Made by a program: the position numbers and the translations under genes
Source of the DNA: Trueperaceae bacterium
Lineage (GTDB): Bacteria > Deinococcota > Deinococci > Deinococcales > Trueperaceae
Assembly (NCBI GenBank): GCA_007130855.1
Contig: SLRS01000039.1
Location: 1 to 64,000, forward strand
Direction of reading: 5' to 3'
Length of the DNA: 64,000 nt
Shown here: positions 1-64,000 of the stretch, piece after piece
Position numbering within the stretch: position 1 is the stretch's first letter
How the letters are laid out: every line of letters starts with the position of its first letter
Notes under the pieces: model-generated
Seen by the model: the letters and a program-made list of their open reading frames with translations, nothing else
What the model was told of the DNA's origin: nothing
Databases searched by the model: none

Positions 1-93
1 TGCCGCCGACACCCTCCTGGACACGTCGCCTCGCCCGATCCATGCCGTGTATCCCTCGGGACATTCGTCCCCCCGGCCGCTCGCGAACGGCTG

Positions 94-102
94 TGCTACA
101 GT
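94..102 (+). promoter_or_regulatory. Extended -10 promoter for the act operon
   Basis: The bases read TGCTACAGT, an extended -10 (TG-n-TACAGT). Transcription would start near 109, giving a leader of about 30 bases before the short ORF at 141. No convincing -35 is visible. It is the only promoter-like element seen upstream of the act genes. Confidence 0.4.
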
Positions 103-140
103 CGTCGGAGCCACAGGCCACGAAGTCCGCCTAGGACGGC

Positions 141-281
141 ATGGCCGAGTCTCGGGCAGAGCCCGACATGCTTGAGGAGGTCGCTCTGTACTGCCTCGTC
201 GAGTGCGCCGCCCCACGCGGGGTGGATTCCGTCAGGCGCCAGCCGTGCGCCGTCTCCGATGCTGCCGAGGTCATGGCCTGA
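141..281 (+). CDS. Small 46-residue protein upstream of actA, unknown function
   Basis: This is a 46-codon ORF with ATG at 141 and an AGGA ribosome site 4-5 bases before it. Its stop codon overlaps the actA start by one base (TGATG at 279-283), the same junction seen between actB and actC. About four fifths of codons end in G or C, as expected for a coding frame here. The product is mildly acidic, carries three cysteines and no evident membrane segment, and I do not recognise it. The layout suggests translational coupling, so it may be a leader peptide or a small accessory protein of the complex. An internal ATG at 168 is a second possible start. It could still be a chance ORF. Confidence 0.45.
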   Translation: MAESRAEPDMLEEVALYCLVECAAPRGVDSVRRQPCAVSDAAEVMA

Positions 282-934
282 TGCCGCAGTACTTCCCGCC
301 CAACGTCAACGCCTTCGTACGCTGGTCGATCCTCGGTGGCGGCGCATTCCTGGTGGCGCTGCTGGTGGCCTTGCCCATCTACGCACGGACCATGAACAAC
401 GCCGTCGGCGTCCCAGTCGCCCAGCCGATCGACTTCGCCCACAACCTCCACGCCGCCCAGCTCGGCATCGACTGCCGCTACTGCCACACCACCGTCGAGG
501 TGGCCGGCTTCGCCAACGTACCGGCGAGCGAGACCTGCATGACCTGCCACTCGCAGGTGCGCGTCGGCGCGCCGCAGCTCGCGGCCCTGTGGGTCTCGTG
601 GGAGCGCGACACCCCGATCCGCTGGAACCGTGTGCACGACATGCCCGAGTACGTCTACTTCGATCACAGCGCACATCTGAGCAACGGTGTCGGCTGCAGT
701 ACCTGCCACGGCCGCGTCGATCAGATGGAAGGCATTTGGAAGAACGAACCCATGACCATGGGCTGGTGCATGGAGTGCCACCGCGCGCCCGAACGGTTCT
801 TGCGTCCCCGCAGCGAGGTCTTCAACATGGCATACCGGCCGCCGCGCGACCAGCTCATCCTCGGGCAAGAGCTGGTCTTCGCCTACCACGTCGACACGGA
901 GAAGCTCATTCAGTGCTCGACGTGCCACCGATGA
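281..934 (+). CDS. actA: Alternative complex III subunit ActA, multiheme cytochrome c
   Basis: This is the 217-residue pentaheme subunit of alternative complex III, which moves electrons from quinol toward periplasmic cytochrome c. Five CxxCH heme sites are present: CRYCH, CMTCH, CSTCH, CMECH and, at the very C-terminus, CSTCH. One hydrophobic segment (about residues 13-35) anchors the N-terminus in the membrane, leaving the hemes outside. ATG 281 is chosen over in-frame codons further up because it overlaps the preceding short ORF by one base and begins the family's usual N-terminus just before the membrane helix. The end overlaps actB by four bases (ATGA). Confidence 0.92.
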   Translation: MPQYFPPNVNAFVRWSILGGGAFLVALLVALPIYARTMNNAVGVPVAQPIDFAHNLHAAQLGIDCRYCHTTVEVAGFANVPASETCMTCHSQVRVGAPQLAALWVSWERDTPIRWNRVHDMPEYVYFDHSAHLSNGVGCSTCHGRVDQMEGIWKNEPMTMGWCMECHRAPERFLRPRSEVFNMAYRPPRDQLILGQELVFAYHVDTEKLIQCSTCHR

Positions 935-3900
935 ACGAGCAGGCGCACGACGAAGCGCGCACCGCGCCGGGCGATCCGCTCGTCCAGGGCGAGCGACTCG
1001 ACCTGGCCGCCATCCGGACGCGGCTCGAGCAGGCCCGCGGCGACGGCTTCTGGCGTAGCCTCGACGAGATCGCCGACACCCATGAGTTCCAGGAGTTCAT
1101 GCGCAAGGAGTTCCCGCGCCAGGCCGCGCCGCTGGAGAGCTCGCTCGATCGGCGCGCCTTCCTCAAGCTCCTGGGCGCCTCGATGGCGCTGGCCGGCCTC
1201 TCGGCCTGCGCGCGACCGCCGGCGCCGCACCAGCAGATCGTGCCGTACGTGCGGCAGCCCGAGCAGATCGTTCCCGGGAGGCCCCAGTTCTACGCCACGG
1301 CCGTCGTCACCGGCGGCTACGCCGAAGGCGTGCTGGCCGAGAGCCATCAAGGACGCCCCACCCGCGTCGAAGGCAACCCCGACCACCCCGCCAGCCTCGG
1401 CGCGGCAGCCCCCACCACCTCGGCGACGGTCTTGTCGCTCTACGACCCCGACCGCTCGCAGGCTGTGCTGGAGCGCGGCAACGGCCGCAGCTGGGATCAG
1501 CTGATCAGCGCGCTGCGCAGCGCGCTGGAGGACTCGAGCGACGGCAGCGGCGTGGCGCTGCTCACCGAAACCGTCACCTCCCCCACCCTTGCGCTCCAAC
1601 TGCGGCGGCTGCTGTCCGCCTACCCCGCGCTGCGCTGGCACCAGTGGGACGCACTCCACGCCGACGCCGTCGTGGCCGCGTCGCGCCTCGCCTTCGGCGA
1701 GGACGTCGCGCCCGTCTACGACTTCGCTGCCGCCGACATCGTGTTCTCGCTCGACGCCGACTTCACCAACCGCGGCCCCGGCCGGCTGCGCTACGCGCGC
1801 GACTTCGCCCGACGTCGCCGCGTCCGCTCGGCCGACGACGACATGAACCGGCTGTGGCAGGTCGAGAGCACCCCGAGCCCGACGGGGTCGGTCGCCGACC
1901 ACCGGCTGGCGCTGGCGCCTGCCGACGTGGCCGCGTTGGCCGCTTGGGTGGCGGGCGAACTCGGTGTGGCCGGCGCGCCCGCCGCCACCCTGCCCGAGCG
2001 GGTGGCGCCGACTTGGGCGCAGGCGCTCGTCGACGACCTGCGCGAGCACGCGGGGCGCTCACTGGTGCTCGCCGGGCTCGACCAAGACCCGGCGGTGCAC
2101 GCCTTGGCCCACGCCATCAACGACGCCCTCGGCAACGTCGGTGCCACCGTGCGCTACATCGCCTCGCCCGAGGCACAACCGGCCGTGCACGCGCAGTCGC
2201 TGGCCGAACTCGCCGAGGCCATGCACGCCGGCGCGATCGGCACGCTGATCGTCATCGGCGCGAACCCTGTCTACAGTGCCCCGGCCGCGCTCCGCTTCGA
2301 CGCGGCTCTGGAGCACGTGGCGCTCTCGGCCCACCTGGGCCACGGCTTCGACGAGACGGCCGCGCTCGCCACCTGGCATGCGCCGCTGGCGCACGTGCTC
2401 GAGACCTGGGGTGACGCGCGCGCGTTCGACGGCAGCGTCACCATCACCCAGCCGCTCTTCGCCCCGTTCTACGGAGGACGCAGCGAGCTCGAGCTGCTCG
2501 CGGGCCTGCTGGGGGACGCGCAGACCGACCCCTACGAGATCGTCCGCGCCGCCTGGGAAGCCCGGGTGGAGGGCGACTTCGGCGCCTTCTGGCAGCGCAG
2601 CCTGTTCCGCGGCGTGGTCGACGGCAGCGCCGCGCCCGAGCGCAGCGTCTCGCTCCAGGCACTCGACGTCGAACTGCCGGCCCGCGCCGACCTGGTGCTG
2701 CACCTCGTTCCCGATCCGAGCCTGGGCGACGGCCGCCACGCCAACAACGGCTGGCTGCAAGAACTCCCGCGCCCGTTCACCAAGCTCACCTGGGACAACG
2801 CGGCGATCATGGCGCCGACCACCGCCGAAGCGCTCGGCGTCAGCAAGGAGGACCGCCTCGCGCTGACGACTGCCGACGGCAGTGTCACGCTGCCCGTGTG
2901 GGTCCAGCCCGGGCAGGCACCCGGCGTGATCAGCGCCTGGCTCGGGCACGGCAGGCGCCGCGCCGGCCGGGTCGGTAACGGCGTCGGCGTCGATCTCGCG
3001 CCCGTGCGACCCCGCGCCGGCGCGGTCACCCGCGTCACGGCCGCGGGACGCGAGCGCGGCCGCCATCGCCTCGCCACCACGCAGCCCCATCACAATCTCG
3101 ACGGCACCGGCGAGCGGCGTCACATCGTGCGCGCGGGCACGCTCGCCGAACTGCGCGCCGAGCCCGATCATCCGTCGTTCGTGCACCCGTTCGTGCACCA
3201 CGAGTCCGACATCTTCCCGCCGTGGCCCTATACCTCCTACAAGTGGGGCATGGTCATCGACATGACCGTCTGCACCGGCTGCAACGCCTGCGTCACCGCC
3301 TGCCAGTCGGAGAACAACATCCCCATCGTCGGCAAGCAGCAGGTGCTCGTGGGCCGCGAGATGCACTGGATCAGGGTGGACGCCTACCACCGCGGCGGCA
3401 TCGACGACCCCGACTTCTATCACATGCCGATGGCCTGCCAGCACTGCGAACAGGCCCCGTGCGAGCCGGTGTGCCCGGTGGCGGCCACGGTCCACGACCA
3501 CGAGGGTCTCAACGTGATGGTCTACAACCGTTGCGTAGGCACTCGCTACTGCGCCAACAACTGTCCCTACAAGGTGCGGCGCTTCAACTACCTGCAGTAC
3601 GCCGAGCTCTCCACCGATGCGACCGAGTTGTCGCTGGCGAACAATCCCGACGTCACCGTGCGCAGCCGCGGGGTGATGGAGAAGTGCACCTACTGCACCC
3701 AGCGGATCACCACGGCGCGCATCCAGGCCGGTAACGAGGGCCGCCGCATCGTCGACGGCGAAGTGGTCCCCGCCTGCGAGAGCGCCTGCCCGACCGAGGC
3801 GATCGTGTTCGGCGACCTCAACGACGAGCAGAGTCGTGTGAGCGAGGCCAAGCGCTCGGTGCTCGACTACGCGTTGCTCGAGGAGCTCAACACCCAGCCC

Positions 3901-3966
3901 CGCACGACGTACCTGGCGCGGGTCGGCAACCCGCACCCGGCGGTGCCCGAGAACGGGAGGAGCTGA
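931..3966 (+). CDS. actB: Alternative complex III subunit ActB, iron-sulfur/molybdopterin-like protein
   Basis: This 1011-residue subunit fuses a molybdopterin-oxidoreductase-like domain (about 100-690) to a ferredoxin-like iron-sulfur domain (about 740-960). A twin-arginine-type signal (DRRAFLKLLGAS, about residues 72-95) ends in a lipobox-like LSAC. Cysteine groups for several clusters are visible: CTGCNACVTAC at 781-791, CQHCEQAPCEPVC at 836-848, then CVGTRYCANNC and CTYC...CESAC. In known complexes this subunit relays electrons between the quinol site and the hemes, and its first domain is thought to hold no molybdenum. The reading frame stays open far upstream, but ATG 931 overlaps the actA stop (ATGA) and gives the normal family length. 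Confidence 0.93.
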   Translation: MNEQAHDEARTAPGDPLVQGERLDLAAIRTRLEQARGDGFWRSLDEIADTHEFQEFMRKEFPRQAAPLESSLDRRAFLKLLGASMALAGLSACARPPAPHQQIVPYVRQPEQIVPGRPQFYATAVVTGGYAEGVLAESHQGRPTRVEGNPDHPASLGAAAPTTSATVLSLYDPDRSQAVLERGNGRSWDQLISALRSALEDSSDGSGVALLTETVTSPTLALQLRRLLSAYPALRWHQWDALHADAVVAASRLAFGEDVAPVYDFAAADIVFSLDADFTNRGPGRLRYARDFARRRRVRSADDDMNRLWQVESTPSPTGSVADHRLALAPADVAALAAWVAGELGVAGAPAATLPERVAPTWAQALVDDLREHAGRSLVLAGLDQDPAVHALAHAINDALGNVGATVRYIASPEAQPAVHAQSLAELAEAMHAGAIGTLIVIGANPVYSAPAALRFDAALEHVALSAHLGHGFDETAALATWHAPLAHVLETWGDARAFDGSVTITQPLFAPFYGGRSELELLAGLLGDAQTDPYEIVRAAWEARVEGDFGAFWQRSLFRGVVDGSAAPERSVSLQALDVELPARADLVLHLVPDPSLGDGRHANNGWLQELPRPFTKLTWDNAAIMAPTTAEALGVSKEDRLALTTADGSVTLPVWVQPGQAPGVISAWLGHGRRRAGRVGNGVGVDLAPVRPRAGAVTRVTAAGRERGRHRLATTQPHHNLDGTGERRHIVRAGTLAELRAEPDHPSFVHPFVHHESDIFPPWPYTSYKWGMVIDMTVCTGCNACVTACQSENNIPIVGKQQVLVGREMHWIRVDAYHRGGIDDPDFYHMPMACQHCEQAPCEPVCPVAATVHDHEGLNVMVYNRCVGTRYCANNCPYKVRRFNYLQYAELSTDATELSLANNPDVTVRSRGVMEKCTYCTQRITTARIQAGNEGRRIVDGEVVPACESACPTEAIVFGDLNDEQSRVSEAKRSVLDYALLEELNTQPRTTYLARVGNPHPAVPENGRS

Positions 3967-5393
3967 TGCCCACCTCCGTCAACGCGGTGGAGACCAACCG
4001 TGTCCTGGGCCCCGGCCAGACGCCCGCGAGCATCGACGACACCGTCAACACGCCCGTCCTGGCCGGCCTCGACCGCACCCCACTGTGGTGGTGGATAGGG
4101 TTCGCGATCAGCGCGGCCCTGCTCGGCCTCTACCTGGTCTCGGTGGTGCGGCTCGTCACGGTCGGCACCGGCATCTTCGGCAACAACATGCCCGTCGCCT
4201 GGGCCATGCCGATCATCAACTTCGTGTGGTGGATCGGTATCGGCCACGCCGGCACGCTGATCTCGGCGGCGTTGCTGCTCTTCCGCCAACCCTGGCGGAC
4301 CTCCATCAACCGTTTCGCCGAGGCGATGACCATCTTCGCGGTGGTATGCGCAGGGCTCTACCCGATCTTGCACCTCGGCCGGCCTTGGGTGTTCTACTGG
4401 CTGCTCCCCTATCCCAACACCTTCGGCCTGTTCCCGCAGTTCCGCAGCCCGCTCGCGTGGGACCTGTTCGCGATCTCCGCCTACGCCACGGTCTCGCTGG
4501 TGTTCTGGTACATCGGCCTCATCCCCGACCTCGCCACCTTGCGTGACAGCGCCCGGAACCGCTTCCAGAAGCTGCTCTACGGGGTCCTCTCGCTGGGCTG
4601 GACCGGCTCGGCCCGTGGCTGGACGCGCTACATGCGCGCCTACCTGATCCTGGCCGCGCTGTCGTTCCCGCTGGTGCTGTCGGTGCACAGCACCATCGCC
4701 TTGGACTTCGCCGTGTCGGTGGTGCCCGGCTGGAACAACACCATCATGCCGCCGTACTTCGTGGCGGGTGCGGTGTTCGCCGGCTTCGCGATGGTGCTGA
4801 TCCTGGCGATCCCGCTGCGCCGTGCGTTCCACCTGCGCAGCGTCATCACCATGCGCCACCTCGACAACGCCGCCAAGCTGCTTCTGGGCACCGGCATGAT
4901 CGTGGTGTACGGCTATGCGATCGAGTTGTTCATGGCCTGGTACTCGGGCGTCGAGTTCGAGGTGTACATGGCCTACAACCGCGTGTTCGGCGCCGATCAC
5001 TGGTGGGCCTTCTGGCTGCTGATCGCCTGCAACTTCGTGGCGATCCAACCGCTGTGGTTCCGCCGGGTGCGCCAGAGTCCGCTGGCGCTGTTCGTGATCG
5101 GGGTGATCGTGTCGATCGGGATGTGGCTCGAGCGCTTCGTCATCATCGTCGTGTCGCTGACCAAGGACTTCCTGCTCAGCTCGTGGTTCAACTACGTGCC
5201 GACCTTCTGGGACTGGGCCCTCTTCATCGGTAGCTTCGGCTTGTTCGGGACGCTCTTCTTCGCGTTCTTGCGGCTGCTGCCGCTGGTCGCGACCTCGGAG
5301 ATGAAGGAGATGGCACACCACGACGCGCAGCACGGTTCGGACCACTTCGAGCACATCCGCGGCGAGTACTACGGCGAGGGGGGTCGGGCATGA
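3966..5393 (+). CDS. actC: Alternative complex III subunit ActC, NrfD-like quinol-binding membrane protein
   Basis: This is a 475-residue polytopic protein of the NrfD/PsrC family with about ten hydrophobic helices, expected to carry a quinol-binding site and take part in proton or energy coupling. It starts one base inside the actB stop (TGATG) and is preceded by a good ribosome site (GGGAGG). A soluble N-terminal stretch of about 40 residues precedes the first helix. ActF later in the operon is its paralogue, as in other alternative complex III operons. Confidence 0.93.
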   Translation: MPTSVNAVETNRVLGPGQTPASIDDTVNTPVLAGLDRTPLWWWIGFAISAALLGLYLVSVVRLVTVGTGIFGNNMPVAWAMPIINFVWWIGIGHAGTLISAALLLFRQPWRTSINRFAEAMTIFAVVCAGLYPILHLGRPWVFYWLLPYPNTFGLFPQFRSPLAWDLFAISAYATVSLVFWYIGLIPDLATLRDSARNRFQKLLYGVLSLGWTGSARGWTRYMRAYLILAALSFPLVLSVHSTIALDFAVSVVPGWNNTIMPPYFVAGAVFAGFAMVLILAIPLRRAFHLRSVITMRHLDNAAKLLLGTGMIVVYGYAIELFMAWYSGVEFEVYMAYNRVFGADHWWAFWLLIACNFVAIQPLWFRRVRQSPLALFVIGVIVSIGMWLERFVIIVVSLTKDFLLSSWFNYVPTFWDWALFIGSFGLFGTLFFAFLRLLPLVATSEMKEMAHHDAQHGSDHFEHIRGEYYGEGGRA

Positions 5394-5965
5394 GCGACGT
5401 CGCCAGCGCACCCCACGACGCCGCTGCGGGCGGCGCCGCCGAGCTCTACGGACTGGCCGCCGAGTACGCGGCCCCGGAGCAGGTCGTCAGCGCCGCCGAG
5501 GCGGCCCAACGCGCCGGATACCGGGTCATGGACGCCTATACGCCCTACCCCGTCGAGGGCCTCGACGCGGCCCTCAGCCAACCCTCCAGCAAGCTGGGCT
5601 TCCTCGTGCTGGCCGCCGGCTTCGCCGGCATCATCCTGGGCTACGGCATGCAGTGGTACGCCAGCGTGGAGTTCTACCCGCTCAACGTCGGTGGCCGGCC
5701 CCTGAACTCGTGGCCCAACTTCATCGTGATCACATTCGAAGTGACGGTGCTGCTGACCGCGCTCACCACCGCGGTCGTGATGCTGCTGCGCAACGGCCTC
5801 CCGCGGCCCTACCACTCGATCTTCAACACGCCTGGCTTCGAGCGCGTCTCGCGCGACCGCTTCTTCTTGTGCATCGAGGCTCGCGATCCGAGCTTCGACC
5901 TCGCCGGTACCCGCGCCTTCCTGGAGGACACCGGACCGCTGGCGGTGGTGGCGGTGGAGCGATGA
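5390..5965 (+). CDS. actD: Alternative complex III subunit ActD (DUF3341)
   Basis: This 191-residue protein has two transmembrane helices (about 63-85 and 104-128) between a soluble N-terminal part and a C-terminal part inside the cell. That is the layout of DUF3341/ActD, a structural subunit without cofactors. It overlaps actC by four bases (ATGA) and actE by four bases. Its position in the act order and its length support the call. Confidence 0.9.
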   Translation: MSDVASAPHDAAAGGAAELYGLAAEYAAPEQVVSAAEAAQRAGYRVMDAYTPYPVEGLDAALSQPSSKLGFLVLAAGFAGIILGYGMQWYASVEFYPLNVGGRPLNSWPNFIVITFEVTVLLTALTTAVVMLLRNGLPRPYHSIFNTPGFERVSRDRFFLCIEARDPSFDLAGTRAFLEDTGPLAVVAVER

Positions 5966-6576
5966 GCGCGCAGCGCTCCGAGCAGCGGCTGCGGCTCGCC
6001 CTCCTGGCGCTCCTGGCGCTGGCGCTCCTGGCAGGCTGCGGACGCAACATGGCCGAGCAGCCGCGGCTCGGTCCGTTGCAGGAGAGCCCCTTCTTCCCGG
6101 ACCGCAGCGGCAGCCTCCCGCTCGTGGAGGGGACCGTGTCGCGCGAGCGCGGCGCCATCGATCCGGTCTTCTTCACCGGCACGCGTGCGGGTGCGCTGGT
6201 CACCGAGCTGCCCGTCGAGCTCACCCTCGCATTGGTCCAGCGCGGCCAGGAACGCTACGACATCTTCTGTGCCATGTGCCACGGGTACACCGGCGACGGC
6301 GACGGCATGATCGTGCGCCGCGGCTTCCCACGGCCCGTCTCGTTCCACGAGCAGCGCCTCCTCGATGCCTCGGTCGGCTACTACTTCAGCGCCATGACCA
6401 ACGGCTTCGGACGCATGTACCCGTATGCGAGCCGCATCCCGGCCGAGGACCGCTGGGCCATCGCTGCCTACGTGAAGGCGTTGCAGCTGTCGCAGAACGC
6501 CACCGTCGATGACGTGCCGGCCGACGTCCGCCGGGCGCTGGAACTCGGGACCAGCGAAGGGAGAGCGCCCCGATGA
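5962..6576 (+). CDS. actE: Alternative complex III subunit ActE, monoheme cytochrome c lipoprotein
   Basis: This 204-residue protein begins with a lipoprotein signal ending in LLAGC (about residue 25), so it is probably lipid-anchored outside the inner membrane. A single heme site, CAMCHG, lies near residue 107, followed by a GDGDG turn, and a late methionine region (FGRMYPYA) could give the sixth ligand. In the complex this subunit accepts electrons from the ActA/ActB side. ATG 5962 overlaps the actD stop by four bases; the same frame is open further upstream but without a start in context. Confidence 0.9.
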   Translation: MSAQRSEQRLRLALLALLALALLAGCGRNMAEQPRLGPLQESPFFPDRSGSLPLVEGTVSRERGAIDPVFFTGTRAGALVTELPVELTLALVQRGQERYDIFCAMCHGYTGDGDGMIVRRGFPRPVSFHEQRLLDASVGYYFSAMTNGFGRMYPYASRIPAEDRWAIAAYVKALQLSQNATVDDVPADVRRALELGTSEGRAPR

Positions 6577-7805
6577 GCCCCTCCTTCTCCGCGTCGAGAC
6601 CGTTGTGGGTGGCCCTCGTGGTGGGCCTGGTCGGGCTGCTCGCCGGCCTGCTGCTGAGTCTCGGTCAGGGCACGTTCTTCGGCGGCTACCTGATGGCCTT
6701 CCTGTTCTGGGCGGGCCTGTCGCTCGGCGCCCTAGCGCTGCTGGCCGTCAACCACTTGGCGGGCGGCTCCTGGGGTGCCGTGGTCCGCCGACCGCTGGAG
6801 GCCATGGTGGCGGCACTGCCGCTCACCGCCTTGTTCTTCGTGCCGGTCGCCTTCGGCGTCCAGGCGCTCTACCCGTGGGCCGATCAGGCCTACGTCGCTG
6901 CGCACCCGCTGGTCGAGTTCAAGGTCGGCTACCTCAACGTCCCCTGGTTCGTCATCCGAGGCGTGCTCTACTTCGCCGCCTGGATCGCCATCGCCTGGTT
7001 CTACCTGCGCAACGCCCGCGAGCAGGACGAGCGTCCGGCGGACGCCGGCCTGCTCGGCTACCGGATGAAGTCGCTCAGCGGACTGGCGATCGTCGTGTAC
7101 GTGATCACCGTGACGCTGGCCACGGTGGACTGGGGGATGTCGCTCACGCCCGAGTGGTGGTCGGGGATCTACGGCCTGATCTTCATGATCAGCCAGGCGA
7201 TCTGCGCGATGGCGCTCACGATCCTCCTGATGACCGGCCTGGCCCGCACCGATGCCAAGGTCGACGCGCTGCTCACCTGGAAGCGGCTGCAAGACCTCGG
7301 CAACTTCCTGATGGGCTTCATCATGTTCTGGGCCTACGTCAACATCAGCCAGCTGATCATCCAGTGGTCGAACAACATCGTCGAGACCAACACCTTCTAC
7401 GTGCTCCGCTTCGATGTCGAACCGTGGCGCGGCCTCGGCATCTACCTGGCCGTCGCCGGCTTCGCCCTCCCCTTCCTGATCCTCTTCTCGCGCTGGGTGA
7501 AACGCCAACGCGGGGTGTTGGCGTTCATGGCCGGGTGGGCGATCTTGAACCAAGTGCTGCACACGTACTGGTTCCTGGCGCCCGAGGTCGGTCGGATCGG
7601 CCTACCGCTCCTGAGCGACGTGCTGTCGTTCCTGGGCCTCGGCGGCATCTGGTTCGCCTTCGTGCTGCGCAGCCTCGCCTCGCGGAGCCTGATCCCCGTC
7701 AACGATCCGCGCCTCAAGCACCCGCCGGTTCCTGCCCACGCTGGCGGCCACCCTGCCCCAGCCGCGCAGCCGAGCGCTGCGGCCACCGAGGTGCGCCATG
7801 CCTGA
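6573..7805 (+). CDS. actF: Alternative complex III subunit ActF, NrfD-like membrane protein
   Basis: This 410-residue protein has about ten hydrophobic helices and is a paralogue of ActC. In known structures ActF packs against ActC in the membrane and is thought to contribute to proton movement. It overlaps actE by four bases (ATGA) and the following cytochrome gene by eight bases. The C-terminal 35 residues are a proline- and alanine-rich tail inside the cell. Confidence 0.92.
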   Translation: MSPSFSASRPLWVALVVGLVGLLAGLLLSLGQGTFFGGYLMAFLFWAGLSLGALALLAVNHLAGGSWGAVVRRPLEAMVAALPLTALFFVPVAFGVQALYPWADQAYVAAHPLVEFKVGYLNVPWFVIRGVLYFAAWIAIAWFYLRNAREQDERPADAGLLGYRMKSLSGLAIVVYVITVTLATVDWGMSLTPEWWSGIYGLIFMISQAICAMALTILLMTGLARTDAKVDALLTWKRLQDLGNFLMGFIMFWAYVNISQLIIQWSNNIVETNTFYVLRFDVEPWRGLGIYLAVAGFALPFLILFSRWVKRQRGVLAFMAGWAILNQVLHTYWFLAPEVGRIGLPLLSDVLSFLGLGGIWFAFVLRSLASRSLIPVNDPRLKHPPVPAHAGGHPAPAAQPSAAATEVRHA

Positions 7806-8550
7806 CCAGCCACGGCGTCAGTACATCATCAGCGAGGTCGCCGTGCGGCGGGCCTTCCTCGTCGGCGGCGCCGGCATGATCGTCGTGATCCTGGCGTTGC
7901 TGACCTTGATCACGACCCGGCCTCAGGGCCAGTTCCGGGCGCTCGACGACAGCCAGCATCGGGCCCTCCTGGCCGAAGCCGAGGCCCGGTTGGCCGGGTT
8001 CGAGCTGCTCGCCGACGGTATGGCCCGGATCGACATCGATCACGCCATGGAGCTGGTGGTGGAGCGCGGCGTCGACCTCGTCTTCGCCGAGGTCGCGCCC
8101 GCGGTCGACCCGACCGCGGTCGATCCGACCGCGGTCGATCCGACCGCCGTGGCCGAGGCCGACGGCAGCGCGATCTACGCCGCGCAGTGCATGGCCTGTC
8201 ACCAAGCCGACGGCAGCGGGGTCCCTGGCGCCTTCCCGCCGCTCGCCGGTCACATGGCCGACCTCTACGCGGCCGATCCCGCGTACGGCGTGCAGGTGCT
8301 GCTCTACGGCCTGCAGGGACAGATCGTGGTGCACGGCGTCAGCTACAACGGCGTCATGCCCGCCTTCCCACGGCTCAGCGACGCCGAGATCGCCGCGGTC
8401 CTGAACCACACCATGGTGGCGTGGAGCGACGCGGACGAGCTCGGCGATGCCTTCGTGCCCTATGCGCCCGACGACGTCGCGGCCGAGCGAGATCGTCCTT
8501 GGGCCGCCGGCGACGTGCTCGCACGCCGCGGTGAGCTCCCGCTGGACTGA
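7798..8550 (+). CDS. Membrane-anchored class I cytochrome c
   Basis: This 250-residue protein has one N-terminal membrane helix (about 20-40), a spacer, and a C-terminal cytochrome c domain with heme site CMACH at 131-135 and a probable axial methionine M187 (GVMPAFP). It overlaps actF by eight bases and is the last gene of the operon, so it is the likely electron acceptor of the complex, carrying electrons to an oxidase not encoded in this window. The linker before the domain holds three exact copies of DPTAV. Next to it, on the other strand, lies an unrelated gene ending 47 bases away. Confidence 0.85.
   Translation: MPDQPRRQYIISEVAVRRAFLVGGAGMIVVILALLTLITTRPQGQFRALDDSQHRALLAEAEARLAGFELLADGMARIDIDHAMELVVERGVDLVFAEVAPAVDPTAVDPTAVDPTAVAEADGSAIYAAQCMACHQADGSGVPGAFPPLAGHMADLYAADPAYGVQVLLYGLQGQIVVHGVSYNGVMPAFPRLSDAEIAAVLNHTMVAWSDADELGDAFVPYAPDDVAAERDRPWAAGDVLARRGELPLD
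8101..8145 (+). repeat. Three tandem 15-bp units in the cytochrome c linker
   Basis: The unit GCGGTCGAYCCGACC occurs three times in a row in frame, and a partial fourth follows. Each copy adds the residues DPTAV to the flexible linker between membrane helix and heme domain. Copies two and three are identical, which suggests recent expansion. Confidence 0.9.
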
Positions 8551-8597
8551 GCTCCTCCCCGGCCTCGGCATGCAGGGCCCGGTCCGAACCCGTCGGC

Positions 8598-9299
8598 TCA
8601 CGTCTTGCCGGCAGCCGGCTCCTCGGTGGTCGCGGCGTGGCGCGCGTCGCGGCGCCGCTGACTCGCGCGCGCGTGCGCTCGCTCGAGCGGCGCGAACAGG
8701 CGCAGGCCGGCCTGCATCAACGGCCCGATCGACAGCGCGAACACCAGCGTCCCGACGCCGACCGTGCCGCCGAGCACGTAGCCCAGCGCCAGCACGCACA
8801 CCTCGACCAGGGTCCGCGACCGCGACACCGTGGTGCCGAGCAAGCGCGCGAGCCCCAAGGCGAAGCCGTCGCGCGGCCCGGCGCCGAGCCCGGCCGTGAG
8901 GTAGAAGCCGGTCGCGGCCCCATTGAGCAGCAGCCCGGCACCGAACAGCGCCGCACCGGCCGGCCACGTCGCGGGTGCAGGCAGCAGCGGCAGCGTCAGG
9001 AAGGCGTCCACCCACAGCCCCACCACCAGCATGTTCATCACCGTGCCGAAGCCGGGCCGGATGCGCGCCACGCCCCAGGAGAACGCCAACAGCGTGATGC
9101 CCGTGGCGATCATCCCCTGCCCGATCGACAGCGGGGTGCGCAACGCCAGGCCTTCGTGGAATACGTCCCAGGGGCCGAGCCCCACGCCCGCTCGCAGCAT
9201 GGCCGCCAGGCTGAACCCGAACAGCATCAGACCGGCGTGCACATGGAGGACACGCCAGGCGATGGTGCGCCAGTCGTGGTGGCGGGGCGAGGGAGGCAC
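8598..9299 (-). CDS. YczE/YitT-like integral membrane protein
   Basis: This 233-residue protein has five or so hydrophobic helices and the glycine-rich blocks (GLGPWDVFHEGLA, GLGAGPRDGFALGLAR) typical of the YczE/YyaS/YitT family. Members are uncharacterised membrane proteins, some coded beside regulators or transporters. The GTG at 9299 is chosen because an extended -10 (TGGTAGGCT) ends seven bases before it, so the message would be leaderless; an internal GTG or ATG is less likely. The C-terminal 40 residues are basic and low in complexity. It is convergent with the cytochrome gene and divergent from the pullulanase. Confidence 0.8.
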   Translation of the reverse strand: MPPSPRHHDWRTIAWRVLHVHAGLMLFGFSLAAMLRAGVGLGPWDVFHEGLALRTPLSIGQGMIATGITLLAFSWGVARIRPGFGTVMNMLVVGLWVDAFLTLPLLPAPATWPAGAALFGAGLLLNGAATGFYLTAGLGAGPRDGFALGLARLLGTTVSRSRTLVEVCVLALGYVLGGTVGVGTLVFALSIGPLMQAGLRLFAPLERAHARASQRRRDARHAATTEEPAAGKT

Positions 9300-9306
9300 C
9301 GCGCGG

Positions 9307-9315
9307 AGCCTACCA
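9307..9315 (-). promoter_or_regulatory. Leaderless promoter of the YczE-like gene
   Basis: Read on the minus strand this is TGGTAGGCT, an extended -10 ending seven bases before GTG 9299. Transcription would begin at or next to the start codon. Confidence 0.55.
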
Positions 9316-9322
9316 CCGGCGG

Positions 9323-9328
9323 TAGACT
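9323..9328 (+). promoter_or_regulatory. -10 element for the pullulanase
   Basis: TAGACT, the same hexamer that stands before several leaderless genes here, lies 52 bases upstream of the pullulanase ATG. The resulting leader of about 45 bases holds a strong ribosome site (AGGAGGA at 9368-9374). The opposite-strand YczE promoter is only about ten bases away, so the two genes share a bidirectional control region. Confidence 0.45.
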
Positions 9329-9380
9329 CGCAGCGTACCGGCGGCGCTCGAAGCCCACGCGCCTTCGAGGAGGAACCTGC

Positions 9381-12793
<3,413 letters not shown>

Positions 12794-12797
<4 letters not shown>

Positions 12798-13783
12798 GCA
12801 GGGCTGGCAGCGACGGCCGGCGCGTGGTCGTGACCCGTGCTCTGCCCGCGGCCTGGCTGGCCCCCTTGGCCGAGGCCGGGCTCGAGCTCGACGTGATCGA
12901 TCAGCACGAGGCGCCGAGCACCGCGGAACTCCACGAGCGCGTGCGCGGCGCCAGCGCGTTGTGGGTGATGCTGGGCGACCGCGTCGACGCCGCCCTGTTG
13001 GACGCGGCAGGACCCCAGCTGCGGGTGGTGGCGACCTTCTCGGTGGGCGTCGATCACGTCGATCTCGCCGCTTGCCGGGAGCGCGACGTGGCCCTCGCGA
13101 ATACACCCGAGGTGCTGACCAACGCCACCGCCGACCTGGCGATGGCACTGCTGCTGGCGCTCGCGCGACGGCTACGTGAGGGCGAGGCGCTGCTGCGCTC
13201 GGGCAGGTGGGCCGGTTGGGGGCCGCAGCAGCTGCTGGGCTTCGATCTCGATGGCGCGCGCGTGCTGGTGGTGGGCCCGGGACGGATCGGCAGCGCCTTC
13301 GCGCGACGCGTGCGGGCGTTCGGCGCGCGCGTGACGTACCACGGTCGGCGTGCGCGTCCCGAACTCGACGAGGAGCTGGGTGCACGCTTCGAGCCGGACC
13401 TGGAGGCCGCCTTGGCACGCAGCGAGGTGGTCAGCCTGCATGCACCGCTGACCGATGCCACTTATCACCTGCTCGACGCGCGCCGGCTGCGGCTGCTGCC
13501 ACCAGGCGCGCTCGTCGTGAACACGGCGCGCGGGCCCCTCATCGACGAAGCCGCACTCGTGGACGCGCTGCGCGACGCGCACCTCGGCGGTGCTGGACTC
13601 GACGTGTTCGAGCGGGAGCCGCAGGTGCACTCGGGCCTGCTGGAGCTGCCGAACGTGGTGATGTTGCCTCACCTCGGGTCGGCCACGCGCGGCACGCGTC
13701 AGACGATGGCGGCGCTCGTGACCGACGCCATCACCGCGGTCCTGCGCGGAGCACGGCCGGCGAACCTGGTGGGCGACCCGTGA
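12794..13783 (+). CDS. D-isomer 2-hydroxyacid dehydrogenase (glyoxylate/hydroxypyruvate reductase type)
   Basis: This 329-residue NAD(P)-dependent enzyme reduces 2-oxoacids such as glyoxylate or hydroxypyruvate. The nucleotide-binding loop is VVGPGRIG (159-166; the usual first turn is GLGRIG), and the catalytic triad R246 (NTARG), E275 (FEREP) and H293 (LPHLGS) is complete. It overlaps the pullulanase stop by four bases (ATGA), so the two are translationally coupled, although no metabolic link is obvious. The exact substrate cannot be told from sequence. It ends seven bases before the convergent gyrB stop. Confidence 0.85.
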
Positions 13784-13790
13784 GCGTCGT

Positions 13791-15773
<1,983 letters not shown>

Positions 15774-15875
15774 TCATGCCGCCACACGGCGATCGCATGG
15801 CCCTGCCAGGGGCCTCGGCGGCGGCTTCGGTTCGCTGGGTGGGGATGGGCCCGAAAGGCCCCCCAAGGCGGCCTC

Positions 15876-15905
15876 ATCATACCCCGACCACGACCTCCGG
15901 GTCAA
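15876..15905 (-). promoter_or_regulatory. Sigma-70 type promoter of gyrB
   Basis: On the minus strand TTGACC (15905-15900) and TATGAT (15881-15876) are separated by 18 bases, the best full -35/-10 pair in the window. Transcription from near 15869 gives a leader of about 114 bases that contains a GC-rich hairpin (GGGCC-TTTCG-GGCCC). Confidence 0.65.
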
Positions 15906-15914
15906 ACCAGCTTT

Positions 15915-15929
15915 CTCGTCCTGGACGAG
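15915..15929 (+). promoter_or_regulatory. 15-bp palindrome upstream of the gyrB -35
   Basis: CTCGTCCTGGACGAG is a perfect inverted repeat around a central T, nine bases upstream of the gyrB -35. It has no T-run after it on either strand, so it is more likely an operator than a terminator for proA. It does not match the known Deinococcus radiation-response palindrome. Confidence 0.35.
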
Positions 15930-15984
15930 CCTCATGGCCTCTAGCGCCGAGCCCTGGCAGGAACCGGCCGGGCTCACGAGGCGC

Positions 15985-17268
15985 TCAGCCACGCACCTGC
16001 CCGCTACCGTCCACCACGTACTTGGTGGTGACGAGCTGGGCCAGCCCCATGGGCCCGCGCGCGTGCAGCTTCTGGGTGCTGATGCCGATCTCGGCGCCGA
16101 ACCCGAACTCGAAGCCATCGGTGAAGCGCGTCGAGGCGTTCACGTAGACCGCCGCGGCATCGACCTCGTCCTGGAAACGTCGTCCCGCACGCAGGGAGCG
16201 CGTCACGATCGCCTCGGAGTGGCCGCTTCCGAAGCGTGCGACGTGAGCGAGCGCCGCGTCGATGCCTGCCACGACCCGCACGGCCAGCTCGAAGTCGAGG
16301 TACTCCGTCGCCCAGTCGGCCTCTGTGGCCGGTTCGACCGGGACCTCGCCGGCCAGCGCCAACGTCCCCTCGCAGCCGTGCAGGCGCACACCGTGGGCGT
16401 GCAGGTCGGCGAGCATCCGCGGGAGCCAGGCCGGCGCCATGTCAGCATCGACCAAGAGGGTCTCGACGGCGTTGCAGACGCCCGGGCGCCGCACCTTGGC
16501 GTCGAGCACGATCGCGCTCGCCATGGCCGGATCGGCGTCGGCGTGCACGTAGACGTGGCAGTTGCCCACGCCGGTCTCGATCACCGGCACCTGCGCATTT
16601 CGCACCACGTGCTCGATCAGGCCGGCGCCGCCGCGCGGGATCACCAGGTCGACCTGGCCACGCGCCCGGAGCAGCGCCGTCACCTGCGCCCGGTCGGGAT
16701 CGTCGACGAGCTGGACGGTGTCGGGGGGCAACCCCGCGCGCTCCAGCCCGGTGCGCATCGCGTGCACGAGGGCGCGGTTGCTGGCGAGCGCGTTGGCGGA
16801 GCCGCGCAGCACCGCCACCGACCCGGCCCGCAGCGCCAGGGCGGCCGCGTCGACGGTCACGTTGGGGCGCGACTCGTAGACCATCGCGATCACCCCGAAC
16901 GGCACGGTGCGCTGCTGCACGCGCAGGCCGTTGGCCAGCGTCCAGCCCGACACCAGCCGCCCGACCGGATCGGGCAGGGCCGCCACCTGCCGCACGGCCG
17001 CCGCCATGCCGGCCAGGCGTCGCTCGTCCAACGTCAGCCGGTCGACGAGCGACGTGGCCGTGCCGGCCTGACGCTCGCGCTCGACGTCGCCGCGGTTGGC
17101 CGCAAGCACCACGTCGGCGCCGGCCTCGATGGCATCGGCCAGTGCCTCCAGGCCCGCCTCGCGGTCGGCGGCGGCCACCAACCGGGCCGCCACGCGCGCG
17201 CGAGCGAGACACGCCGCCAGGTCGAACGGGCTCGGGCCTCCTGCAACGGATGTCGTCTGGGACAGCAT
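15985..17268 (-). CDS. proA: Glutamate-5-semialdehyde dehydrogenase (gamma-glutamyl phosphate reductase)
   Basis: This 427-residue enzyme makes glutamate-5-semialdehyde from gamma-glutamyl phosphate with NADPH, the second step of proline synthesis. The catalytic cysteine is C265 in RRPGVCNAVET, and YESRPNVTVD and PRGGAGLIEHV are family blocks. ATG 17268 is preferred over ATG 17283 because an extended -10 (TGCTATGCT) ends five bases before it and actually overlaps the upstream ATG; the message would be leaderless. proB is not adjacent. It is divergent from an SDR gene 60 bases away and lies upstream of gyrB on the same strand. Confidence 0.92.
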   Translation of the reverse strand: MLSQTTSVAGGPSPFDLAACLARARVAARLVAAADREAGLEALADAIEAGADVVLAANRGDVERERQAGTATSLVDRLTLDERRLAGMAAAVRQVAALPDPVGRLVSGWTLANGLRVQQRTVPFGVIAMVYESRPNVTVDAAALALRAGSVAVLRGSANALASNRALVHAMRTGLERAGLPPDTVQLVDDPDRAQVTALLRARGQVDLVIPRGGAGLIEHVVRNAQVPVIETGVGNCHVYVHADADPAMASAIVLDAKVRRPGVCNAVETLLVDADMAPAWLPRMLADLHAHGVRLHGCEGTLALAGEVPVEPATEADWATEYLDFELAVRVVAGIDAALAHVARFGSGHSEAIVTRSLRAGRRFQDEVDAAAVYVNASTRFTDGFEFGFGAEIGISTQKLHARGPMGLAQLVTTKYVVDGSGQVRG

Positions 17269-17273
17269 GGCGG

Positions 17274-17282
17274 AGCATAGCA
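17274..17282 (-). promoter_or_regulatory. Leaderless promoter of proA
   Basis: Minus-strand TGCTATGCT is an extended -10 ending five bases before ATG 17268. It decides between two in-frame ATG codons, because the upstream one (17283-17281) overlaps the promoter itself. Confidence 0.6.
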
Positions 17283-17305
17283 TGCACCTGCGCCGGAGCC
17301 GGGCG

Positions 17306-17311
17306 TAGACT
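17306..17311 (+). promoter_or_regulatory. -10 element of the SDR gene at 17329
   Basis: TAGACT lies 17 bases before ATG 17329. Transcription near 17318 would leave only a very short leader around the ribosome site GAGGAGG (17317-17323). Confidence 0.4.
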
Positions 17312-17328
17312 CACGCGAGGAGGCCCGC

Positions 17329-18021
17329 ATGTCCGGACAGCCGACCGCCCTCGTGACGGGTGCCGTTGGAGCCCTCGCCGCGCCCCTGATCGCCGAACTC
17401 GAGGGCGCCGGTTGGCGTCTCGCGCTCCTCAGCAAGGGACCGGTCGAGCGCCTGCGCGAGCGTTATCCCGAGCGCTCCACGGCAAGTGTCGACCTCACCG
17501 ACGAGCCCGCGGCGCGCAAGGTCATCGCTCGGCTCGAGCAGGAGGTCGGCGGCTTCGACGCCGTCGTCAACCTGGCCGGCGGCTACGCGCAGCATGCCGC
17601 CGTGGACGTCCGCCTCGAACAGCTGCACCAGCAGCTCGCGATCAACCTGAGCAGCACGGTCGTGGCCACCACGGCCGTGCTCCCCGGCATGCTGGAGCGT
17701 GGCCGCGGCACCATCGTCGGCATCGCCGGCGCGGCGGCGGTCGACGGCGCTGCGCGCTCGGCCGCCTACGCTGCCGCCAAGGCGGCCGTGGTGGCGTACC
17801 TGCGCTCACTCGACCGCGAACTGGCGGCCCAGGACGTGCGTGCGCTGGTCGTCTACCCGATGGGCACGCTCGACACGCCTGCGAACCGCGACGCCCTGCC
17901 CGAAGCCGACCCGAGCGGCTGGATCGCCACCACCACCCTTGCGGCGGCGATCGTCCACGCCATGACGCTCGGCCCGCGCGCGCGTTTCCTCGAGTTGAAG
18001 GTCTGGCCCGACCCGAGCTGA
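17329..18021 (+). CDS. SDR-family protein lacking the usual catalytic serine
   Basis: This 230-residue Rossmann-fold protein has the nucleotide-binding start VTGAVGALA, the NLAGG block (81-85) and the Y147-xxx-K151 pair of short-chain dehydrogenases. The serine normally found 13 residues before the tyrosine is replaced by a glycine within GIAGAAA (131-137). It may therefore act on an unusual substrate, use a neighbouring group, or have lost activity. ATG 17329 has a strong GAGGAGG site five to six bases upstream. It is a single gene between proA (divergent) and a convergent M16 protease, so context does not suggest a pathway. Confidence 0.75.
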   Translation: MSGQPTALVTGAVGALAAPLIAELEGAGWRLALLSKGPVERLRERYPERSTASVDLTDEPAARKVIARLEQEVGGFDAVVNLAGGYAQHAAVDVRLEQLHQQLAINLSSTVVATTAVLPGMLERGRGTIVGIAGAAAVDGAARSAAYAAAKAAVVAYLRSLDRELAAQDVRALVVYPMGTLDTPANRDALPEADPSGWIATTTLAAAIVHAMTLGPRARFLELKVWPDPS

Positions 18022-18087
18022 GCGGTTCACGGGCTCGCCAGGCCCCCCGGTCACGGGGCGTGCTCGAACCTGCGCCCGCAGCGCTGC

Positions 18088-20997
18088 TCAGGCCGGTTCG
18101 CGCACCACCCAGTCCGCGGCAGCGCCAACCGCCTCGAGGCTGGCGCGCGGACCGAGCACGATCGAGGGCGGCGGTCCGGCCGCGTCGAGCGCCTCCGCCA
18201 GCATCCGAAAGTCGCGCCGGGTGGTAGCCAGGAGCTCTTCACGCAGCCGCTCGACCTCACCCTCGGAGCGACGCAGGTAGCGCAACAGCGTGCGGTAGCC
18301 GGTCGCGTGCGGCGACGTGTACGGATCGAGCTTGCCCGCCGCGCCCACGATCAAGGTGTCGAGGTCGCGTTCGCCGAGCGCTCCGGCGGCCCGGCGCAAC
18401 TCCGCGGCGGCCGCTTGGAACGTGGCCAGCGTCGACGCCAGGTTCGGGTCTCGGTACGACCAGGTCGTCAACGCACCCGCCGACGCGTCGAGCGCCGCGC
18501 CGGCGCCGTACGCGCCACCCCGGAACCGCAGCGCCGGGATCAGTACGTCGGCGGAGAGGTAGCGCGCCGCCGCCAGCCAGCTGCCAGGCACGAGCCGGCC
18601 GTTGCCGAGCTGCCAGCGCACTCCGGCATAGTGCACCTGGCCAGGCAGCGTCCAGCCCTCCTGGGACGCGGGCGCTGCCAGCCTCGGCCGGTGCCGCTCC
18701 GGGGCACCGTTCGGGAGTCGGCGCACCAGCCGTGTCACACCGGCCCGGGCGGCGTCGCCGGCGGCACTGTCGGCACTGACGCCGGCCACGAGCGCCCCTC
18801 GTGCCAGCAGCCGGGCTCGCACTTCGGACAACTCGTCGCGCAAGGCCTCCCAGTCGTCGTCGACGCGTCGAACGAAGGTCTCCAGCAGCTCGAGCGAGGC
18901 GATCCCGCCGAGTTGCTCGGCCAGCCGCTCCTCGACGCTCCCGTGGGCCGCGAGGCGACGCATGACGAACCGATGCCCGGCCGGCTCGAGCGCGGTGCGC
19001 CGGCGGGTCAGGTCTTCGAGTGCCAACCGCCGGACGGCGGCGCGGTCGTCGATACGCGCTTCGGTGAGCACCTCGAACATGAGGTCGGCCAAGGCATCCG
19101 CACGTGCAGCCAAGGCCTTGCCGCGCAGCACGAAGCGCGCCACGCCCACACCCTGATCCGATCCGCCCGCCCCGTGGAGCGGGGGATGGGTCTCGATCGC
19201 GAAGGCGATGCCGCCGGTGTCGCGGTCGATGCGGCGGCTCAACGTGGCGAGATCGCTACGGGCGCTGCCCGTCTCGAGCAGCGCCCGGCCCAACACCGCG
19301 ACGTGCGGCAGCAGGCGCTCCGGCAAGGACGCGAGGTCGAACGCCAGGTCGAGGTAGACCACGCCGCGCGTCGGCTGCTCGATCCAGACGATCCGGGCGC
19401 CGTCGACGACCTCCACGCGGTAGCCGGGTCGCGCCCGCGTGGCAGCCAGGTCGGCGGGCCGCAGGCGCGGCAGCGAGGCCTTGGCCTCCTCGTCGTCGGG
19501 GCGCGCTTGGTGGGCCTCGAGCGCGGCCGCTGCCTCCGCCACCTGCGCGAGGCCGGCGGCGCCGAGCGTGGCGGCGAGGCGGCGGGAGCGCTGCCCTTCC
19601 TCGTCTTCGCGCCGGCGGCTCAGCTCGGGGTCAGGGACGATGGTCACGTCGAGCCGATGCGTCTGCTCGAGCAGGCCGCGGCGCAGCAACGCGGTGAGCG
19701 CGGCCCCGCCGTCCGCCGCGAGCCGCGCGTCGAGCTCGCCGAAGACCCGGTCGAGGTCGAGCGCTGCGACGGGGTCGCGGCCATGGAACCACACCCCCAT
19801 GACGCCGACCGCGAGCGCTACCCCGCGCTGACCGCCCCAGGCGTCGAGCTCGCGCGCGGCGAACTCGATCCGGTTGCGTGCGGCGGCCACGTCGTCGTTG
19901 CTCAGCCCCTCGTCGACGAGTCGCCCGAGGGCCGTGCGCACCAAGGCATGCACCTCGGGCGCGCGTTCGCTCGGCACGCCACGCAGGCCCACGCGGAACA
20001 CGCTCGTGCGCAACTCGTCGCTGAAACCACCGATGAACGCCTCGCCGAGGCCGGCGTCGAGCAGCGCGCGGCGCAGGAGCGCTGCCGGAGTCCCGATCAC
20101 CACGCGCGCCAGCAGCTGCCACATCAGGGTGTCGACCGGCGTGGCGGGATCGGGCAGGGCCCAGGCCACGGTCGCGATCGCCTTGCCGCGCGCGTCGGCA
20201 GGATAGGCGGCGGTGACTTCCCGGGGCGCGGCGAACGGCTCCGGCGCCGCCGGCGGCGCCATGGCCTCGAGCGGCGTCACACCCTGGAGATAACCCGCGA
20301 TGACGCCCAGCGCCGCCTCGATCGGCACGTCACCATGCAGCACGAAGCGGGCCCGGCTCGGGTGGTAGTGATCGCGGTGGAAGGCACGCAACTGCTCGTA
20401 GCCGAGCTCGGGGATCGCCGCCGGGTCGCCACCCGAATCGTGCCGGTAGGGCGTGTCGGGCAGGAGTCCGGCCGATTCGACGCGCTCGAGGACCCGGTCG
20501 GGGCTGCCGGCCGCGCCCTTCATCTCGTTGAACACCACGCCGTGCCAGCGCAGCGTGCCGGCTGCATCGCCGACCAAGTGCCAGGCTTCCTGTTCGAACG
20601 TCGCGCGCGTGAGGCGCGGCCGGAAGACGGCATCGAGGTAGACCTGCAACAGGTTCAGGAAGTCGCGCGGGTGATCGGTGGCGAACGGGTACACGGTGCG
20701 GTCGGGCCAGGTCATCGCGTTGATGAAGCCGGCCACCGATCCCTTGACCATCTCGAAGAAGGGGTCCTTCAGCGGAAAGCGCTCCGAACCGGCGAGCACC
20801 ATGTGCTCGAGGATGTGCGCCACGCCGGTATCGTCATCGGGCAGCGTGGCGAAGCCCACGGCGAAGGTCAGGTTGGGCTCGTCACTCGCGAGATGCAACA
20901 ACTCGGCACCGCTCGGCGCGTGACGGAGCAGGCGGGCGTGGACGCCGAGCAGGCCGAGCGGGTGCTCGCGGACCAGGGAGAAGCCATGCGTGGACAC
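18088..20997 (-). CDS. M16C peptidase, presequence-protease (PreP) type
   Basis: This 969-residue zinc peptidase belongs to the M16C group that degrades free peptides inside a two-half clamshell. The inverted zinc motif HILEH occurs at 61-65, followed by the family's GSERFPLKDPFFEM block and NAMTWPDRTVYP. The C-terminal half is the inactive M16 pair. No signal peptide is seen, so it is probably cytoplasmic. GTG 20997 is selected because an extended -10 (TGGTAGCGT) ends six bases before it, implying a leaderless message. It is divergent from the peptide ABC importer, which may supply peptides, but that link is only inference. Confidence 0.88.
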   Translation of the reverse strand: MSTHGFSLVREHPLGLLGVHARLLRHAPSGAELLHLASDEPNLTFAVGFATLPDDDTGVAHILEHMVLAGSERFPLKDPFFEMVKGSVAGFINAMTWPDRTVYPFATDHPRDFLNLLQVYLDAVFRPRLTRATFEQEAWHLVGDAAGTLRWHGVVFNEMKGAAGSPDRVLERVESAGLLPDTPYRHDSGGDPAAIPELGYEQLRAFHRDHYHPSRARFVLHGDVPIEAALGVIAGYLQGVTPLEAMAPPAAPEPFAAPREVTAAYPADARGKAIATVAWALPDPATPVDTLMWQLLARVVIGTPAALLRRALLDAGLGEAFIGGFSDELRTSVFRVGLRGVPSERAPEVHALVRTALGRLVDEGLSNDDVAAARNRIEFAARELDAWGGQRGVALAVGVMGVWFHGRDPVAALDLDRVFGELDARLAADGGAALTALLRRGLLEQTHRLDVTIVPDPELSRRREDEEGQRSRRLAATLGAAGLAQVAEAAAALEAHQARPDDEEAKASLPRLRPADLAATRARPGYRVEVVDGARIVWIEQPTRGVVYLDLAFDLASLPERLLPHVAVLGRALLETGSARSDLATLSRRIDRDTGGIAFAIETHPPLHGAGGSDQGVGVARFVLRGKALAARADALADLMFEVLTEARIDDRAAVRRLALEDLTRRRTALEPAGHRFVMRRLAAHGSVEERLAEQLGGIASLELLETFVRRVDDDWEALRDELSEVRARLLARGALVAGVSADSAAGDAARAGVTRLVRRLPNGAPERHRPRLAAPASQEGWTLPGQVHYAGVRWQLGNGRLVPGSWLAAARYLSADVLIPALRFRGGAYGAGAALDASAGALTTWSYRDPNLASTLATFQAAAAELRRAAGALGERDLDTLIVGAAGKLDPYTSPHATGYRTLLRYLRRSEGEVERLREELLATTRRDFRMLAEALDAAGPPPSIVLGPRASLEAVGAAADWVVREPA

Positions 20998-21003
20998 GGG
21001 CGG

Positions 21004-21012
21004 ACGCTACCA
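21004..21012 (-). promoter_or_regulatory. Leaderless promoter of the M16 peptidase
   Basis: Minus-strand TGGTAGCGT is an extended -10 ending six bases before GTG 20997. Confidence 0.55.
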
Positions 21013-21161
21013 TCCGGCCCAGGCGGCAACGGTTCCTTCCGGCGCGCTGCCGCGCCGGTCGCGTCTCGGGGGCGCGGGAAGACGGCGCCCACGGCGGCGC
21101 GCGGCCGCCGCGCCCGAGAGCGAGCCGAGCAGTAAGAATATGCACTTCGCTGCGTGAGAAA

Positions 21162-21170
21162 TGCTAAGCT
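21162..21170 (+). promoter_or_regulatory. Extended -10 promoter of the peptide ABC importer
   Basis: TGCTAAGCT matches an extended -10. The leader of about 47 bases ends in the ribosome site AGGAG (21215-21219) five bases before ATG 21225. Confidence 0.5.
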
Positions 21171-21224
21171 CTCGCAACCTCGGCTCGACGCTCGGCCACG
21201 AGCGTCGGCCGCACAGGAGTGATC

Positions 21225-22742
21225 ATGACCACGTGCCGCACGATCGTCCTCTTGGCGGGATCCTGGGCTCTCCTCCTCGCCGCTGCCGCCAACGCCCAGG
21301 TCCTCATCACCGCCCTCCCCGTCAACCCCACCTCACTCGACCCGCACCGCGCCATCGAGGGCTACTCCTTCATGGTCACCAATCAGCTGTACGACACCCT
21401 GGTTCGCCTCGGTGACGACGGCGCCATCGAAGCCGGCTTGGCGCTCGCCTGGAGCCGTCCCGAACCCACCGTCCTACGCCTCGAACTCCGCCGGGACGTG
21501 CGCTTCCACGACGGGCAGCCGCTCGACGCCGCTGCCGTCGCCGCATCGCTGCGACGCCTCGCCGATCCAGCCACCGGTGCCCGTGGCGGCTTCCTGCTCG
21601 CTGCCGTCGACCACATCGACGTGATCGACGACTACACCCTCGAGCTCGTCACCGCAGCGCCCTTCAGTCCCCTCCTCGCCAACCTCACCTTCCCTGCGAC
21701 CGCCATCGTGCCGCCCGACGCCGGCGAGGCGCTCGCTCGAACCCCCGTCGGCACCGGGCCCTTCCGCTTCGTGTCGTGGCGCGACGGCGACAGCGTCGAA
21801 CTCGCGGCCAATCCCGATCATTGGGGCGGGGCGCCGGCACTCGCCGGGATCCGCTACCGCGTCATGCCCGAGCGCGCCGCCCAGCTCATCGCCTTCCGCG
21901 CCGGCGAGCTCCATCTGATCCACGATCTGCCGCCCGACGCCTACCATGGCCTTGCCGACCGAGCCGACGCCGTGCTGGTCAGCTATCCCAGCGACCGAAC
22001 CAGCTACCTCGGTTTCAACGTCGAGCACCCCGTCCTCGGCGACCAACGCGTGCGCCACGCGATCGCGCACGCCGTCGACGCGCCATTGCTGGCCGAGACG
22101 CTGTTTCGCGGCCTCGCCCTGGCGCCGACGGGTCCGCTGGCACCCCTGGTGCGGTACGCCCTGCAGGAGCCCGATCCCTACCCGCACGACCCGCTGCGCG
22201 CTCGTGCCTTGCTGCGCGAGGCCGGTGCCGAGGGCACGCGCCTCACCCTCGACCTGGCCACGGACGGCGACCTCGACAGCGTCGCCCAGTACCTGCAAGC
22301 CGCCCTCCGCGACGTCGGCTTGGTGGTCGAGATCGCACGCCACGAGTTCGCCGTGCACTACGAGATCGTCACCTCGGGCCGCGCCGCGCTCTCGGTCGGG
22401 TTCTGGGGCTCGGACACGCTCGACCCCGACTTCATGCTCGGCGCCGCGCTGCACTCGCGCGAGATCGGCGCGAACAATGCCTCGCGCTACGCGCAGCCGG
22501 CGTTCGACGCCCTGCTGGCTCGGGGTGCGGCGCTCGAGGACGGCCCGGAGCGTGCCGCGGTCTACCGCGAAGCCCAACGGCGTGTCCTCGTCGATCTCCC
22601 GCTGCTGCCGCTGTACCACCACGTCGGCACCTACGCGAAGAGCGCCAGCCTCGAGGGCGAGCGGATCGTGGCGTCGTCGTTCCAGCTCGACCTGCGCGGC
22701 GCGCGTCTCGGAGCGGACGGAGCGGGCGCCAGCGAGCGCTGA
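21225..22742 (+). CDS. ABC transporter substrate-binding protein, family 5 (peptide/nickel type)
   Basis: This 505-residue protein has an N-terminal signal sequence (about 1-24, ending NAQ) and the family 5 pattern: DPHRAIEGYS...YDTLVR near the start, the LRRDVRFHDGQPLDA block, and TGPFRFVSW. It would bind peptides or a similar ligand outside the membrane and hand them to the permeases coded just downstream. ATG 21225 is preferred to GTG 21219 because AGGAG lies five bases before it and overlaps the GTG. It has no obvious lipobox, so it may be soluble in the periplasm rather than lipid-anchored. Confidence 0.88.
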   Translation: MTTCRTIVLLAGSWALLLAAAANAQVLITALPVNPTSLDPHRAIEGYSFMVTNQLYDTLVRLGDDGAIEAGLALAWSRPEPTVLRLELRRDVRFHDGQPLDAAAVAASLRRLADPATGARGGFLLAAVDHIDVIDDYTLELVTAAPFSPLLANLTFPATAIVPPDAGEALARTPVGTGPFRFVSWRDGDSVELAANPDHWGGAPALAGIRYRVMPERAAQLIAFRAGELHLIHDLPPDAYHGLADRADAVLVSYPSDRTSYLGFNVEHPVLGDQRVRHAIAHAVDAPLLAETLFRGLALAPTGPLAPLVRYALQEPDPYPHDPLRARALLREAGAEGTRLTLDLATDGDLDSVAQYLQAALRDVGLVVEIARHEFAVHYEIVTSGRAALSVGFWGSDTLDPDFMLGAALHSREIGANNASRYAQPAFDALLARGAALEDGPERAAVYREAQRRVLVDLPLLPLYHHVGTYAKSASLEGERIVASSFQLDLRGARLGADGAGASER

Positions 22743-22762
22743 CGCGCCGCGGCAGCGAACGC

Positions 22763-23692
22763 GTGGTGGCATACCTGCTCGGCCGCCTGGCGAGCGGCGC
22801 CGTGGCCGCCTTGCTGCTCACGGCGGTGGTCAACGGCCTGCTGTCCCTCACACCGGGCGACCCAATGGTGGCGCTATTGGGTCCGGCGGTGCGCAACCTG
22901 CCCGCCGAGCAGCTCGCGCGCCTGCGGAGGGAGGCCGGTCTCGATCGGAGCTGGCCGCAGCACTACGCGCACTTCCTGGCGGGCGCGTGGCGCGGCGATC
23001 TGGGCGTCTCGCGCCGCAGCGGCCGCCCCGTCGCGGTCGAACTCCGCGAGCGGCTGCCGGCCACCGCTGCGCTCACGCTGACGGCGCTGCCGCTGGCGCT
23101 CGCATTGGGGTTGACGGCGGGCGTGGCCGCCGCAGCCCACGCGCGGACCTGGCTCGATACCCTGCTCAGCGCTGCGATCGTGGCCGTTGCAGCCGTGCCG
23201 GTCTACTGGACCGGCTTGCTGCTGCTGCTGGCGTTCTCGCTCGCCCTCGGTTGGCTGCCGTCGTCGGGCAGCGGAGGTTGGCGGCACCTGGTCCTGCCGG
23301 CGGTGACGCTCGGCATCGCCTCCGCCGCGCCACTGGCGCGGATCACCCGCTCGTCGGTGATCGATGCGTTGGCGGAACCGCACGTGGTGGCCGCGCGGGC
23401 CCGGGGGCTCTCGCGCCGGCGGGTGCTGGTGCGCCACGGGCTGCGCAACGCCCTCGTCCCCGTGCTCACCGTGGCCGGCATCGACCTCGGCAGGATGCTC
23501 AGCGGGGTGGTGTTCGTCGAGGCGGTGTTCGCCTGGCCCGGGTTGGGCCGGCTGATGGTCGATGCGATCACGGCACGGGACCTACCGCTCGTGCAGGGCA
23601 TCGTCCTGGCGGGCGCCCTGGCCATGCTGGCGGTCAGCCTGCTGGTGGACCTGGCCTACCTCCGGCTCGACCCCCGCGTGCGGTACCGGTGA
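22763..23692 (+). CDS. ABC transporter permease, DppB/OppB type
   Basis: This 309-residue permease has six or so hydrophobic helices, the typical N-terminus YLLGRLASG...LLSLTPGDPM and the cytoplasmic EAA loop (VVAARARGLSRRRVLVRHGLRNA) that contacts the ATPase. It begins 20 bases after the binding-protein gene. GTG 22763 is taken as start; a second GTG three bases on is equally possible. The ribosome site is weak. It overlaps the next permease by four bases. Confidence 0.88.
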   Translation: MVAYLLGRLASGAVAALLLTAVVNGLLSLTPGDPMVALLGPAVRNLPAEQLARLRREAGLDRSWPQHYAHFLAGAWRGDLGVSRRSGRPVAVELRERLPATAALTLTALPLALALGLTAGVAAAAHARTWLDTLLSAAIVAVAAVPVYWTGLLLLLAFSLALGWLPSSGSGGWRHLVLPAVTLGIASAAPLARITRSSVIDALAEPHVVAARARGLSRRRVLVRHGLRNALVPVLTVAGIDLGRMLSGVVFVEAVFAWPGLGRLMVDAITARDLPLVQGIVLAGALAMLAVSLLVDLAYLRLDPRVRYR

Positions 23693-24582
23693 ACGCACGC
23701 GCGGCGACCGGCAGACCGGCCCGACGGGTGCTCCATCCGTCGGGTGCCCTGGGGGCCGTGCTGCTCGGGCTCTTGATCGGCGCGTCGCTGCTGGCCCCGT
23801 GGCTCTCACCACGGGGACCGGCCGAGGTCGACCTGCGCCGGCGGCTGGCGCCACCCTCGCTGGCGGAGCCGTTCGGGACCGACGAGCTGGGCCGCTCGAC
23901 GCTCGCGCGTGTGCTGCACGGTGGCCGGGTGTCGCTCCTGGTCGCCGTCGTGACGACACTGGCCGCCGCCCTGGCCGGCGGCGCGCTGGGCGCCCTCGCC
24001 GGCGCGGCGCCGGGTCGCTTGGACGCGCTGCTCATGCGCCTGGTGGACGCGCTGCTGATCTGCCCGCCGCTGCTCCTGGCGCTGGCGATCGTCGGCGCGC
24101 TCGGCCCCGGGCTGTGGCAGGCGGCGATCGCGCTGACCGTGGTGGAGACGCCGGTGTTCGCGCGCCTGACGCGCGCCGCCGCCCTGGTGGTGCGTGAACT
24201 GCCGTTCGTGGAGGCCGCCGTCGCCAGCGGCGCCCCCAGCGCTCGGATCTTCGTGCGGCACGTGCTGCCAGCGGCAGCGGGCAGCCTGACGGTGCAGGCG
24301 ACCCTGACGACCGGCTTCGTGGTGGTGGCGATGTCGGGCCTCAGCTTCCTCGGCCTGGGCGTGCAGCCGCCCACCGCCGATTGGGGTGACATGCTGGCGC
24401 GGGCACGGCATCACCTGCTCGACGCTCCATGGCTGATGCTCGCGCCGGGCCTGGCGCTCAGCGCCGCGGTACTCGGCGCCAACTTGCTCGGCGACGCGCT
24501 GCGCGACGCGCTCGGCACGCGGGGGACAACGGCCGGTGCCGCCCGGGGCGCGGCAAGACCGGCGCCGGCGCCCCGTTCCTGA
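23689..24582 (+). CDS. ABC transporter permease, DppC/OppC type
   Basis: This 297-residue partner permease shows the DppC-type N-terminus (HPSGALGAVLLGLLIGASLLAPWL), the FGTDELGRSTLARVLHGGR block and an EAA loop near AVASGAPSARIFVRHVLPA. GTG 23689 overlaps the preceding stop (GTGA). The importer has no ATPase gene beside it; the following gene is convergent and unrelated, so the ATPases must be coded elsewhere or shared with another importer. Confidence 0.88.
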   Translation: MNARAATGRPARRVLHPSGALGAVLLGLLIGASLLAPWLSPRGPAEVDLRRRLAPPSLAEPFGTDELGRSTLARVLHGGRVSLLVAVVTTLAAALAGGALGALAGAAPGRLDALLMRLVDALLICPPLLLALAIVGALGPGLWQAAIALTVVETPVFARLTRAAALVVRELPFVEAAVASGAPSARIFVRHVLPAAAGSLTVQATLTTGFVVVAMSGLSFLGLGVQPPTADWGDMLARARHHLLDAPWLMLAPGLALSAAVLGANLLGDALRDALGTRGTTAGAARGAARPAPAPRS

Positions 24583-24589
24583 GCCGCCC

Positions 24590-27500
24590 TCAGGCGCCCT
24601 CGAGCGCCGACCTCACCGTGCGCACCAGTGCCCGAGCCTCGCTCCAAGTCGCCTCGCGGCTCGACGCCGGCCGCGGGCGCAGCGGCTCGATGCCGGCCAA
24701 CCGCCGCCGCAGCACGAACGCGGCAGCCGGGTGACCGGCAGACCAAACCGACACCTCCCGGGCGAGGACCGCCGGCAGCAGCGGCCCCGCCGCCACGCAC
24801 ACCTGTAGCAGCGCCGGGAGGAAGCGCCAAGCCATCACGAGCTCGAGCGCTTCGAGCAGGTCGCGGCGCGCGGCCGGGCGCTCATGCATAGCCAGTGCCA
24901 CCTCGGCGCTCTCCACGAGCGTCTGCACGCGCTCGAGATGCCCGTCGCGTCCGCGGCGCGCTGATGCGGTTGCGGCTAAGGCCAGATCGGCGCAGCCGCG
25001 CCCGACCACCAGGTCACCGTGCTCGCGCGCGATGAGGCTGCGCAGCAGCATGCCGCGCACCGAGCGCGCCGCCTCGCTGCCCGGCGCCACGACCGCCTCG
25101 GCCTCCGCCATCGCGCCGCGCAGCCACAGGATCGTCGCGAGCAGCGCCAGCAAGTCGGGCTCGACGTGAGGGAAGAGGGTTCGGTAGGGCGGCCAGAGCG
25201 TGAGGGCTTCGCGCGCTTGAGCCTCGGCGCTCGCGAGATCGCCGGCCGAGACCCGCACCTCGGCGGCCAGGCGCATGAGGTCGACCAGGTAGAACGCCAC
25301 GGTTCGTTGCTGCCGCTGGCGCTCGAGGGCCCCGTCGATGAGCGCCAGGGCGGGACCGTACTCGCCGTAGGTGCGGGCGACGAAGCCGCCGTAGTCGGAG
25401 TCGGCCTGGATCTCGTGCTCCTCGTTTCCCGTTTCCCGGCGGTTGTCGGCGCCGATCCGGTAGAGGCGCTCGCGCTCCGCGGGATCGTCGGCCAGCGACT
25501 GGAGCTTGTGCAGGGCCATCCCGAGCAGGTGCAACTCGCCGAGCTCGCGGAAGGCGTCGACCGCCTCCTCGAGGCTGGCGCGTGCCTGATCGGTGCGCCC
25601 CAACGACCAGGCCGACTCCGAGAACAGCAGCAGCCCCCAGGCCAGCGAGAAGCGGTCGCCGTGACGCCGGAGGATCGCGACCGCCCGGCGCCGGCGCAGG
25701 TACGCCTCCTGGTGCCGTCCCGCGAACTCCGCCATCGACGACTCGTGGACCTCGAGCAGCCCCCACGTGGCCGAGTCACGCGGCACGCGCGCCAAACCTT
25801 CACGCAGCAGTTCGATCCACCGCAGCGGCCGCCCCGCGTCGAGGTACGAGAGCCCGAAGTGCGCGCCGCCCTTCTCGAGCGCCTCCCACCAACCGGCATC
25901 GAGGGCGTACGCCCAGGCCGCCTCCAGGTTGTCGTGCTCCGCGCGCAGCGCCAGGATCGCGGCGCGGTGGTGGTTCTGCTGCCCGGCGTCCTCCCAACGC
26001 GCCAGGTAGGCGCAGAACCAGCGCGCATGGCGCTCGCGCGCGGCGGCGAAGCGGTCCGGGTCCGCGCCGGCGCGCGCTCGCACGAACGCCTCGAGCAGCG
26101 GATGCTGGAAGAACCTGCCGGAAGCGTCGAGCGACACGAACGACTTGTTTCGCAACGCCAGCAGGAGCGGCCGGCCCACCTCCGCGACCTCGCGCGCCGC
26201 GACCTCGGTGAAGCCACCACGAAACGCGGCGAGCCGGCACAGCGCGGCACGCTCGGCCGAGGTCAAGGCCCGCCAGGAGGCGACGAACACCACCTCCATG
26301 CTGACGTGTCGCGGCTCCTGCTCCTCCTCGGTCGCGGCCAGCACCACCGCACCATCCGCTTCGAGCTCGGCGGCGATCCCCTCGATCGAGAACACCCGCA
26401 ACCAGCCGGCGGCCAGCTCCAACGCGAGCGGCATCCCCGCAGTGAGGCGGCACACCCGCACCACCGCTTCGGCGTGCCGGTCCAGATCGAGGTCGAGCCC
26501 CACCCTACGGGCCCGGTGCAGCAGCAACGCGACCGCGCCGTACGACGCCAGGTCCGGCTCGTGCGCGCCCTCGGGTACGGCCAGCCCCTGTAGGTCGAAC
26601 ACCGCCTCGTCGGCGAGGCCGACGCGTTCACGCGACGTGAGCAGCCACGCCACGCCCGGTGCCAGCGCCCGCAGGCGCGCGACCAGCTGCGCGATACCCG
26701 GCAGATGCTCGACGTTGTCGACGACGACCAGCATGCGCCGGCCGGCGAGTGCCTCGGCCACCTGCTCGAGCGGCGAGCGCAGCGGCACCTGCTCGAGCCC
26801 CAGCGCCTCGAGCAACGCCGGGCCGACCTGGTCGAGCGCGGTGGCGTTGGCCAACCTGACGATTGCGACACCGTCGGCGAAGCGCGGCTGGAGACGGTCG
26901 GCCACCTCGAGCGCCAGCCGCGTCTTCCCCATCCCACCAGCTGCCAACAGCGTCACCACGGGATCAGTGCCTTCGGACAGCAGTGCCTCGAGGCGTACCA
27001 GCTCGGCCTCGCGGCCGACGAACCCCAGGCCACGCGACCGCTGCCGCGCGGGCCGTGCGAACGCCTCGCGCGCCTCGCGTGCGAGGCTCGAGCCCGTCGG
27101 TGGGTCGGACGCGGCGCCCCGCAAGCCCTCCACCAACGCCAACGTCGCGTGCTCGGGTGGCAACCCGAACTCGCTCGCCAGGCGCGCCTCGAAGGCCGCG
27201 AAGCGCGTCAGCGCCGCCGTGCGCCGGCCGATGCGGGCACAGGCGGCGAGCCACAGCCGCAGGACTTCCTCGTCGAGTGGCGCACCGGCCAGCCATCCTT
27301 CGAGCCAGGCGACGACCTCGGCCGCATGTCCCGCACTCGCTCGGCGCTCGGCGACCTCGAGGACCACCGAACGACAGCGCTCGATCCAGGCGGCACGCTC
27401 GAGTTCCAACCAGCTCTCGAACTCGGGGGCCGAGGGTAGCCTGAAGCCTTCCAGGAACACCCTGGGCCAGAGGCCGCCGACCTGCTCGAGGCGTCCGTGC

Positions 27501-27805
27501 TCGAGCGCGTCGGCCCAGCCGCGTACGTCGGTCTCGACGAGCCATCGCAGCCGCGTCCGCTCGATCTCGAGTCCGCTGCCGAACGGCAGGGCCCGAACGG
27601 CGACCAGCAGTTGCCGCAGGTTGGCCCGGCCCCGGTGCTCCTCGGAGTCGGGCCAGAAGAGGTAGAGCAAGTCGTCCCGCACGACCCAGGTGCCGGCGTG
27701 CGCCAGGAAGTAGAGCAGCGCGCTGCGCCGGTCCGCTGCCGGTTCCCAGCGGCGCTCGCCGATCCGAATCGAAGGCGGCCCGAGCAGACATACGCTGGCC
27801 TGCAT
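24590..27805 (-). CDS. SARP-type transcriptional regulator with NB-ARC ATPase and TPR domains
   Basis: This 1071-residue regulator has an OmpR-like DNA-binding domain (about 1-95), a bacterial transcriptional activation domain (about 96-230), an NB-ARC-type ATPase with P-loop GGMGKT at 290-295 and Walker B-like LVVVDNVEHL, and a long helical TPR-like C-terminus. It resembles AfsR-type proteins of Streptomyces. ATG 27805 lies five bases after TATGAT, so its message is probably leaderless. An array of 11-bp-spaced direct repeats lies 22-75 bases upstream of the -10 and may be its own binding site. Neighbours are a transporter and an amidohydrolase, not a biosynthetic cluster. Confidence 0.87.
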   Translation of the reverse strand: MQASVCLLGPPSIRIGERRWEPAADRRSALLYFLAHAGTWVVRDDLLYLFWPDSEEHRGRANLRQLLVAVRALPFGSGLEIERTRLRWLVETDVRGWADALEHGRLEQVGGLWPRVFLEGFRLPSAPEFESWLELERAAWIERCRSVVLEVAERRASAGHAAEVVAWLEGWLAGAPLDEEVLRLWLAACARIGRRTAALTRFAAFEARLASEFGLPPEHATLALVEGLRGAASDPPTGSSLAREAREAFARPARQRSRGLGFVGREAELVRLEALLSEGTDPVVTLLAAGGMGKTRLALEVADRLQPRFADGVAIVRLANATALDQVGPALLEALGLEQVPLRSPLEQVAEALAGRRMLVVVDNVEHLPGIAQLVARLRALAPGVAWLLTSRERVGLADEAVFDLQGLAVPEGAHEPDLASYGAVALLLHRARRVGLDLDLDRHAEAVVRVCRLTAGMPLALELAAGWLRVFSIEGIAAELEADGAVVLAATEEEQEPRHVSMEVVFVASWRALTSAERAALCRLAAFRGGFTEVAAREVAEVGRPLLLALRNKSFVSLDASGRFFQHPLLEAFVRARAGADPDRFAAARERHARWFCAYLARWEDAGQQNHHRAAILALRAEHDNLEAAWAYALDAGWWEALEKGGAHFGLSYLDAGRPLRWIELLREGLARVPRDSATWGLLEVHESSMAEFAGRHQEAYLRRRRAVAILRRHGDRFSLAWGLLLFSESAWSLGRTDQARASLEEAVDAFRELGELHLLGMALHKLQSLADDPAERERLYRIGADNRRETGNEEHEIQADSDYGGFVARTYGEYGPALALIDGALERQRQQRTVAFYLVDLMRLAAEVRVSAGDLASAEAQAREALTLWPPYRTLFPHVEPDLLALLATILWLRGAMAEAEAVVAPGSEAARSVRGMLLRSLIAREHGDLVVGRGCADLALAATASARRGRDGHLERVQTLVESAEVALAMHERPAARRDLLEALELVMAWRFLPALLQVCVAAGPLLPAVLAREVSVWSAGHPAAAFVLRRRLAGIEPLRPRPASSREATWSEARALVRTVRSALEGA

Positions 27806-27810
27806 ATGTC

Positions 27811-27816
27811 ATCATA
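27811..27816 (-). promoter_or_regulatory. Leaderless promoter of the SARP gene
   Basis: Minus-strand TATGAT, the closest match to the consensus -10 among the leaderless set, ends five bases before ATG 27805. No clear -35 is present, in keeping with activator dependence. Confidence 0.6.
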
Positions 27817-27837
27817 CAAGCGTCTCCCCCAGCCGCG

Positions 27838-27892
27838 TTCACCGACCCGGCCGGCCCGCCTCACGCTGGGATCACGCTCCGTTCACGCCGCT
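27838..27892 (+). promoter_or_regulatory. 11-bp-spaced direct repeats, candidate SARP operator
   Basis: TCACGCT starts at 27861 and 27872, TCACGCC at 27883, each exactly 11 bp apart, and a weaker TCACCGA starts at 27839, which is 22 bp before the first. Heptamers repeated every 11 bp are the known form of SARP binding sites in Streptomyces. The array sits in the only intergenic space next to the SARP gene. Confidence 0.5.
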
Positions 27893-27979
27893 CCCGCTAC
27901 GCTGCCACCGGGCGGTCGACCGCTACCTCCGATCGCCCGATCTCCATGCCAGCGGCGGCCGACCAAGCATCGTGCCGCC

Positions 27980-28009
27980 GCTCCTCGTGGCGCGGCTCCT
28001 CGTGGCGCG
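27980..28009 (+). repeat. Two tandem 15-bp units
   Basis: GCTCCTCGTGGCGCG occurs twice back to back in the non-coding space after the amidohydrolase gene. No function is evident; slippage is the likely cause. Confidence 0.85.
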
Positions 28010-28041
28010 GCCGAAGTCCGCCCGAAAGCGACCGGCCCGCC

Positions 28042-29631
28042 CTAGGCTTGCTCCCGGTAGGTGAAACGGCCTGCCGACAGCGTCGCAAGCACCCGCAAGT
28101 CGTCGAGCGACTCGAGCGGATCGTGGTCGAGCACCACCAGGTCGGCATCGAAGCCGACACGCACGATGCCGGAGCGGTGAGCCCGGCCGATCGCGGCGGC
28201 CGCACCGTGGGTGAATGCCCGCAGCGCGGTCTCGGTGTCGAGCGCCTCGTCGAGCGGCAACACGGTGCCGTCGGCCCCGCGGCGCCGCACCGCCGCGCGC
28301 AGACCCTCGATCACGTCGGGCGGGGCGACCGGGGCGTCCGAGCCGAAAGCCAGGACCGCGCCGGCGGCGGCGAGCGACCGCATCGGGAAGGCGCGGTCCT
28401 GGCGATCGCCGAGCGCGGACACGATCGAGGCCGCATCGAAGGTGAGGTGGATCGGCTGCATCGAGGCCACCACCCCCAGCCGACCGAGCCGCGCCACGTC
28501 ATCAGGGTGGGCGTGCTGGACGTGCTCGACCCGCGGCAGCAGGCCGGCCGGCCGCCACACGTCAGCGCTCCGTTCGAGCGCGTCCGCGACGGCGCGCACC
28601 GCGGCGTCGCCGATCGCGTGCGTGACGGGCGCGAATCCCGCCTCGGCGACGAGCCGGAAACGCTCGTGCAGCACCTCGGGCGGCTCGACCGGCATGCCGC
28701 GGTCGCCGGTTCCCAGGTAGGGCTCGAGCATCAAGGCCGTGCGGCTCCCCAGGGCGCCGTCCGCGAAGAACTTGGCGCCGCCGACGCTGAAGCGTGCGCC
28801 GCCATGGCCGGTCGCCAGGCCGATGGCGGCCGCGTGCTCGACGTCGGCGTGCGGAATGCAGGCCCAGACCCGCAGTGGGTAGTCGTCGCCCGAGGCCGCG
28901 TCGGCGAAGGCGCGCCAAGCGGCCGGCGCCTCGTACGCCATGTGATGGACGGTGGTGACGCCGCGCCTGGCGAAGTCGGCGCCGGCGGCACGCACGGCCG
29001 CGGCGAGCGTGGCGGCATCTGGCGCCGGCATCGCGCGCGCGACGAGGCCTACGGCGTGCTCGACCAGGTAGCCGCTCGGCTCGCCGGTGGCGTCGCGGAC
29101 GATGGTGCCATGCTCGGGATCGGGCGTGCGGCTGTCGATGCCGGCCGCTCGCAAGGCGCCGCCGCTGGCCCAGCCGGCGTGGAGGTCTTGGGAGCGCAAC
29201 AAGACCGGGTGGTGGGGCGCAACGGCGTCGAGCGCCGCCGCCGAGAGCGCGCTCGTGTCACCGGCAGGCACGCCCCAGCGCTGGAGTGCGAAGCCCGCCC
29301 CGGTGATCCAGGTTCCCGCGGGCTGCGTCCGCGCCCGCTCGGCGACGCGCGTCAGGGCCACGCCCATCGTGGCAGCGTCGTGCAGGTCGATGGCCGACAG
29401 CGAGATGCCATGCTGGCCGAGGTGCACGTGCGCATCGTGGAAGCCGGGGAGGAGGCAGCCGCCGGGGAGCGTCACCACTTCGGTAGCGTGCCCGCGCCAG
29501 GCGAGCACCTCGTCGCGCCGGCCGACGGCCACCACTCGGCCGCCTGCCAACGCGACGGCGTCGGCTACGGCCGCAGCCTTGGGGTCGAGCGTGCGCACGC
29601 GTTCGGGGAGCACGATCAGATCGGCGGTCAT
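28042..29631 (-). CDS. Amidohydrolase, YtcJ-like metal-dependent hydrolase
   Basis: This 529-residue protein belongs to the amidohydrolase superfamily, YtcJ/exoenzyme-regulatory-like group. The first metal motif is HDAHVH (about 71-76, in PGFHDAHVHLG), later ligands include HHMAYE, a VEHVQHAHP block and a terminal FGSDAPVAPP aspartate. The substrate is probably an N-acyl or cyclic amide compound, but cannot be named. No signal peptide is seen. ATG 29631 is chosen since TAGACT ends five bases before it; this shortens the open frame, which runs on upstream. It is followed on the same strand by non-coding DNA and the SARP gene. Confidence 0.85.
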   Translation of the reverse strand: MTADLIVLPERVRTLDPKAAAVADAVALAGGRVVAVGRRDEVLAWRGHATEVVTLPGGCLLPGFHDAHVHLGQHGISLSAIDLHDAATMGVALTRVAERARTQPAGTWITGAGFALQRWGVPAGDTSALSAAALDAVAPHHPVLLRSQDLHAGWASGGALRAAGIDSRTPDPEHGTIVRDATGEPSGYLVEHAVGLVARAMPAPDAATLAAAVRAAGADFARRGVTTVHHMAYEAPAAWRAFADAASGDDYPLRVWACIPHADVEHAAAIGLATGHGGARFSVGGAKFFADGALGSRTALMLEPYLGTGDRGMPVEPPEVLHERFRLVAEAGFAPVTHAIGDAAVRAVADALERSADVWRPAGLLPRVEHVQHAHPDDVARLGRLGVVASMQPIHLTFDAASIVSALGDRQDRAFPMRSLAAAGAVLAFGSDAPVAPPDVIEGLRAAVRRRGADGTVLPLDEALDTETALRAFTHGAAAAIGRAHRSGIVRVGFDADLVVLDHDPLESLDDLRVLATLSAGRFTYREQA

Positions 29632-29636
29632 GGGCG

Positions 29637-29642
29637 AGTCTA
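29637..29642 (-). promoter_or_regulatory. Leaderless promoter of the amidohydrolase
   Basis: Minus-strand TAGACT ends five bases before ATG 29631 and fixes this start within a longer open frame. Confidence 0.55.
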
Positions 29643-29660
29643 CCGGCCCCGCACCCCGGC

Positions 29661-29999
29661 TCAGCGACCGCCGAAGGCGGTGGCGAGCGCCACGAGCGCG
29701 TCGAAGTCGTCGGGCATGACCGGGTCGTCGAGGGCGGCGCGGTTGCGACGCACTTCGCCACAGCGCTCGCAGCGGTGGACGATCACCCACCCTTTCTTCC
29801 CCGAGTGCTCGACCGCCGTGGGCACCAGCAATCCCTGGCAAGGATTGGCCCGGTCACCTGGGTGCACGTCCACGTGGCGCGAGTGCAGGCAGTGCGGGCA
29901 ATGGTTGCGGTACGAGCCGTTCGCCAACGGCGCCACGCTGGCACCGCAGACGTCGCAGGTGAAGCCCTGGTTGCTGCCGATGGCCACGAAGCGCCGCAC
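29661..29999 (-). CDS. RNHCP-domain zinc-ribbon protein
   Basis: This 112-residue protein carries the RNHCP signature (SYRNHCPHCLHSRHVD) that names its family, plus two further cysteine pairs (CDVCG near the N-terminus, CERCG later), so it should bind one or two zinc ions. The family's role is unknown; the fold suggests RNA or nucleotide binding. GTG 29999 lies six bases after TAGACT, giving a leaderless message. It stands alone between the photolyase (upstream, same strand) and the amidohydrolase. Confidence 0.85.
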   Translation of the reverse strand: MRRFVAIGSNQGFTCDVCGASVAPLANGSYRNHCPHCLHSRHVDVHPGDRANPCQGLLVPTAVEHSGKKGWVIVHRCERCGEVRRNRAALDDPVMPDDFDALVALATAFGGR

Positions 30000-30005
30000 G
30001 ACCGC

Positions 30006-30011
30006 AGTCTA
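30006..30011 (-). promoter_or_regulatory. Leaderless promoter of the RNHCP gene
   Basis: Minus-strand TAGACT ends six bases before GTG 29999. A 13-bp tandem repeat lies immediately upstream. Confidence 0.55.
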
Positions 30012-30017
30012 GCGCCG

Positions 30018-30043
30018 CGCGTCAGGCGCGCGCGTCAGGCGCA
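30018..30043 (+). repeat. Two tandem 13-bp units at the photolyase 3' end
   Basis: CGCGTCAGGCGCG is followed directly by CGCGTCAGGCGCA. The photolyase stop codon (TCA on the plus strand, 30035-30037) lies in the second copy, and the first copy lies between the gene end and the RNHCP promoter. Confidence 0.8.
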
Positions 30044-31504
30044 CGCGCCGTCGTCGATCGAGCGCGCCGCGACCCGCCGCTCGACCTCGGCCACGTAGGC
30101 GTCGGGATCGGCCTTGCGCTTCAGGCCGGCGGCCGTCATGCTGCGGACGGTACCGAACACCGGTCGCTCGGGCCAGGGCCGATCGTGCCGGCCGTACACC
30201 CAGGCGATGCCAGCGTAGCCGTTCGGGTCGCGGCCATCGACGAAGTAGCGGTCGTTGAGCTCGCGGCTGAGGTCGAAGCCGGCCTCGGGTTCGGGGCTCC
30301 AGGCCAGGATGCGCTTTCCCCAGTACATGCGCATGTGGTTGTGCATGTATCCCGTCTCGCGCATCTCGCGCATGGCGGCATTCCAGTACGGATCGTGTGT
30401 GGCGCCGGCCTCGAGCTCGGCGGCCGTGTAGACGTGCTCGCGCCGATCCGGCGCGTGCTTCGCCAGCGTCGCCCGGGCCCACGCCGGCAGGGCCTCGTAG
30501 CGGTCGTAGCGGGGCTCGAACCAGGCGTGGTTGAGCGCCAACTCGCGCCGCACGAGGAGCTGCTCGACGAAGCCGTCGGCCGCCTCCGCGGGCGCCGCGG
30601 CGCGCTCGGCGCCGCGGCGCACCTCACGCAGGACCCGTACCGGCGAGAGCTGCCCGTAGTGCAGGTACATGCCGAGGTACGAGACGGCGCCGCGCTCCGG
30701 CGCTCCGCGATCGTGTTCAAAGCGCCACAAGACGCCCCGGACGAAGCGCTCGAGCGCCGCTGCCGCCGCGCGCTCGCCGCCCTGGAACCAGTCGCTGACG
30801 CTCGCCGCGCGGGGATCGGCCCGCAGCCGGCGCGCCAGCACGAGCGGCTCGTCGAGGGCGTCGGCGACGTCCTCTCCCGCCCCCGGGACCACCGCATCCG
30901 GCCCCCACGCTCGCGCGGGCTCCACCCGGGGCGGCAGTGCGGCACAGCGCTCGACGTGACGCCAGAGCTTGGTACGCAGCGTCCGCGCGGCGTACTCCAC
31001 CTTGTCGCTGGCGACCCCGACCGGCACGATCGCCTCGCCCTCCACCTCGACCACGCCGACGCCGGCCTCACGCGCGACGCGCTCGCGCCATGCGCGCTGG
31101 TGGCGCAGGTAGCCGCGATCGCACACGAGCGCCGCGGCACCGCCGGCGGCCCCCAGGGCGACCTCGTCGGGTGCGCCGAGCCGACAGGCGAAGCCGATGC
31201 CACGCTCGCGCAGCGCGTCGCGCACCTCGCGGAGCCCTTCGAGCATGAAAACGAAGGCGCGCTCGGTGGCACCGGGGTAGCCGGCATCGAGACCGAAGAC
31301 CACGCAGGTGGGCCGGTCCCAGTGCGACGCCAATGCCAGGGCGTGCTCGAGCGCAGGGTTGTCGTGCGCGCGCTGAGCCTGCTGCATCCAGTAGACCACC
31401 GGGCCCGCGGTCACGCTGTCGGCGTCGCGCAGCACATGGAGACGCTCGGCCGGCGTGACCTCCGGCATGGCCAGGAACGTGCGCCGCGGATCCGCTGGTG
31501 CCAT
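30035..31504 (-). CDS. phr: Class II CPD photolyase
   Basis: This 489-residue flavoenzyme would repair UV cyclobutane pyrimidine dimers using blue light. Class II features are plain: the N-terminal VVYWMQQAQRAHDNPAL block and, near the C-terminus, DPYWNAAMREM...HNHMRMYWGKRILAW, which forms part of the FAD pocket and differs from class I. ATG 31504 is selected because TAGGAT ends five bases before it. The same frame remains open for another 1600 bases upstream, but that is a shadow of the opposite-strand ABC-F gene. It is divergent from that gene. Confidence 0.92.
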   Translation of the reverse strand: MAPADPRRTFLAMPEVTPAERLHVLRDADSVTAGPVVYWMQQAQRAHDNPALEHALALASHWDRPTCVVFGLDAGYPGATERAFVFMLEGLREVRDALRERGIGFACRLGAPDEVALGAAGGAAALVCDRGYLRHQRAWRERVAREAGVGVVEVEGEAIVPVGVASDKVEYAARTLRTKLWRHVERCAALPPRVEPARAWGPDAVVPGAGEDVADALDEPLVLARRLRADPRAASVSDWFQGGERAAAAALERFVRGVLWRFEHDRGAPERGAVSYLGMYLHYGQLSPVRVLREVRRGAERAAAPAEAADGFVEQLLVRRELALNHAWFEPRYDRYEALPAWARATLAKHAPDRREHVYTAAELEAGATHDPYWNAAMREMRETGYMHNHMRMYWGKRILAWSPEPEAGFDLSRELNDRYFVDGRDPNGYAGIAWVYGRHDRPWPERPVFGTVRSMTAAGLKRKADPDAYVAEVERRVAARSIDDGACA

Positions 31505-31509
31505 GCTGC

Positions 31510-31515
31510 ATCCTA
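31510..31515 (-). promoter_or_regulatory. Leaderless promoter of the photolyase
   Basis: Minus-strand TAGGAT ends five bases before ATG 31504. Confidence 0.55.
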
Positions 31516-31577
31516 GGAGGCGCAGCCGACACGCGACCGTCGGCACGCCACCAATGCCGCGCGGGCCTGGGTCCACG

Positions 31578-31583
31578 TACGAT
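31578..31583 (+). promoter_or_regulatory. -10 element of the ABC-F gene
   Basis: TACGAT lies 29 bases before ATG 31613. The resulting leader is about 20 bases, with only a weak ribosome site (GGGGCGA). Confidence 0.35.
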
Positions 31584-31612
31584 GGGGGGCGCCCGACCCG
31601 GGGCGAACCGCG

Positions 31613-33892
31613 ATGATCCTCCTGTCGACCGAAGACCTCCTCTTGCGCCAGGGTGAGCGCGAACTCCTGCGTCTCCCCGCGTTCGCCTTGCGCCAGGGCT
31701 GGCGCGTCGGCCTCGTGGGCGCCAACGGTTCGGGCAAGTCGAGCCTGCTGGCGATCCTCGCGGGGCGCGTGGCGCCGGCCGACGGCCGGGTGCTGCGACC
31801 ACCGGGGGTGGCGGTCCAGCTCGTCGAGCAGGCGACCGAGGCGCCGGCCGCTGCCACGCTCTGGGAGCTGGCGCGGCGCGAGGCGGCCGCACTCGAGGCG
31901 CTCGAGCGCGAGCTCGAGCGCGCTCAGCGCGGCGCGGCCGCGAGCGCCGACGCCGATGCCGGCCTGCGGTATGCCGAGCTCTTGTCGCTCTTCGAGCGCC
32001 GCGGAGGCTTCACGCTCGAGGCGCGCCTGCGCGCCGGTCTCGCCCGCGTGGAGCTGCCGGCGTCCGCCTGGCTGCGCGACGCTGCCGAGGCTTCCGGGGG
32101 CGAGCGCCAGCGGGCCCGGCTGGTCGGGGCCCTCGCGCTCGGCGCAGACGTGCTGCTGCTCGACGAGCCGAGCAACCACCTCGACCTGCACGCCCGCGAC
32201 TGGCTGGCCGAGCAGATCGTCGCGCAGCGCGGGGCGGTGATGCTGGCCTCCCACGACCGCGCTCTGCTCGACGCCGTCTGTACCCACGTCGCACGCATCG
32301 AGGCGGGCCGGCTGATCCTGCGCCGCGGCGGCTACGCCCAGGTCGCGAGCGCCGAGGCCAGCGAAGCGCGCGCCGGCGCACGCCAGGCGGCGGCCCGGGC
32401 ACGGCGGGTGACCGAGCTCGAGCACATGGCCGCTGAGTTGGCGCGCTTCGGCCATCGCGGCGCCCAGGCTCGCAAGCGGCGCGCCGAGCGCGAGCGCGCT
32501 GCGCTGAAGGCGGTGGTGCCAGCCGCCGGGCCGGTGCGGAGCGCGCCGCCGCAGCGGCGCGACGGCGCCTCCGAGCGCCCTCGCGATCGACCCACGGGCG
32601 TCGTCCTGCGGGCCCGACACCTGCGCGTGGACGGGATCCTCGACGACACCGACCTGGAGCTGAGCGCCGGGCAGCGCATCGCCCTCCTCGGCCCCTCGGG
32701 TTCTGGCAAGAGCACGGTCTTGGCGCTCCTGGCCGGGATCACGGCCTCGAGCGACCCGCGCTCGCAGCTCGCCTGGCTGGCAGGGACCAGCCTGCTCCAC
32801 CTCGACCAGATCTGGCGCGGGCTCGAGCCGGAGTCGAGCCCGCGCGCCGCGCTCGAGGCATGGGTCTCGGCCGCCCAGGCGAACGGTGCCCTGGCCGAAG
32901 CCGGTCTGCCGCATGCGGCCTGGGATCGGCCCAGCGCGTCGCTCTCCGGGGGCGAGCGTGGCCGCGCGGCGCTGGCCCTGCTGGCCGTGCGGCAAGCCGA
33001 CGTGGTGCTCCTCGACGAACCGACCAACGATCTCGACCTGCCGGCCATCGAGGCGCTCGAGGCGTTGCTGTGCGACAGCGCCGCCACCATCGTGCTGGCG
33101 AGCCACGACCAGACGCTGGTGCGGGCGCTCGAGGCCGAGGTGTGGAGCGTGGAGGCCGGTGAACTGGTGCGCTATCGCGGCGGCATCGACGGCTATCGTC
33201 GGGGCTCCCGACGCCTCGAGAGCGGCTTACTGGAACGCTCCGACATGGGCGAGGCAGCGGGCAACGCAGGAACGGCCGGAGCCACCGAGCCGCCGGGCTC
33301 GGCCCAGGCCGCAGCAGATGCGGCGCAGGCCCTCGACGCGCGACGTGCGGCGGCGGAAGCGGCGCTCGAGGACCCCGCGCGCTGGAGCGCGCGCGCGTTG
33401 GCACGCTGGCGCGAGCGGCGCGCGGACGCCGAGGCGGCGCTCCTGACGGCCTGGGAGGCCGACGCGCCGGTACCGGCAGCGCGCTACCGCACCCGCGAGG
33501 CCGGCGTCGCGGTGTTGGCCGACCGCGACGGCGACGGCCTGCGGGTGTGGCTCGAGGACGGCCCAGGCCTGCGCGTGCGGCGCATCGGCGAGGTCGCGCA
33601 CCTGGTGGCGGAGGAGCTACCCGAGCGCAGCATCGTGCCTTGGGCCTGGCGGGCGCTCTGTGACGGCGCCGCCCGGCTCGCGCACTACCTCCTGCCGGTG
33701 GTGGCGGTCCAGGTGGCCAGCCGCGAGCCCCTCGACGGCGGAACCTTCGAGCCGCTCGCCCAGGGGTGGTGGGTCTGTCGCCGTGCCCGGCTCGAGCGGT
33801 GCGAGGGCTGGCTGCGCCCGCCGCCCGACCAGGGCGACACGCCGCGGCGTCGGACGCGCCGCCGACGCGCCCGCGCCGCCCGGCACGGCTAA
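31613..33892 (+). CDS. ABC-F ATPase with an extra C-terminal domain
   Basis: This 759-residue protein has two ABC domains in tandem and no membrane part, as in ABC-F proteins that act on the ribosome. Walker A motifs are GANGSGKSS (about 38-46) and GPSGSGKST (about 361-369), signatures are ASGGERQR and LSGGERGR, Walker B motifs LLLDEPSNHLDL and LLDEPTNDLDL. A basic linker (about 250-330) joins them. After the second ABC domain (ends near 525) come an alanine-rich stretch (about 545-610) and an unrecognised domain (about 620-745) with a tryptophan-rich end (GWWVCRRARLERCEGW). The stop codon TAA also forms the start of the next gene's -10. Confidence 0.85.
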   Translation: MILLSTEDLLLRQGERELLRLPAFALRQGWRVGLVGANGSGKSSLLAILAGRVAPADGRVLRPPGVAVQLVEQATEAPAAATLWELARREAAALEALERELERAQRGAAASADADAGLRYAELLSLFERRGGFTLEARLRAGLARVELPASAWLRDAAEASGGERQRARLVGALALGADVLLLDEPSNHLDLHARDWLAEQIVAQRGAVMLASHDRALLDAVCTHVARIEAGRLILRRGGYAQVASAEASEARAGARQAAARARRVTELEHMAAELARFGHRGAQARKRRAERERAALKAVVPAAGPVRSAPPQRRDGASERPRDRPTGVVLRARHLRVDGILDDTDLELSAGQRIALLGPSGSGKSTVLALLAGITASSDPRSQLAWLAGTSLLHLDQIWRGLEPESSPRAALEAWVSAAQANGALAEAGLPHAAWDRPSASLSGGERGRAALALLAVRQADVVLLDEPTNDLDLPAIEALEALLCDSAATIVLASHDQTLVRALEAEVWSVEAGELVRYRGGIDGYRRGSRRLESGLLERSDMGEAAGNAGTAGATEPPGSAQAAADAAQALDARRAAAEAALEDPARWSARALARWRERRADAEAALLTAWEADAPVPAARYRTREAGVAVLADRDGDGLRVWLEDGPGLRVRRIGEVAHLVAEELPERSIVPWAWRALCDGAARLAHYLLPVVAVQVASREPLDGGTFEPLAQGWWVCRRARLERCEGWLRPPPDQGDTPRRRTRRRRARAARHG

Positions 33893-33895
33893 GCT
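33890..33895 (+). promoter_or_regulatory. Leaderless promoter of the DUF3810 gene, overlapping a stop codon
   Basis: TAAGCT ends six bases before GTG 33902. Its first three bases are the stop codon of the ABC-F gene. Confidence 0.5.
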
Positions 33896-33901
33896 GTAGG
33901 G

Positions 33902-35002
33902 GTGCCCCCTCGGCCCCGTCGAATCCTGTTGTGGCTGAGTGCGCTGGTAGTGGCGCTGCTCAACGCCGCGCTGCTCCTGGCCCCGGAGTCGTGGCTCGAG
34001 GCCGTCTGGATGCAGCGCATCTGGCCGCTGTGGCCCGCCGTCACGGCGCGGCTGCACGCACTGCTGCCGCTGCCGGTCACGCTCGCGGCGCTGCTGGTCG
34101 TCGCACTGCTGACGCTGGCCTGGGCGTTGCGCCGGCCGCCTCGGGCGCGCCGCGGCCTGCTCGCGTTGGTGACCGTCAGCGCCGTGGCGCTGTCCACGTT
34201 CGTACCGGCTTGGGGCGCGGCCTACAGACGCGCGCCGCTCGCGACGACACTCGGCTTCGAGCTGAAGACGGCCGACCCCGAAGCGCTGCTCGACGTGCTC
34301 GAAGCGCTCGTGGCGCGCGTCGCGGCCGAGGCACCGAGCGAGCCGCTCGTCGTGCTGGCCGACGGACCCTCGCTGGCTGCGGCCGCCGCCGCGGCCGCCC
34401 GTTGCGTCGCCGAGGCCGACGCGTACGTATCGGGCCGCCCGGTGGCGCTGCCGCCGCGCGTGCGGTCGCTGCCGGCCGGGACGTTCCTCCGTGCGGGCTT
34501 CGCTGGGATGGCGTTGCCGTGGCTGCTCGAGCCGCACGTCGACGCCGGCCTACCCGCGGCGGCCTGGCTGGGCGTCGCCGCGCACGAACTGACGCACGCC
34601 GCGGGTTGGGCGCGCGAGGCCGACACCGATGCGCTGTCGATCCTCGCCGGCTTCGCCTGCGACCACCCTTGGGTGCGCTACGCCAGTGCCCTGCGGGCCG
34701 TCCAGGTGGTGAGCACCTCGCTACGACCGCTGTTGCGCGAAGGGAGCGCCGAGCACGTCCGCCTCCAGCGAGCGCTCGCGGCGCTTCCCGAGGTGGCGCA
34801 CGAGGACCGCGCGGCGCAGGTCGCGGCGGCGCGGCGGTGGTACGCACCGGGCCTGGCAGCGGCCGTCACCGGCGTCTACGACAACTACCTGCGGAGCCAG
34901 GGCGTACGCGAAGGCGTCGCCGACTACGACGCTGCCGGGACGCTGGTGGGCGCGGCGCTGGTTGCCTGCAAGGCCGGCGATGGCGCGCGCTGGTGCCGTT
35001 GA
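33902..35002 (+). CDS. DUF3810 membrane protein with HExxH motif
   Basis: This 366-residue protein has three hydrophobic helices near the N-terminus (about 8-28, 55-78, 85-104) and a C-terminal domain with H228-E-L-T-H232 followed by GWAREADTDALS. That is the zincin-like HExxH...E pattern of DUF3810, a putative membrane-bound metalloprotease family of unknown target. Conserved FVYSN-like tails are replaced by YDNYLRSQGV. GTG 33902 lies six bases after a -10, giving a leaderless message, only nine bases past the ABC-F stop. Confidence 0.8.
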   Translation: MPPRPRRILLWLSALVVALLNAALLLAPESWLEAVWMQRIWPLWPAVTARLHALLPLPVTLAALLVVALLTLAWALRRPPRARRGLLALVTVSAVALSTFVPAWGAAYRRAPLATTLGFELKTADPEALLDVLEALVARVAAEAPSEPLVVLADGPSLAAAAAAAARCVAEADAYVSGRPVALPPRVRSLPAGTFLRAGFAGMALPWLLEPHVDAGLPAAAWLGVAAHELTHAAGWAREADTDALSILAGFACDHPWVRYASALRAVQVVSTSLRPLLREGSAEHVRLQRALAALPEVAHEDRAAQVAAARRWYAPGLAAAVTGVYDNYLRSQGVREGVADYDAAGTLVGAALVACKAGDGARWCR

Positions 35003-35184
35003 GTCGCGCCGGCACCGAGCGCGGCCTCGGGTCGTCCCCATGTGAATGCTCCGACGCGGGCGCAGACTGGACCTGAGGGCACCGTGCGGGGGATACTGCG
35101 TAGCGAATGGCTGCCGACCGTGCGCTACTGGTGTGGCCCGGGATCCACCGAGATCTGCCTCGCGTAGTCGGTGAGGGCTGACGC

Positions 35185-36540
35185 GTGCGGCGCTGGCGCG
35201 ACTCGTTCTCACTCGCCAACACGGGCGGCGTGACCAGGCGCTACGCGCTGCTGGCCGGCTTGCAGGAGTTCGCCATCTGGCTGCCGCTGCCGGTGCTGGT
35301 CCTGCACATGACCGACCGCGGCCTCGATCTCGCCATGATCGGCTTCGCGTTTGCGATCCGCGCCATCTTCGTGGTGCTGCTCGAGGTACCGACGGGCGGG
35401 CTCGCCGATGCCATCGGCCGCAAGCCGGTCGCACTCGTGTCGCAAGCGTCGACCCTCGTCTCGTTCGTGTTCCTGCTGCTGGTCGGCGGTCCCACCACAC
35501 TCTTCCTCTACGCCCTCTTCCAGGGCATCGGCGCCGCCCTGCACAGCGGGGCGCTCGAGGCCTGGTACGTCGACAAGCTGAAGGCGACCGATCCCGGGGT
35601 CGGTCTGCAGCGGAACCTCGCCACGATCAGCGTCGCCCAGACTGCAGCCATGCTGCTCGGCGCGGGCATAGGCGGGACGCTGCCGTCGCTGATGAGCGGC
35701 TGGAACCTGCCCTGGCCGCTCGCCGGCTTCGGTGTCGCGCTGCTCGCCGGCCTGCTGCTGCGGCTGGTCGTGCTGTGGCTCACCATGGTGCTGGTCGAGG
35801 AGCCCGAGTTCGCCGGCAAGGCGCGCCCCGCGAACGTGCTCGCCACCCCCACCATCATCCGCGACGGTCTGCACCTCGCCCGGCGGATTCCGGTCATGCG
35901 CTACTTGCTGCTGGCCGGCGCCGCGATGGGCATGGCCATCGTCAGTCTCGAGACCTTCTGGCAGCCCATCGCCAGCCTGACCTTCGGTGCGGACCCCGAG
36001 AGCAGCGGCATCTACGGGCTGCTGGGCCTGGCGCTCGGTGCAGCGGGGCTGCTCGGCAGCCTTGCCGTGATGCGTTTCGGTGATCGGTTCCCGGGGGGTC
36101 CCGCGGCGCTCGCCGGCGCGAGCCAGCTGCTCAAGGGCGTCGCGATGCTCCTGCTGGCACTGCATGCGGGCGGGGCCGGCGTGGTGCTGGGGCTGACGCT
36201 GGCCTTCTTCGCCGTCGCCACCCAGAACGTCCCGCACGACGCGCTGCTCAACGACGCCGTCCCGGCCGAACGACGTTCGATCATGCTCAGCATCAACTCG
36301 CTGGCCCTGTTCCTCGGCGTGGCCGTCGGCGCCGGCAGCCTCGGCTTCCTGGCGAACCTCAGCGACCCCCGCCTCGCGCTCGCCATCGCGGCGAGCCTCA
36401 CCCTGGTCGCCTCACTCGCCTACGTCGGCGTAGCGCTGGCCAGGCGCCAAGCCAGCCAGGCCGAGGTCGACGCGGAGCCAGGCGTGGCCGGCCTAGCGGT
36501 TTCCGCCGACCTGCCGCCGTCGACTGACCCGCTCGGCTGA
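35185..36540 (+). CDS. Major facilitator superfamily transporter
   Basis: This 451-residue protein has about twelve hydrophobic helices and the MFS loop motif GGLADAIGRKP between helices two and three. The substrate cannot be predicted; the family includes drug and metabolite exporters. GTG 35185 is supported by a GAGG site eight bases upstream. The 182 bases before it hold no recognisable gene or RNA. It ends five bases before the convergent M3 peptidase. Confidence 0.85.
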   Translation: MRRWRDSFSLANTGGVTRRYALLAGLQEFAIWLPLPVLVLHMTDRGLDLAMIGFAFAIRAIFVVLLEVPTGGLADAIGRKPVALVSQASTLVSFVFLLLVGGPTTLFLYALFQGIGAALHSGALEAWYVDKLKATDPGVGLQRNLATISVAQTAAMLLGAGIGGTLPSLMSGWNLPWPLAGFGVALLAGLLLRLVVLWLTMVLVEEPEFAGKARPANVLATPTIIRDGLHLARRIPVMRYLLLAGAAMGMAIVSLETFWQPIASLTFGADPESSGIYGLLGLALGAAGLLGSLAVMRFGDRFPGGPAALAGASQLLKGVAMLLLALHAGGAGVVLGLTLAFFAVATQNVPHDALLNDAVPAERRSIMLSINSLALFLGVAVGAGSLGFLANLSDPRLALAIAASLTLVASLAYVGVALARRQASQAEVDAEPGVAGLAVSADLPPSTDPLG

Positions 36541-36545
36541 GGTCG

Positions 36546-38585
36546 TTAGCACGAGGGTCCCAAGTTGCGCTCGATGAGGGCGTCGAGGTGGGGCTCACGC
36601 CCCATGAAGTCGACGAACAGCTCGGCCGCATCCGCGGCGTCGCCACGTGCCAGGATCGTCTCCGCGAACGCGCGACCCACACCGCGGTCGAACAGGCCTT
36701 CGTCCCGGAAGCGCGTGAAGGCGTCGGCGTCGAGCACCTCGCTCCACTTGTAGGCGTAGTACCCGGCGGCGTAGCTCCCGGACATGATGTGCGAGTAGCT
36801 GCTCAAGAAGCCCTGGGGCACGAAGTTCGCGGCCATCTCGAAGGGCTCCATCAGCGCCTGCGCGAAGCGGAACGGATCGTCCTGCGAATCGGGGTCGAAA
36901 TCGACGTGGATGGCCAGATCGAGCTCCGCGAACGACAACTGACGCATCTGGGCCCAGGGTTGCATGAAGTGGCGCGCTCGCAGCAGCTTGTCGACCAAGG
37001 CCTGCGGCATCGGCTCACCCGTGTCGACGTGGCGCGCAAATCGCGCCAGGGCGGCGGGTTCGTAGGTCCAGTTCTCGAGCAGCTGCGACGGGAGCTCGAT
37101 GAAATCCCATGCCACCGCGCCCTGACCGCGCGCCCGCACCTCGACGCGGGTCAGGAGCTGGTGGAGCAGGTGACCGAACTCGTGGAACAGGGTCTGCACC
37201 TCGGCGAAGTCGAGCAGCGCCGGAGCGCCCCCTTCCCCCGGCGTCACGTTGCCGCACACGACGCCCACGTGCGGATCGAAGCCGCCGTCTTGGCGGGGGC
37301 CGCCGTCGACCAGCTCCTGCTGCCAGGCGCCGTCGCGCTTGTCGCTCCTGGGATACCAGTCGGCGTAGAAGCTGCCCACGTGCGTATCGTGCTCGTCATG
37401 GACGACGAAGCAGGCGACGTCGGCGTGCCATCGCTCGGGCGCGTCGACGCGCGTGAACCGCAACCCGAACAAATCGCCCGCGAGTTGGAACATCCCCTGT
37501 TCCACCTGCGGCAGCGGCAGGTACGGCCGCAGCGCATCCTCGTCGAAATCGAAGCGCTGCGCGCGCAGCCGCTCGAAGGCGAAGCGAACGTCCCACGGCT
37601 CGAGCGACTCGAGGCCGAGCTCGCTGCGGGCAAAGGCACGGAGCTCCGCCGTCTCGCGTTCGTAGTAGGGGCGCGTACGAGCTTCGAGGGTGCGCAGGAA
37701 CGCGCGGGCGCGCCCGGCCTCGCCGACCATCCGTTCTTCGAGCACGAAGGCAGCGTAGTCGGGATAGCCGAGCAGGCGGGCGAGCTCGCGGCGGGCGCCG
37801 AGGATTCGCCCCACGAGCGGGCGGTTGTCGAACGGACCGCCGTGGGCGCGGGCGTCGTACGCACGCCAGAGCTCCTCACGCAGGTCGCGGCGGCGGCTGT
37901 GCCGGATGAAAGGCAGATACGACGGCGCCTGCAACGTGAAGCGCCAGCCCTCCCTCCCGGCATTGCGGGCGGCCTCGCGCGCGCGGACGACCGACCCGGG
38001 AGGCAGCCCGTCGAGCGCCTGCTCGTCGTCGAGGTCGAGGTGGTAGGCCTGGGTGGCGTCGAGCAGGTTCTCACCGAAGCGCGTCGCGAGCTGCGCGAGT
38101 TCGACGCGTAGCGCCGTGGCCCGCTCGCGTTCGGCCTCGGCCAAGGCTGCCCCGGAGCGCCGGTACTCGCGCAGCAGCTTGGCGAGGTGACGCGCGCGGA
38201 GCGGGTCGAGCCGCTCGGAGGCGGGTCCCGCGGCGACCTCCCGGAGCGCATCGTAGACGCCGGGATGGGACCGCAGGCGGGCGCGAAACGCCTTGTAGAG
38301 GGGCTCCGCGCGGCCGAAGGCCTGGCGCAGCTCGGGCGTCGAACGAACGTTGGTGAGGTGGCGCGCGTACCCGTAGACGCGCGACACCATCTCGTTCAGC
38401 GCATCGAGCGGTTCGACGGTGTTGGCATAAGTGCGCGCATCGCGGCGCGTCACGATCGCATCGAGCGCCTCGCCCGCCTCGGCCACGGAGGTCTCGATGG
38501 CGCTCAACACGTGCTCGGGCGTGACACGCGCGAACGCGATGCGTTCGTCACGCGAACGCAGCGGGTTCGCTTCGGTTTCGAGCAT
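36546..38585 (-). CDS. M3 family oligopeptidase (oligopeptidase A/Dcp type)
   Basis: This 679-residue zinc metallopeptidase of family M3 degrades short peptides in the cytoplasm. The HEFGH motif is at 468-472 (QTLFHEFGHLLHQLL) with the third ligand glutamate about 27 residues on. The N-terminal VTPEHVLSAIE and the C-terminal GSYAAGYYAYKWSEVLDADAF block fit the oligopeptidase A/dipeptidyl carboxypeptidase side of the family. ATG 38585 has GGAGG seven bases upstream. It lies 23 bases downstream of the EAL-domain gene on the same strand, so they may be cotranscribed. Confidence 0.9.
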   Translation of the reverse strand: MLETEANPLRSRDERIAFARVTPEHVLSAIETSVAEAGEALDAIVTRRDARTYANTVEPLDALNEMVSRVYGYARHLTNVRSTPELRQAFGRAEPLYKAFRARLRSHPGVYDALREVAAGPASERLDPLRARHLAKLLREYRRSGAALAEAERERATALRVELAQLATRFGENLLDATQAYHLDLDDEQALDGLPPGSVVRAREAARNAGREGWRFTLQAPSYLPFIRHSRRRDLREELWRAYDARAHGGPFDNRPLVGRILGARRELARLLGYPDYAAFVLEERMVGEAGRARAFLRTLEARTRPYYERETAELRAFARSELGLESLEPWDVRFAFERLRAQRFDFDEDALRPYLPLPQVEQGMFQLAGDLFGLRFTRVDAPERWHADVACFVVHDEHDTHVGSFYADWYPRSDKRDGAWQQELVDGGPRQDGGFDPHVGVVCGNVTPGEGGAPALLDFAEVQTLFHEFGHLLHQLLTRVEVRARGQGAVAWDFIELPSQLLENWTYEPAALARFARHVDTGEPMPQALVDKLLRARHFMQPWAQMRQLSFAELDLAIHVDFDPDSQDDPFRFAQALMEPFEMAANFVPQGFLSSYSHIMSGSYAAGYYAYKWSEVLDADAFTRFRDEGLFDRGVGRAFAETILARGDAADAAELFVDFMGREPHLDALIERNLGPSC

Positions 38586-38608
38586 GACCTGCCTCCAGCG
38601 GCTGACGT

Positions 38609-40825
38609 TCAGGGCACGAAGACCGGACGAGGGCGCACGGAGATGGCCGACGCGCGCAGCGCCCCGGCCGGCGCCGCCACGACCGCGCCGACCATGTCGG
38701 CGGGGACGGCGTGGCTGAAGAGGAAGCCTTGCCCCTCGTCCACGGCCATCGCCGCGACGCTCGCTCGCTGCGCAGCCGTCTCGATGCCCTCCGCCACGAC
38801 GGTCAGCCCCAGGCCGTGGCCGATGCCGACCATGGCTCGCAGCAGCTCCACGTCGCTCGGGTCGGCGCCTTCGCCCACGCGAGCGACGAAGGAACGGTCG
38901 ATCTTGAGGGTGTCGACGGGGAGCGCCCGCAGTTGCGCGAAGTTCGTCGCCGCGATGCCGAAGTCGTCGAGCGCGACCGTGACACCATGGCGCCGCACCG
39001 CGAGGAGTTGGTCGAACCCACGCTCCAGGGCCTGCATACCGGTCTGCTCGTGGAGTTCGAGCTCGAGCAGGCCCGGGTGCAGCTGCCAGCGCTCCAGCGC
39101 CGCCCGAACGACCTCACCGAAGTCGTTGCGCTCGAGCAACTCCGGACCCACGTTCACCGAGACGCGGCGCGCGTCGCCATGCTCGCGCCAGGCCGCGGCT
39201 TGCTCCACGGCATGCTCGAGCACCCACTCGAACAGCGTCTCACCCATGCGGGCGCGGTACAGACCTGGGAGGAACTCGTCGGGTAGCAGCAGGCCGCGTT
39301 CGGGGTGACGCCAGCGCACGAGGGCCTCGACGCCTCGTGCGCTCGCGTCGGCCAAGCGCACCCGCGGCTGGTAGTGCAGCACGAGCTGATCGTCGGTGAA
39401 GGCCCTGCGAAGGTCGCGCTCGAAGGCGAGGCGCTGCTCGGCCGCCTGGTCGAGGGCGACGTCGGCGAAGGCAAAACGCGAGCCGCCCGCCATGCGCGCG
39501 CGCTGCAAGGCGCTCTCGGCCCGCTCGCGCAGCACGTCGGTGCGGCGGGCGTCGGTGGGGGCGAGTGCGACGCCCGCACTCGCCGAGAGCTCCACGCGCA
39601 AGGTGCCGTCCTCGAACGGTTGCGCCACCCACGCGAGCAGCTTCTCCACGACCGGCACCGCGGCCTCGGCGTCGCCCAGGTCGGGCAACACGACCGCGAA
39701 GCAACCGTCGCGCAGCAAGGCGAGGGTGTCGGAGCGGCGCAGCGCTCGCTGGAGCCGCCTGGCCGCCTCACGCAGCAGGCGTTCGCCGCGGCGCGGGTCC
39801 ATGGTCTGGTGCACGAAGTCGAAGTGGTCGAGTTCCAACACCACGAGGCCGGCGACGCCACCGTAGCGCCGCGCCTGGCGGATGGCCTGATCGAGTCGGT
39901 CATCGAGGACGCGGTCGGTCGGGAGGCCGGTCAACGCGTCGACCTCGCCCACCTCGAGCCGCTTCAGGCGTTCGGCACTGACGTCGCGAACGACCCCGTG
40001 GATCGCCACCAGGCCGGCTTCCTTGGCACTCCACGAGACCGAGGCGAAGTCCTCCACCCAGCGCACCCGGCCGGCGGCGGTGAGCATGCGGTAACGGTCG
40101 CGCCGCGAGCCGCCTTCGTCGCGCAGTGCCAGCAGCCGCGCACGCGCGGTCTCGCGGTCCTCGGGGGCGATCAGCTCGATCAGCTCGCGCCCGTGCAGCT
40201 CGGCGGGGGTGTGCCCCAGCACGGCGGCGACACCCTCGTGGGCCCAGCCGATCGTGGTGCTGCCGGCGGCGTCGAGGATGGCGCCGTAGCTGAAGAACGC
40301 GCCTTCGCCACCGAGGCTCGAGGCGAGCTGCCGAGCCACCTCGTGGGCGCTACGGGCGTGCACGAGTTCGGTGACGTCACGCTGGACCACCACCAGGTGG
40401 GCGACGCGACCGCGCGTGTCCTTGACCGGGTAGTGCCGTTGCTCGTTCCAGAAGAGGCTGCCGTCGCGCCGATAGCAACGCACCAGCGCGGTCGCTGCGC
40501 GACCCTCGCGAACGGCCTCACGCACGGCGCGGACCTCGTCCTGGTCGGTATCGGCGCGCATCAGGAAGCCGAGATCGCGCCCGACCGCTTCCTCGCGACG
40601 GAAGCCGGTGAGCGCCTGGAAGCCGTCGCTGACGTACAGGATGGGCTGACCGATCCGCCGCAGGTCGCTGACGCTGAAACTCTCGCCGGCCAGCACCCGG
40701 CGCAACACGCCCACGAGTTCGTCGCTGCCCGTGTCGACGTCGTGGAAGCCCGACAGCACCCGCTCACGGACGGCCTTCATGCGTCCCTGGTCGATCGTCG
40801 TCACGGCGTTACGCTGCTCGTCCAT
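38609..40825 (-). CDS. LOV-like PAS / PAS / degenerate GGDEF / EAL protein
   Basis: This 738-residue signalling protein probably hydrolyses cyclic di-GMP. The first PAS (about 50-155) closely resembles a blue-light LOV domain (GRDLGFL, RRDGSLFWNE, VVVQRDVTE), but the photoactive cysteine position is L85. A second PAS follows (about 175-285). The GGDEF domain (about 295-455) has RDGCF at 372-376 in place of GGDEF, so it is unlikely to be a cyclase. The EAL domain (about 465-720) keeps E500-A-L, DDFG at 620-623, KIDRSF at 641-646 and E679, so it looks active. ATG 40825 follows a modest AAGGGA site; the open frame beyond it does not look coding. Confidence 0.88.
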   Translation of the reverse strand: MDEQRNAVTTIDQGRMKAVRERVLSGFHDVDTGSDELVGVLRRVLAGESFSVSDLRRIGQPILYVSDGFQALTGFRREEAVGRDLGFLMRADTDQDEVRAVREAVREGRAATALVRCYRRDGSLFWNEQRHYPVKDTRGRVAHLVVVQRDVTELVHARSAHEVARQLASSLGGEGAFFSYGAILDAAGSTTIGWAHEGVAAVLGHTPAELHGRELIELIAPEDRETARARLLALRDEGGSRRDRYRMLTAAGRVRWVEDFASVSWSAKEAGLVAIHGVVRDVSAERLKRLEVGEVDALTGLPTDRVLDDRLDQAIRQARRYGGVAGLVVLELDHFDFVHQTMDPRRGERLLREAARRLQRALRRSDTLALLRDGCFAVVLPDLGDAEAAVPVVEKLLAWVAQPFEDGTLRVELSASAGVALAPTDARRTDVLRERAESALQRARMAGGSRFAFADVALDQAAEQRLAFERDLRRAFTDDQLVLHYQPRVRLADASARGVEALVRWRHPERGLLLPDEFLPGLYRARMGETLFEWVLEHAVEQAAAWREHGDARRVSVNVGPELLERNDFGEVVRAALERWQLHPGLLELELHEQTGMQALERGFDQLLAVRRHGVTVALDDFGIAATNFAQLRALPVDTLKIDRSFVARVGEGADPSDVELLRAMVGIGHGLGLTVVAEGIETAAQRASVAAMAVDEGQGFLFSHAVPADMVGAVVAAPAGALRASAISVRPRPVFVP

Positions 40826-41135
40826 GGTCCCTTGGTGCGTCGGGGCCGGAGACGTACAGGTGCTGGCATATGCGCCAGCCTGCGTTCCTCCCGGGGAGCG
40901 CACGTCGTCCCGTGGGTCTCCCAACCCCTCGGAACGCGCCACGCTCGGTCCCACGCTCTTCCAGTTGTGAAGCTATCATGCCGGCTGCATGGTTTCCGTG
41001 GCAAAGGTCGCAACCGGGGGACGTTGTGGCGAACGCCACCCTCGCCGACCGGCCAGTACCCCCCTTGGGTATCCATGGAGACGGAGGCAGGTGGGCCGGC
41101 TCTGCTAGCATGCGAGCCGGCGAAGGAGTTGCTCC
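40826..41135 (+). other. 310-base divergent intergenic region between the EAL gene and trxB
   Basis: No gene is visible. It contains the trxB promoter at 41103-41111, a TATCAT hexamer at 40974-40979 whose complement also reads as an extended -10 (TGATAGCTT), and a small hairpin GTGGC-GAAC-GCCAC at 41026-41039. No convincing riboswitch could be recognised by eye. Confidence 0.5.
41103..41111 (+). promoter_or_regulatory. Extended -10 promoter of trxB
   Basis: TGCTAGCAT is an extended -10. A leader of about 18 bases holds AAGGAG (41123-41128), seven bases before ATG 41136. Confidence 0.55.
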
Positions 41136-42104
41136 ATGTCCACCCAACGCGTGCAGACCGACATCGTCATCATCGGCGGAGGACCCGCCGGCCTCACCGC
41201 CGCGATCTACACCGGCCGCGGCCAGCTCGACACCATCGTGTTGGAGCGAGGTCTCCCCGGCGGGCAGATCGCCCAGACGGAAGAGGTCGAGAACTATCCG
41301 GGGTTCGCAGAGCCCGTCAGCGGACCCGAGTTGGCCCAACGGATGTTGCGGCAGGCCGAGAAGTTCGGTGCACGCGTGCGCATGGACGAGGTTCAGCGCG
41401 TCGAGCCCGACCTCGAAGGATTCGTGGTGCACGGCCTCGAAGCCAGCTACCACGCCAAGGCCGTGATCGTTGCGAGTGGCGCCACCCCGAAGCGGCTCGG
41501 CGTGCTCGGCGAGGACGAGTTCTACGGCCGCGGCGTCTCCACCTGCGCGACGTGCGACGGGTTCTTCTACCGGGGCAAGCACGTGGTGGTCGTCGGCGGC
41601 GGCGACGCCGCCGTCGAGGAGGGCGGCTTCCTCACCAAGTTCGCCGACACGGTCACGCTCATCCATCGGCGCGACGAGTTGCGCGCCAACAGGGTCGCCC
41701 AGGCGCGGGCGTTCGCGAACCCCAAGATGCGGTTCGTGTGGAACACCGTGGTCGAAGAGGTGCTCGGTGCCGACGGCCAGGTCGTCGGCGTCCGCACGCG
41801 CGACCTGGTGACGGGCGCGGTCGACACCATCGACGCCGACGGCGTGTTCATCTACGTCGGCCACGTGCCCAACACGGAGTACCTGCGTGGCGTGGTGCGC
41901 TTGCGGGCATCGGGGTACGTCGACGTGCGCGACGAGATCTACACCGACGTGGAGGGGATCTTCGCGGCAGGCGACGTTTCCGATGAGGTCTACCGGCAAC
42001 TCTCCACCAGCGTCGGAGCGGGGACCCGGGCCGCGATGGCCGCCGAACGCTGGCTCGCGGCGCGGGAGGCGCCAGCACCGGTGCCGGTCGACGTGCCAGC
42101 CTGA
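41136..42104 (+). CDS. trxB: Thioredoxin-disulfide reductase
   Basis: This 322-residue FAD/NADPH enzyme reduces thioredoxin. The FAD-binding motif GGGPAGL is at 14-20, the redox-active pair is C137-A-T-C140 ([12 protein letters not shown]), the NADPH site is [12 protein letters not shown], and the second FAD block [18 protein letters not shown] is near the C-terminus. The usual motif is CATCDGFFY or CATCDGALY, so activity is expected. ATG 41136 has AAGGAG seven bases upstream. It ends 20 bases before the convergent SPOR-protein gene. Confidence 0.93.
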
Positions 42105-42124
42105 CGCGCCGTGGTCGCCAGGCC

Positions 42125-43540
42125 TCAACGCACCACGAAGTCGTAGAGCAGCAGGCGCTCGCCGTCCCAGGCGAGCACTACGTTCCCATCACTCCACAGC
42201 GGCGTCCCCACGCCGGCGCGCCAGGAAGCCCCGTCGCTGAGCGTGAGGCGCACGAAACCCTCGTCGGCCTCCACGCGCCACGCGTCGCCGCCGATGTCGG
42301 CATCGGGCGGCTCGCGTGCGATGCGCGTGGCGGGCCACGACGGGAGCGACCAGCCGGGCTCCTCCGGCGCCAGCCGTGGTGGCCCGAAGGGCCGAATCCC
42401 GGCCGACGGATCGCCCAGCGCCAACACCCGGCCCACGTCACGAGCGCTGGGATCGCTCAGGTCGAGCACCACCACCGACGGCGGCGGTTCGCCGCCCGGG
42501 AAGTAGGCCAGCGCGTCGATCTCCTCCTCGCTCAGACCGAGCTCACGCGCGAGGAGCGCCAGCAGCGAGTCGCGAAAGGCGTCCCGTACGCCTTCGCCGT
42601 CAGTCTCCCAGGCCGGGGGCCAGAGCCAGCGGTCACGCACGAGCAGCAGACCCACTTCGGCATCGTCCGCGTGCGGGTCGGCCAACACGATCCCATGCCG
42701 CTCGAAGGGGTCCGCCGGCGCGCTCGCCTCCACATCGACCTCCGGCTCGCCGACGGCGTCCGCAGCGGCCCCGTCCACTACGCTGGTCTCCTCGGCCTCG
42801 CTGGCAGGCTCCACGTCGGTGGGCACCTCAGGATCCTCGTGCTCCCCGGCATCGTCACGCCCGGGCTCGTCCTCTTCGGTCGCTGCCGGCGGCTCGTCGT
42901 CGGCGTCGCGAGGCGACTCCGCCGGCTCGGTCGGCTCGACGGCCTCTTCCGGCGGTGGGGCCGGCAGCGTCAGGTCGATCATCGGGACCTCGAGTTCGGG
43001 CGGCCGTGTCGGCTCCGGCATCGCAGCCAGCGGCAGCGCGACCCAGGCCTCGAAGGTCCGCTCCTCACCATCTTGGAACACCGCGTAGCGCGCCTGCCGC
43101 AGCGGATCGCCGCGCTGCATGCGCACTGCCACACCGCCCGGCCACGGCATCACCCGCACGTCCTCGTTCGACCACGGAGCCTGCCACAGCAGTCGTGGCG
43201 CCAACGGCATGATGCCTTGCGGGATCGCCTCGGCCAGCGCCGGCACGGGGCGTGAGCCGGCCACCTCCGGCATCGACTCGGCGTAGTGCAGCGCGGCGGA
43301 GCGGTTGGCGAAGGCGCCGATCCGCACCCGGTACACGTCGCCCTGCGCGCCCGTCGAACGCACCACGTAGGTCGGATAGCCCTCCCGCAACAGGTCTCGC
43401 GAGATCGCCAGCGCCGTCTCCTGGTCGGACACCGCGATGACCTGGACGGTGAACGAGATCGCCGCCGCCGACGCACTCAGTGCCGTCGCCAGCGTCAGCA
43501 GCGCCAACGACGCCCAACGAATCGCCGGCGGCGGCCGCAC
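42125..43540 (-). CDS. Secreted SPOR-domain protein
   Basis: This 471-residue protein has a signal peptide (about 1-26), then a SPOR domain (about 28-105, FTVQVIAVSDQETALAISRDL...YRVRIGAFANRSAA), which binds denuded peptidoglycan at division sites in other bacteria. A very acidic, proline-rich linker (about 160-290) separates it from a C-terminal region of unknown fold that resembles a beta-propeller or enzyme-like domain only weakly. GTG 43540 directly follows the TAG stop of the ABC permease gene, with AAGGA seven to ten bases upstream, so the pair is coupled. The role is probably in the cell envelope; partner proteins are unknown. Confidence 0.75.
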   Translation of the reverse strand: MRPPPAIRWASLALLTLATALSASAAAISFTVQVIAVSDQETALAISRDLLREGYPTYVVRSTGAQGDVYRVRIGAFANRSAALHYAESMPEVAGSRPVPALAEAIPQGIMPLAPRLLWQAPWSNEDVRVMPWPGGVAVRMQRGDPLRQARYAVFQDGEERTFEAWVALPLAAMPEPTRPPELEVPMIDLTLPAPPPEEAVEPTEPAESPRDADDEPPAATEEDEPGRDDAGEHEDPEVPTDVEPASEAEETSVVDGAAADAVGEPEVDVEASAPADPFERHGIVLADPHADDAEVGLLLVRDRWLWPPAWETDGEGVRDAFRDSLLALLARELGLSEEEIDALAYFPGGEPPPSVVVLDLSDPSARDVGRVLALGDPSAGIRPFGPPRLAPEEPGWSLPSWPATRIAREPPDADIGGDAWRVEADEGFVRLTLSDGASWRAGVGTPLWSDGNVVLAWDGERLLLYDFVVR

Positions 43541-44314
43541 CTAGAAGTCCTTGCGCTCGAAGACGATGACCGCCGCGGCAGCGAAGGCGGCGCAGTAGAG
43601 CGCGATCAGCGCCACGACCCAGCCGAGCGGGGATGCCGGCTGCACGTAGGCGCTGAGTTGCGTCGTCAACAGATATGGCGTCACGGCCGGGAAGACGACA
43701 AGGAGTTGCATGACGATCAGCGTCGCGAGCGTCGCGAGCGCGCCGCCGGCGGCGTTCATCAGGATGACCGCGAACAGCACCGCCAGCAGGCCGATGGGCA
43801 CCAGGCTGTAGGCCGCGATCAGGTAGGCCCGCAGCACCTCCTGCCAGGCCTCGATGGGCACCATGGTGCCTGCGCCGAGCAGACCCTGGCGGCCCAGGCC
43901 AGTGCCGCCGACGAAGGGGCCGAAGCCGAAGAACGCGCCGGCCGCGAGTGAGGTGAGCAGGAAGAAGGCCAGCGCCAGGAAGGGGTAGGCGGAGGCCACC
44001 AGCAGCTTCGCCAGCAGCCACTGGGCCCGCGTGATGGGTCGCAGCAACACCGTCGGCAGGGTGCCATGGTTGATCTCGATGCCGATCAGTTCGGCGCAGG
44101 TGATCGCGATCAGCAGCGGCAGCAGGAACTCCATCGACGAGAGCAGTGCCAGCGCGGGCACCTGGAAGCCCGACACGAGGAAGAAGCCGTAGACGTCGAA
44201 GATGCCCGGCGCGTAGGCCCACAGCAGCGGGAACAGGATCAACACCAGCGCCCCGAAGCGCACGCTGGCCAGGCGACCGAGCTTGCCGAGCTCCATCTGC
44301 AACAGCGCGCTCAT
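43541..44314 (-). CDS. ABC-2 type exporter permease
   Basis: This 257-residue protein has six hydrophobic helices and the ABC-2 layout, with the conserved ELIGIEINHGTLPTVLLRPITRAQWLLAK block after helix two. It pairs with the ATPase coded just upstream, overlapping it by four bases (ATGA). Cargo is unknown; such small ABC-2 pairs export drugs, bacteriocins or envelope compounds. It directly abuts the SPOR-protein gene. Confidence 0.85.
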   Translation of the reverse strand: MSALLQMELGKLGRLASVRFGALVLILFPLLWAYAPGIFDVYGFFLVSGFQVPALALLSSMEFLLPLLIAITCAELIGIEINHGTLPTVLLRPITRAQWLLAKLLVASAYPFLALAFFLLTSLAAGAFFGFGPFVGGTGLGRQGLLGAGTMVPIEAWQEVLRAYLIAAYSLVPIGLLAVLFAVILMNAAGGALATLATLIVMQLLVVFPAVTPYLLTTQLSAYVQPASPLGWVVALIALYCAAFAAAAVIVFERKDF

Positions 44315-45291
44315 GCGTCGGCTCCCGTGGGAGCATCAGCCACGCTGACGGCGGCGACGGCTCCCGGTCGGCCCTCGACCGACGTCCTGCGGGCCCGCTG
44401 CGCCTCGACGCGTTCGCGATAGTACGAGCGCAGGTCGAAGCTGTCGTCACCGAGCTCGCGCAGCGCGACCCCGGCGGCCGCCAGGCAGCGCCCGACCCGG
44501 TCGATGGCGGCGCTCTCATCGAGCGTGAACACGACGTCGCGGCCGCGTACGAACACCTCGCGTACCCAAGGCTGTGCTGCCAGCGTCAGGCGGGCGTTCT
44601 GGACGTCGTCGACCATGGCACGCATGCGCGCGCCGCGATCGCGCAGATCGACCTCGTCGATCAGCACCCCCTCCTCGAGGATGCCGACGTGCGAGCAGTA
44701 CGCCACCACCTCGTCGAGGTGGTGGGTCGAGAGCAGCACGGCGGTGCCGGACGAGGCCGCATCGCGCAAGACCCGGTGCACCAGGTGCAACGAGAGCGGG
44801 TCCATACCGCTGGCCGGTTCGTCGAGGATCAGCACCTCGGGGCGCGTCAGCAGCGCCGCCGCGACGCCCAATCGCTGCCGCATGCCGAGGCTGTACACGC
44901 CGACCTTGCGGTCGGCGGCGTGACCGAGCTCCACCTGGTCGAGCACCTCTCGCACCCGTGAGGTCGCCACGCCGCCCGCCAGCCGAGCGTGCAGCAGCAG
45001 GTTCGAGCGTCCCGTCAGGTACGGGTAGAAAGCAGCTGGCGCCTCGACCACCGCGCCGAGGCGACGCCGGATCGTCGGCGTCTCGTGCGGGTCGTGACCG
45101 AGCATCAGCACGGTACCGGATGACGGGAACGCCAGACCCGAGACCAGCCGGATCACGGTCGTCTTCCCCGCCCCGTTCGGACCGATGAGGGCGTAGACCT
45201 CACCTGGCTCGACCGCGAAGGTCAGGTCGCGGACCACGGGGCGAGGGCCGTAACGTTTGGTGAGGGCGTGCGTCTCGATAGCAGCCTGCAT
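44311..45291 (-). CDS. ABC exporter ATP-binding protein
   Basis: This 326-residue ATPase has Walker A GPNGAGKTT (about 38-46), signature SLGMRQRLG (about 134-142), Walker B VLILDEPASGMDP and the H-loop LSTHHLDE. The C-terminal 90 residues are an extension often seen in ABC-2 exporter ATPases. ATG 45291 follows a GCGAGG site, and a TACACT -10 lies 17 bases upstream (45309-45314). It forms an exporter with the downstream permease. Confidence 0.88.
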   Translation of the reverse strand: MQAAIETHALTKRYGPRPVVRDLTFAVEPGEVYALIGPNGAGKTTVIRLVSGLAFPSSGTVLMLGHDPHETPTIRRRLGAVVEAPAAFYPYLTGRSNLLLHARLAGGVATSRVREVLDQVELGHAADRKVGVYSLGMRQRLGVAAALLTRPEVLILDEPASGMDPLSLHLVHRVLRDAASSGTAVLLSTHHLDEVVAYCSHVGILEEGVLIDEVDLRDRGARMRAMVDDVQNARLTLAAQPWVREVFVRGRDVVFTLDESAAIDRVGRCLAAAGVALRELGDDSFDLRSYYRERVEAQRARRTSVEGRPGAVAAVSVADAPTGADA

Positions 45292-45308
45292 GCGGAACCT
45301 CGCTCACG

Positions 45309-45314
45309 AGTGTA
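45309..45314 (-). promoter_or_regulatory. -10 element of the ABC exporter operon
   Basis: Minus-strand TACACT lies 17 bases before ATG 45291, leaving a short leader that holds GCGAGG. Confidence 0.35.
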
Positions 45315-45389
45315 CGGTCCGCCAACGTGAGGCGGTGATGGCATCGTCCACAATGCCGCGCCAGGCCCGTGGGCAGCTCGGGGTGCTGG

Positions 45390-46862
45390 TCAGGGGCTTC
45401 CGGCGGGCACCTCCGACGGTGCTTCGAGGTCCGCCTTGACCCTGTCGAGCACCGCCTCCACCGTTCGGTCGGCGGCCTTGTCGGTAGCGGTCGTGTCGAT
45501 GACGCTCACACCCTCGCGCCCAGCCTGGTGGATCAAGAAGCCCTGTAGCATCCGGATCTCGGCGAAGTGCTCGAGATAGCGGGCCGATGGCCGCCGCATC
45601 AGGGTGCTCTGCTCGCGGCGGCCGAAGTTCTCGCGGTGGTCCTCGGCATCGGCGATCGACAGGATCAACTGCACGACCACCGCGTCTTGGACGGCGAGCT
45701 TGCGCGGCGAGAGGCCCGGCACCAGGTGGATGCCCTCGATCACGAGCGAGGTCGCCTCGATCACGTGCCGGTCGATGATGGCGTCCACCGCCGTGGCGAG
45801 CTGCATCACCTGGGTCTGGAACCCACGCAGCACGCGCTTGCGCTTCGGCTTCACCGACGCCACCTCCGACGGCAGCAGCTCGGCCCGCCAGGCCGCGTAG
45901 CTCGATGCGTGCAACACCGGTGAGAGCTCGGCGCTGATCAGCGAACGCAGCGCCTGACGCACGCTGTCGGTCGATACCACCCGAGCGATCCCGAGCCGGT
46001 AGGCCAGTTCGGCGGCGAGGACCGACTTGCCGACGCCCGCCGTGCCACCGATCACGATCACGATGGGGCGCTCACTCGAGCGGACGCGCCGCATGATCTC
46101 GTAGCGCCGGGCGTACTCCTCCCCGGCCTCGTCCATCAGCAACCGCAACACCTCGCGCCGGACCACCTCACGTGGGACGCGCACCTCACCGCGCCGCCAC
46201 AACACGTCCTCGATGCGCTTGGCGAAGCCATGCGAACGCTCCGGTCCGAGGCCGACGGCCATGAGCGACTGCGTCAGGATGCCGCGCGAGAACGGTAGTC
46301 CGCGCCGACCGCCACCGTCGTCGACGACCGTCGGTTCGGCCAACTGCGACACCGTCGCCTCGAAGCGCAGGCGCAGGTCGCGGCCGTAGCGGGCCTCGAG
46401 CAGCATCGCCAGGCGCCGCGCGAACTCACGCTCCTCCACGCAGCGGAGCCCGTCACCGCGCAGGCCCTGCTCGAGGTGCTCGGCCATCAGGTTGGCTTCC
46501 TTGAACGCGAGCCCGACCTTCTCGAGCCAGGCCACCACGGTGGAGCGCTCGAACGGCCTCACGCTGCCGTCGCGCTCGATCTCGAGCGGCGTGAACGGCG
46601 GCGTCTGGCGCCGCAGCGCGTTGGCCTGCTCGGTGCCGACGCGCAGGGCGACCAGGCGGGCCAGCCGCTCGACCAGGTCCTCCACCCGGACCATCCACAA
46701 GTTGCGTTGGCGCAGCTCGCGCTCGACGTCGCGCACCACGCGGACCGCCACCTCGGTGGGGACACCGGCGGCCTGCAGCGCCTCGATCAGCGGCCCGGCC
46801 CCGAACGGGCGCTTGACCGTGCCCACCAGCACCCGCAGGTCGCGGTGCTTGCTGCTGCTCAT
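45390..46862 (-). CDS. 2-phosphoglycerate kinase-like protein with ATP-cone repeats
   Basis: This 490-residue protein ends in a P-loop kinase domain (about 265-485, Walker A GGTAGVGKS at 272-280) like archaeal 2-phosphoglycerate kinases. The N-terminal half consists of three similar segments of about 75 residues (about 7-77, 94-165 and 178-250), each opening with a xPFxR/G motif and a Gly-x-Leu turn as in ATP-cone domains. Known archaeal enzymes make 2,3-diphosphoglycerate from 2-phosphoglycerate; whether this protein does so is unknown. It overlaps the upstream Nudix gene by four bases (ATGA) and is the last of the mazG-Nudix-kinase set. Confidence 0.75.
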   Translation of the reverse strand: MSSSKHRDLRVLVGTVKRPFGAGPLIEALQAAGVPTEVAVRVVRDVERELRQRNLWMVRVEDLVERLARLVALRVGTEQANALRRQTPPFTPLEIERDGSVRPFERSTVVAWLEKVGLAFKEANLMAEHLEQGLRGDGLRCVEEREFARRLAMLLEARYGRDLRLRFEATVSQLAEPTVVDDGGGRRGLPFSRGILTQSLMAVGLGPERSHGFAKRIEDVLWRRGEVRVPREVVRREVLRLLMDEAGEEYARRYEIMRRVRSSERPIVIVIGGTAGVGKSVLAAELAYRLGIARVVSTDSVRQALRSLISAELSPVLHASSYAAWRAELLPSEVASVKPKRKRVLRGFQTQVMQLATAVDAIIDRHVIEATSLVIEGIHLVPGLSPRKLAVQDAVVVQLILSIADAEDHRENFGRREQSTLMRRPSARYLEHFAEIRMLQGFLIHQAGREGVSVIDTTATDKAADRTVEAVLDRVKADLEAPSEVPAGSP

Positions 46863-47440
46863 GCCGCCACCTCGAGCGCCTCGAGGCGCTCGAGCAGGTC
46901 CTTGACCACGTTGCCGGTCAGGCCCCAGATGCGCCTGCCACCCACGGTGTAGCGGTGCAGCAAGCGCCGCTCACCGCGCGTGACGCGCGCTTCCACCTCG
47001 GGCTCCAGCGCCTGCAGCAGGGCCAAGGGCACCACGAACGTCTCGGTGACCTCGCCCGCGTGCAGGCGCAGCGTGATGGGCCAGGGCACCCACGCCACCA
47101 GCGGGGTGGCGACGATGCCGTACGGCGAGGGGTGGTCGTCGAGTCGGCCACAGACCGCGCTCGCCGGCAGCGCCAGGCCCACCTCCTCGTGGGTCTCGCG
47201 CAGGGCCGCCTGGAGTTCGCTCTCGCCGCGTTCCACCCGCCCCCCCGGGAAGGCGATCTGCCCGGCATGCCGGCTCAAGTGCGGCGCGCGGACGGTGAAC
47301 AGCAGCGCCGGGCCGTCGGGAGCGTCGAGCAGCGGCACCAAGATGGCGGCGCGGGCATGTTCCTCGAGTTCCAGCCGCCGGGCCGGGCGCGCTGCGAGCG
47401 CGCGCCGCAGGAGCGCCTGGCGCTCAGGCGCCACGCTCAC
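46859..47440 (-). CDS. Nudix hydrolase, CoA pyrophosphatase type
   Basis: This 193-residue protein has a complete Nudix box at 67-89 (G, E73, R81-E82, E85-E86, G88). Just before it is the motif LLFTVRAPHLSRHAGQIAFPGG, which marks the CoA-pyrophosphatase (NudL/YeaB) group. It would split CoA or acyl-CoA into 4'-phosphopantetheine and ADP derivatives. GTG 47440 is preferred since it overlaps the mazG stop (GTGA) with a GGAG site eight bases upstream; the open frame continues into mazG but without coding signs. Confidence 0.87.
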   Translation of the reverse strand: MSVAPERQALLRRALAARPARRLELEEHARAAILVPLLDAPDGPALLFTVRAPHLSRHAGQIAFPGGRVERGESELQAALRETHEEVGLALPASAVCGRLDDHPSPYGIVATPLVAWVPWPITLRLHAGEVTETFVVPLALLQALEPEVEARVTRGERRLLHRYTVGGRRIWGLTGNVVKDLLERLEALEVAA

Positions 47441-48066
47441 GCGCGCTGCTCCAGCTCCGCGGTCAACGCATCGCGCAGGGCGAGTTCCGGATCCACCCCG
47501 GCGCGCCGGGCAAGCTGGGTCAGGCACAGCAGCGCCGCGCCGAAGGCGGCCTCATCGCCCGCCGCCACCGCCTCCTCCAGCGGCCGTGCCGCCAAGGACG
47601 CATCGGGCTCCCAGCCGAGCGCGCGCCCGAGCCCGACCGCCCGGCTGAGCGCCGGCAGGCTCCGCGGCACGCCGTCGGCGGCCCCCCGAGGCGCGGCGCC
47701 GGCGGCCTCGCGCTCGGCCAGCTTGATGGCGTTCCAGTTGCGCATCACGCCGTCGATGCCGTCGACCTCGACCGCTTCGAACACGTGGGGGTGGCGCCGC
47801 ACCAGCTTCTCGACGATGGCCGTCTCGATGTCGTCGTACGTGAACGTGTCCTCGTCCTCGGCGATGACCGCGTGGAACGCGACCTGCAGCAGGACGTCGC
47901 CGAGCTCGTCGGCCATGACCCGCGGGTCACCGGTCGCGAGGGCATCGACCGCCTCTGCGGCCTCCTCGAGCAGGTAGGGGCGGAGGCTCTCGTGCGTCTG
48001 GCGCTGGTCCCACGGACAGCCGCCCGGTGCACGCAACCGCCGCATGGTGGCGAGCAGTCGTCGCAT
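47437..48066 (-). CDS. mazG: Nucleoside triphosphate pyrophosphohydrolase MazG
   Basis: This 209-residue enzyme would clear non-canonical or excess NTPs by removing pyrophosphate. The N-terminal block LRAPGGCPWDQRQTHESLRPYLLEEAAEAVDAL and the metal-binding pattern EExxE...DELGDVLLQV are typical. Length is shorter than E. coli MazG (263), in keeping with one full domain and a partial second. ATG 48066 is chosen because TACGAT ends seven bases before it; the more upstream ATG 48075 lies inside that promoter. It is coupled to the Nudix gene. Confidence 0.9.
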   Translation of the reverse strand: MRRLLATMRRLRAPGGCPWDQRQTHESLRPYLLEEAAEAVDALATGDPRVMADELGDVLLQVAFHAVIAEDEDTFTYDDIETAIVEKLVRRHPHVFEAVEVDGIDGVMRNWNAIKLAEREAAGAAPRGAADGVPRSLPALSRAVGLGRALGWEPDASLAARPLEEAVAAGDEAAFGAALLCLTQLARRAGVDPELALRDALTAELEQRA

Positions 48067-48073
48067 GCGCCCC

Positions 48074-48079
48074 ATCGTA
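48074..48079 (-). promoter_or_regulatory. Leaderless promoter of mazG
   Basis: Minus-strand TACGAT ends seven bases before ATG 48066 and overlaps the upstream in-frame ATG, ruling that one out. Confidence 0.55.
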
Positions 48080-48158
48080 GCGCTCACGCCTGCGCATGCG
48101 GGTCCGGTAGGGCGCCATGGGCGCCGTCCGAGCTCGCTCGGCCGCTCGGGCGCGGCCC

Positions 48159-48902
48159 TCAGGCAGGCGCTCGCGCTTGGATCGCGGCCCAGTGCCGGCC
48201 GGTGCGACCGGCATCGCGGCGGTGCGAGAAGCAGCGCGGGTCGGCGCTCGTGCAGACACCTGCATCCTGGACGTGCGCCGAGGCCAGCCCCGCGCGCAGC
48301 AGCTGGGCGCGCGCCAGGGTGGCGACATCGGCCCGATAACGTCCGGGCTCGTCGGGGTCGGTCCACAGTGCCGCCACCGGGGCCTCGGCCCGTTCGAAGG
48401 CAGCCGCGACCTCGGGCCCTACCTGGTAGCGCGGACCACGGATGGCCGCCCCGAACCAGGCGTGGAGGTCGGCGGCGGCGCTCCCGAAGCGCTCACCCAA
48501 GGCCGCCACGGTGGCCGGCACCACGCCGGCCACAGCACCCCGCCAGCCGGCGTGCACCGCGGCGACCGCTCCCGTGACCGGGTCGTGCAGCAGCACCGGC
48601 AGACAGTCGGCGGCGCTGACCACGAGCAGCCAGGCGGGGTCGTCACTGATCACGGCGTCGCCTTCGGCGCCGATGGGATCGACACCAGCGACCCGCACGG
48701 CGGCGCCGTGGACCTGGTCGAGCCGCATCACGCGTTCGAGCGGGAGCCCGAAGCTGGCCGCGAAGCGCTCCCGGTTCGCCCTGACCGTGACCGGGTCGTC
48801 ACCGACGGAGAGGCCCAGGTTGAGCGTGGCGAAGGGCCCTCGACTGAAGCCTCCGGCGCGCAGGCTCATGCCGTGCGGCACGCGCAGCGGTCCGCGCAGC
48901 AA
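48159..48902 (-). CDS. pgeF: Peptidoglycan editing factor / laccase-domain protein (YfiH family)
   Basis: This protein of about 247 residues belongs to the YfiH (PgeF, DUF152) family, which in E. coli removes wrongly incorporated amino acids from cell-wall precursors. Family blocks are clear: GGFSRGPFATLNLGLS, RLDQVHGAAV, SAADCLPVLL, AAVHAGWRGAVAGV and the C-terminal CFSHRRDAGRTGRHWAAI. The start is uncertain: TTG 48902 gives the common N-terminus LLRGPLRVPHGMS, while GTG or the ATG within VPHGMS are shorter choices. It follows trmB by about 23 bases and precedes mazG by 92. Confidence 0.85.
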   Translation of the reverse strand: MLRGPLRVPHGMSLRAGGFSRGPFATLNLGLSVGDDPVTVRANRERFAASFGLPLERVMRLDQVHGAAVRVAGVDPIGAEGDAVISDDPAWLLVVSAADCLPVLLHDPVTGAVAAVHAGWRGAVAGVVPATVAALGERFGSAAADLHAWFGAAIRGPRYQVGPEVAAAFERAEAPVAALWTDPDEPGRYRADVATLARAQLLRAGLASAHVQDAGVCTSADPRCFSHRRDAGRTGRHWAAIQARAPA

Positions 48903-48925
48903 CGCCGTCTCGGGGAGGGCGCCGC

Positions 48926-49999
48926 TCAGTAGTTCCGCTCCCTGGCCTGCAGGGCCGTGTGTTCCAGGAGCCACTCGACCGCCGCGTGCACCGCACCGCG
49001 GACCGCCGGCGTGATCAGAGGGTCGCCGAAGCGCTCGAGACGGACGATCACCTCGCCGCTCGGTCGTCTGAGGGCCACCACCAGCACCTGCTGCGTCAGC
49101 TCGGGCTCGTCCACGGTGACGCGGAACAGGACCTGCTCCGCAGCGCCCAGCGCCTGCCAGCCCTCGTGCACGATGACGTGCGCCGGACCATAGGGGAACA
49201 CGCGCTTGGCGTCTGCCGGGAGCTGGGTGGGATCGATGGCGGGACCGGTCAGGAAGGCGTGTGGCATGTGCAGGGGGCGCTCCAGGTGAGAGGGGTGCGT
49301 GTCGCTCGGCTGGTCCAGGCGGAACACCTGGTAGTGCAGCGGCTTGCCCAGGTCGCGCCACTTGAGCGCGTACTTGGTCTCGAACACGGCGTCCGGTGGC
49401 TCCGCGGCCGGAAGGCCGTAACGGCCGTCGGCGCGGGCCTCGGCGCGGGCGAAGGCGAGGTACTCCGAGTGGTCGGTGGCCAAGCGGATCTCGCCGCCCG
49501 CGACCAGGCGCGAGGCGGCCAACGCGAAGAACGGCCGCCGCAACAGGCGGTGTCGCTCGTGGCGCTCCTTGGGCCAGGGGTCGGGGAAGTTGACGGTGAT
49601 GCTCTCGAGGCTGCGGGGCGCGAACAGCTGCCGCAGCGCGAAGGCCGCCCCGGCCTTGGCGACGCGCACGTTGGCGACCGCCTCGCGACGCACGCGAGCC
49701 AGGGCGCGCTGGACCGACACGTTCGAGACCTCCAGCCCCACGTGATCCTGCGAGGGTTGCGCCAACGCACGCCGGACGGTGTAGCGCCCGTCGCCGAACC
49801 CGACCTCCAGGTGCAGCGGGGCGCTTCGCCCGAAGGCCCGCGCCCAGTCGACCGGAAAGGGTGCGCGGCGCCAGGCCAGCAACACGCGCCCAGGCTCCGG
49901 CACCACCAGCGCCGGGGGCTGCAGGTCGGGATCGAAGGCCGCCTCGCCCTGGCGGCCCTCGTGCGCCGGTGGCAGGTTCGCGGGGCCCATCGGCCTCAC
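48926..49999 (-). CDS. trmB: tRNA (guanine-N7)-methyltransferase with long C-terminal extension
   Basis: This 357-residue SAM-dependent enzyme would methylate G46 of tRNA. The SAM motif LHLEVGFGDGRYTV (about 62-75) and the TrmB hallmark NFPDPWPKERHERHRLL (about 140-156) are intact. The C-terminal 130 residues beyond the catalytic core are a known type of extension in some deep-branching bacteria. GTG 49999 overlaps the DUF4388 stop (GTGA); ATG 49990, with GGG spaced about eight bases before it, is an alternative three codons in. Confidence 0.9.
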   Translation of the reverse strand: MRPMGPANLPPAHEGRQGEAAFDPDLQPPALVVPEPGRVLLAWRRAPFPVDWARAFGRSAPLHLEVGFGDGRYTVRRALAQPSQDHVGLEVSNVSVQRALARVRREAVANVRVAKAGAAFALRQLFAPRSLESITVNFPDPWPKERHERHRLLRRPFFALAASRLVAGGEIRLATDHSEYLAFARAEARADGRYGLPAAEPPDAVFETKYALKWRDLGKPLHYQVFRLDQPSDTHPSHLERPLHMPHAFLTGPAIDPTQLPADAKRVFPYGPAHVIVHEGWQALGAAEQVLFRVTVDEPELTQQVLVVALRRPSGEVIVRLERFGDPLITPAVRGAVHAAVEWLLEHTALQARERNY

Positions 50000-50805
50000 C
50001 CTTCGTACGGCTTCACGAGGACCGTATCGTCGACGCGCAGGCCCAGGCGGATCAGCGTCTCGGGTAGCACCAACAGGTACGGTCCGCCACCCGCGACGGT
50101 CGTGATCGGGGCCGCGAAGGCGCTGCCGTCAGGACGCCGCACGGCGACGTCGACCACGTCCGCGCCGAGCACCCGCGCCCAGTTGTGGGCGATGCCCTCG
50201 TCGAGCCCGAGCGTCCCGCTGGGCACACCCGAGCGGGCCAGCCGCACCACCAGCTGCGCGGTCCGCGGCCGCCGGGCGCGCAACTGCAACGAGCCAACGC
50301 CGACCAACCGACGGATCACGCGCTGCACCTCGCCGAGCGGCACGTCGAGCGTCGCCGCCAGGCGCGCCACGGTCCGCTGGCCGTTCACGGCCGCCAGGAC
50401 GCGACGCTCGTCGTCGCCGAACGGGAGGTCGGGCAGTGCGTCGTCGGGCACGAACGGCACCGCATCGCGCGAGACCTCGGGCCCACGCGCGTCGTCGTCA
50501 CGGTGCTGCTCGTCGAGCCGCCGCAGTGCCTCGAGGACCAACGTCTCCGTGGCGGTGGTCACGCTCCGGTGCGGCGCCGGCAGGCCCACGACGAACTCGA
50601 AGGTGCCGCGCTCGTCCTCGAACAGCGCATAGACCGCGGCCTCCCCCTCCAACTGCCCGAACTCGGCATGGGTGAGCCGGCCGCGCTCGAAGTAGAAGCG
50701 GGCCTGACCATCGGGATGCTGCACCGCCAGGCGTCCCGTTCGGGTGGCGCCAGCGAGCAACTGGAACAGGTCGACGAGGGAGAACAGGCCGAGCGTGCCG
50801 GTCAC
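49996..50805 (-). CDS. DUF4388 (PATAN-type) domain protein
   Basis: This 269-residue protein begins with a DUF4388 domain (about 1-90, TGTLGLFSLVDLFQLLAG...GRLTHAEFG), which occurs with response regulators and in gliding or signalling proteins. A winged-helix-like middle (about 140-190) and a C-terminal unknown part follow. GTG 50805 is chosen because TAGCAT ends seven bases before it and the family usually starts right at this motif; the ATG at 50814 overlaps that promoter. Coupled to trmB. The role is unknown. Confidence 0.78.
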   Translation of the reverse strand: MTGTLGLFSLVDLFQLLAGATRTGRLAVQHPDGQARFYFERGRLTHAEFGQLEGEAAVYALFEDERGTFEFVVGLPAPHRSVTTATETLVLEALRRLDEQHRDDDARGPEVSRDAVPFVPDDALPDLPFGDDERRVLAAVNGQRTVARLAATLDVPLGEVQRVIRRLVGVGSLQLRARRPRTAQLVVRLARSGVPSGTLGLDEGIAHNWARVLGADVVDVAVRRPDGSAFAAPITTVAGGGPYLLVLPETLIRLGLRVDDTVLVKPYEG

Positions 50806-50812
50806 GGGCGCC

Positions 50813-50818
50813 ATGCTA
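50813..50818 (-). promoter_or_regulatory. Leaderless promoter of the DUF4388 gene, overlapping a stop codon
   Basis: Minus-strand TAGCAT ends seven bases before GTG 50805. Its first three bases, TAG, are the stop codon of the preceding nitrilase-like gene. Confidence 0.5.
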
Positions 50819-51862
50819 CCGCAGCGGCCCGGAACCACCGCTCGGTAGGGCGAACTCGTCGGGGTGGGGCACCTGCACCGAGACGATCGCCTCGGACTCG
50901 GGGTCGGGCGCGAGGGCGAGCAGCCCGGGCAGGGTGGCGCCTTGCGCGACGTCGGCCAGCTCGGGCGCGTCGACGACGTTCGCGACGATGCTCGAGCGCC
51001 CGCGCGGACGCAGGCCGAAGGCGTCGCCCACGAGCATCGGGTTCACCCCGTAGCGCAGCGACGTGCGCCCTTGCAGCCGCGCGCGCAGCCCTTCAGCCAG
51101 CCACACTTCGCCCTCGCTGCGGCGCGGGTCGCCGGGCCAGGGTCGGTCCCAGGGGGCGTCGTTCGCCGAGGGCTGCACCACCACCTGCGCCCCGCGCCCG
51201 TCGAGGGTGGCGAGCACGCGCTCGTGGAAGCCGTCGAGGCAGATCGCTACCGCCACGCGGCCCAGCGGCGTGACCACCGGGTGGAGGTCTTCGAGCCGCC
51301 CGCGCTGCAGACCGGCACGCTGCTCCGCACCCGGTGTCAGGTGCACCTTGGCGCTGCGCGCCAGCAACCGGCCGTTGGGAGCGAACGTCAAGGCGGCGTT
51401 GTGCACGTTCGCATCGCGCACGTGCCAGCCACGGCTGGGCTCCTCGTCGACGTCGGGCAAGAAGGCACTGCCGGCCACCACCACCGCCCCGGTGGCGCGC
51501 GCCACGGCGGCGAAGGTGTCGAACCAGATGCGGTAGGCATCCACGGCGTAGCGGCCGTAGATGGCGGCGGGAGCGAGCCGGCGCGCGCGCCAGGCGCTCC
51601 GCAGCCAGTGCCTGGCGTGCGTCGGCGCCAGGCGCGCCAGCGCCGCGGCGAAGGTCGGAGCGCGCAGTGCACGCTCGTCGCCGGCCACGGTCAGCAGCAG
51701 GGGCAACGCGATCAGTTCCGGGAACGCCACCAGGCGCGGGCGCGGGCCGGCCTCGGCCACCGCCGCCGAGCCCAGGTCGAGCATGCGCCGCGTGAAGGCC
51801 GCGGGCGTCGCGTACAGCGTCGCGGACCAGGCGACCTGGACCGCGGCGAGATGCAGTTCCAC
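50816..51862 (-). CDS. Carbon-nitrogen hydrolase (nitrilase superfamily)
   Basis: This 348-residue enzyme has the nitrilase-superfamily triad E49 (VAFPEL), K172 (AKVHLTPGAEQ) and C208 (VAICLDGF). It would hydrolyse an amide or nitrile, possibly acting on small amides or N-carbamoyl compounds. GTG 51862 lies six bases after TAGACT, so the message should be leaderless. It is followed directly by the DUF4388-trmB set and is divergent from lptF. Confidence 0.86.
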   Translation of the reverse strand: MELHLAAVQVAWSATLYATPAAFTRRMLDLGSAAVAEAGPRPRLVAFPELIALPLLLTVAGDERALRAPTFAAALARLAPTHARHWLRSAWRARRLAPAAIYGRYAVDAYRIWFDTFAAVARATGAVVVAGSAFLPDVDEEPSRGWHVRDANVHNAALTFAPNGRLLARSAKVHLTPGAEQRAGLQRGRLEDLHPVVTPLGRVAVAICLDGFHERVLATLDGRGAQVVVQPSANDAPWDRPWPGDPRRSEGEVWLAEGLRARLQGRTSLRYGVNPMLVGDAFGLRPRGRSSIVANVVDAPELADVAQGATLPGLLALAPDPESEAIVSVQVPHPDEFALPSGGSGPLR

Positions 51863-51868
51863 GCTCGG

Positions 51869-51874
51869 AGTCTA
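51869..51874 (-). promoter_or_regulatory. Leaderless promoter of the nitrilase-like gene
   Basis: Minus-strand TAGACT ends six bases before GTG 51862; the surrounding sequence TAGACTCCGAGCGTG nearly repeats that of plsX. Confidence 0.55.
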
Positions 51875-51929
51875 CGCGCTCACCGGACCCCCGCGGTGGC
51901 CGCGGAAGTCGGGCCGGCGTCCGAGCAGT

Positions 51930-51938
51930 TGTTACACT
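51930..51938 (+). promoter_or_regulatory. Leaderless promoter of the lpt operon
   Basis: TGTTACACT is an extended -10 ending six bases before GTG 51945. Confidence 0.55.
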
Positions 51939-51944
51939 CGCGAG

Positions 51945-53009
51945 GTGATCCCGCGGCTGGCGCGGTACGTGCTCCGCGAGGCGGCCGGGTTGTACGTGCT
52001 CGGTGCCGCGAGCCTGTGCCTGCTCCTCTCGATCGACCTGCTGAGCGTGTTGGCCCGCTTCCTCGTGGAGCAGGGCGCGTCCTGGGCGTCCATCGGCCGC
52101 CTGCTCCTGTTCAAGTTGCCGTGGTTCTTGCACCTGACGCTGCCGGTTGCCGTGGTGTTCGCGGTGCTGCTGGTCTCGGGGCGCCTCGCCAAGGACGCCG
52201 AGCTGCGCGCCGCGTACGCCGGCGCCGTGGCGCCCGGAGCGCTGCTCGTCCCGCTGGTGCTCGGTGGCTTGGTGGTGTCGGGCGTGGCTCTGGTGAACAA
52301 CGGCTGGCTCGAGCCACACGGTGAAGCCGCCTACCAGGCGGAGATCCAGGGCTTCCTCTACGTCCGTCCGCCGGCCGCGATCCAGACCGACGCCGCCTTC
52401 GTGGTCCCCGACCAGGGGGTCTTCGCGGCGGCCCGCATCCGCGCCGAGCGCGAGGCCGCGCATCGTGCGGAGCTGCTCGGCGTACTGGCGCTGCTCGACG
52501 ACGGCACCGTGGTGAGCGCTCCGCGCGGGACGTGGGACGCGAACGCCCGGACGTGGGAGCTCGACGATGTGGAGCGGACCGCGCCGGGCGGCGAGCGTGA
52601 GTTGCTCGCACGGCTGACGCTGCCGTTCGCCCTCGAGGCCACGCCCGAGGAGACGCTGGCGCGACCGCAGCAGCAGACCCTGACCGAGCTCCAGCGCCGG
52701 ATCCAGGCGGCCGAAGCCGCGGGGGCCGACGCGTCGGTGCCCCGCTTCGAACTGCATCGACGCGTCGCCGACGCCTCCAGCGCAACCGTCTTCGCGCTCG
52801 TGGCGGGGGCCCTGGGACTGCGCGTGCGCGGCCGCAGCGGCGGTTTCGGTTGGACCATCGGCCTGCTGGTCGCATTCTGGGCAGCCTGGACGCTGACCGG
52901 CGGGCTGTTCGAGAGCGGTGTGCTGGGCCCGGCGCTGGCGGCCTGGGCGACCCCGGCGCTGGTGGCCTCGATCGGCGCGGTGCTCGCCTGGCGGGTGACC
53001 CACCGGTGA
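51945..53009 (+). CDS. lptF: Lipid export permease LptF-like (YjgP/YjgQ family)
   Basis: This 354-residue permease of the YjgP/YjgQ family has the arrangement of LptF/LptG: about three N-terminal helices (to about 115), a periplasmic domain (about 125-260) and three C-terminal helices (about 270-350). Together with LptG and the ATPase LptB (not in this window) it extracts lipid from the inner membrane. GTG 51945 is fixed by the extended -10 ending six bases before it, so a much longer open frame upstream is set aside. It overlaps lptG by four bases. Confidence 0.87.
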   Translation: MIPRLARYVLREAAGLYVLGAASLCLLLSIDLLSVLARFLVEQGASWASIGRLLLFKLPWFLHLTLPVAVVFAVLLVSGRLAKDAELRAAYAGAVAPGALLVPLVLGGLVVSGVALVNNGWLEPHGEAAYQAEIQGFLYVRPPAAIQTDAAFVVPDQGVFAAARIRAEREAAHRAELLGVLALLDDGTVVSAPRGTWDANARTWELDDVERTAPGGERELLARLTLPFALEATPEETLARPQQQTLTELQRRIQAAEAAGADASVPRFELHRRVADASSATVFALVAGALGLRVRGRSGGFGWTIGLLVAFWAAWTLTGGLFESGVLGPALAAWATPALVASIGAVLAWRVTHR

Positions 53010-54073
53010 CCCGGTTCGGCTGGGCGCTGGCGCGCGAGATCGGTCCGCTCTACCTGGCCGGCGTCTCGGTGCTGCTGGTCCTGCTGCTCGCCTCGTTCCT
53101 GCTCGGGGTGCTCGCCGAGGTGCTGGCGCGCGGCGTACCGCCGTCGCTGGTGGCCGGGTTCCTGCTGGCCAAGTTGCCATCGGCCGCCTCGGCCGGCCTG
53201 CCGCTGGCCCTGCTCTTCGCGGCCCTGTTGGCGTTGACCCGCGCCAACCAAGATGGCGAGCTCAAGGCGGCGCTGCTGCTGGGCCTCACCCCGGGGCGCT
53301 ACCTGCGCCCGTTGCTGGCGATCGGCCTGACGGTGGCGCTGGTGACGGCGGCGAACAACGAGTTGCTGGTGCCGTGGGCCGAGCGTCGCGCCCAGGAGGT
53401 GCAGCGCGAGATCTTGCTGCGCTCGCCCGAGACGGTGGTACAGACCGGTAGCTTCTTCCAGGATGCCCTCGGCCGCAGCATCTTCATCGAAGGCGTGGAC
53501 GCGACTGGGAACCTGGTGGGCATCACCGTGATCACCCCCGGAGGCGCACAAGGACCGCGTCAGCTGATCCGCGCCGAGCGCGGCCGCCCCGACCCGGCCG
53601 CCGGCGTCTGGGAGCTCGAGGACCTCAGCTATCGAACCTTCCGGCGCAGCCGGACGGTGCTCGAGGCCAGCGCGGCACGGGCCACGCTGCCGGTGCGGGG
53701 GCTCACCGCCGCCTCGCCCGCCGCCGCCGACCTGGTGACGCTGCCGCTCGTCGAACTGCTCGAGCGGGCCCGCGACGCCCCGGGCGAGGCGTCCGCCGAA
53801 TGGACGGCGCTCCATCGCAAGGCCGCCGAGCCGCTGGCCGCCGTGGCCTTCGCGGCCTTCGCGCTGGCGGTGGCGCTGGCCTCCTTCCGGCGCACGGTAT
53901 CGCTCGGCCTGGTGTCGGTGATGGCGCTGACCTTCGTCTACTACGCCACCTGGAGTGTGGCGAAGCTGCTCGGCGCCCAGGGGACGATCCCAGCGGCCTT
54001 GGCCGGCTGGGCACCGGTGGGCCTCTACGCGGTCGCCGCCGCCGCGCTGTTGGTGGTGTCGTGGCGCCGCTGA
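53006..54073 (+). CDS. lptG: Lipid export permease LptG-like (YjgP/YjgQ family)
   Basis: This 355-residue paralogue of the preceding protein has the same arrangement of helices around a periplasmic domain (about 120-260). Pairing of two YjgP/YjgQ genes with lptD downstream is the classic lipid-transport setting. GTG 53006 overlaps the previous stop (GTGA). Which of the two is LptF and which LptG is set only by order. It overlaps lptD by 13 bases. Confidence 0.86.
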   Translation: MTRFGWALAREIGPLYLAGVSVLLVLLLASFLLGVLAEVLARGVPPSLVAGFLLAKLPSAASAGLPLALLFAALLALTRANQDGELKAALLLGLTPGRYLRPLLAIGLTVALVTAANNELLVPWAERRAQEVQREILLRSPETVVQTGSFFQDALGRSIFIEGVDATGNLVGITVITPGGAQGPRQLIRAERGRPDPAAGVWELEDLSYRTFRRSRTVLEASAARATLPVRGLTAASPAAADLVTLPLVELLERARDAPGEASAEWTALHRKAAEPLAAVAFAAFALAVALASFRRTVSLGLVSVMALTFVYYATWSVAKLLGAQGTIPAALAGWAPVGLYAVAAAALLVVSWRR

Positions 54074-57000
54074 AGCGCACCTTGGCCCTCGCCCTGGCCC
54101 TGTTGCTCGCGTGCGCGCTGGCGCCCGGCGTGCGGGCCGCCAGCGTCGTCGTGGACGGGACCAGCGACCCCGCTTCACGCCTCGAGTTGCGCCGGGTGGT
54201 GTTGCCCGACGGCAGCGAGGCCGAACTGTACGTGCTGGAGGGCGACCCGATCGTGGTCGTGATCGACGACCAGCAGCGCGTCGAGGGCCGGCTGATCGAG
54301 TTCGATCCCGCCGCCCGCGAGCTGCGCCTGATCGGCCCAGGCTCCATCACCGTCGAGGGCGAGCGTTTCGAGGGCCGTGACATGATCATCGACCTGCGCG
54401 CGGAGCGCTTCAGCGGTCGTGACGTGCTGATCGTCACCGGTGACATCGACGTGTGGGGCGATCTCGCCACGCGCCTACCCGGCCAGGTGGACGTGCTCCA
54501 GGGCGTGTTCAGCCCCTGCTCGCGCTGCGACCAGGAGCCCTGGGACTACGGCTTCGTGGCCGAACGCTTGCGGCTGTTCCCGGGCGATCGCCTGGTGGCG
54601 GAGGGCGTGACCGTGCTCGTGCGCGGCATGCCCGTGGCGAGGCTGCCGCTGCTGGTGTTGCCGCTGGCCGCGCCCGACCGCCAGCCACGTCTGGTGATCA
54701 CGCCCGGCAGCGCCCAGCGCCGCGCGCAGGTCGAGTTGAGCTGGCCCTATGTGGCGGGCGCCGAAGGGCTGGGCCGCCTGACGCTGCGTTACCTGGCGGA
54801 GGTCGATCCCGCTCGCGGCGGCTGGCTGGCGCAGCGCCTCCTGGGCGGCGCGGTGGTGGCCTCGCATATGGCCTGGGACGTCGACCACCGCTTGTTCGAC
54901 GAGCGCGGCGCCGGCGAGGCGCGCATCAGCTACCTGCCGAGCCTGCCCGACCTGGCCGGCGCGGACGTCGACCCGGCCGAGCTGACCGTGCGCGTGCGCT
55001 ACGCGACCGATCCCAGCCTGGGGACGCCCAGCGTACGCCTGGGACTCGACCGGGCAGACCAGCGCGTGCCGGGCCGCTGGGAGTACGACCTGGGCCTGGT
55101 CGGCGAGGGCGATGGCGTGCGCGGTCGCTTCGACACGCTCGGGTTCATCGATACCGACCCCGAGGCCGATGCGGGTCTGGCACCGAGCTTCGCGAGCCGC
55201 GCCGCACCGCGCAGGATCATCGCGCGGCTGCGACTCGAACCGCTCCGACCCGACGACGTCGTCCTGGGTCCGCTGCGCCTGATCGCCGGCGAGCTCGACC
55301 TCGGCGTCTTCGAGGACGTCAGCGACCCGACCAACCGCGTCGCGGCCAGGACGAGGTTCAGCGTGGCCGGTCGAGCCCGGACGGTGCACGTGACGCAGCT
55401 CGAGCCGCTGCGGCCATGGCCGGGCCTGCAGCTCGACGCCCGCAACGCCTTCGACGGGCGCTACTACGAGAGCGGCGAGCGGCTGATCCTCTGGCGCACC
55501 ACCGTGGGGCTGCGGCAGGCGTTCGGTAACGTCGGCGAGTTGGCCCTGACGGCCGACCGCGACGTGAACGAGGGCGAGACGCCCTTCCGCTTCGACACCG
55601 TGCCGCGCCGCAACCGGACCGAGTTCGGCGTGCGGTTGCGCCTGGCGCCGACGCCGCGCTGGAGCCTCGAGCATCGCAGCGGCTACGTTGCGCTCGACAC
55701 GCGCCGCCCCGAGGACGAGGGGTGGCAGCCGCTCGACACCACCTTGCGCCTCTTCGGCGACCTGCCGCTGCTCGGGCTGAGCCTGCGTCACCGCTACGAC
55801 CCCGAGGAGGGCCGGCCCCACACCTTGGAGACTACGCTCGAGCTGCGCGCCCGGCGTCAACCGGCCGACCTGGCGTTCACCGTCACGCACCTGCACGACT
55901 TCGCTCCCGAGACCATCGACGGCATCGTCGTCGGTGACACCCGCACCGCGGCGACTTGGACGCTGGGCGTGGAGCGCGTCGCGCGCCTCCAGTTGCAGAG
56001 CGCCTATCGCCGCGCGCCACCGCTCGCAGCCGACGGCAGCCGCAGCTTCTGGGACCCGCTAGAGGTACGGCTCGACTTGGGTGCACTCCAGCCGCGCGAC
56101 CCGCGGCCGGGCCTCCGCGCCGAACTGCGCTACGACCTCGACGCCCGCGAAGCGCAGCGCCTGACCTTGGCGGGGCGCGTGCGCCTCGGCGAGGCGGAAC
56201 TCGACGCCTCCCAGCGCATCGACCTGCAGACCGGCGAAGTCGCCGACGCTCGCGCCACGCTGACGCTGCCCGGTCACTTCAGCGTGGCGCTCAGGGGCGT
56301 CGCCTGGTTGCCTCCGACGCTCCTCGGCCTGGAGCCGTTCGAGGCCGTGCGGCCGGTCGCGCTGACGCTGCGCGAGGCGCCGGACGACGGTCCGGTACGC
56401 TGGGAGGTGAACCTTCGGGCGAGCCTCGATCCAAGCTTGGCCGAGGGCGCCGGCGGCCGACGCGACACCACGCTCGACTTCCGGGTCGAGTTGCTGCGCG
56501 AGCGCTATGGGCCGCTCGACGTGAGCCTCTCGGGCTTCGCCGAATGGCGCTTGCGCGACGACCTGCTCGATCGCTCCCATCTCCGGCGAGCGTCGCTGAC
56601 GCTGGGGATGGAGGCTTACGAGCGCGTCGGGTTGCAAGGGAGCGTGCGTTACGTGGGAACCTACTCGCCGAGCCTGGCTGACTTCACACGCGCCGAACTG
56701 CAGCTCGAGCGCGTGACCTTGACGCTGCGCGCCAGCGACCGCTTCACCGTCGGCGCACAAGTGAGCGACATCTGGGATTTCACCCGGACCCGCCCGGACC
56801 AGAGCCCCTGGAACCTCCGACCCGAGGTGTTCATCGTTTGGGACCGCTGCTGTTGGGCATTGGCCGCGGCGTACGACACCGGCACCGGCGACTTGCGACT
56901 GGTGCTGACCGGGCCCGGAGCGCAGACCGGCATCGAGGAGATCGTGCCGACACCGTTCGGACTCGAGCGGCGCCCGCTGGCGGCCGAGGCGACACCGTGA
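54061..57000 (+). CDS. lptD: LptD-like outer-membrane lipid translocon (OstA)
   Basis: This 979-residue protein has a signal peptide (about 1-26), a periplasmic OstA/LptA-like domain (about 30-180) and a long beta-strand-rich region that should form an outer-membrane barrel. Cysteines stand at 153 and 156 near the N-terminal domain and as an adjacent pair, C930-C931 (WDRCCWAL), near the end. In E. coli LptD an adjacent cysteine pair in the barrel forms disulfides with N-terminal cysteines, and this looks like the same design. GTG 54061 gives an intact signal peptide. It would receive lipid from LptF/LptG through a periplasmic bridge. The native cargo here is unknown. Confidence 0.82.
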   Translation: MAPLKRTLALALALLLACALAPGVRAASVVVDGTSDPASRLELRRVVLPDGSEAELYVLEGDPIVVVIDDQQRVEGRLIEFDPAARELRLIGPGSITVEGERFEGRDMIIDLRAERFSGRDVLIVTGDIDVWGDLATRLPGQVDVLQGVFSPCSRCDQEPWDYGFVAERLRLFPGDRLVAEGVTVLVRGMPVARLPLLVLPLAAPDRQPRLVITPGSAQRRAQVELSWPYVAGAEGLGRLTLRYLAEVDPARGGWLAQRLLGGAVVASHMAWDVDHRLFDERGAGEARISYLPSLPDLAGADVDPAELTVRVRYATDPSLGTPSVRLGLDRADQRVPGRWEYDLGLVGEGDGVRGRFDTLGFIDTDPEADAGLAPSFASRAAPRRIIARLRLEPLRPDDVVLGPLRLIAGELDLGVFEDVSDPTNRVAARTRFSVAGRARTVHVTQLEPLRPWPGLQLDARNAFDGRYYESGERLILWRTTVGLRQAFGNVGELALTADRDVNEGETPFRFDTVPRRNRTEFGVRLRLAPTPRWSLEHRSGYVALDTRRPEDEGWQPLDTTLRLFGDLPLLGLSLRHRYDPEEGRPHTLETTLELRARRQPADLAFTVTHLHDFAPETIDGIVVGDTRTAATWTLGVERVARLQLQSAYRRAPPLAADGSRSFWDPLEVRLDLGALQPRDPRPGLRAELRYDLDAREAQRLTLAGRVRLGEAELDASQRIDLQTGEVADARATLTLPGHFSVALRGVAWLPPTLLGLEPFEAVRPVALTLREAPDDGPVRWEVNLRASLDPSLAEGAGGRRDTTLDFRVELLRERYGPLDVSLSGFAEWRLRDDLLDRSHLRRASLTLGMEAYERVGLQGSVRYVGTYSPSLADFTRAELQLERVTLTLRASDRFTVGAQVSDIWDFTRTRPDQSPWNLRPEVFIVWDRCCWALAAAYDTGTGDLRLVLTGPGAQTGIEEIVPTPFGLERRPLAAEATP

Positions 57001-58235
57001 CGCCGACGCTGCGACGCCTGCTGCCGGGTGTGCTGGCCGCGCTGCTGGCGACGCTGAGCGCGTGTACCGGGACCTTCCGCGAGGGCACCCCGCTCGTGCT
57101 CCTGGTCGCGACCGGCCCGGGCGACGCGCCGTCCCGGGTCTTGGCGTTCCTCGCCGAGCCGCCGGGCCCGGCAACGCCACGGCGGGTGATCCCGCTCACG
57201 AGCGCCGACCTGGCGCCCGATCTGACCTTGCCGCTGCGTGATTGGGATTGGGTGGATCGCGAGGCGTCGGCCGTCGGCCCGGGGCTGGGCCGAACGCGGT
57301 TGGTGGCGCTGGCCAGCACGACCGGCAGCGCGACCGCCGCCCGCACGGCGTTCCTACACCGCTACGACGTGGCGACGTTCGATCCCGACGCGCCTGCGCT
57401 CGTGCCGGTCGACGCGGCGCCGCTCGCACTCGTGCGTGCCGGGCTCTGGAACGACGCCGCCTTCCCGGTCGCCGCCGGCGTGCAGGCACCGCTGGAGGGC
57501 GCCTGCCTGGTCGGCGTCGCCGTCAACGGCACTGGCCGCTACGTCGCCCTGCTCGACCGCCGCGCGGCGTGCCGCAGTGGCGAGACCGAGGTGGGCCTGC
57601 ACGTCATCGACCTCGTCGCGGGTGAACTTGTTTGGAGCAGCACCCCGGACGATGTCGCCCCGGTCCGCCCGTACGTCGAACAGCGCGAGAACACCCTCGA
57701 CGTGTGGCTGCGCACCCCAGACGGCTACGACTGGCATCTGCTCGACCTGGCGACCCGAACGCTCTCGGCGCGACGGCAGGGCGTCAGCGGCAGCACCTTC
57801 GTCGACGCGACGGCAGCGGACGGCGCGCGCTGGGTGCTCATCGACGCCCGCTTGCGCGCGGTCACCGAGGCGGGCTCGGGCGCGCCCGGCGAGGCATCGG
57901 CCAGCGGCACCGACCGGCGCTTCGTGGGTACCGGCCCTGACCTCCCGGTCGTGATCACGGGAGGCAGCGACCTCGTGGTGCATCCAGATCCGCTGCGCCC
58001 GGCCTGGAGTCCACGTGGACGCGCCTACCTCGACGGGGTCACCGACGTACCCGATCAGCTCACCTACCTGGTGCGCAGCGGTGCGATCGACACCCTCGAC
58101 CTGCTCCTCTTGGATCCGGCCGAGCCGCTCGCTCGGGTGGTGAGCGAGGTGTACCGCGACCCGGTCGACGCGCCGCTCCTGACGGAGCCCCGGCGCATCA
58201 CGATGTTCAGGCCGCGCCCACCGCCGACGCCCTGA
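56997..58235 (+). CDS. Lipoprotein of unknown function in the lpt operon
   Basis: This 412-residue protein has a lipoprotein signal with a lipobox ending LSAC (about residue 23). The rest has repeated beta-type blocks ending in WxLxD/ARWVLID-like strands, suggestive of a beta-propeller, but I do not recognise a family. GTG 56997 overlaps the lptD stop (GTGA). Its position makes it a candidate partner of LptD, in the place that LptE takes in other bacteria, although it is much larger than LptE. Its last 29 bases overlap the convergent plsX gene. Confidence 0.75.
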   Translation: MTPTLRRLLPGVLAALLATLSACTGTFREGTPLVLLVATGPGDAPSRVLAFLAEPPGPATPRRVIPLTSADLAPDLTLPLRDWDWVDREASAVGPGLGRTRLVALASTTGSATAARTAFLHRYDVATFDPDAPALVPVDAAPLALVRAGLWNDAAFPVAAGVQAPLEGACLVGVAVNGTGRYVALLDRRAACRSGETEVGLHVIDLVAGELVWSSTPDDVAPVRPYVEQRENTLDVWLRTPDGYDWHLLDLATRTLSARRQGVSGSTFVDATAADGARWVLIDARLRAVTEAGSGAPGEASASGTDRRFVGTGPDLPVVITGGSDLVVHPDPLRPAWSPRGRAYLDGVTDVPDQLTYLVRSGAIDTLDLLLLDPAEPLARVVSEVYRDPVDAPLLTEPRRITMFRPRPPPTP

Positions 58236-59211
58236 TCGTCTCGGCGATCCGCTCGGCGAGTTCGGCGTCCACCAGCCGCCGCGCGCTGCGCATCGCGCTG
58301 GCCACCGCCCGCGCGTCCGAGGAGCCGTGCCCGATGAAGGCGTGCCCCGCTACGCCGAGCAGCGGCTCGGCTCCGACCTCGGCCGGGTCGAGCCGGGCCG
58401 CCAAGCGCTTGAGCGCGGGCTTGGCCAGCAGGCCGCCGAGCCTCGAGCGCAAGTCGGAGCGCAGGGCGTCGCGCATCATCGCGAACAGCACCCGCGCCTC
58501 GCCTTCGGCGAGTTTGAGCATCACGTTGCCGGTGAACCCATCGGTGACCACGACGTCGGTGGTCCCGGCCAGCAGATCGCGCCCCTCGACGTTGCCGCGA
58601 AAGTGGATGCCGGGTGTCGCCGCGAGCAGGTCATGCGCCTCGCGGGTGAGCTCGTTGCCCTTCTCGGGCTCCTCACCGATCGACACGAGCCCCACGCTCG
58701 GCTCGGCCAGGCCATAGATGGCGCGGGCGTAGGCGTCACCCATCAGCGCGAACTGCGCCAGGAACACCGGCCGGCAGTCGGCATTGGCGCCGGCGTCGAT
58801 GAGCGCCGTATGGCCGCCCTTGGCGTTGGGGATGTTGGCCAGGATGGCGGGTCGTTCAACGCCCTTCAGACGACCGAGCAGGAGCAGCGCGGCGGCCATG
58901 GTGGCGCCCGAGTGCCCCATCGACACGCAGGCCGCGGCCTGTCCCTCCTTCACGAGCCGTGTCGCCACCACCACGCTGGCATCCGGGCGGCGCCGCACGT
59001 CGGTGGCATGCTCCTGCATGCCGATCACGTCGCCGGCGTGCACGACCGGCAGCTCACCGCCGTGCTTCGCCAGCGCCGCTCGCAGGCGCGTCTCGTCGCC
59101 CACGAGCACCACCGCGCACCCCTTGGCCGCGGCCTCGAGGGCCCCGGCGACGGCGGCTTCCGGCATGTGGTCGCCGCCCATGGCGTCCAAGGCGATCGGT
59201 AGGTCGGTCAC
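58207..59211 (-). CDS. plsX: Phosphate acyltransferase PlsX
   Basis: This 334-residue enzyme makes acyl-phosphate from acyl-ACP for phospholipid synthesis. N-terminal PIALDAMGGDHMPEA, the GHSGATMAAALLLLGRLKGVERPAI block and VVTDGFTGNVMLKLAEG are diagnostic. GTG 59211 lies six bases after TAGACT, so its message should be leaderless. Fatty-acid genes that often follow plsX are not adjacent; it ends by overlapping the lipoprotein gene. Confidence 0.93.
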   Translation of the reverse strand: MTDLPIALDAMGGDHMPEAAVAGALEAAAKGCAVVLVGDETRLRAALAKHGGELPVVHAGDVIGMQEHATDVRRRPDASVVVATRLVKEGQAAACVSMGHSGATMAAALLLLGRLKGVERPAILANIPNAKGGHTALIDAGANADCRPVFLAQFALMGDAYARAIYGLAEPSVGLVSIGEEPEKGNELTREAHDLLAATPGIHFRGNVEGRDLLAGTTDVVVTDGFTGNVMLKLAEGEARVLFAMMRDALRSDLRSRLGGLLAKPALKRLAARLDPAEVGAEPLLGVAGHAFIGHGSSDARAVASAMRSARRLVDAELAERIAETIRASAVGAA

Positions 59212-59217
59212 CGTCGG

Positions 59218-59223
59218 AGTCTA
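59218..59223 (-). promoter_or_regulatory. Leaderless promoter of plsX
   Basis: Minus-strand TAGACT ends six bases before GTG 59211. The opposing rluD -10 is only 14 bases away. Confidence 0.55.
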
Positions 59224-59237
59224 CCGCGGCGCGACGG

Positions 59238-59243
59238 TATCCT
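59238..59243 (+). promoter_or_regulatory. Leaderless promoter of rluD
   Basis: TATCCT ends seven bases before GTG 59251. It faces away from the plsX promoter in a 39-base intergenic space. Confidence 0.5.
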
Positions 59244-59250
59244 GCGGGAC

Positions 59251-60195
59251 GTGGACATGGACCTTCGTACCTTCGACGCCCCCGGCGGGGAACGCCTCGA
59301 CGTGGCGATCGCGCACGCGCTCGCTCTCTCGCGCACGCGTGCGCGCGACCTCGTCGACGAGGGTTTCGTCACGATCGACGGGCGCCCCGTGGGCAAGCCC
59401 GCCACCATCTTGCGGGGCGACGAGATCGTCTCGGTGATGATCCCGCCCGCGCGGCCCCTGATGGTGGAGGCGGAGGACGTCGCGCTCACGGTGATCTTCG
59501 AGGACGAGCACCTCGCGGCCATCGACAAGCCGCCGGGCATGACCGCGCACCCGACCGCCACGGTGCGAACCGGCACGGTCGTGAACGCCCTCCTCGGCCG
59601 CATGCCGCTGTCGAAGGATCGTCACCAGGATCCAAGCGCCGATGCCTATCGCCCCGGCATCGTGCATCGCCTCGACAAGGAGACCTCGGGCGTGATGGTG
59701 GTAGCCAAGCACGACGCGGCACACCGGGCGCTCGCCGCGGCCTTCAAGCGCCGCCTCACCGAGAAGGCTTACGTCGCCATCGCCGTGGGCAGTATCGACG
59801 ACGGCGTGGTGGTGGATGCGCCGATCGGGCGCCATCCGGTGAAGCGCCAGCAGATGAGCGTCGGAGGCTCCAACGCGCGCTCGGCCAGCACGCAGTTCCG
59901 CGTGCTCGCACGGTTGGGCGGCCACACGCTGGTGCGCGCCAAGCCGCACAGCGGCCGCACGCACCAGATCCGCGTGCACCTGGCCTACCTGGGCGCGCCC
60001 ATCTTGGGAGACCTGGTGTACGGCCGCCCCTCGGACGTCATCGGGCGGCATGCGCTCCACGCCCAGCAGTTGACGCTGCCGCACCCCGTCGATCACCTCG
60101 CGATCACCTTCAGCGCACAGGTCCCGGCCGACATGGTACAGGCCTGGCTGCGCCTCGGCGGCACCTGGCCGCCGTCCGACTTCCCCGATCTGTGA
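59251..60195 (+). CDS. rluD: RluD-type 23S rRNA pseudouridine synthase
   Basis: This 314-residue RluA/RluD-family enzyme converts uridines of 23S rRNA to pseudouridine. An S4 RNA-binding domain (about 14-72, RARDLVDEGFVTIDG) precedes the catalytic domain with D142 in GIVHRLDKETSG and the late KPHSGRTHQIRVHLA block. Either GTG 59251 or ATG 59257 can be the start; GTG sits seven bases after the -10. Assignment to RluD rather than another RluA-family member rests on the S4 domain and overall length. Confidence 0.88.
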   Translation: MDMDLRTFDAPGGERLDVAIAHALALSRTRARDLVDEGFVTIDGRPVGKPATILRGDEIVSVMIPPARPLMVEAEDVALTVIFEDEHLAAIDKPPGMTAHPTATVRTGTVVNALLGRMPLSKDRHQDPSADAYRPGIVHRLDKETSGVMVVAKHDAAHRALAAAFKRRLTEKAYVAIAVGSIDDGVVVDAPIGRHPVKRQQMSVGGSNARSASTQFRVLARLGGHTLVRAKPHSGRTHQIRVHLAYLGAPILGDLVYGRPSDVIGRHALHAQQLTLPHPVDHLAITFSAQVPADMVQAWLRLGGTWPPSDFPDL

Positions 60196-60197
60196 GG

Positions 60198-60203
60198 TAG
60201 CAT
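60198..60203 (+). promoter_or_regulatory. -10 element of the SDR-M20-DUF1538 operon
   Basis: TAGCAT, directly after the rluD stop, gives a leader of about 36 bases carrying GGAGG (60234-60238) seven bases before GTG 60246. Confidence 0.45.
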
Positions 60204-60245
60204 TCCTCAGCCGCATGCGTTTGCAACGCCCTCGGAGGACCTTCG

Positions 60246-61037
60246 GTGACCGACCCCAGCGATTACCGCCAGCTGTTCGACCTGTCCGGTCGCCACGCCC
60301 TCGTGATCGGCGGCGCCTCGGGCATCGGCGCCGCTTGCGCGCTCGGCCTAGCCGACCACGGCGCCAGCGTGACCATCGCCGACTTGACCCAGGCCGCCGC
60401 CGACGTCACCGCCGCACGTCTGCGCGAGCGCGGCGCCCAGGCCCAGGCCGTGACGCTCGACATCACCGACGAGGTGTCGGTGGAGCGCGTGCTCGGCGAG
60501 CTCAGTGCCCTCGACGTCTTGGTCTGCACGCCGGCCGTGAACGTCCGCAGACGGCTGTTGGAGTACAGCACCGAGGACTTCGATCGCGTCATCGGCCTGA
60601 ACCTGCGCGGGAGCTTCTTCGTGATGCGTGCCGCCGGTCGGCGCATGGCCGCACAGGAACGCGGCTCGATCGTGATGTTCTCGTCCATCCGCGCGCAGGT
60701 GGTGGAGCCCGGCCAGGGCGCCTACGCGGCCACCAAGGCCGGCACGCTGCAGCTGATCCGGGCGCTGGCGGCCGAGTTGGGACCGCACGGCGTGCGCGCC
60801 AACGCCGTCGCACCGGGCGTGGTCGAGACACCGCTCACGGCTCCCATCAAGGCCGACCCCGACTGGTACCGCGCCTACGCCGAGCGTTCCGCCCTGGGTC
60901 GCTGGGCGCAACCGTCCGAGATGGTGGGTGCGGTGGTCTTCCTGGCCTCGGACGCCGCCTCCTTCGTCACCGGCACGCTACTACTGGTCGACGGCGGCTG
61001 GACCGCCGTCGACGGTCGCTTCGCGCCGCCGCTGTGA
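60246..61037 (+). CDS. SDR-family oxidoreductase
   Basis: This 263-residue short-chain dehydrogenase has the binding motif GGASGIG (22-28), the catalytic S147, Y160 and K164 (YAATKAG) and the PGVVETPLT block of classical SDRs. Activity on an alcohol or ketone is expected, but the substrate is not predictable. GTG 60246 has GGAGG seven bases upstream. The M20 gene starts seven bases after its stop, so they are likely cotranscribed. Confidence 0.87.
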   Translation: MTDPSDYRQLFDLSGRHALVIGGASGIGAACALGLADHGASVTIADLTQAAADVTAARLRERGAQAQAVTLDITDEVSVERVLGELSALDVLVCTPAVNVRRRLLEYSTEDFDRVIGLNLRGSFFVMRAAGRRMAAQERGSIVMFSSIRAQVVEPGQGAYAATKAGTLQLIRALAAELGPHGVRANAVAPGVVETPLTAPIKADPDWYRAYAERSALGRWAQPSEMVGAVVFLASDAASFVTGTLLLVDGGWTAVDGRFAPPL

Positions 61038-61044
61038 GCTGAGC

Positions 61045-62313
61045 ATGCGACCCCTCGAGCTCGAGGTGCAGGCGCTGGCTCGCGCGGCGGCGGCCGCGGT
61101 CGACGCCGCGCGCGTGGTGCGCCTCGCCCAGGCACTCGTGCGGGTGCGCAGCGTGGCCGAACCCGCCGCGGGCGCCACCGAGGCCGCCTGTGCGGCGCTC
61201 GTCGCCGACACGCTGCGCGGCGCGGGCTTCGCCCCGGTCAGCCAGGAGGTGGCGCCCCAGCGGCCGAACGTGATCTGCGACTGGGCCGGCAGCGACTTCG
61301 ACCCCGCGCGCCATCGCACGCTGCTGTTCGAGGGGCACAGCGACGTGGTCACCGAGGGTGATCGATCGCGCTGGCGTCACGATCCGTTCGGCGCCGAGCT
61401 CGAGGAGGGGCCCGACGGGGAGCGGCTGTACGGCCGCGGCAGCGCCGACATGAAGGGCGGCGTCGCCGCCGCGATCGTAGCGCTGGAGGCCGTGCGCCAA
61501 ACGTGCCCCACGCTCACCGGACGCATCCGGCTCGGAATCGTGGTAGACGAAGAAGGCATGATGCTCGGAATCAAGGACTTCATCGCGCGTGGCTGGGCCG
61601 ACGACGTGGACGGAGCCATCATCTGCGAGCCCGAGGAGCAGGAGTTGTGCCTGGTGCAGAAGGGTGCCATGCGGTTGCACGTGCGGGTCCGCGGCGTGAT
61701 GGCGCACGGGGCCATGCCCTACGCAGGCGTCAACCCGATCGCGGGCCTCATTCGCTTCCTCAGCGCCGTCGAGGACCTCCAGGAGGCCGAGCAGGCGTGC
61801 CTGGGGCCGCACGAGCACCTGGGCCTCCCCTGGCTCACGCCGACCGTCGTCGCTGCGCCCGTCCGCGGCGAGGCGCAACTCAACGTGATGCCCGACGAGG
61901 CCTATGCCGCGCTCGACGTGCGCACAGTGCCGGGGCAGGACCACGACAGGCTCCATGCGCGCTTGCGGGAGGCGGCAGACGCGGTCGTACGGGCGACGCC
62001 GAGGCTCACCATCGAGCTCGAGTGGTTCGAGAGCCGCCCCTGGACCGAGACGCCGGCCGACGACCCACTGGTGCGCGCGCTCGCGCTGGCGTACCCGCTC
62101 GTCTTCGACCGCCCGGCCCCCTATGGCGGTGTTCCAGGCGCCACCGACGGCACCTTCTTGCGCGCCACGGCCGGCATACCGATCGTCACGGTGGGCCCCG
62201 GCGACCGCACCATCCCCCACCAGGTGGACGAGTTCGTGCGTACCGGCGACCTGGTGCAGGCCGCGCGACTGTACGCGGCCGCGGCGGTCACCTACTTGGC
62301 GGGTGAGGCATGA
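61045..62313 (+). CDS. M20 family metallo-hydrolase (ArgE/DapE type)
   Basis: This 422-residue zinc amidohydrolase/peptidase of the ArgE/DapE/CPG2 group shows the metal ligands FEGHSDVV, GRGSADMKGG and the catalytic pair in VVDEEGMML, plus a late histidine region (GPGDRTIPHQVDEF). It would deacylate an amino-acid derivative. ATG 61045 lies in weak ribosome context, close to the SDR stop, which suggests coupling. It overlaps the first DUF1538 gene by four bases. Confidence 0.86.
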   Translation: MRPLELEVQALARAAAAAVDAARVVRLAQALVRVRSVAEPAAGATEAACAALVADTLRGAGFAPVSQEVAPQRPNVICDWAGSDFDPARHRTLLFEGHSDVVTEGDRSRWRHDPFGAELEEGPDGERLYGRGSADMKGGVAAAIVALEAVRQTCPTLTGRIRLGIVVDEEGMMLGIKDFIARGWADDVDGAIICEPEEQELCLVQKGAMRLHVRVRGVMAHGAMPYAGVNPIAGLIRFLSAVEDLQEAEQACLGPHEHLGLPWLTPTVVAAPVRGEAQLNVMPDEAYAALDVRTVPGQDHDRLHARLREAADAVVRATPRLTIELEWFESRPWTETPADDPLVRALALAYPLVFDRPAPYGGVPGATDGTFLRATAGIPIVTVGPGDRTIPHQVDEFVRTGDLVQAARLYAAAAVTYLAGEA

Positions 62314-63014
62314 GTTTTGGTGACTTCCGCCGCGAGCTGATCGAGACCACGCTGTCGTTGGCGCCGGCGATGCTGTTCATGCTGATCGCCCAAGTGGTCT
62401 TCCTGCGGCTCCCGTGGGAGGAGTTCGCGCTGGTGCTGATCGGGCTCACGTGCACGGTGCTCGGCTTCGTGCTGTTCATCCAGGGCGCCAAGCTGGGACT
62501 GCTCCCGCTCGGCCAGGGGATCGGGACGGCGTTCATCGAGCGCCGGGCGCTACGGCCGTTGTTGGTGTTCGGGTTGCTCCTCGGCATCGTGTTGACCGTC
62601 GCCGAGCCGGACGTGCGCCTGCTCACGTACCAGATCGAGGACGTGTTCGGTGACGCGGTGAACCGCACGGCGCTCATCACCGCCGCCGCGATCGGGCTCG
62701 GCCTCTTCGCGGTGATCGCGCTGCTGCGCATCGCTTTGGTATGGCCGATCCACTACGCACTCATCCCCGGGTACGCACTCGCGCTGGGCCTCTCGCTCTT
62801 CGCCGACGAAACGACCGTGACACAGGCGTTCGACATAGGCGCGGTCACGACCGGGCCCATGACCGTGCCGTTCCTGATCGCCCTGGGGGTGGGCATCGCC
62901 TCGGTACTCGGAAGTCAGAGCCGCATGCGCGCCAGCTTCGGCATCATGGCGATCGGCTCGATCGGACCCGTCTTGGTGGTCATGATCTGGGGCATCGTGC
63001 GGAGTGCGTCATGA
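62310..63014 (+). CDS. DUF1538 membrane protein, first half-size gene
   Basis: This 234-residue protein has about six hydrophobic helices and the DUF1538 pattern GFVLFIQGAKLGLLPLGQGIG, then AFDIGAVTTGPMTVPF near the C-terminus. The full-length family is about twice this size and holds two such halves; here each half is its own gene. The family is unstudied but looks like a transporter. It overlaps the M20 gene by four bases (ATGA) and the second half by four bases. Confidence 0.8.
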   Translation: MSFGDFRRELIETTLSLAPAMLFMLIAQVVFLRLPWEEFALVLIGLTCTVLGFVLFIQGAKLGLLPLGQGIGTAFIERRALRPLLVFGLLLGIVLTVAEPDVRLLTYQIEDVFGDAVNRTALITAAAIGLGLFAVIALLRIALVWPIHYALIPGYALALGLSLFADETTVTQAFDIGAVTTGPMTVPFLIALGVGIASVLGSQSRMRASFGIMAIGSIGPVLVVMIWGIVRSAS

Positions 63015-63733
63015 GCATCGACCTGCACGCACTCCTGATCGAGGGCGCCGTCGAGGTGGTGGAGGCGACGCTGCCGGTGCTGGCCTTGATCGCCTTCTTC
63101 CAGTTCGTGGTCTTGCGGCGTGGCGTCAACCAACCGCGCGCCATCCTGATCGGCATCCTGATGGCGATGCTCGGGTTCTACCTGTTCATCGTCGGCGCCA
63201 AACTGAGCCTGATCCCCATGGGTGTCGCCATCGGCCAACTGCTCGCTGGCGCACCGGTCGGCGCCGTGCTGGCGTTCGCCTTCGTGCTCGGCGCCGCGGT
63301 GGCATTCGCCGAGCCGGCCGTGCGCATCCTGGCGTTCGAGATCGACGAGGTCTCGGCCGGCTCGCTGCGCAAGCGCTGGATCGCGAGCGCCGTGGCGCTC
63401 GGCGTCGGCCTCGCGGTGGCGGCGTCGGTGCTGCGCATCGTCCACGAGCTGCCGCTCGCGGCGGTGCTGGTCCCGGGCTATGCCCTGGCCATCGTGTTGA
63501 CGCTCTTCACACCGCGCGACATGGTTCCGGCTGCCTACGATGCCGGCGCCGTGGCCACCGGGCCCGTCGCGGTCAACTTCGTCTTGCCGCTGACGACCGG
63601 AATGGCGTTGGCATTGTGGGGTGAGGATGTGGGCGCGCTCGGGTTCGGCGTCGTCGGCATCATCGCGCTAGGGCCCATCATCAGCATGCTCGCGTTGAGC
63701 ATCCTGCTCCGCCGAAGGGATTCCGATGCCTGA
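63011..63733 (+). CDS. DUF1538 membrane protein, second half-size gene
   Basis: This 240-residue paralogue of the preceding protein has the matching blocks GFYLFIVGAKLSLIPMG and AYDAGAVATGPVAVNFVLP. The two probably form a heterodimer in place of the single fused protein. It overlaps the first gene by four bases and the P-II-like gene by eight bases, so all three are probably made together. Confidence 0.8.
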   Translation: MSIDLHALLIEGAVEVVEATLPVLALIAFFQFVVLRRGVNQPRAILIGILMAMLGFYLFIVGAKLSLIPMGVAIGQLLAGAPVGAVLAFAFVLGAAVAFAEPAVRILAFEIDEVSAGSLRKRWIASAVALGVGLAVAASVLRIVHELPLAAVLVPGYALAIVLTLFTPRDMVPAAYDAGAVATGPVAVNFVLPLTTGMALALWGEDVGALGFGVVGIIALGPIISMLALSILLRRRDSDA

Positions 63734-64000
63734 CAAGATTCGTTTCAAGCTGCTGGTCGCGATCGTGTCGCAGGGCCGCTGCTCCCCGCTGGTCGCAGCC
63801 GCGAAGGCGGCGGGTGCCGAGGGAGCCACCATCATCCGGGGACGCGGCACCGGCGTGCACGAGGGCGCCAAGTTCCTGGGCCTCCCCATCGAACCCGAGA
63901 AGGACGTCATGCTCGTCCTGGTGCCGGTGGACGTAGCCGAGGAGGTGCTCGACGCGATGGTCACGGCCGGCGAGCTCGACAAGCCCGGCCACGGCATCGT
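63726..64000 (+). CDS. P-II-like signal protein, cut by the window edge
   Basis: The first 91 residues of a P-II-family protein are visible (FKLLVAIVSQGRCSPLVAAAKAAGAEGATIIRG-like start, a short T-loop region RGTGVHEGAKFLGLPIEPEKDVMLVLVP, then the alpha-beta repeat). The residues that carry uridylylation in GlnB (the T-loop tyrosine) are not seen. Canonical P-II proteins bind ATP and 2-oxoglutarate and control transporters such as AmtB. ATG 63726 overlaps the DUF1538 stop by eight bases. It continues beyond base 64000. Confidence 0.82.
   Translation, partial: MPDKIRFKLLVAIVSQGRCSPLVAAAKAAGAEGATIIRGRGTGVHEGAKFLGLPIEPEKDVMLVLVPVDVAEEVLDAMVTAGELDKPGHGI

Follow-up and report, generated by a model that had tools for sequence, protein, structure and literature searches.

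Two overlapping genes of the DUF1538 family, followed by an overlapping gene for a divergent P-II protein, form an operon at the end of the DNA stretch analysed here (64,000 nt of contig SLRS01000039.1 from a Trueperaceae bacterium; hereafter the window). We propose, with a probability of roughly 0.7, that this operon encodes an antiporter of the UmpAB type, controlled by a P-II protein of its own that docks on the cytosolic face. That the P-II protein controls the transporter in some way we regard as highly probable. The link between P-II and DUF1538 is strong and widespread, and it is apparently unreported: a literature search, which had most subscription journals outside its reach, found no paper connecting the two. 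The genes and their junctions are listed in Table 1.

Table 1. Genes and gene junctions of the DUF1538/P-II operon and its upstream neighbours (window positions)
Feature	Position	Strand	Basis and remarks
SDR oxidoreductase, local neighbour outside the core system	60246..61037	+	PF13561
M20 ArgE/DapE-type deacylase, local neighbour outside the core system	61045..62313	+	TIGR01910 above cutoff
DUF1538 gene A, UmpA-like half, 234 aa	62310..63014	+	PF07556 E 6.4e-60; predicted N-terminus cytosolic
A/B stop/start overlap, 4 bp, ATGA	63011..63014	+	Junction sequence
DUF1538 gene B, UmpB-like half, 240 aa	63011..63733	+	PF07556 E 1.7e-54; predicted C-terminus cytosolic
B/P-II overlap, 8 bp	63726..63733	+	ORF coordinates and junction sequence
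Divergent P-II gene, 117 aa	63726..64000, continuing to contig position 64079	+	PF00543 above cutoff

PF07556 (cutoff 22.6 bits) covered the full length of both A and B, which were 33% identical to each other and shared corresponding motifs (GAKLGLLPLG/GAKLSLIPMG and GAVTTGPMTV/GAVATGPVAV). Coordinates, profile matches and motif sequences thus bore out the preliminary description of this DNA, which had reported two overlapping DUF1538 genes with matching motifs and a P-II-like gene overlapping the second. The P-II ORF runs past the end of the window; extending the analysis along the contig (65,099 bp), as that description had proposed, completed the gene at 63726-64079. Against PF00543 (cutoff 25 bits) it scored 30.4 bits for the truncated part and 37 bits in a whole-genome scan, and judged by its sequence it is a genuine but divergent P-II. 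Just beyond the window, contig positions 64170-65099 (3170-4099 of locus L003) carry an apparent DppC-type permease gene that is convergent with the P-II gene. A congener (G078) has two diverged copies of the A/B/P-II operon (contigs C1 and C323; loci L231 and L232), with 62-67% and 82-89% identity to the window genes.

The linkage of P-II to DUF1538 was surveyed in 80 genome loci and in samples of Actinomycetota, Chloroflexota, Bacillota and the window's own phylum (111 genomes). The query for the 80 loci was an alignment of B halves, which biased them to Bacillota, and Pseudomonadota were thinly sampled, through plasmid loci only. After exclusion of loci fetched by P-II query, 150 distinct DUF1538 units had 650 bp or more of downstream sequence; local HMM scoring of ORFs placed a same-strand P-II domain no further than 1.5 kb from 148 of them. 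The two units lacking P-II were L049 and L068, and the genome of the latter has another DUF1538 unit with P-II. In the window's family, P-II was present at every DUF1538 locus whose contig extends far enough.

Co-occurrence by genome was nearly perfect. Among 300 Bacillota genomes, 100 carried both, one carried DUF1538 only, three matched the P-II profile only and 196 had neither, which places P-II in 100 of 101 DUF1538 genomes (P = 4e-75, a value inflated by shared ancestry, which is not the case for the near-perfect pairing itself). All 87 P-II domains of this sample with DUF1538 listed on the same contig lay 30-1214 bp from it. In 72,556 plasmid records the P-II query and the DUF1538 query matched the same nine and no others, and at every annotated DUF1538 locus read on plasmids a 'P-II family nitrogen regulator' came next (Methylocystis, Vescimonas, Chelativorans, Paraclostridium and Peptoclostridium). 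The preliminary description had stated that absence of P-II from DUF1538 loci in related genomes would speak against its reading, and had suggested a survey of neighbourhoods; what emerged was near-universal adjacency, genome-by-genome co-occurrence and occasional fusion.

The two components occur in several architectures: DUF1538 as one half, as two genes or as one fused gene, and P-II with one, two or three domains. The counts included 74 loci with fused DUF1538 and tandem P-II, 28 with split DUF1538 and one P-II, and eight with single halves and one P-II, besides others. At eight loci (L185 among them) DUF1538-DUF1538-P-II was encoded in a single ORF, and at seven of these eight a separate tandem P-II gene was also present. 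Such fusions are evidence that transporter and P-II work together, and from them we infer that P-II associates physically with A and B. The one-, two- and three-domain variants may also bear on how a trimeric P-II fits two transporter halves. In locus L078 a fused DUF1538 gene is directly followed, across an ATGA overlap, by an ORF with three P-II domains (4768-5790), possibly a single-chain P-II trimer. At locus L036 (4740-6257) the two genes behind a single fused DUF1538 both encode tandem P-IIs, which makes four P-II domains, and an actinomycetotal locus (Mobiluncus; L067:2400-6566) holds two DUF1538 units in succession, the P-II being tandem in one unit and single in the other. Pairs of a single-half DUF1538 gene and a P-II were seen at L123, L133 and L152-L156; systems of this kind may be dual-topology homodimers.

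The preliminary description had further coupled the transporter to the SDR oxidoreductase and the M20 deacylase. The M20 gene overlaps A by 4 bp and the SDR gene lies just upstream, and this arrangement was seen within the window's family alone. In one congener (G077) the operon lies beside RluD with no SDR or M20 detected, and SDR/M20 matches were found at none of 87 DUF1538 loci from other groups. We therefore treat the two genes as local neighbours and reject the coupling as a general feature.

The statement that DUF1538 is normally one protein did not hold either. Split pairs predominated in the samples of Chloroflexota, Actinomycetota and the window's family and were common among the Bacillota sampled, and the characterised UmpAB also consists of two genes. 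In a tree of half domains, A halves and B halves fell mostly into two groups; the sampled fused A halves all grouped in a single clade nested within the split A halves, and the sampled fused B halves likewise in a single clade within the split B halves. The window A and B rows sat on long branches and their exact place is unsure. Because the fused clades are nested in both half-trees, the fused protein looks derived, by one fusion after the A/B duplication. We consequently reject a split of a normally fused gene as the origin of the window's two genes.

Positive charges were distributed as mirror images between the A and B halves (145 A/B pairs). A halves had 4.1 (fused) or 3.1 (split) Lys/Arg per sequence at the N-terminus and 0.1 or 0.7 in loop 1-2; for B halves the corresponding values were 1.1 and 1.5 at the N-terminus, 3.4 and 2.6 in loop 1-2, and 4.2 and 3.9 at the C-terminus. 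Eight rows classed as single halves were intermediate in charge, and one of them (L024) is a B half whose partner is truncated. Under the positive-inside rule, the mirror-image bias indicates that A and B are inserted in opposite orientations, predicting an antiparallel pair with a cytosolic C-terminus of B. This placement agrees with what the P-II fusions require.

AlphaFold2 models were confident for a DUF1538-DUF1538-P-II fusion homologue (pLDDT 87) and for window B (pLDDT 93, pTM 0.87). Foldseek searches of the PDB with the membrane part of the fusion model and with window B gave no match (best E about 1; TM below 0.25 for window B), and PDB sequence and profile searches with DUF1538 returned nothing of note, so that the modelled membrane part appears to match no solved fold. 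The P-II domain of the fusion model, a natural homologue and not the window P-II itself, matched SbtB/PII structures with probability 1.0, though at an E of only about 0.02, and the SbtA-SbtB complex came first.

In a tree of P-II domains, 138 DUF1538-linked rows separated from nine canonical rows with a support of 100/100. For the most part, N-terminal domains of tandem P-IIs clustered apart (the alignment has few columns and the deep forks are open). T29, G35, K58 (K or R), G89 and F92 were mostly kept in single, C-terminal and fused DUF1538-linked domains. Lost were Q39 (replaced by His, Glu and others), D88, K90 (Ile/Leu/Val), R101 (Gly) and R103, and the T-loop was shortened, with 17 residues spanning positions 37 to 58 vs 22 in canonical P-IIs. 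Given these losses and the short T-loop, classical ATP/2-oxoglutarate sensing and uridylylation are not expected. The window genome also encodes a canonical P-II (92 bits, G000:C146:1503-1856) directly behind an ammonium-transporter gene, which reads as amtB-like from its ORF sequence. Since this canonical pair lies elsewhere in the genome, the DUF1538-linked P-II is not the cell's GlnK. In the amtB-glnK pair (G000:C146:217-1856, L238) the P-II has Phe at the usual uridylylation position.

What the divergent P-II does could be read in other ways. Many PII proteins have several targets, and the protein might be co-expressed with the transporter while acting on an enzyme or a transcription factor, the linkage then reflecting a shared need instead of contact; eight in-frame fusions, a near-obligate one-to-one co-occurrence and a separate clade make this very improbable. 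We also think it unlikely that the P-II domain is a structural subunit that has lost sensing. The canonical ATP/2-oxoglutarate residues are indeed gone and the N-terminal domains of tandem P-IIs have diverged strongly, but T29, G35, K58, G89, F92 and an IEPEKEI segment are conserved over several phyla, which suggests that a pocket has been retained. The P-II might bind c-di-AMP, which controls K+/Na+ homeostasis in many hosts; it would then be a receptor like PstA or SbtB, linking the antiporter to a potassium/osmotic second messenger. A c-di-AMP-bound structure exists for SbtB, the closest fold match, and a diadenylate cyclase is encoded in the window genome and in 16 of 19 other tested carriers. 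No cyclase was detected in three of the 20 carriers (two 1.8-Mb Chloroflexota genomes and one possibly partial MAG), for which reason we reject c-di-AMP as a universal ligand; it is unlikely to be the only one, and a c-di-AMP receptor is on the whole an improbable identity for this P-II.

The nature of the transported ion is a separate matter, for which UmpAB of Halomonas zhaodongensis, the only characterised DUF1538 member, is the point of reference. Its two genes overlap by one base, and UmpA and UmpB confer Na+(Li+,K+)/H+ antiport when co-expressed and co-immunoprecipitate as a heterodimer (PMC5484666). The 'uncharacterised transporter' of the preliminary description accordingly needs qualification, as the family is not wholly uncharacterised. 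The UmpAB pair is already known and P-II is no part of that published story: the paper does not mention it, and the cloned fragment, which was functional in E. coli, lacked a P-II gene (PMC5484666). P-II is thus unnecessary for basic activity. Gene A scored 118.1 bits against NF041627 (UmpA; cutoff 490) and gene B 101.5 bits against NF041628 (UmpB; cutoff 500). With scores so far under the equivalog cutoffs, A and B are family members and not proven UmpAB orthologs, and their substrate may differ. It is quite conceivable, if less probable than not, that P-II controls a DUF1538 transporter whose substrate is neither Na+ nor K+ but, for example, a different ion or a small weak acid or base; the UmpAB antiport would then be branch-specific or a side activity in antiporter-deficient E. 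coli. Besides the low scores, such a substrate would suit the frequent occurrence of DUF1538 in Bacillota from the gut and from digesters, anaerobes with no obvious link to salt stress, and no solved fold allows a comparison of binding sites. Against it, conserved E-P, D and R residues in the membrane segments are common to all DUF1538 halves, and acidic residues are conserved in the UmpAB set too (PMC5484666).

We retain the antiporter reading, in which A and B would form a secondary transporter of the UmpAB type, most likely a monovalent-cation/H+ antiporter, with its two homologous halves antiparallel in the membrane; antiport and heterodimer formation are carried over from the homologue UmpAB (PMC5484666). 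The third gene would supply a dedicated cytosolic regulator, a T-loop-shortened P-II that docks on the cytosolic face and alters transport according to a small-molecule signal, with a ligand other than canonical ATP/2-oxoglutarate. Gating would most likely be inhibitory; SbtA-SbtB (PMC8352866) and AmtB-GlnK suggest, as analogues, that P-II would close off a cytosolic cleft.

More broadly, and at somewhat less than even odds, the operon may represent an unrecognised multi-phylum class of P-II-controlled antiporters, with a fold absent from the PDB, two antiparallel halves and a dedicated P-II clade in which a non-canonical ligand chemistry is housed in one, two or three domains, perhaps as an asymmetric ring of P-II seated on a transporter of pseudo-twofold symmetry. 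Such a ring, if real, would be an exception to the rule that the transporters on which P-II acts are trimers. A major transporter family would join the short list of P-II targets, and ion/pH homeostasis would be tied to a metabolite sensor in about a third of the sampled Bacillota species, gut anaerobes included. Proteins now labelled 'P-II family nitrogen regulator' and 'DUF1538' gain a testable function, with the warning that the DUF1538-linked P-IIs are probably not nitrogen regulators. DUF1538 also offers a membrane fold for which PDB searches found no solved relative.

Among known systems, UmpAB resembles the window pair in its paired overlapping DUF1538 genes, with seven predicted TM segments each, and is itself a heterodimer; it differs in its distance from the window A and B and in that its clone functions without P-II. 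AmtB-GlnK shares the conserved pairing of transporter and P-II genes, from which cytosolic gating is proposed by analogy, but the DUF1538-linked P-II lacks the ATP, 2-oxoglutarate and uridylylation features of GlnK. The best PDB sequence-profile match of the DUF1538-linked P-II was 9p1x chain H (E 8e-9), by our own reading of its sequence a NifI1-like P-II; it too has a short T-loop but keeps the canonical GDGRIF B-loop, which the DUF1538 P-IIs lack. In SbtA-SbtB, a Na+/bicarbonate symporter with the PII-like SbtB (PMC8352866), the transporter and its own divergent PII likewise share one operon, and the P-II domain of the fusion has its best structural match in SbtB. However, SbtA is a trimer of another fold, whereas the DUF1538 transporter looks like an antiparallel pair, and the DUF1538-linked P-II has a short T-loop and is still recognised by the Pfam P-II model.
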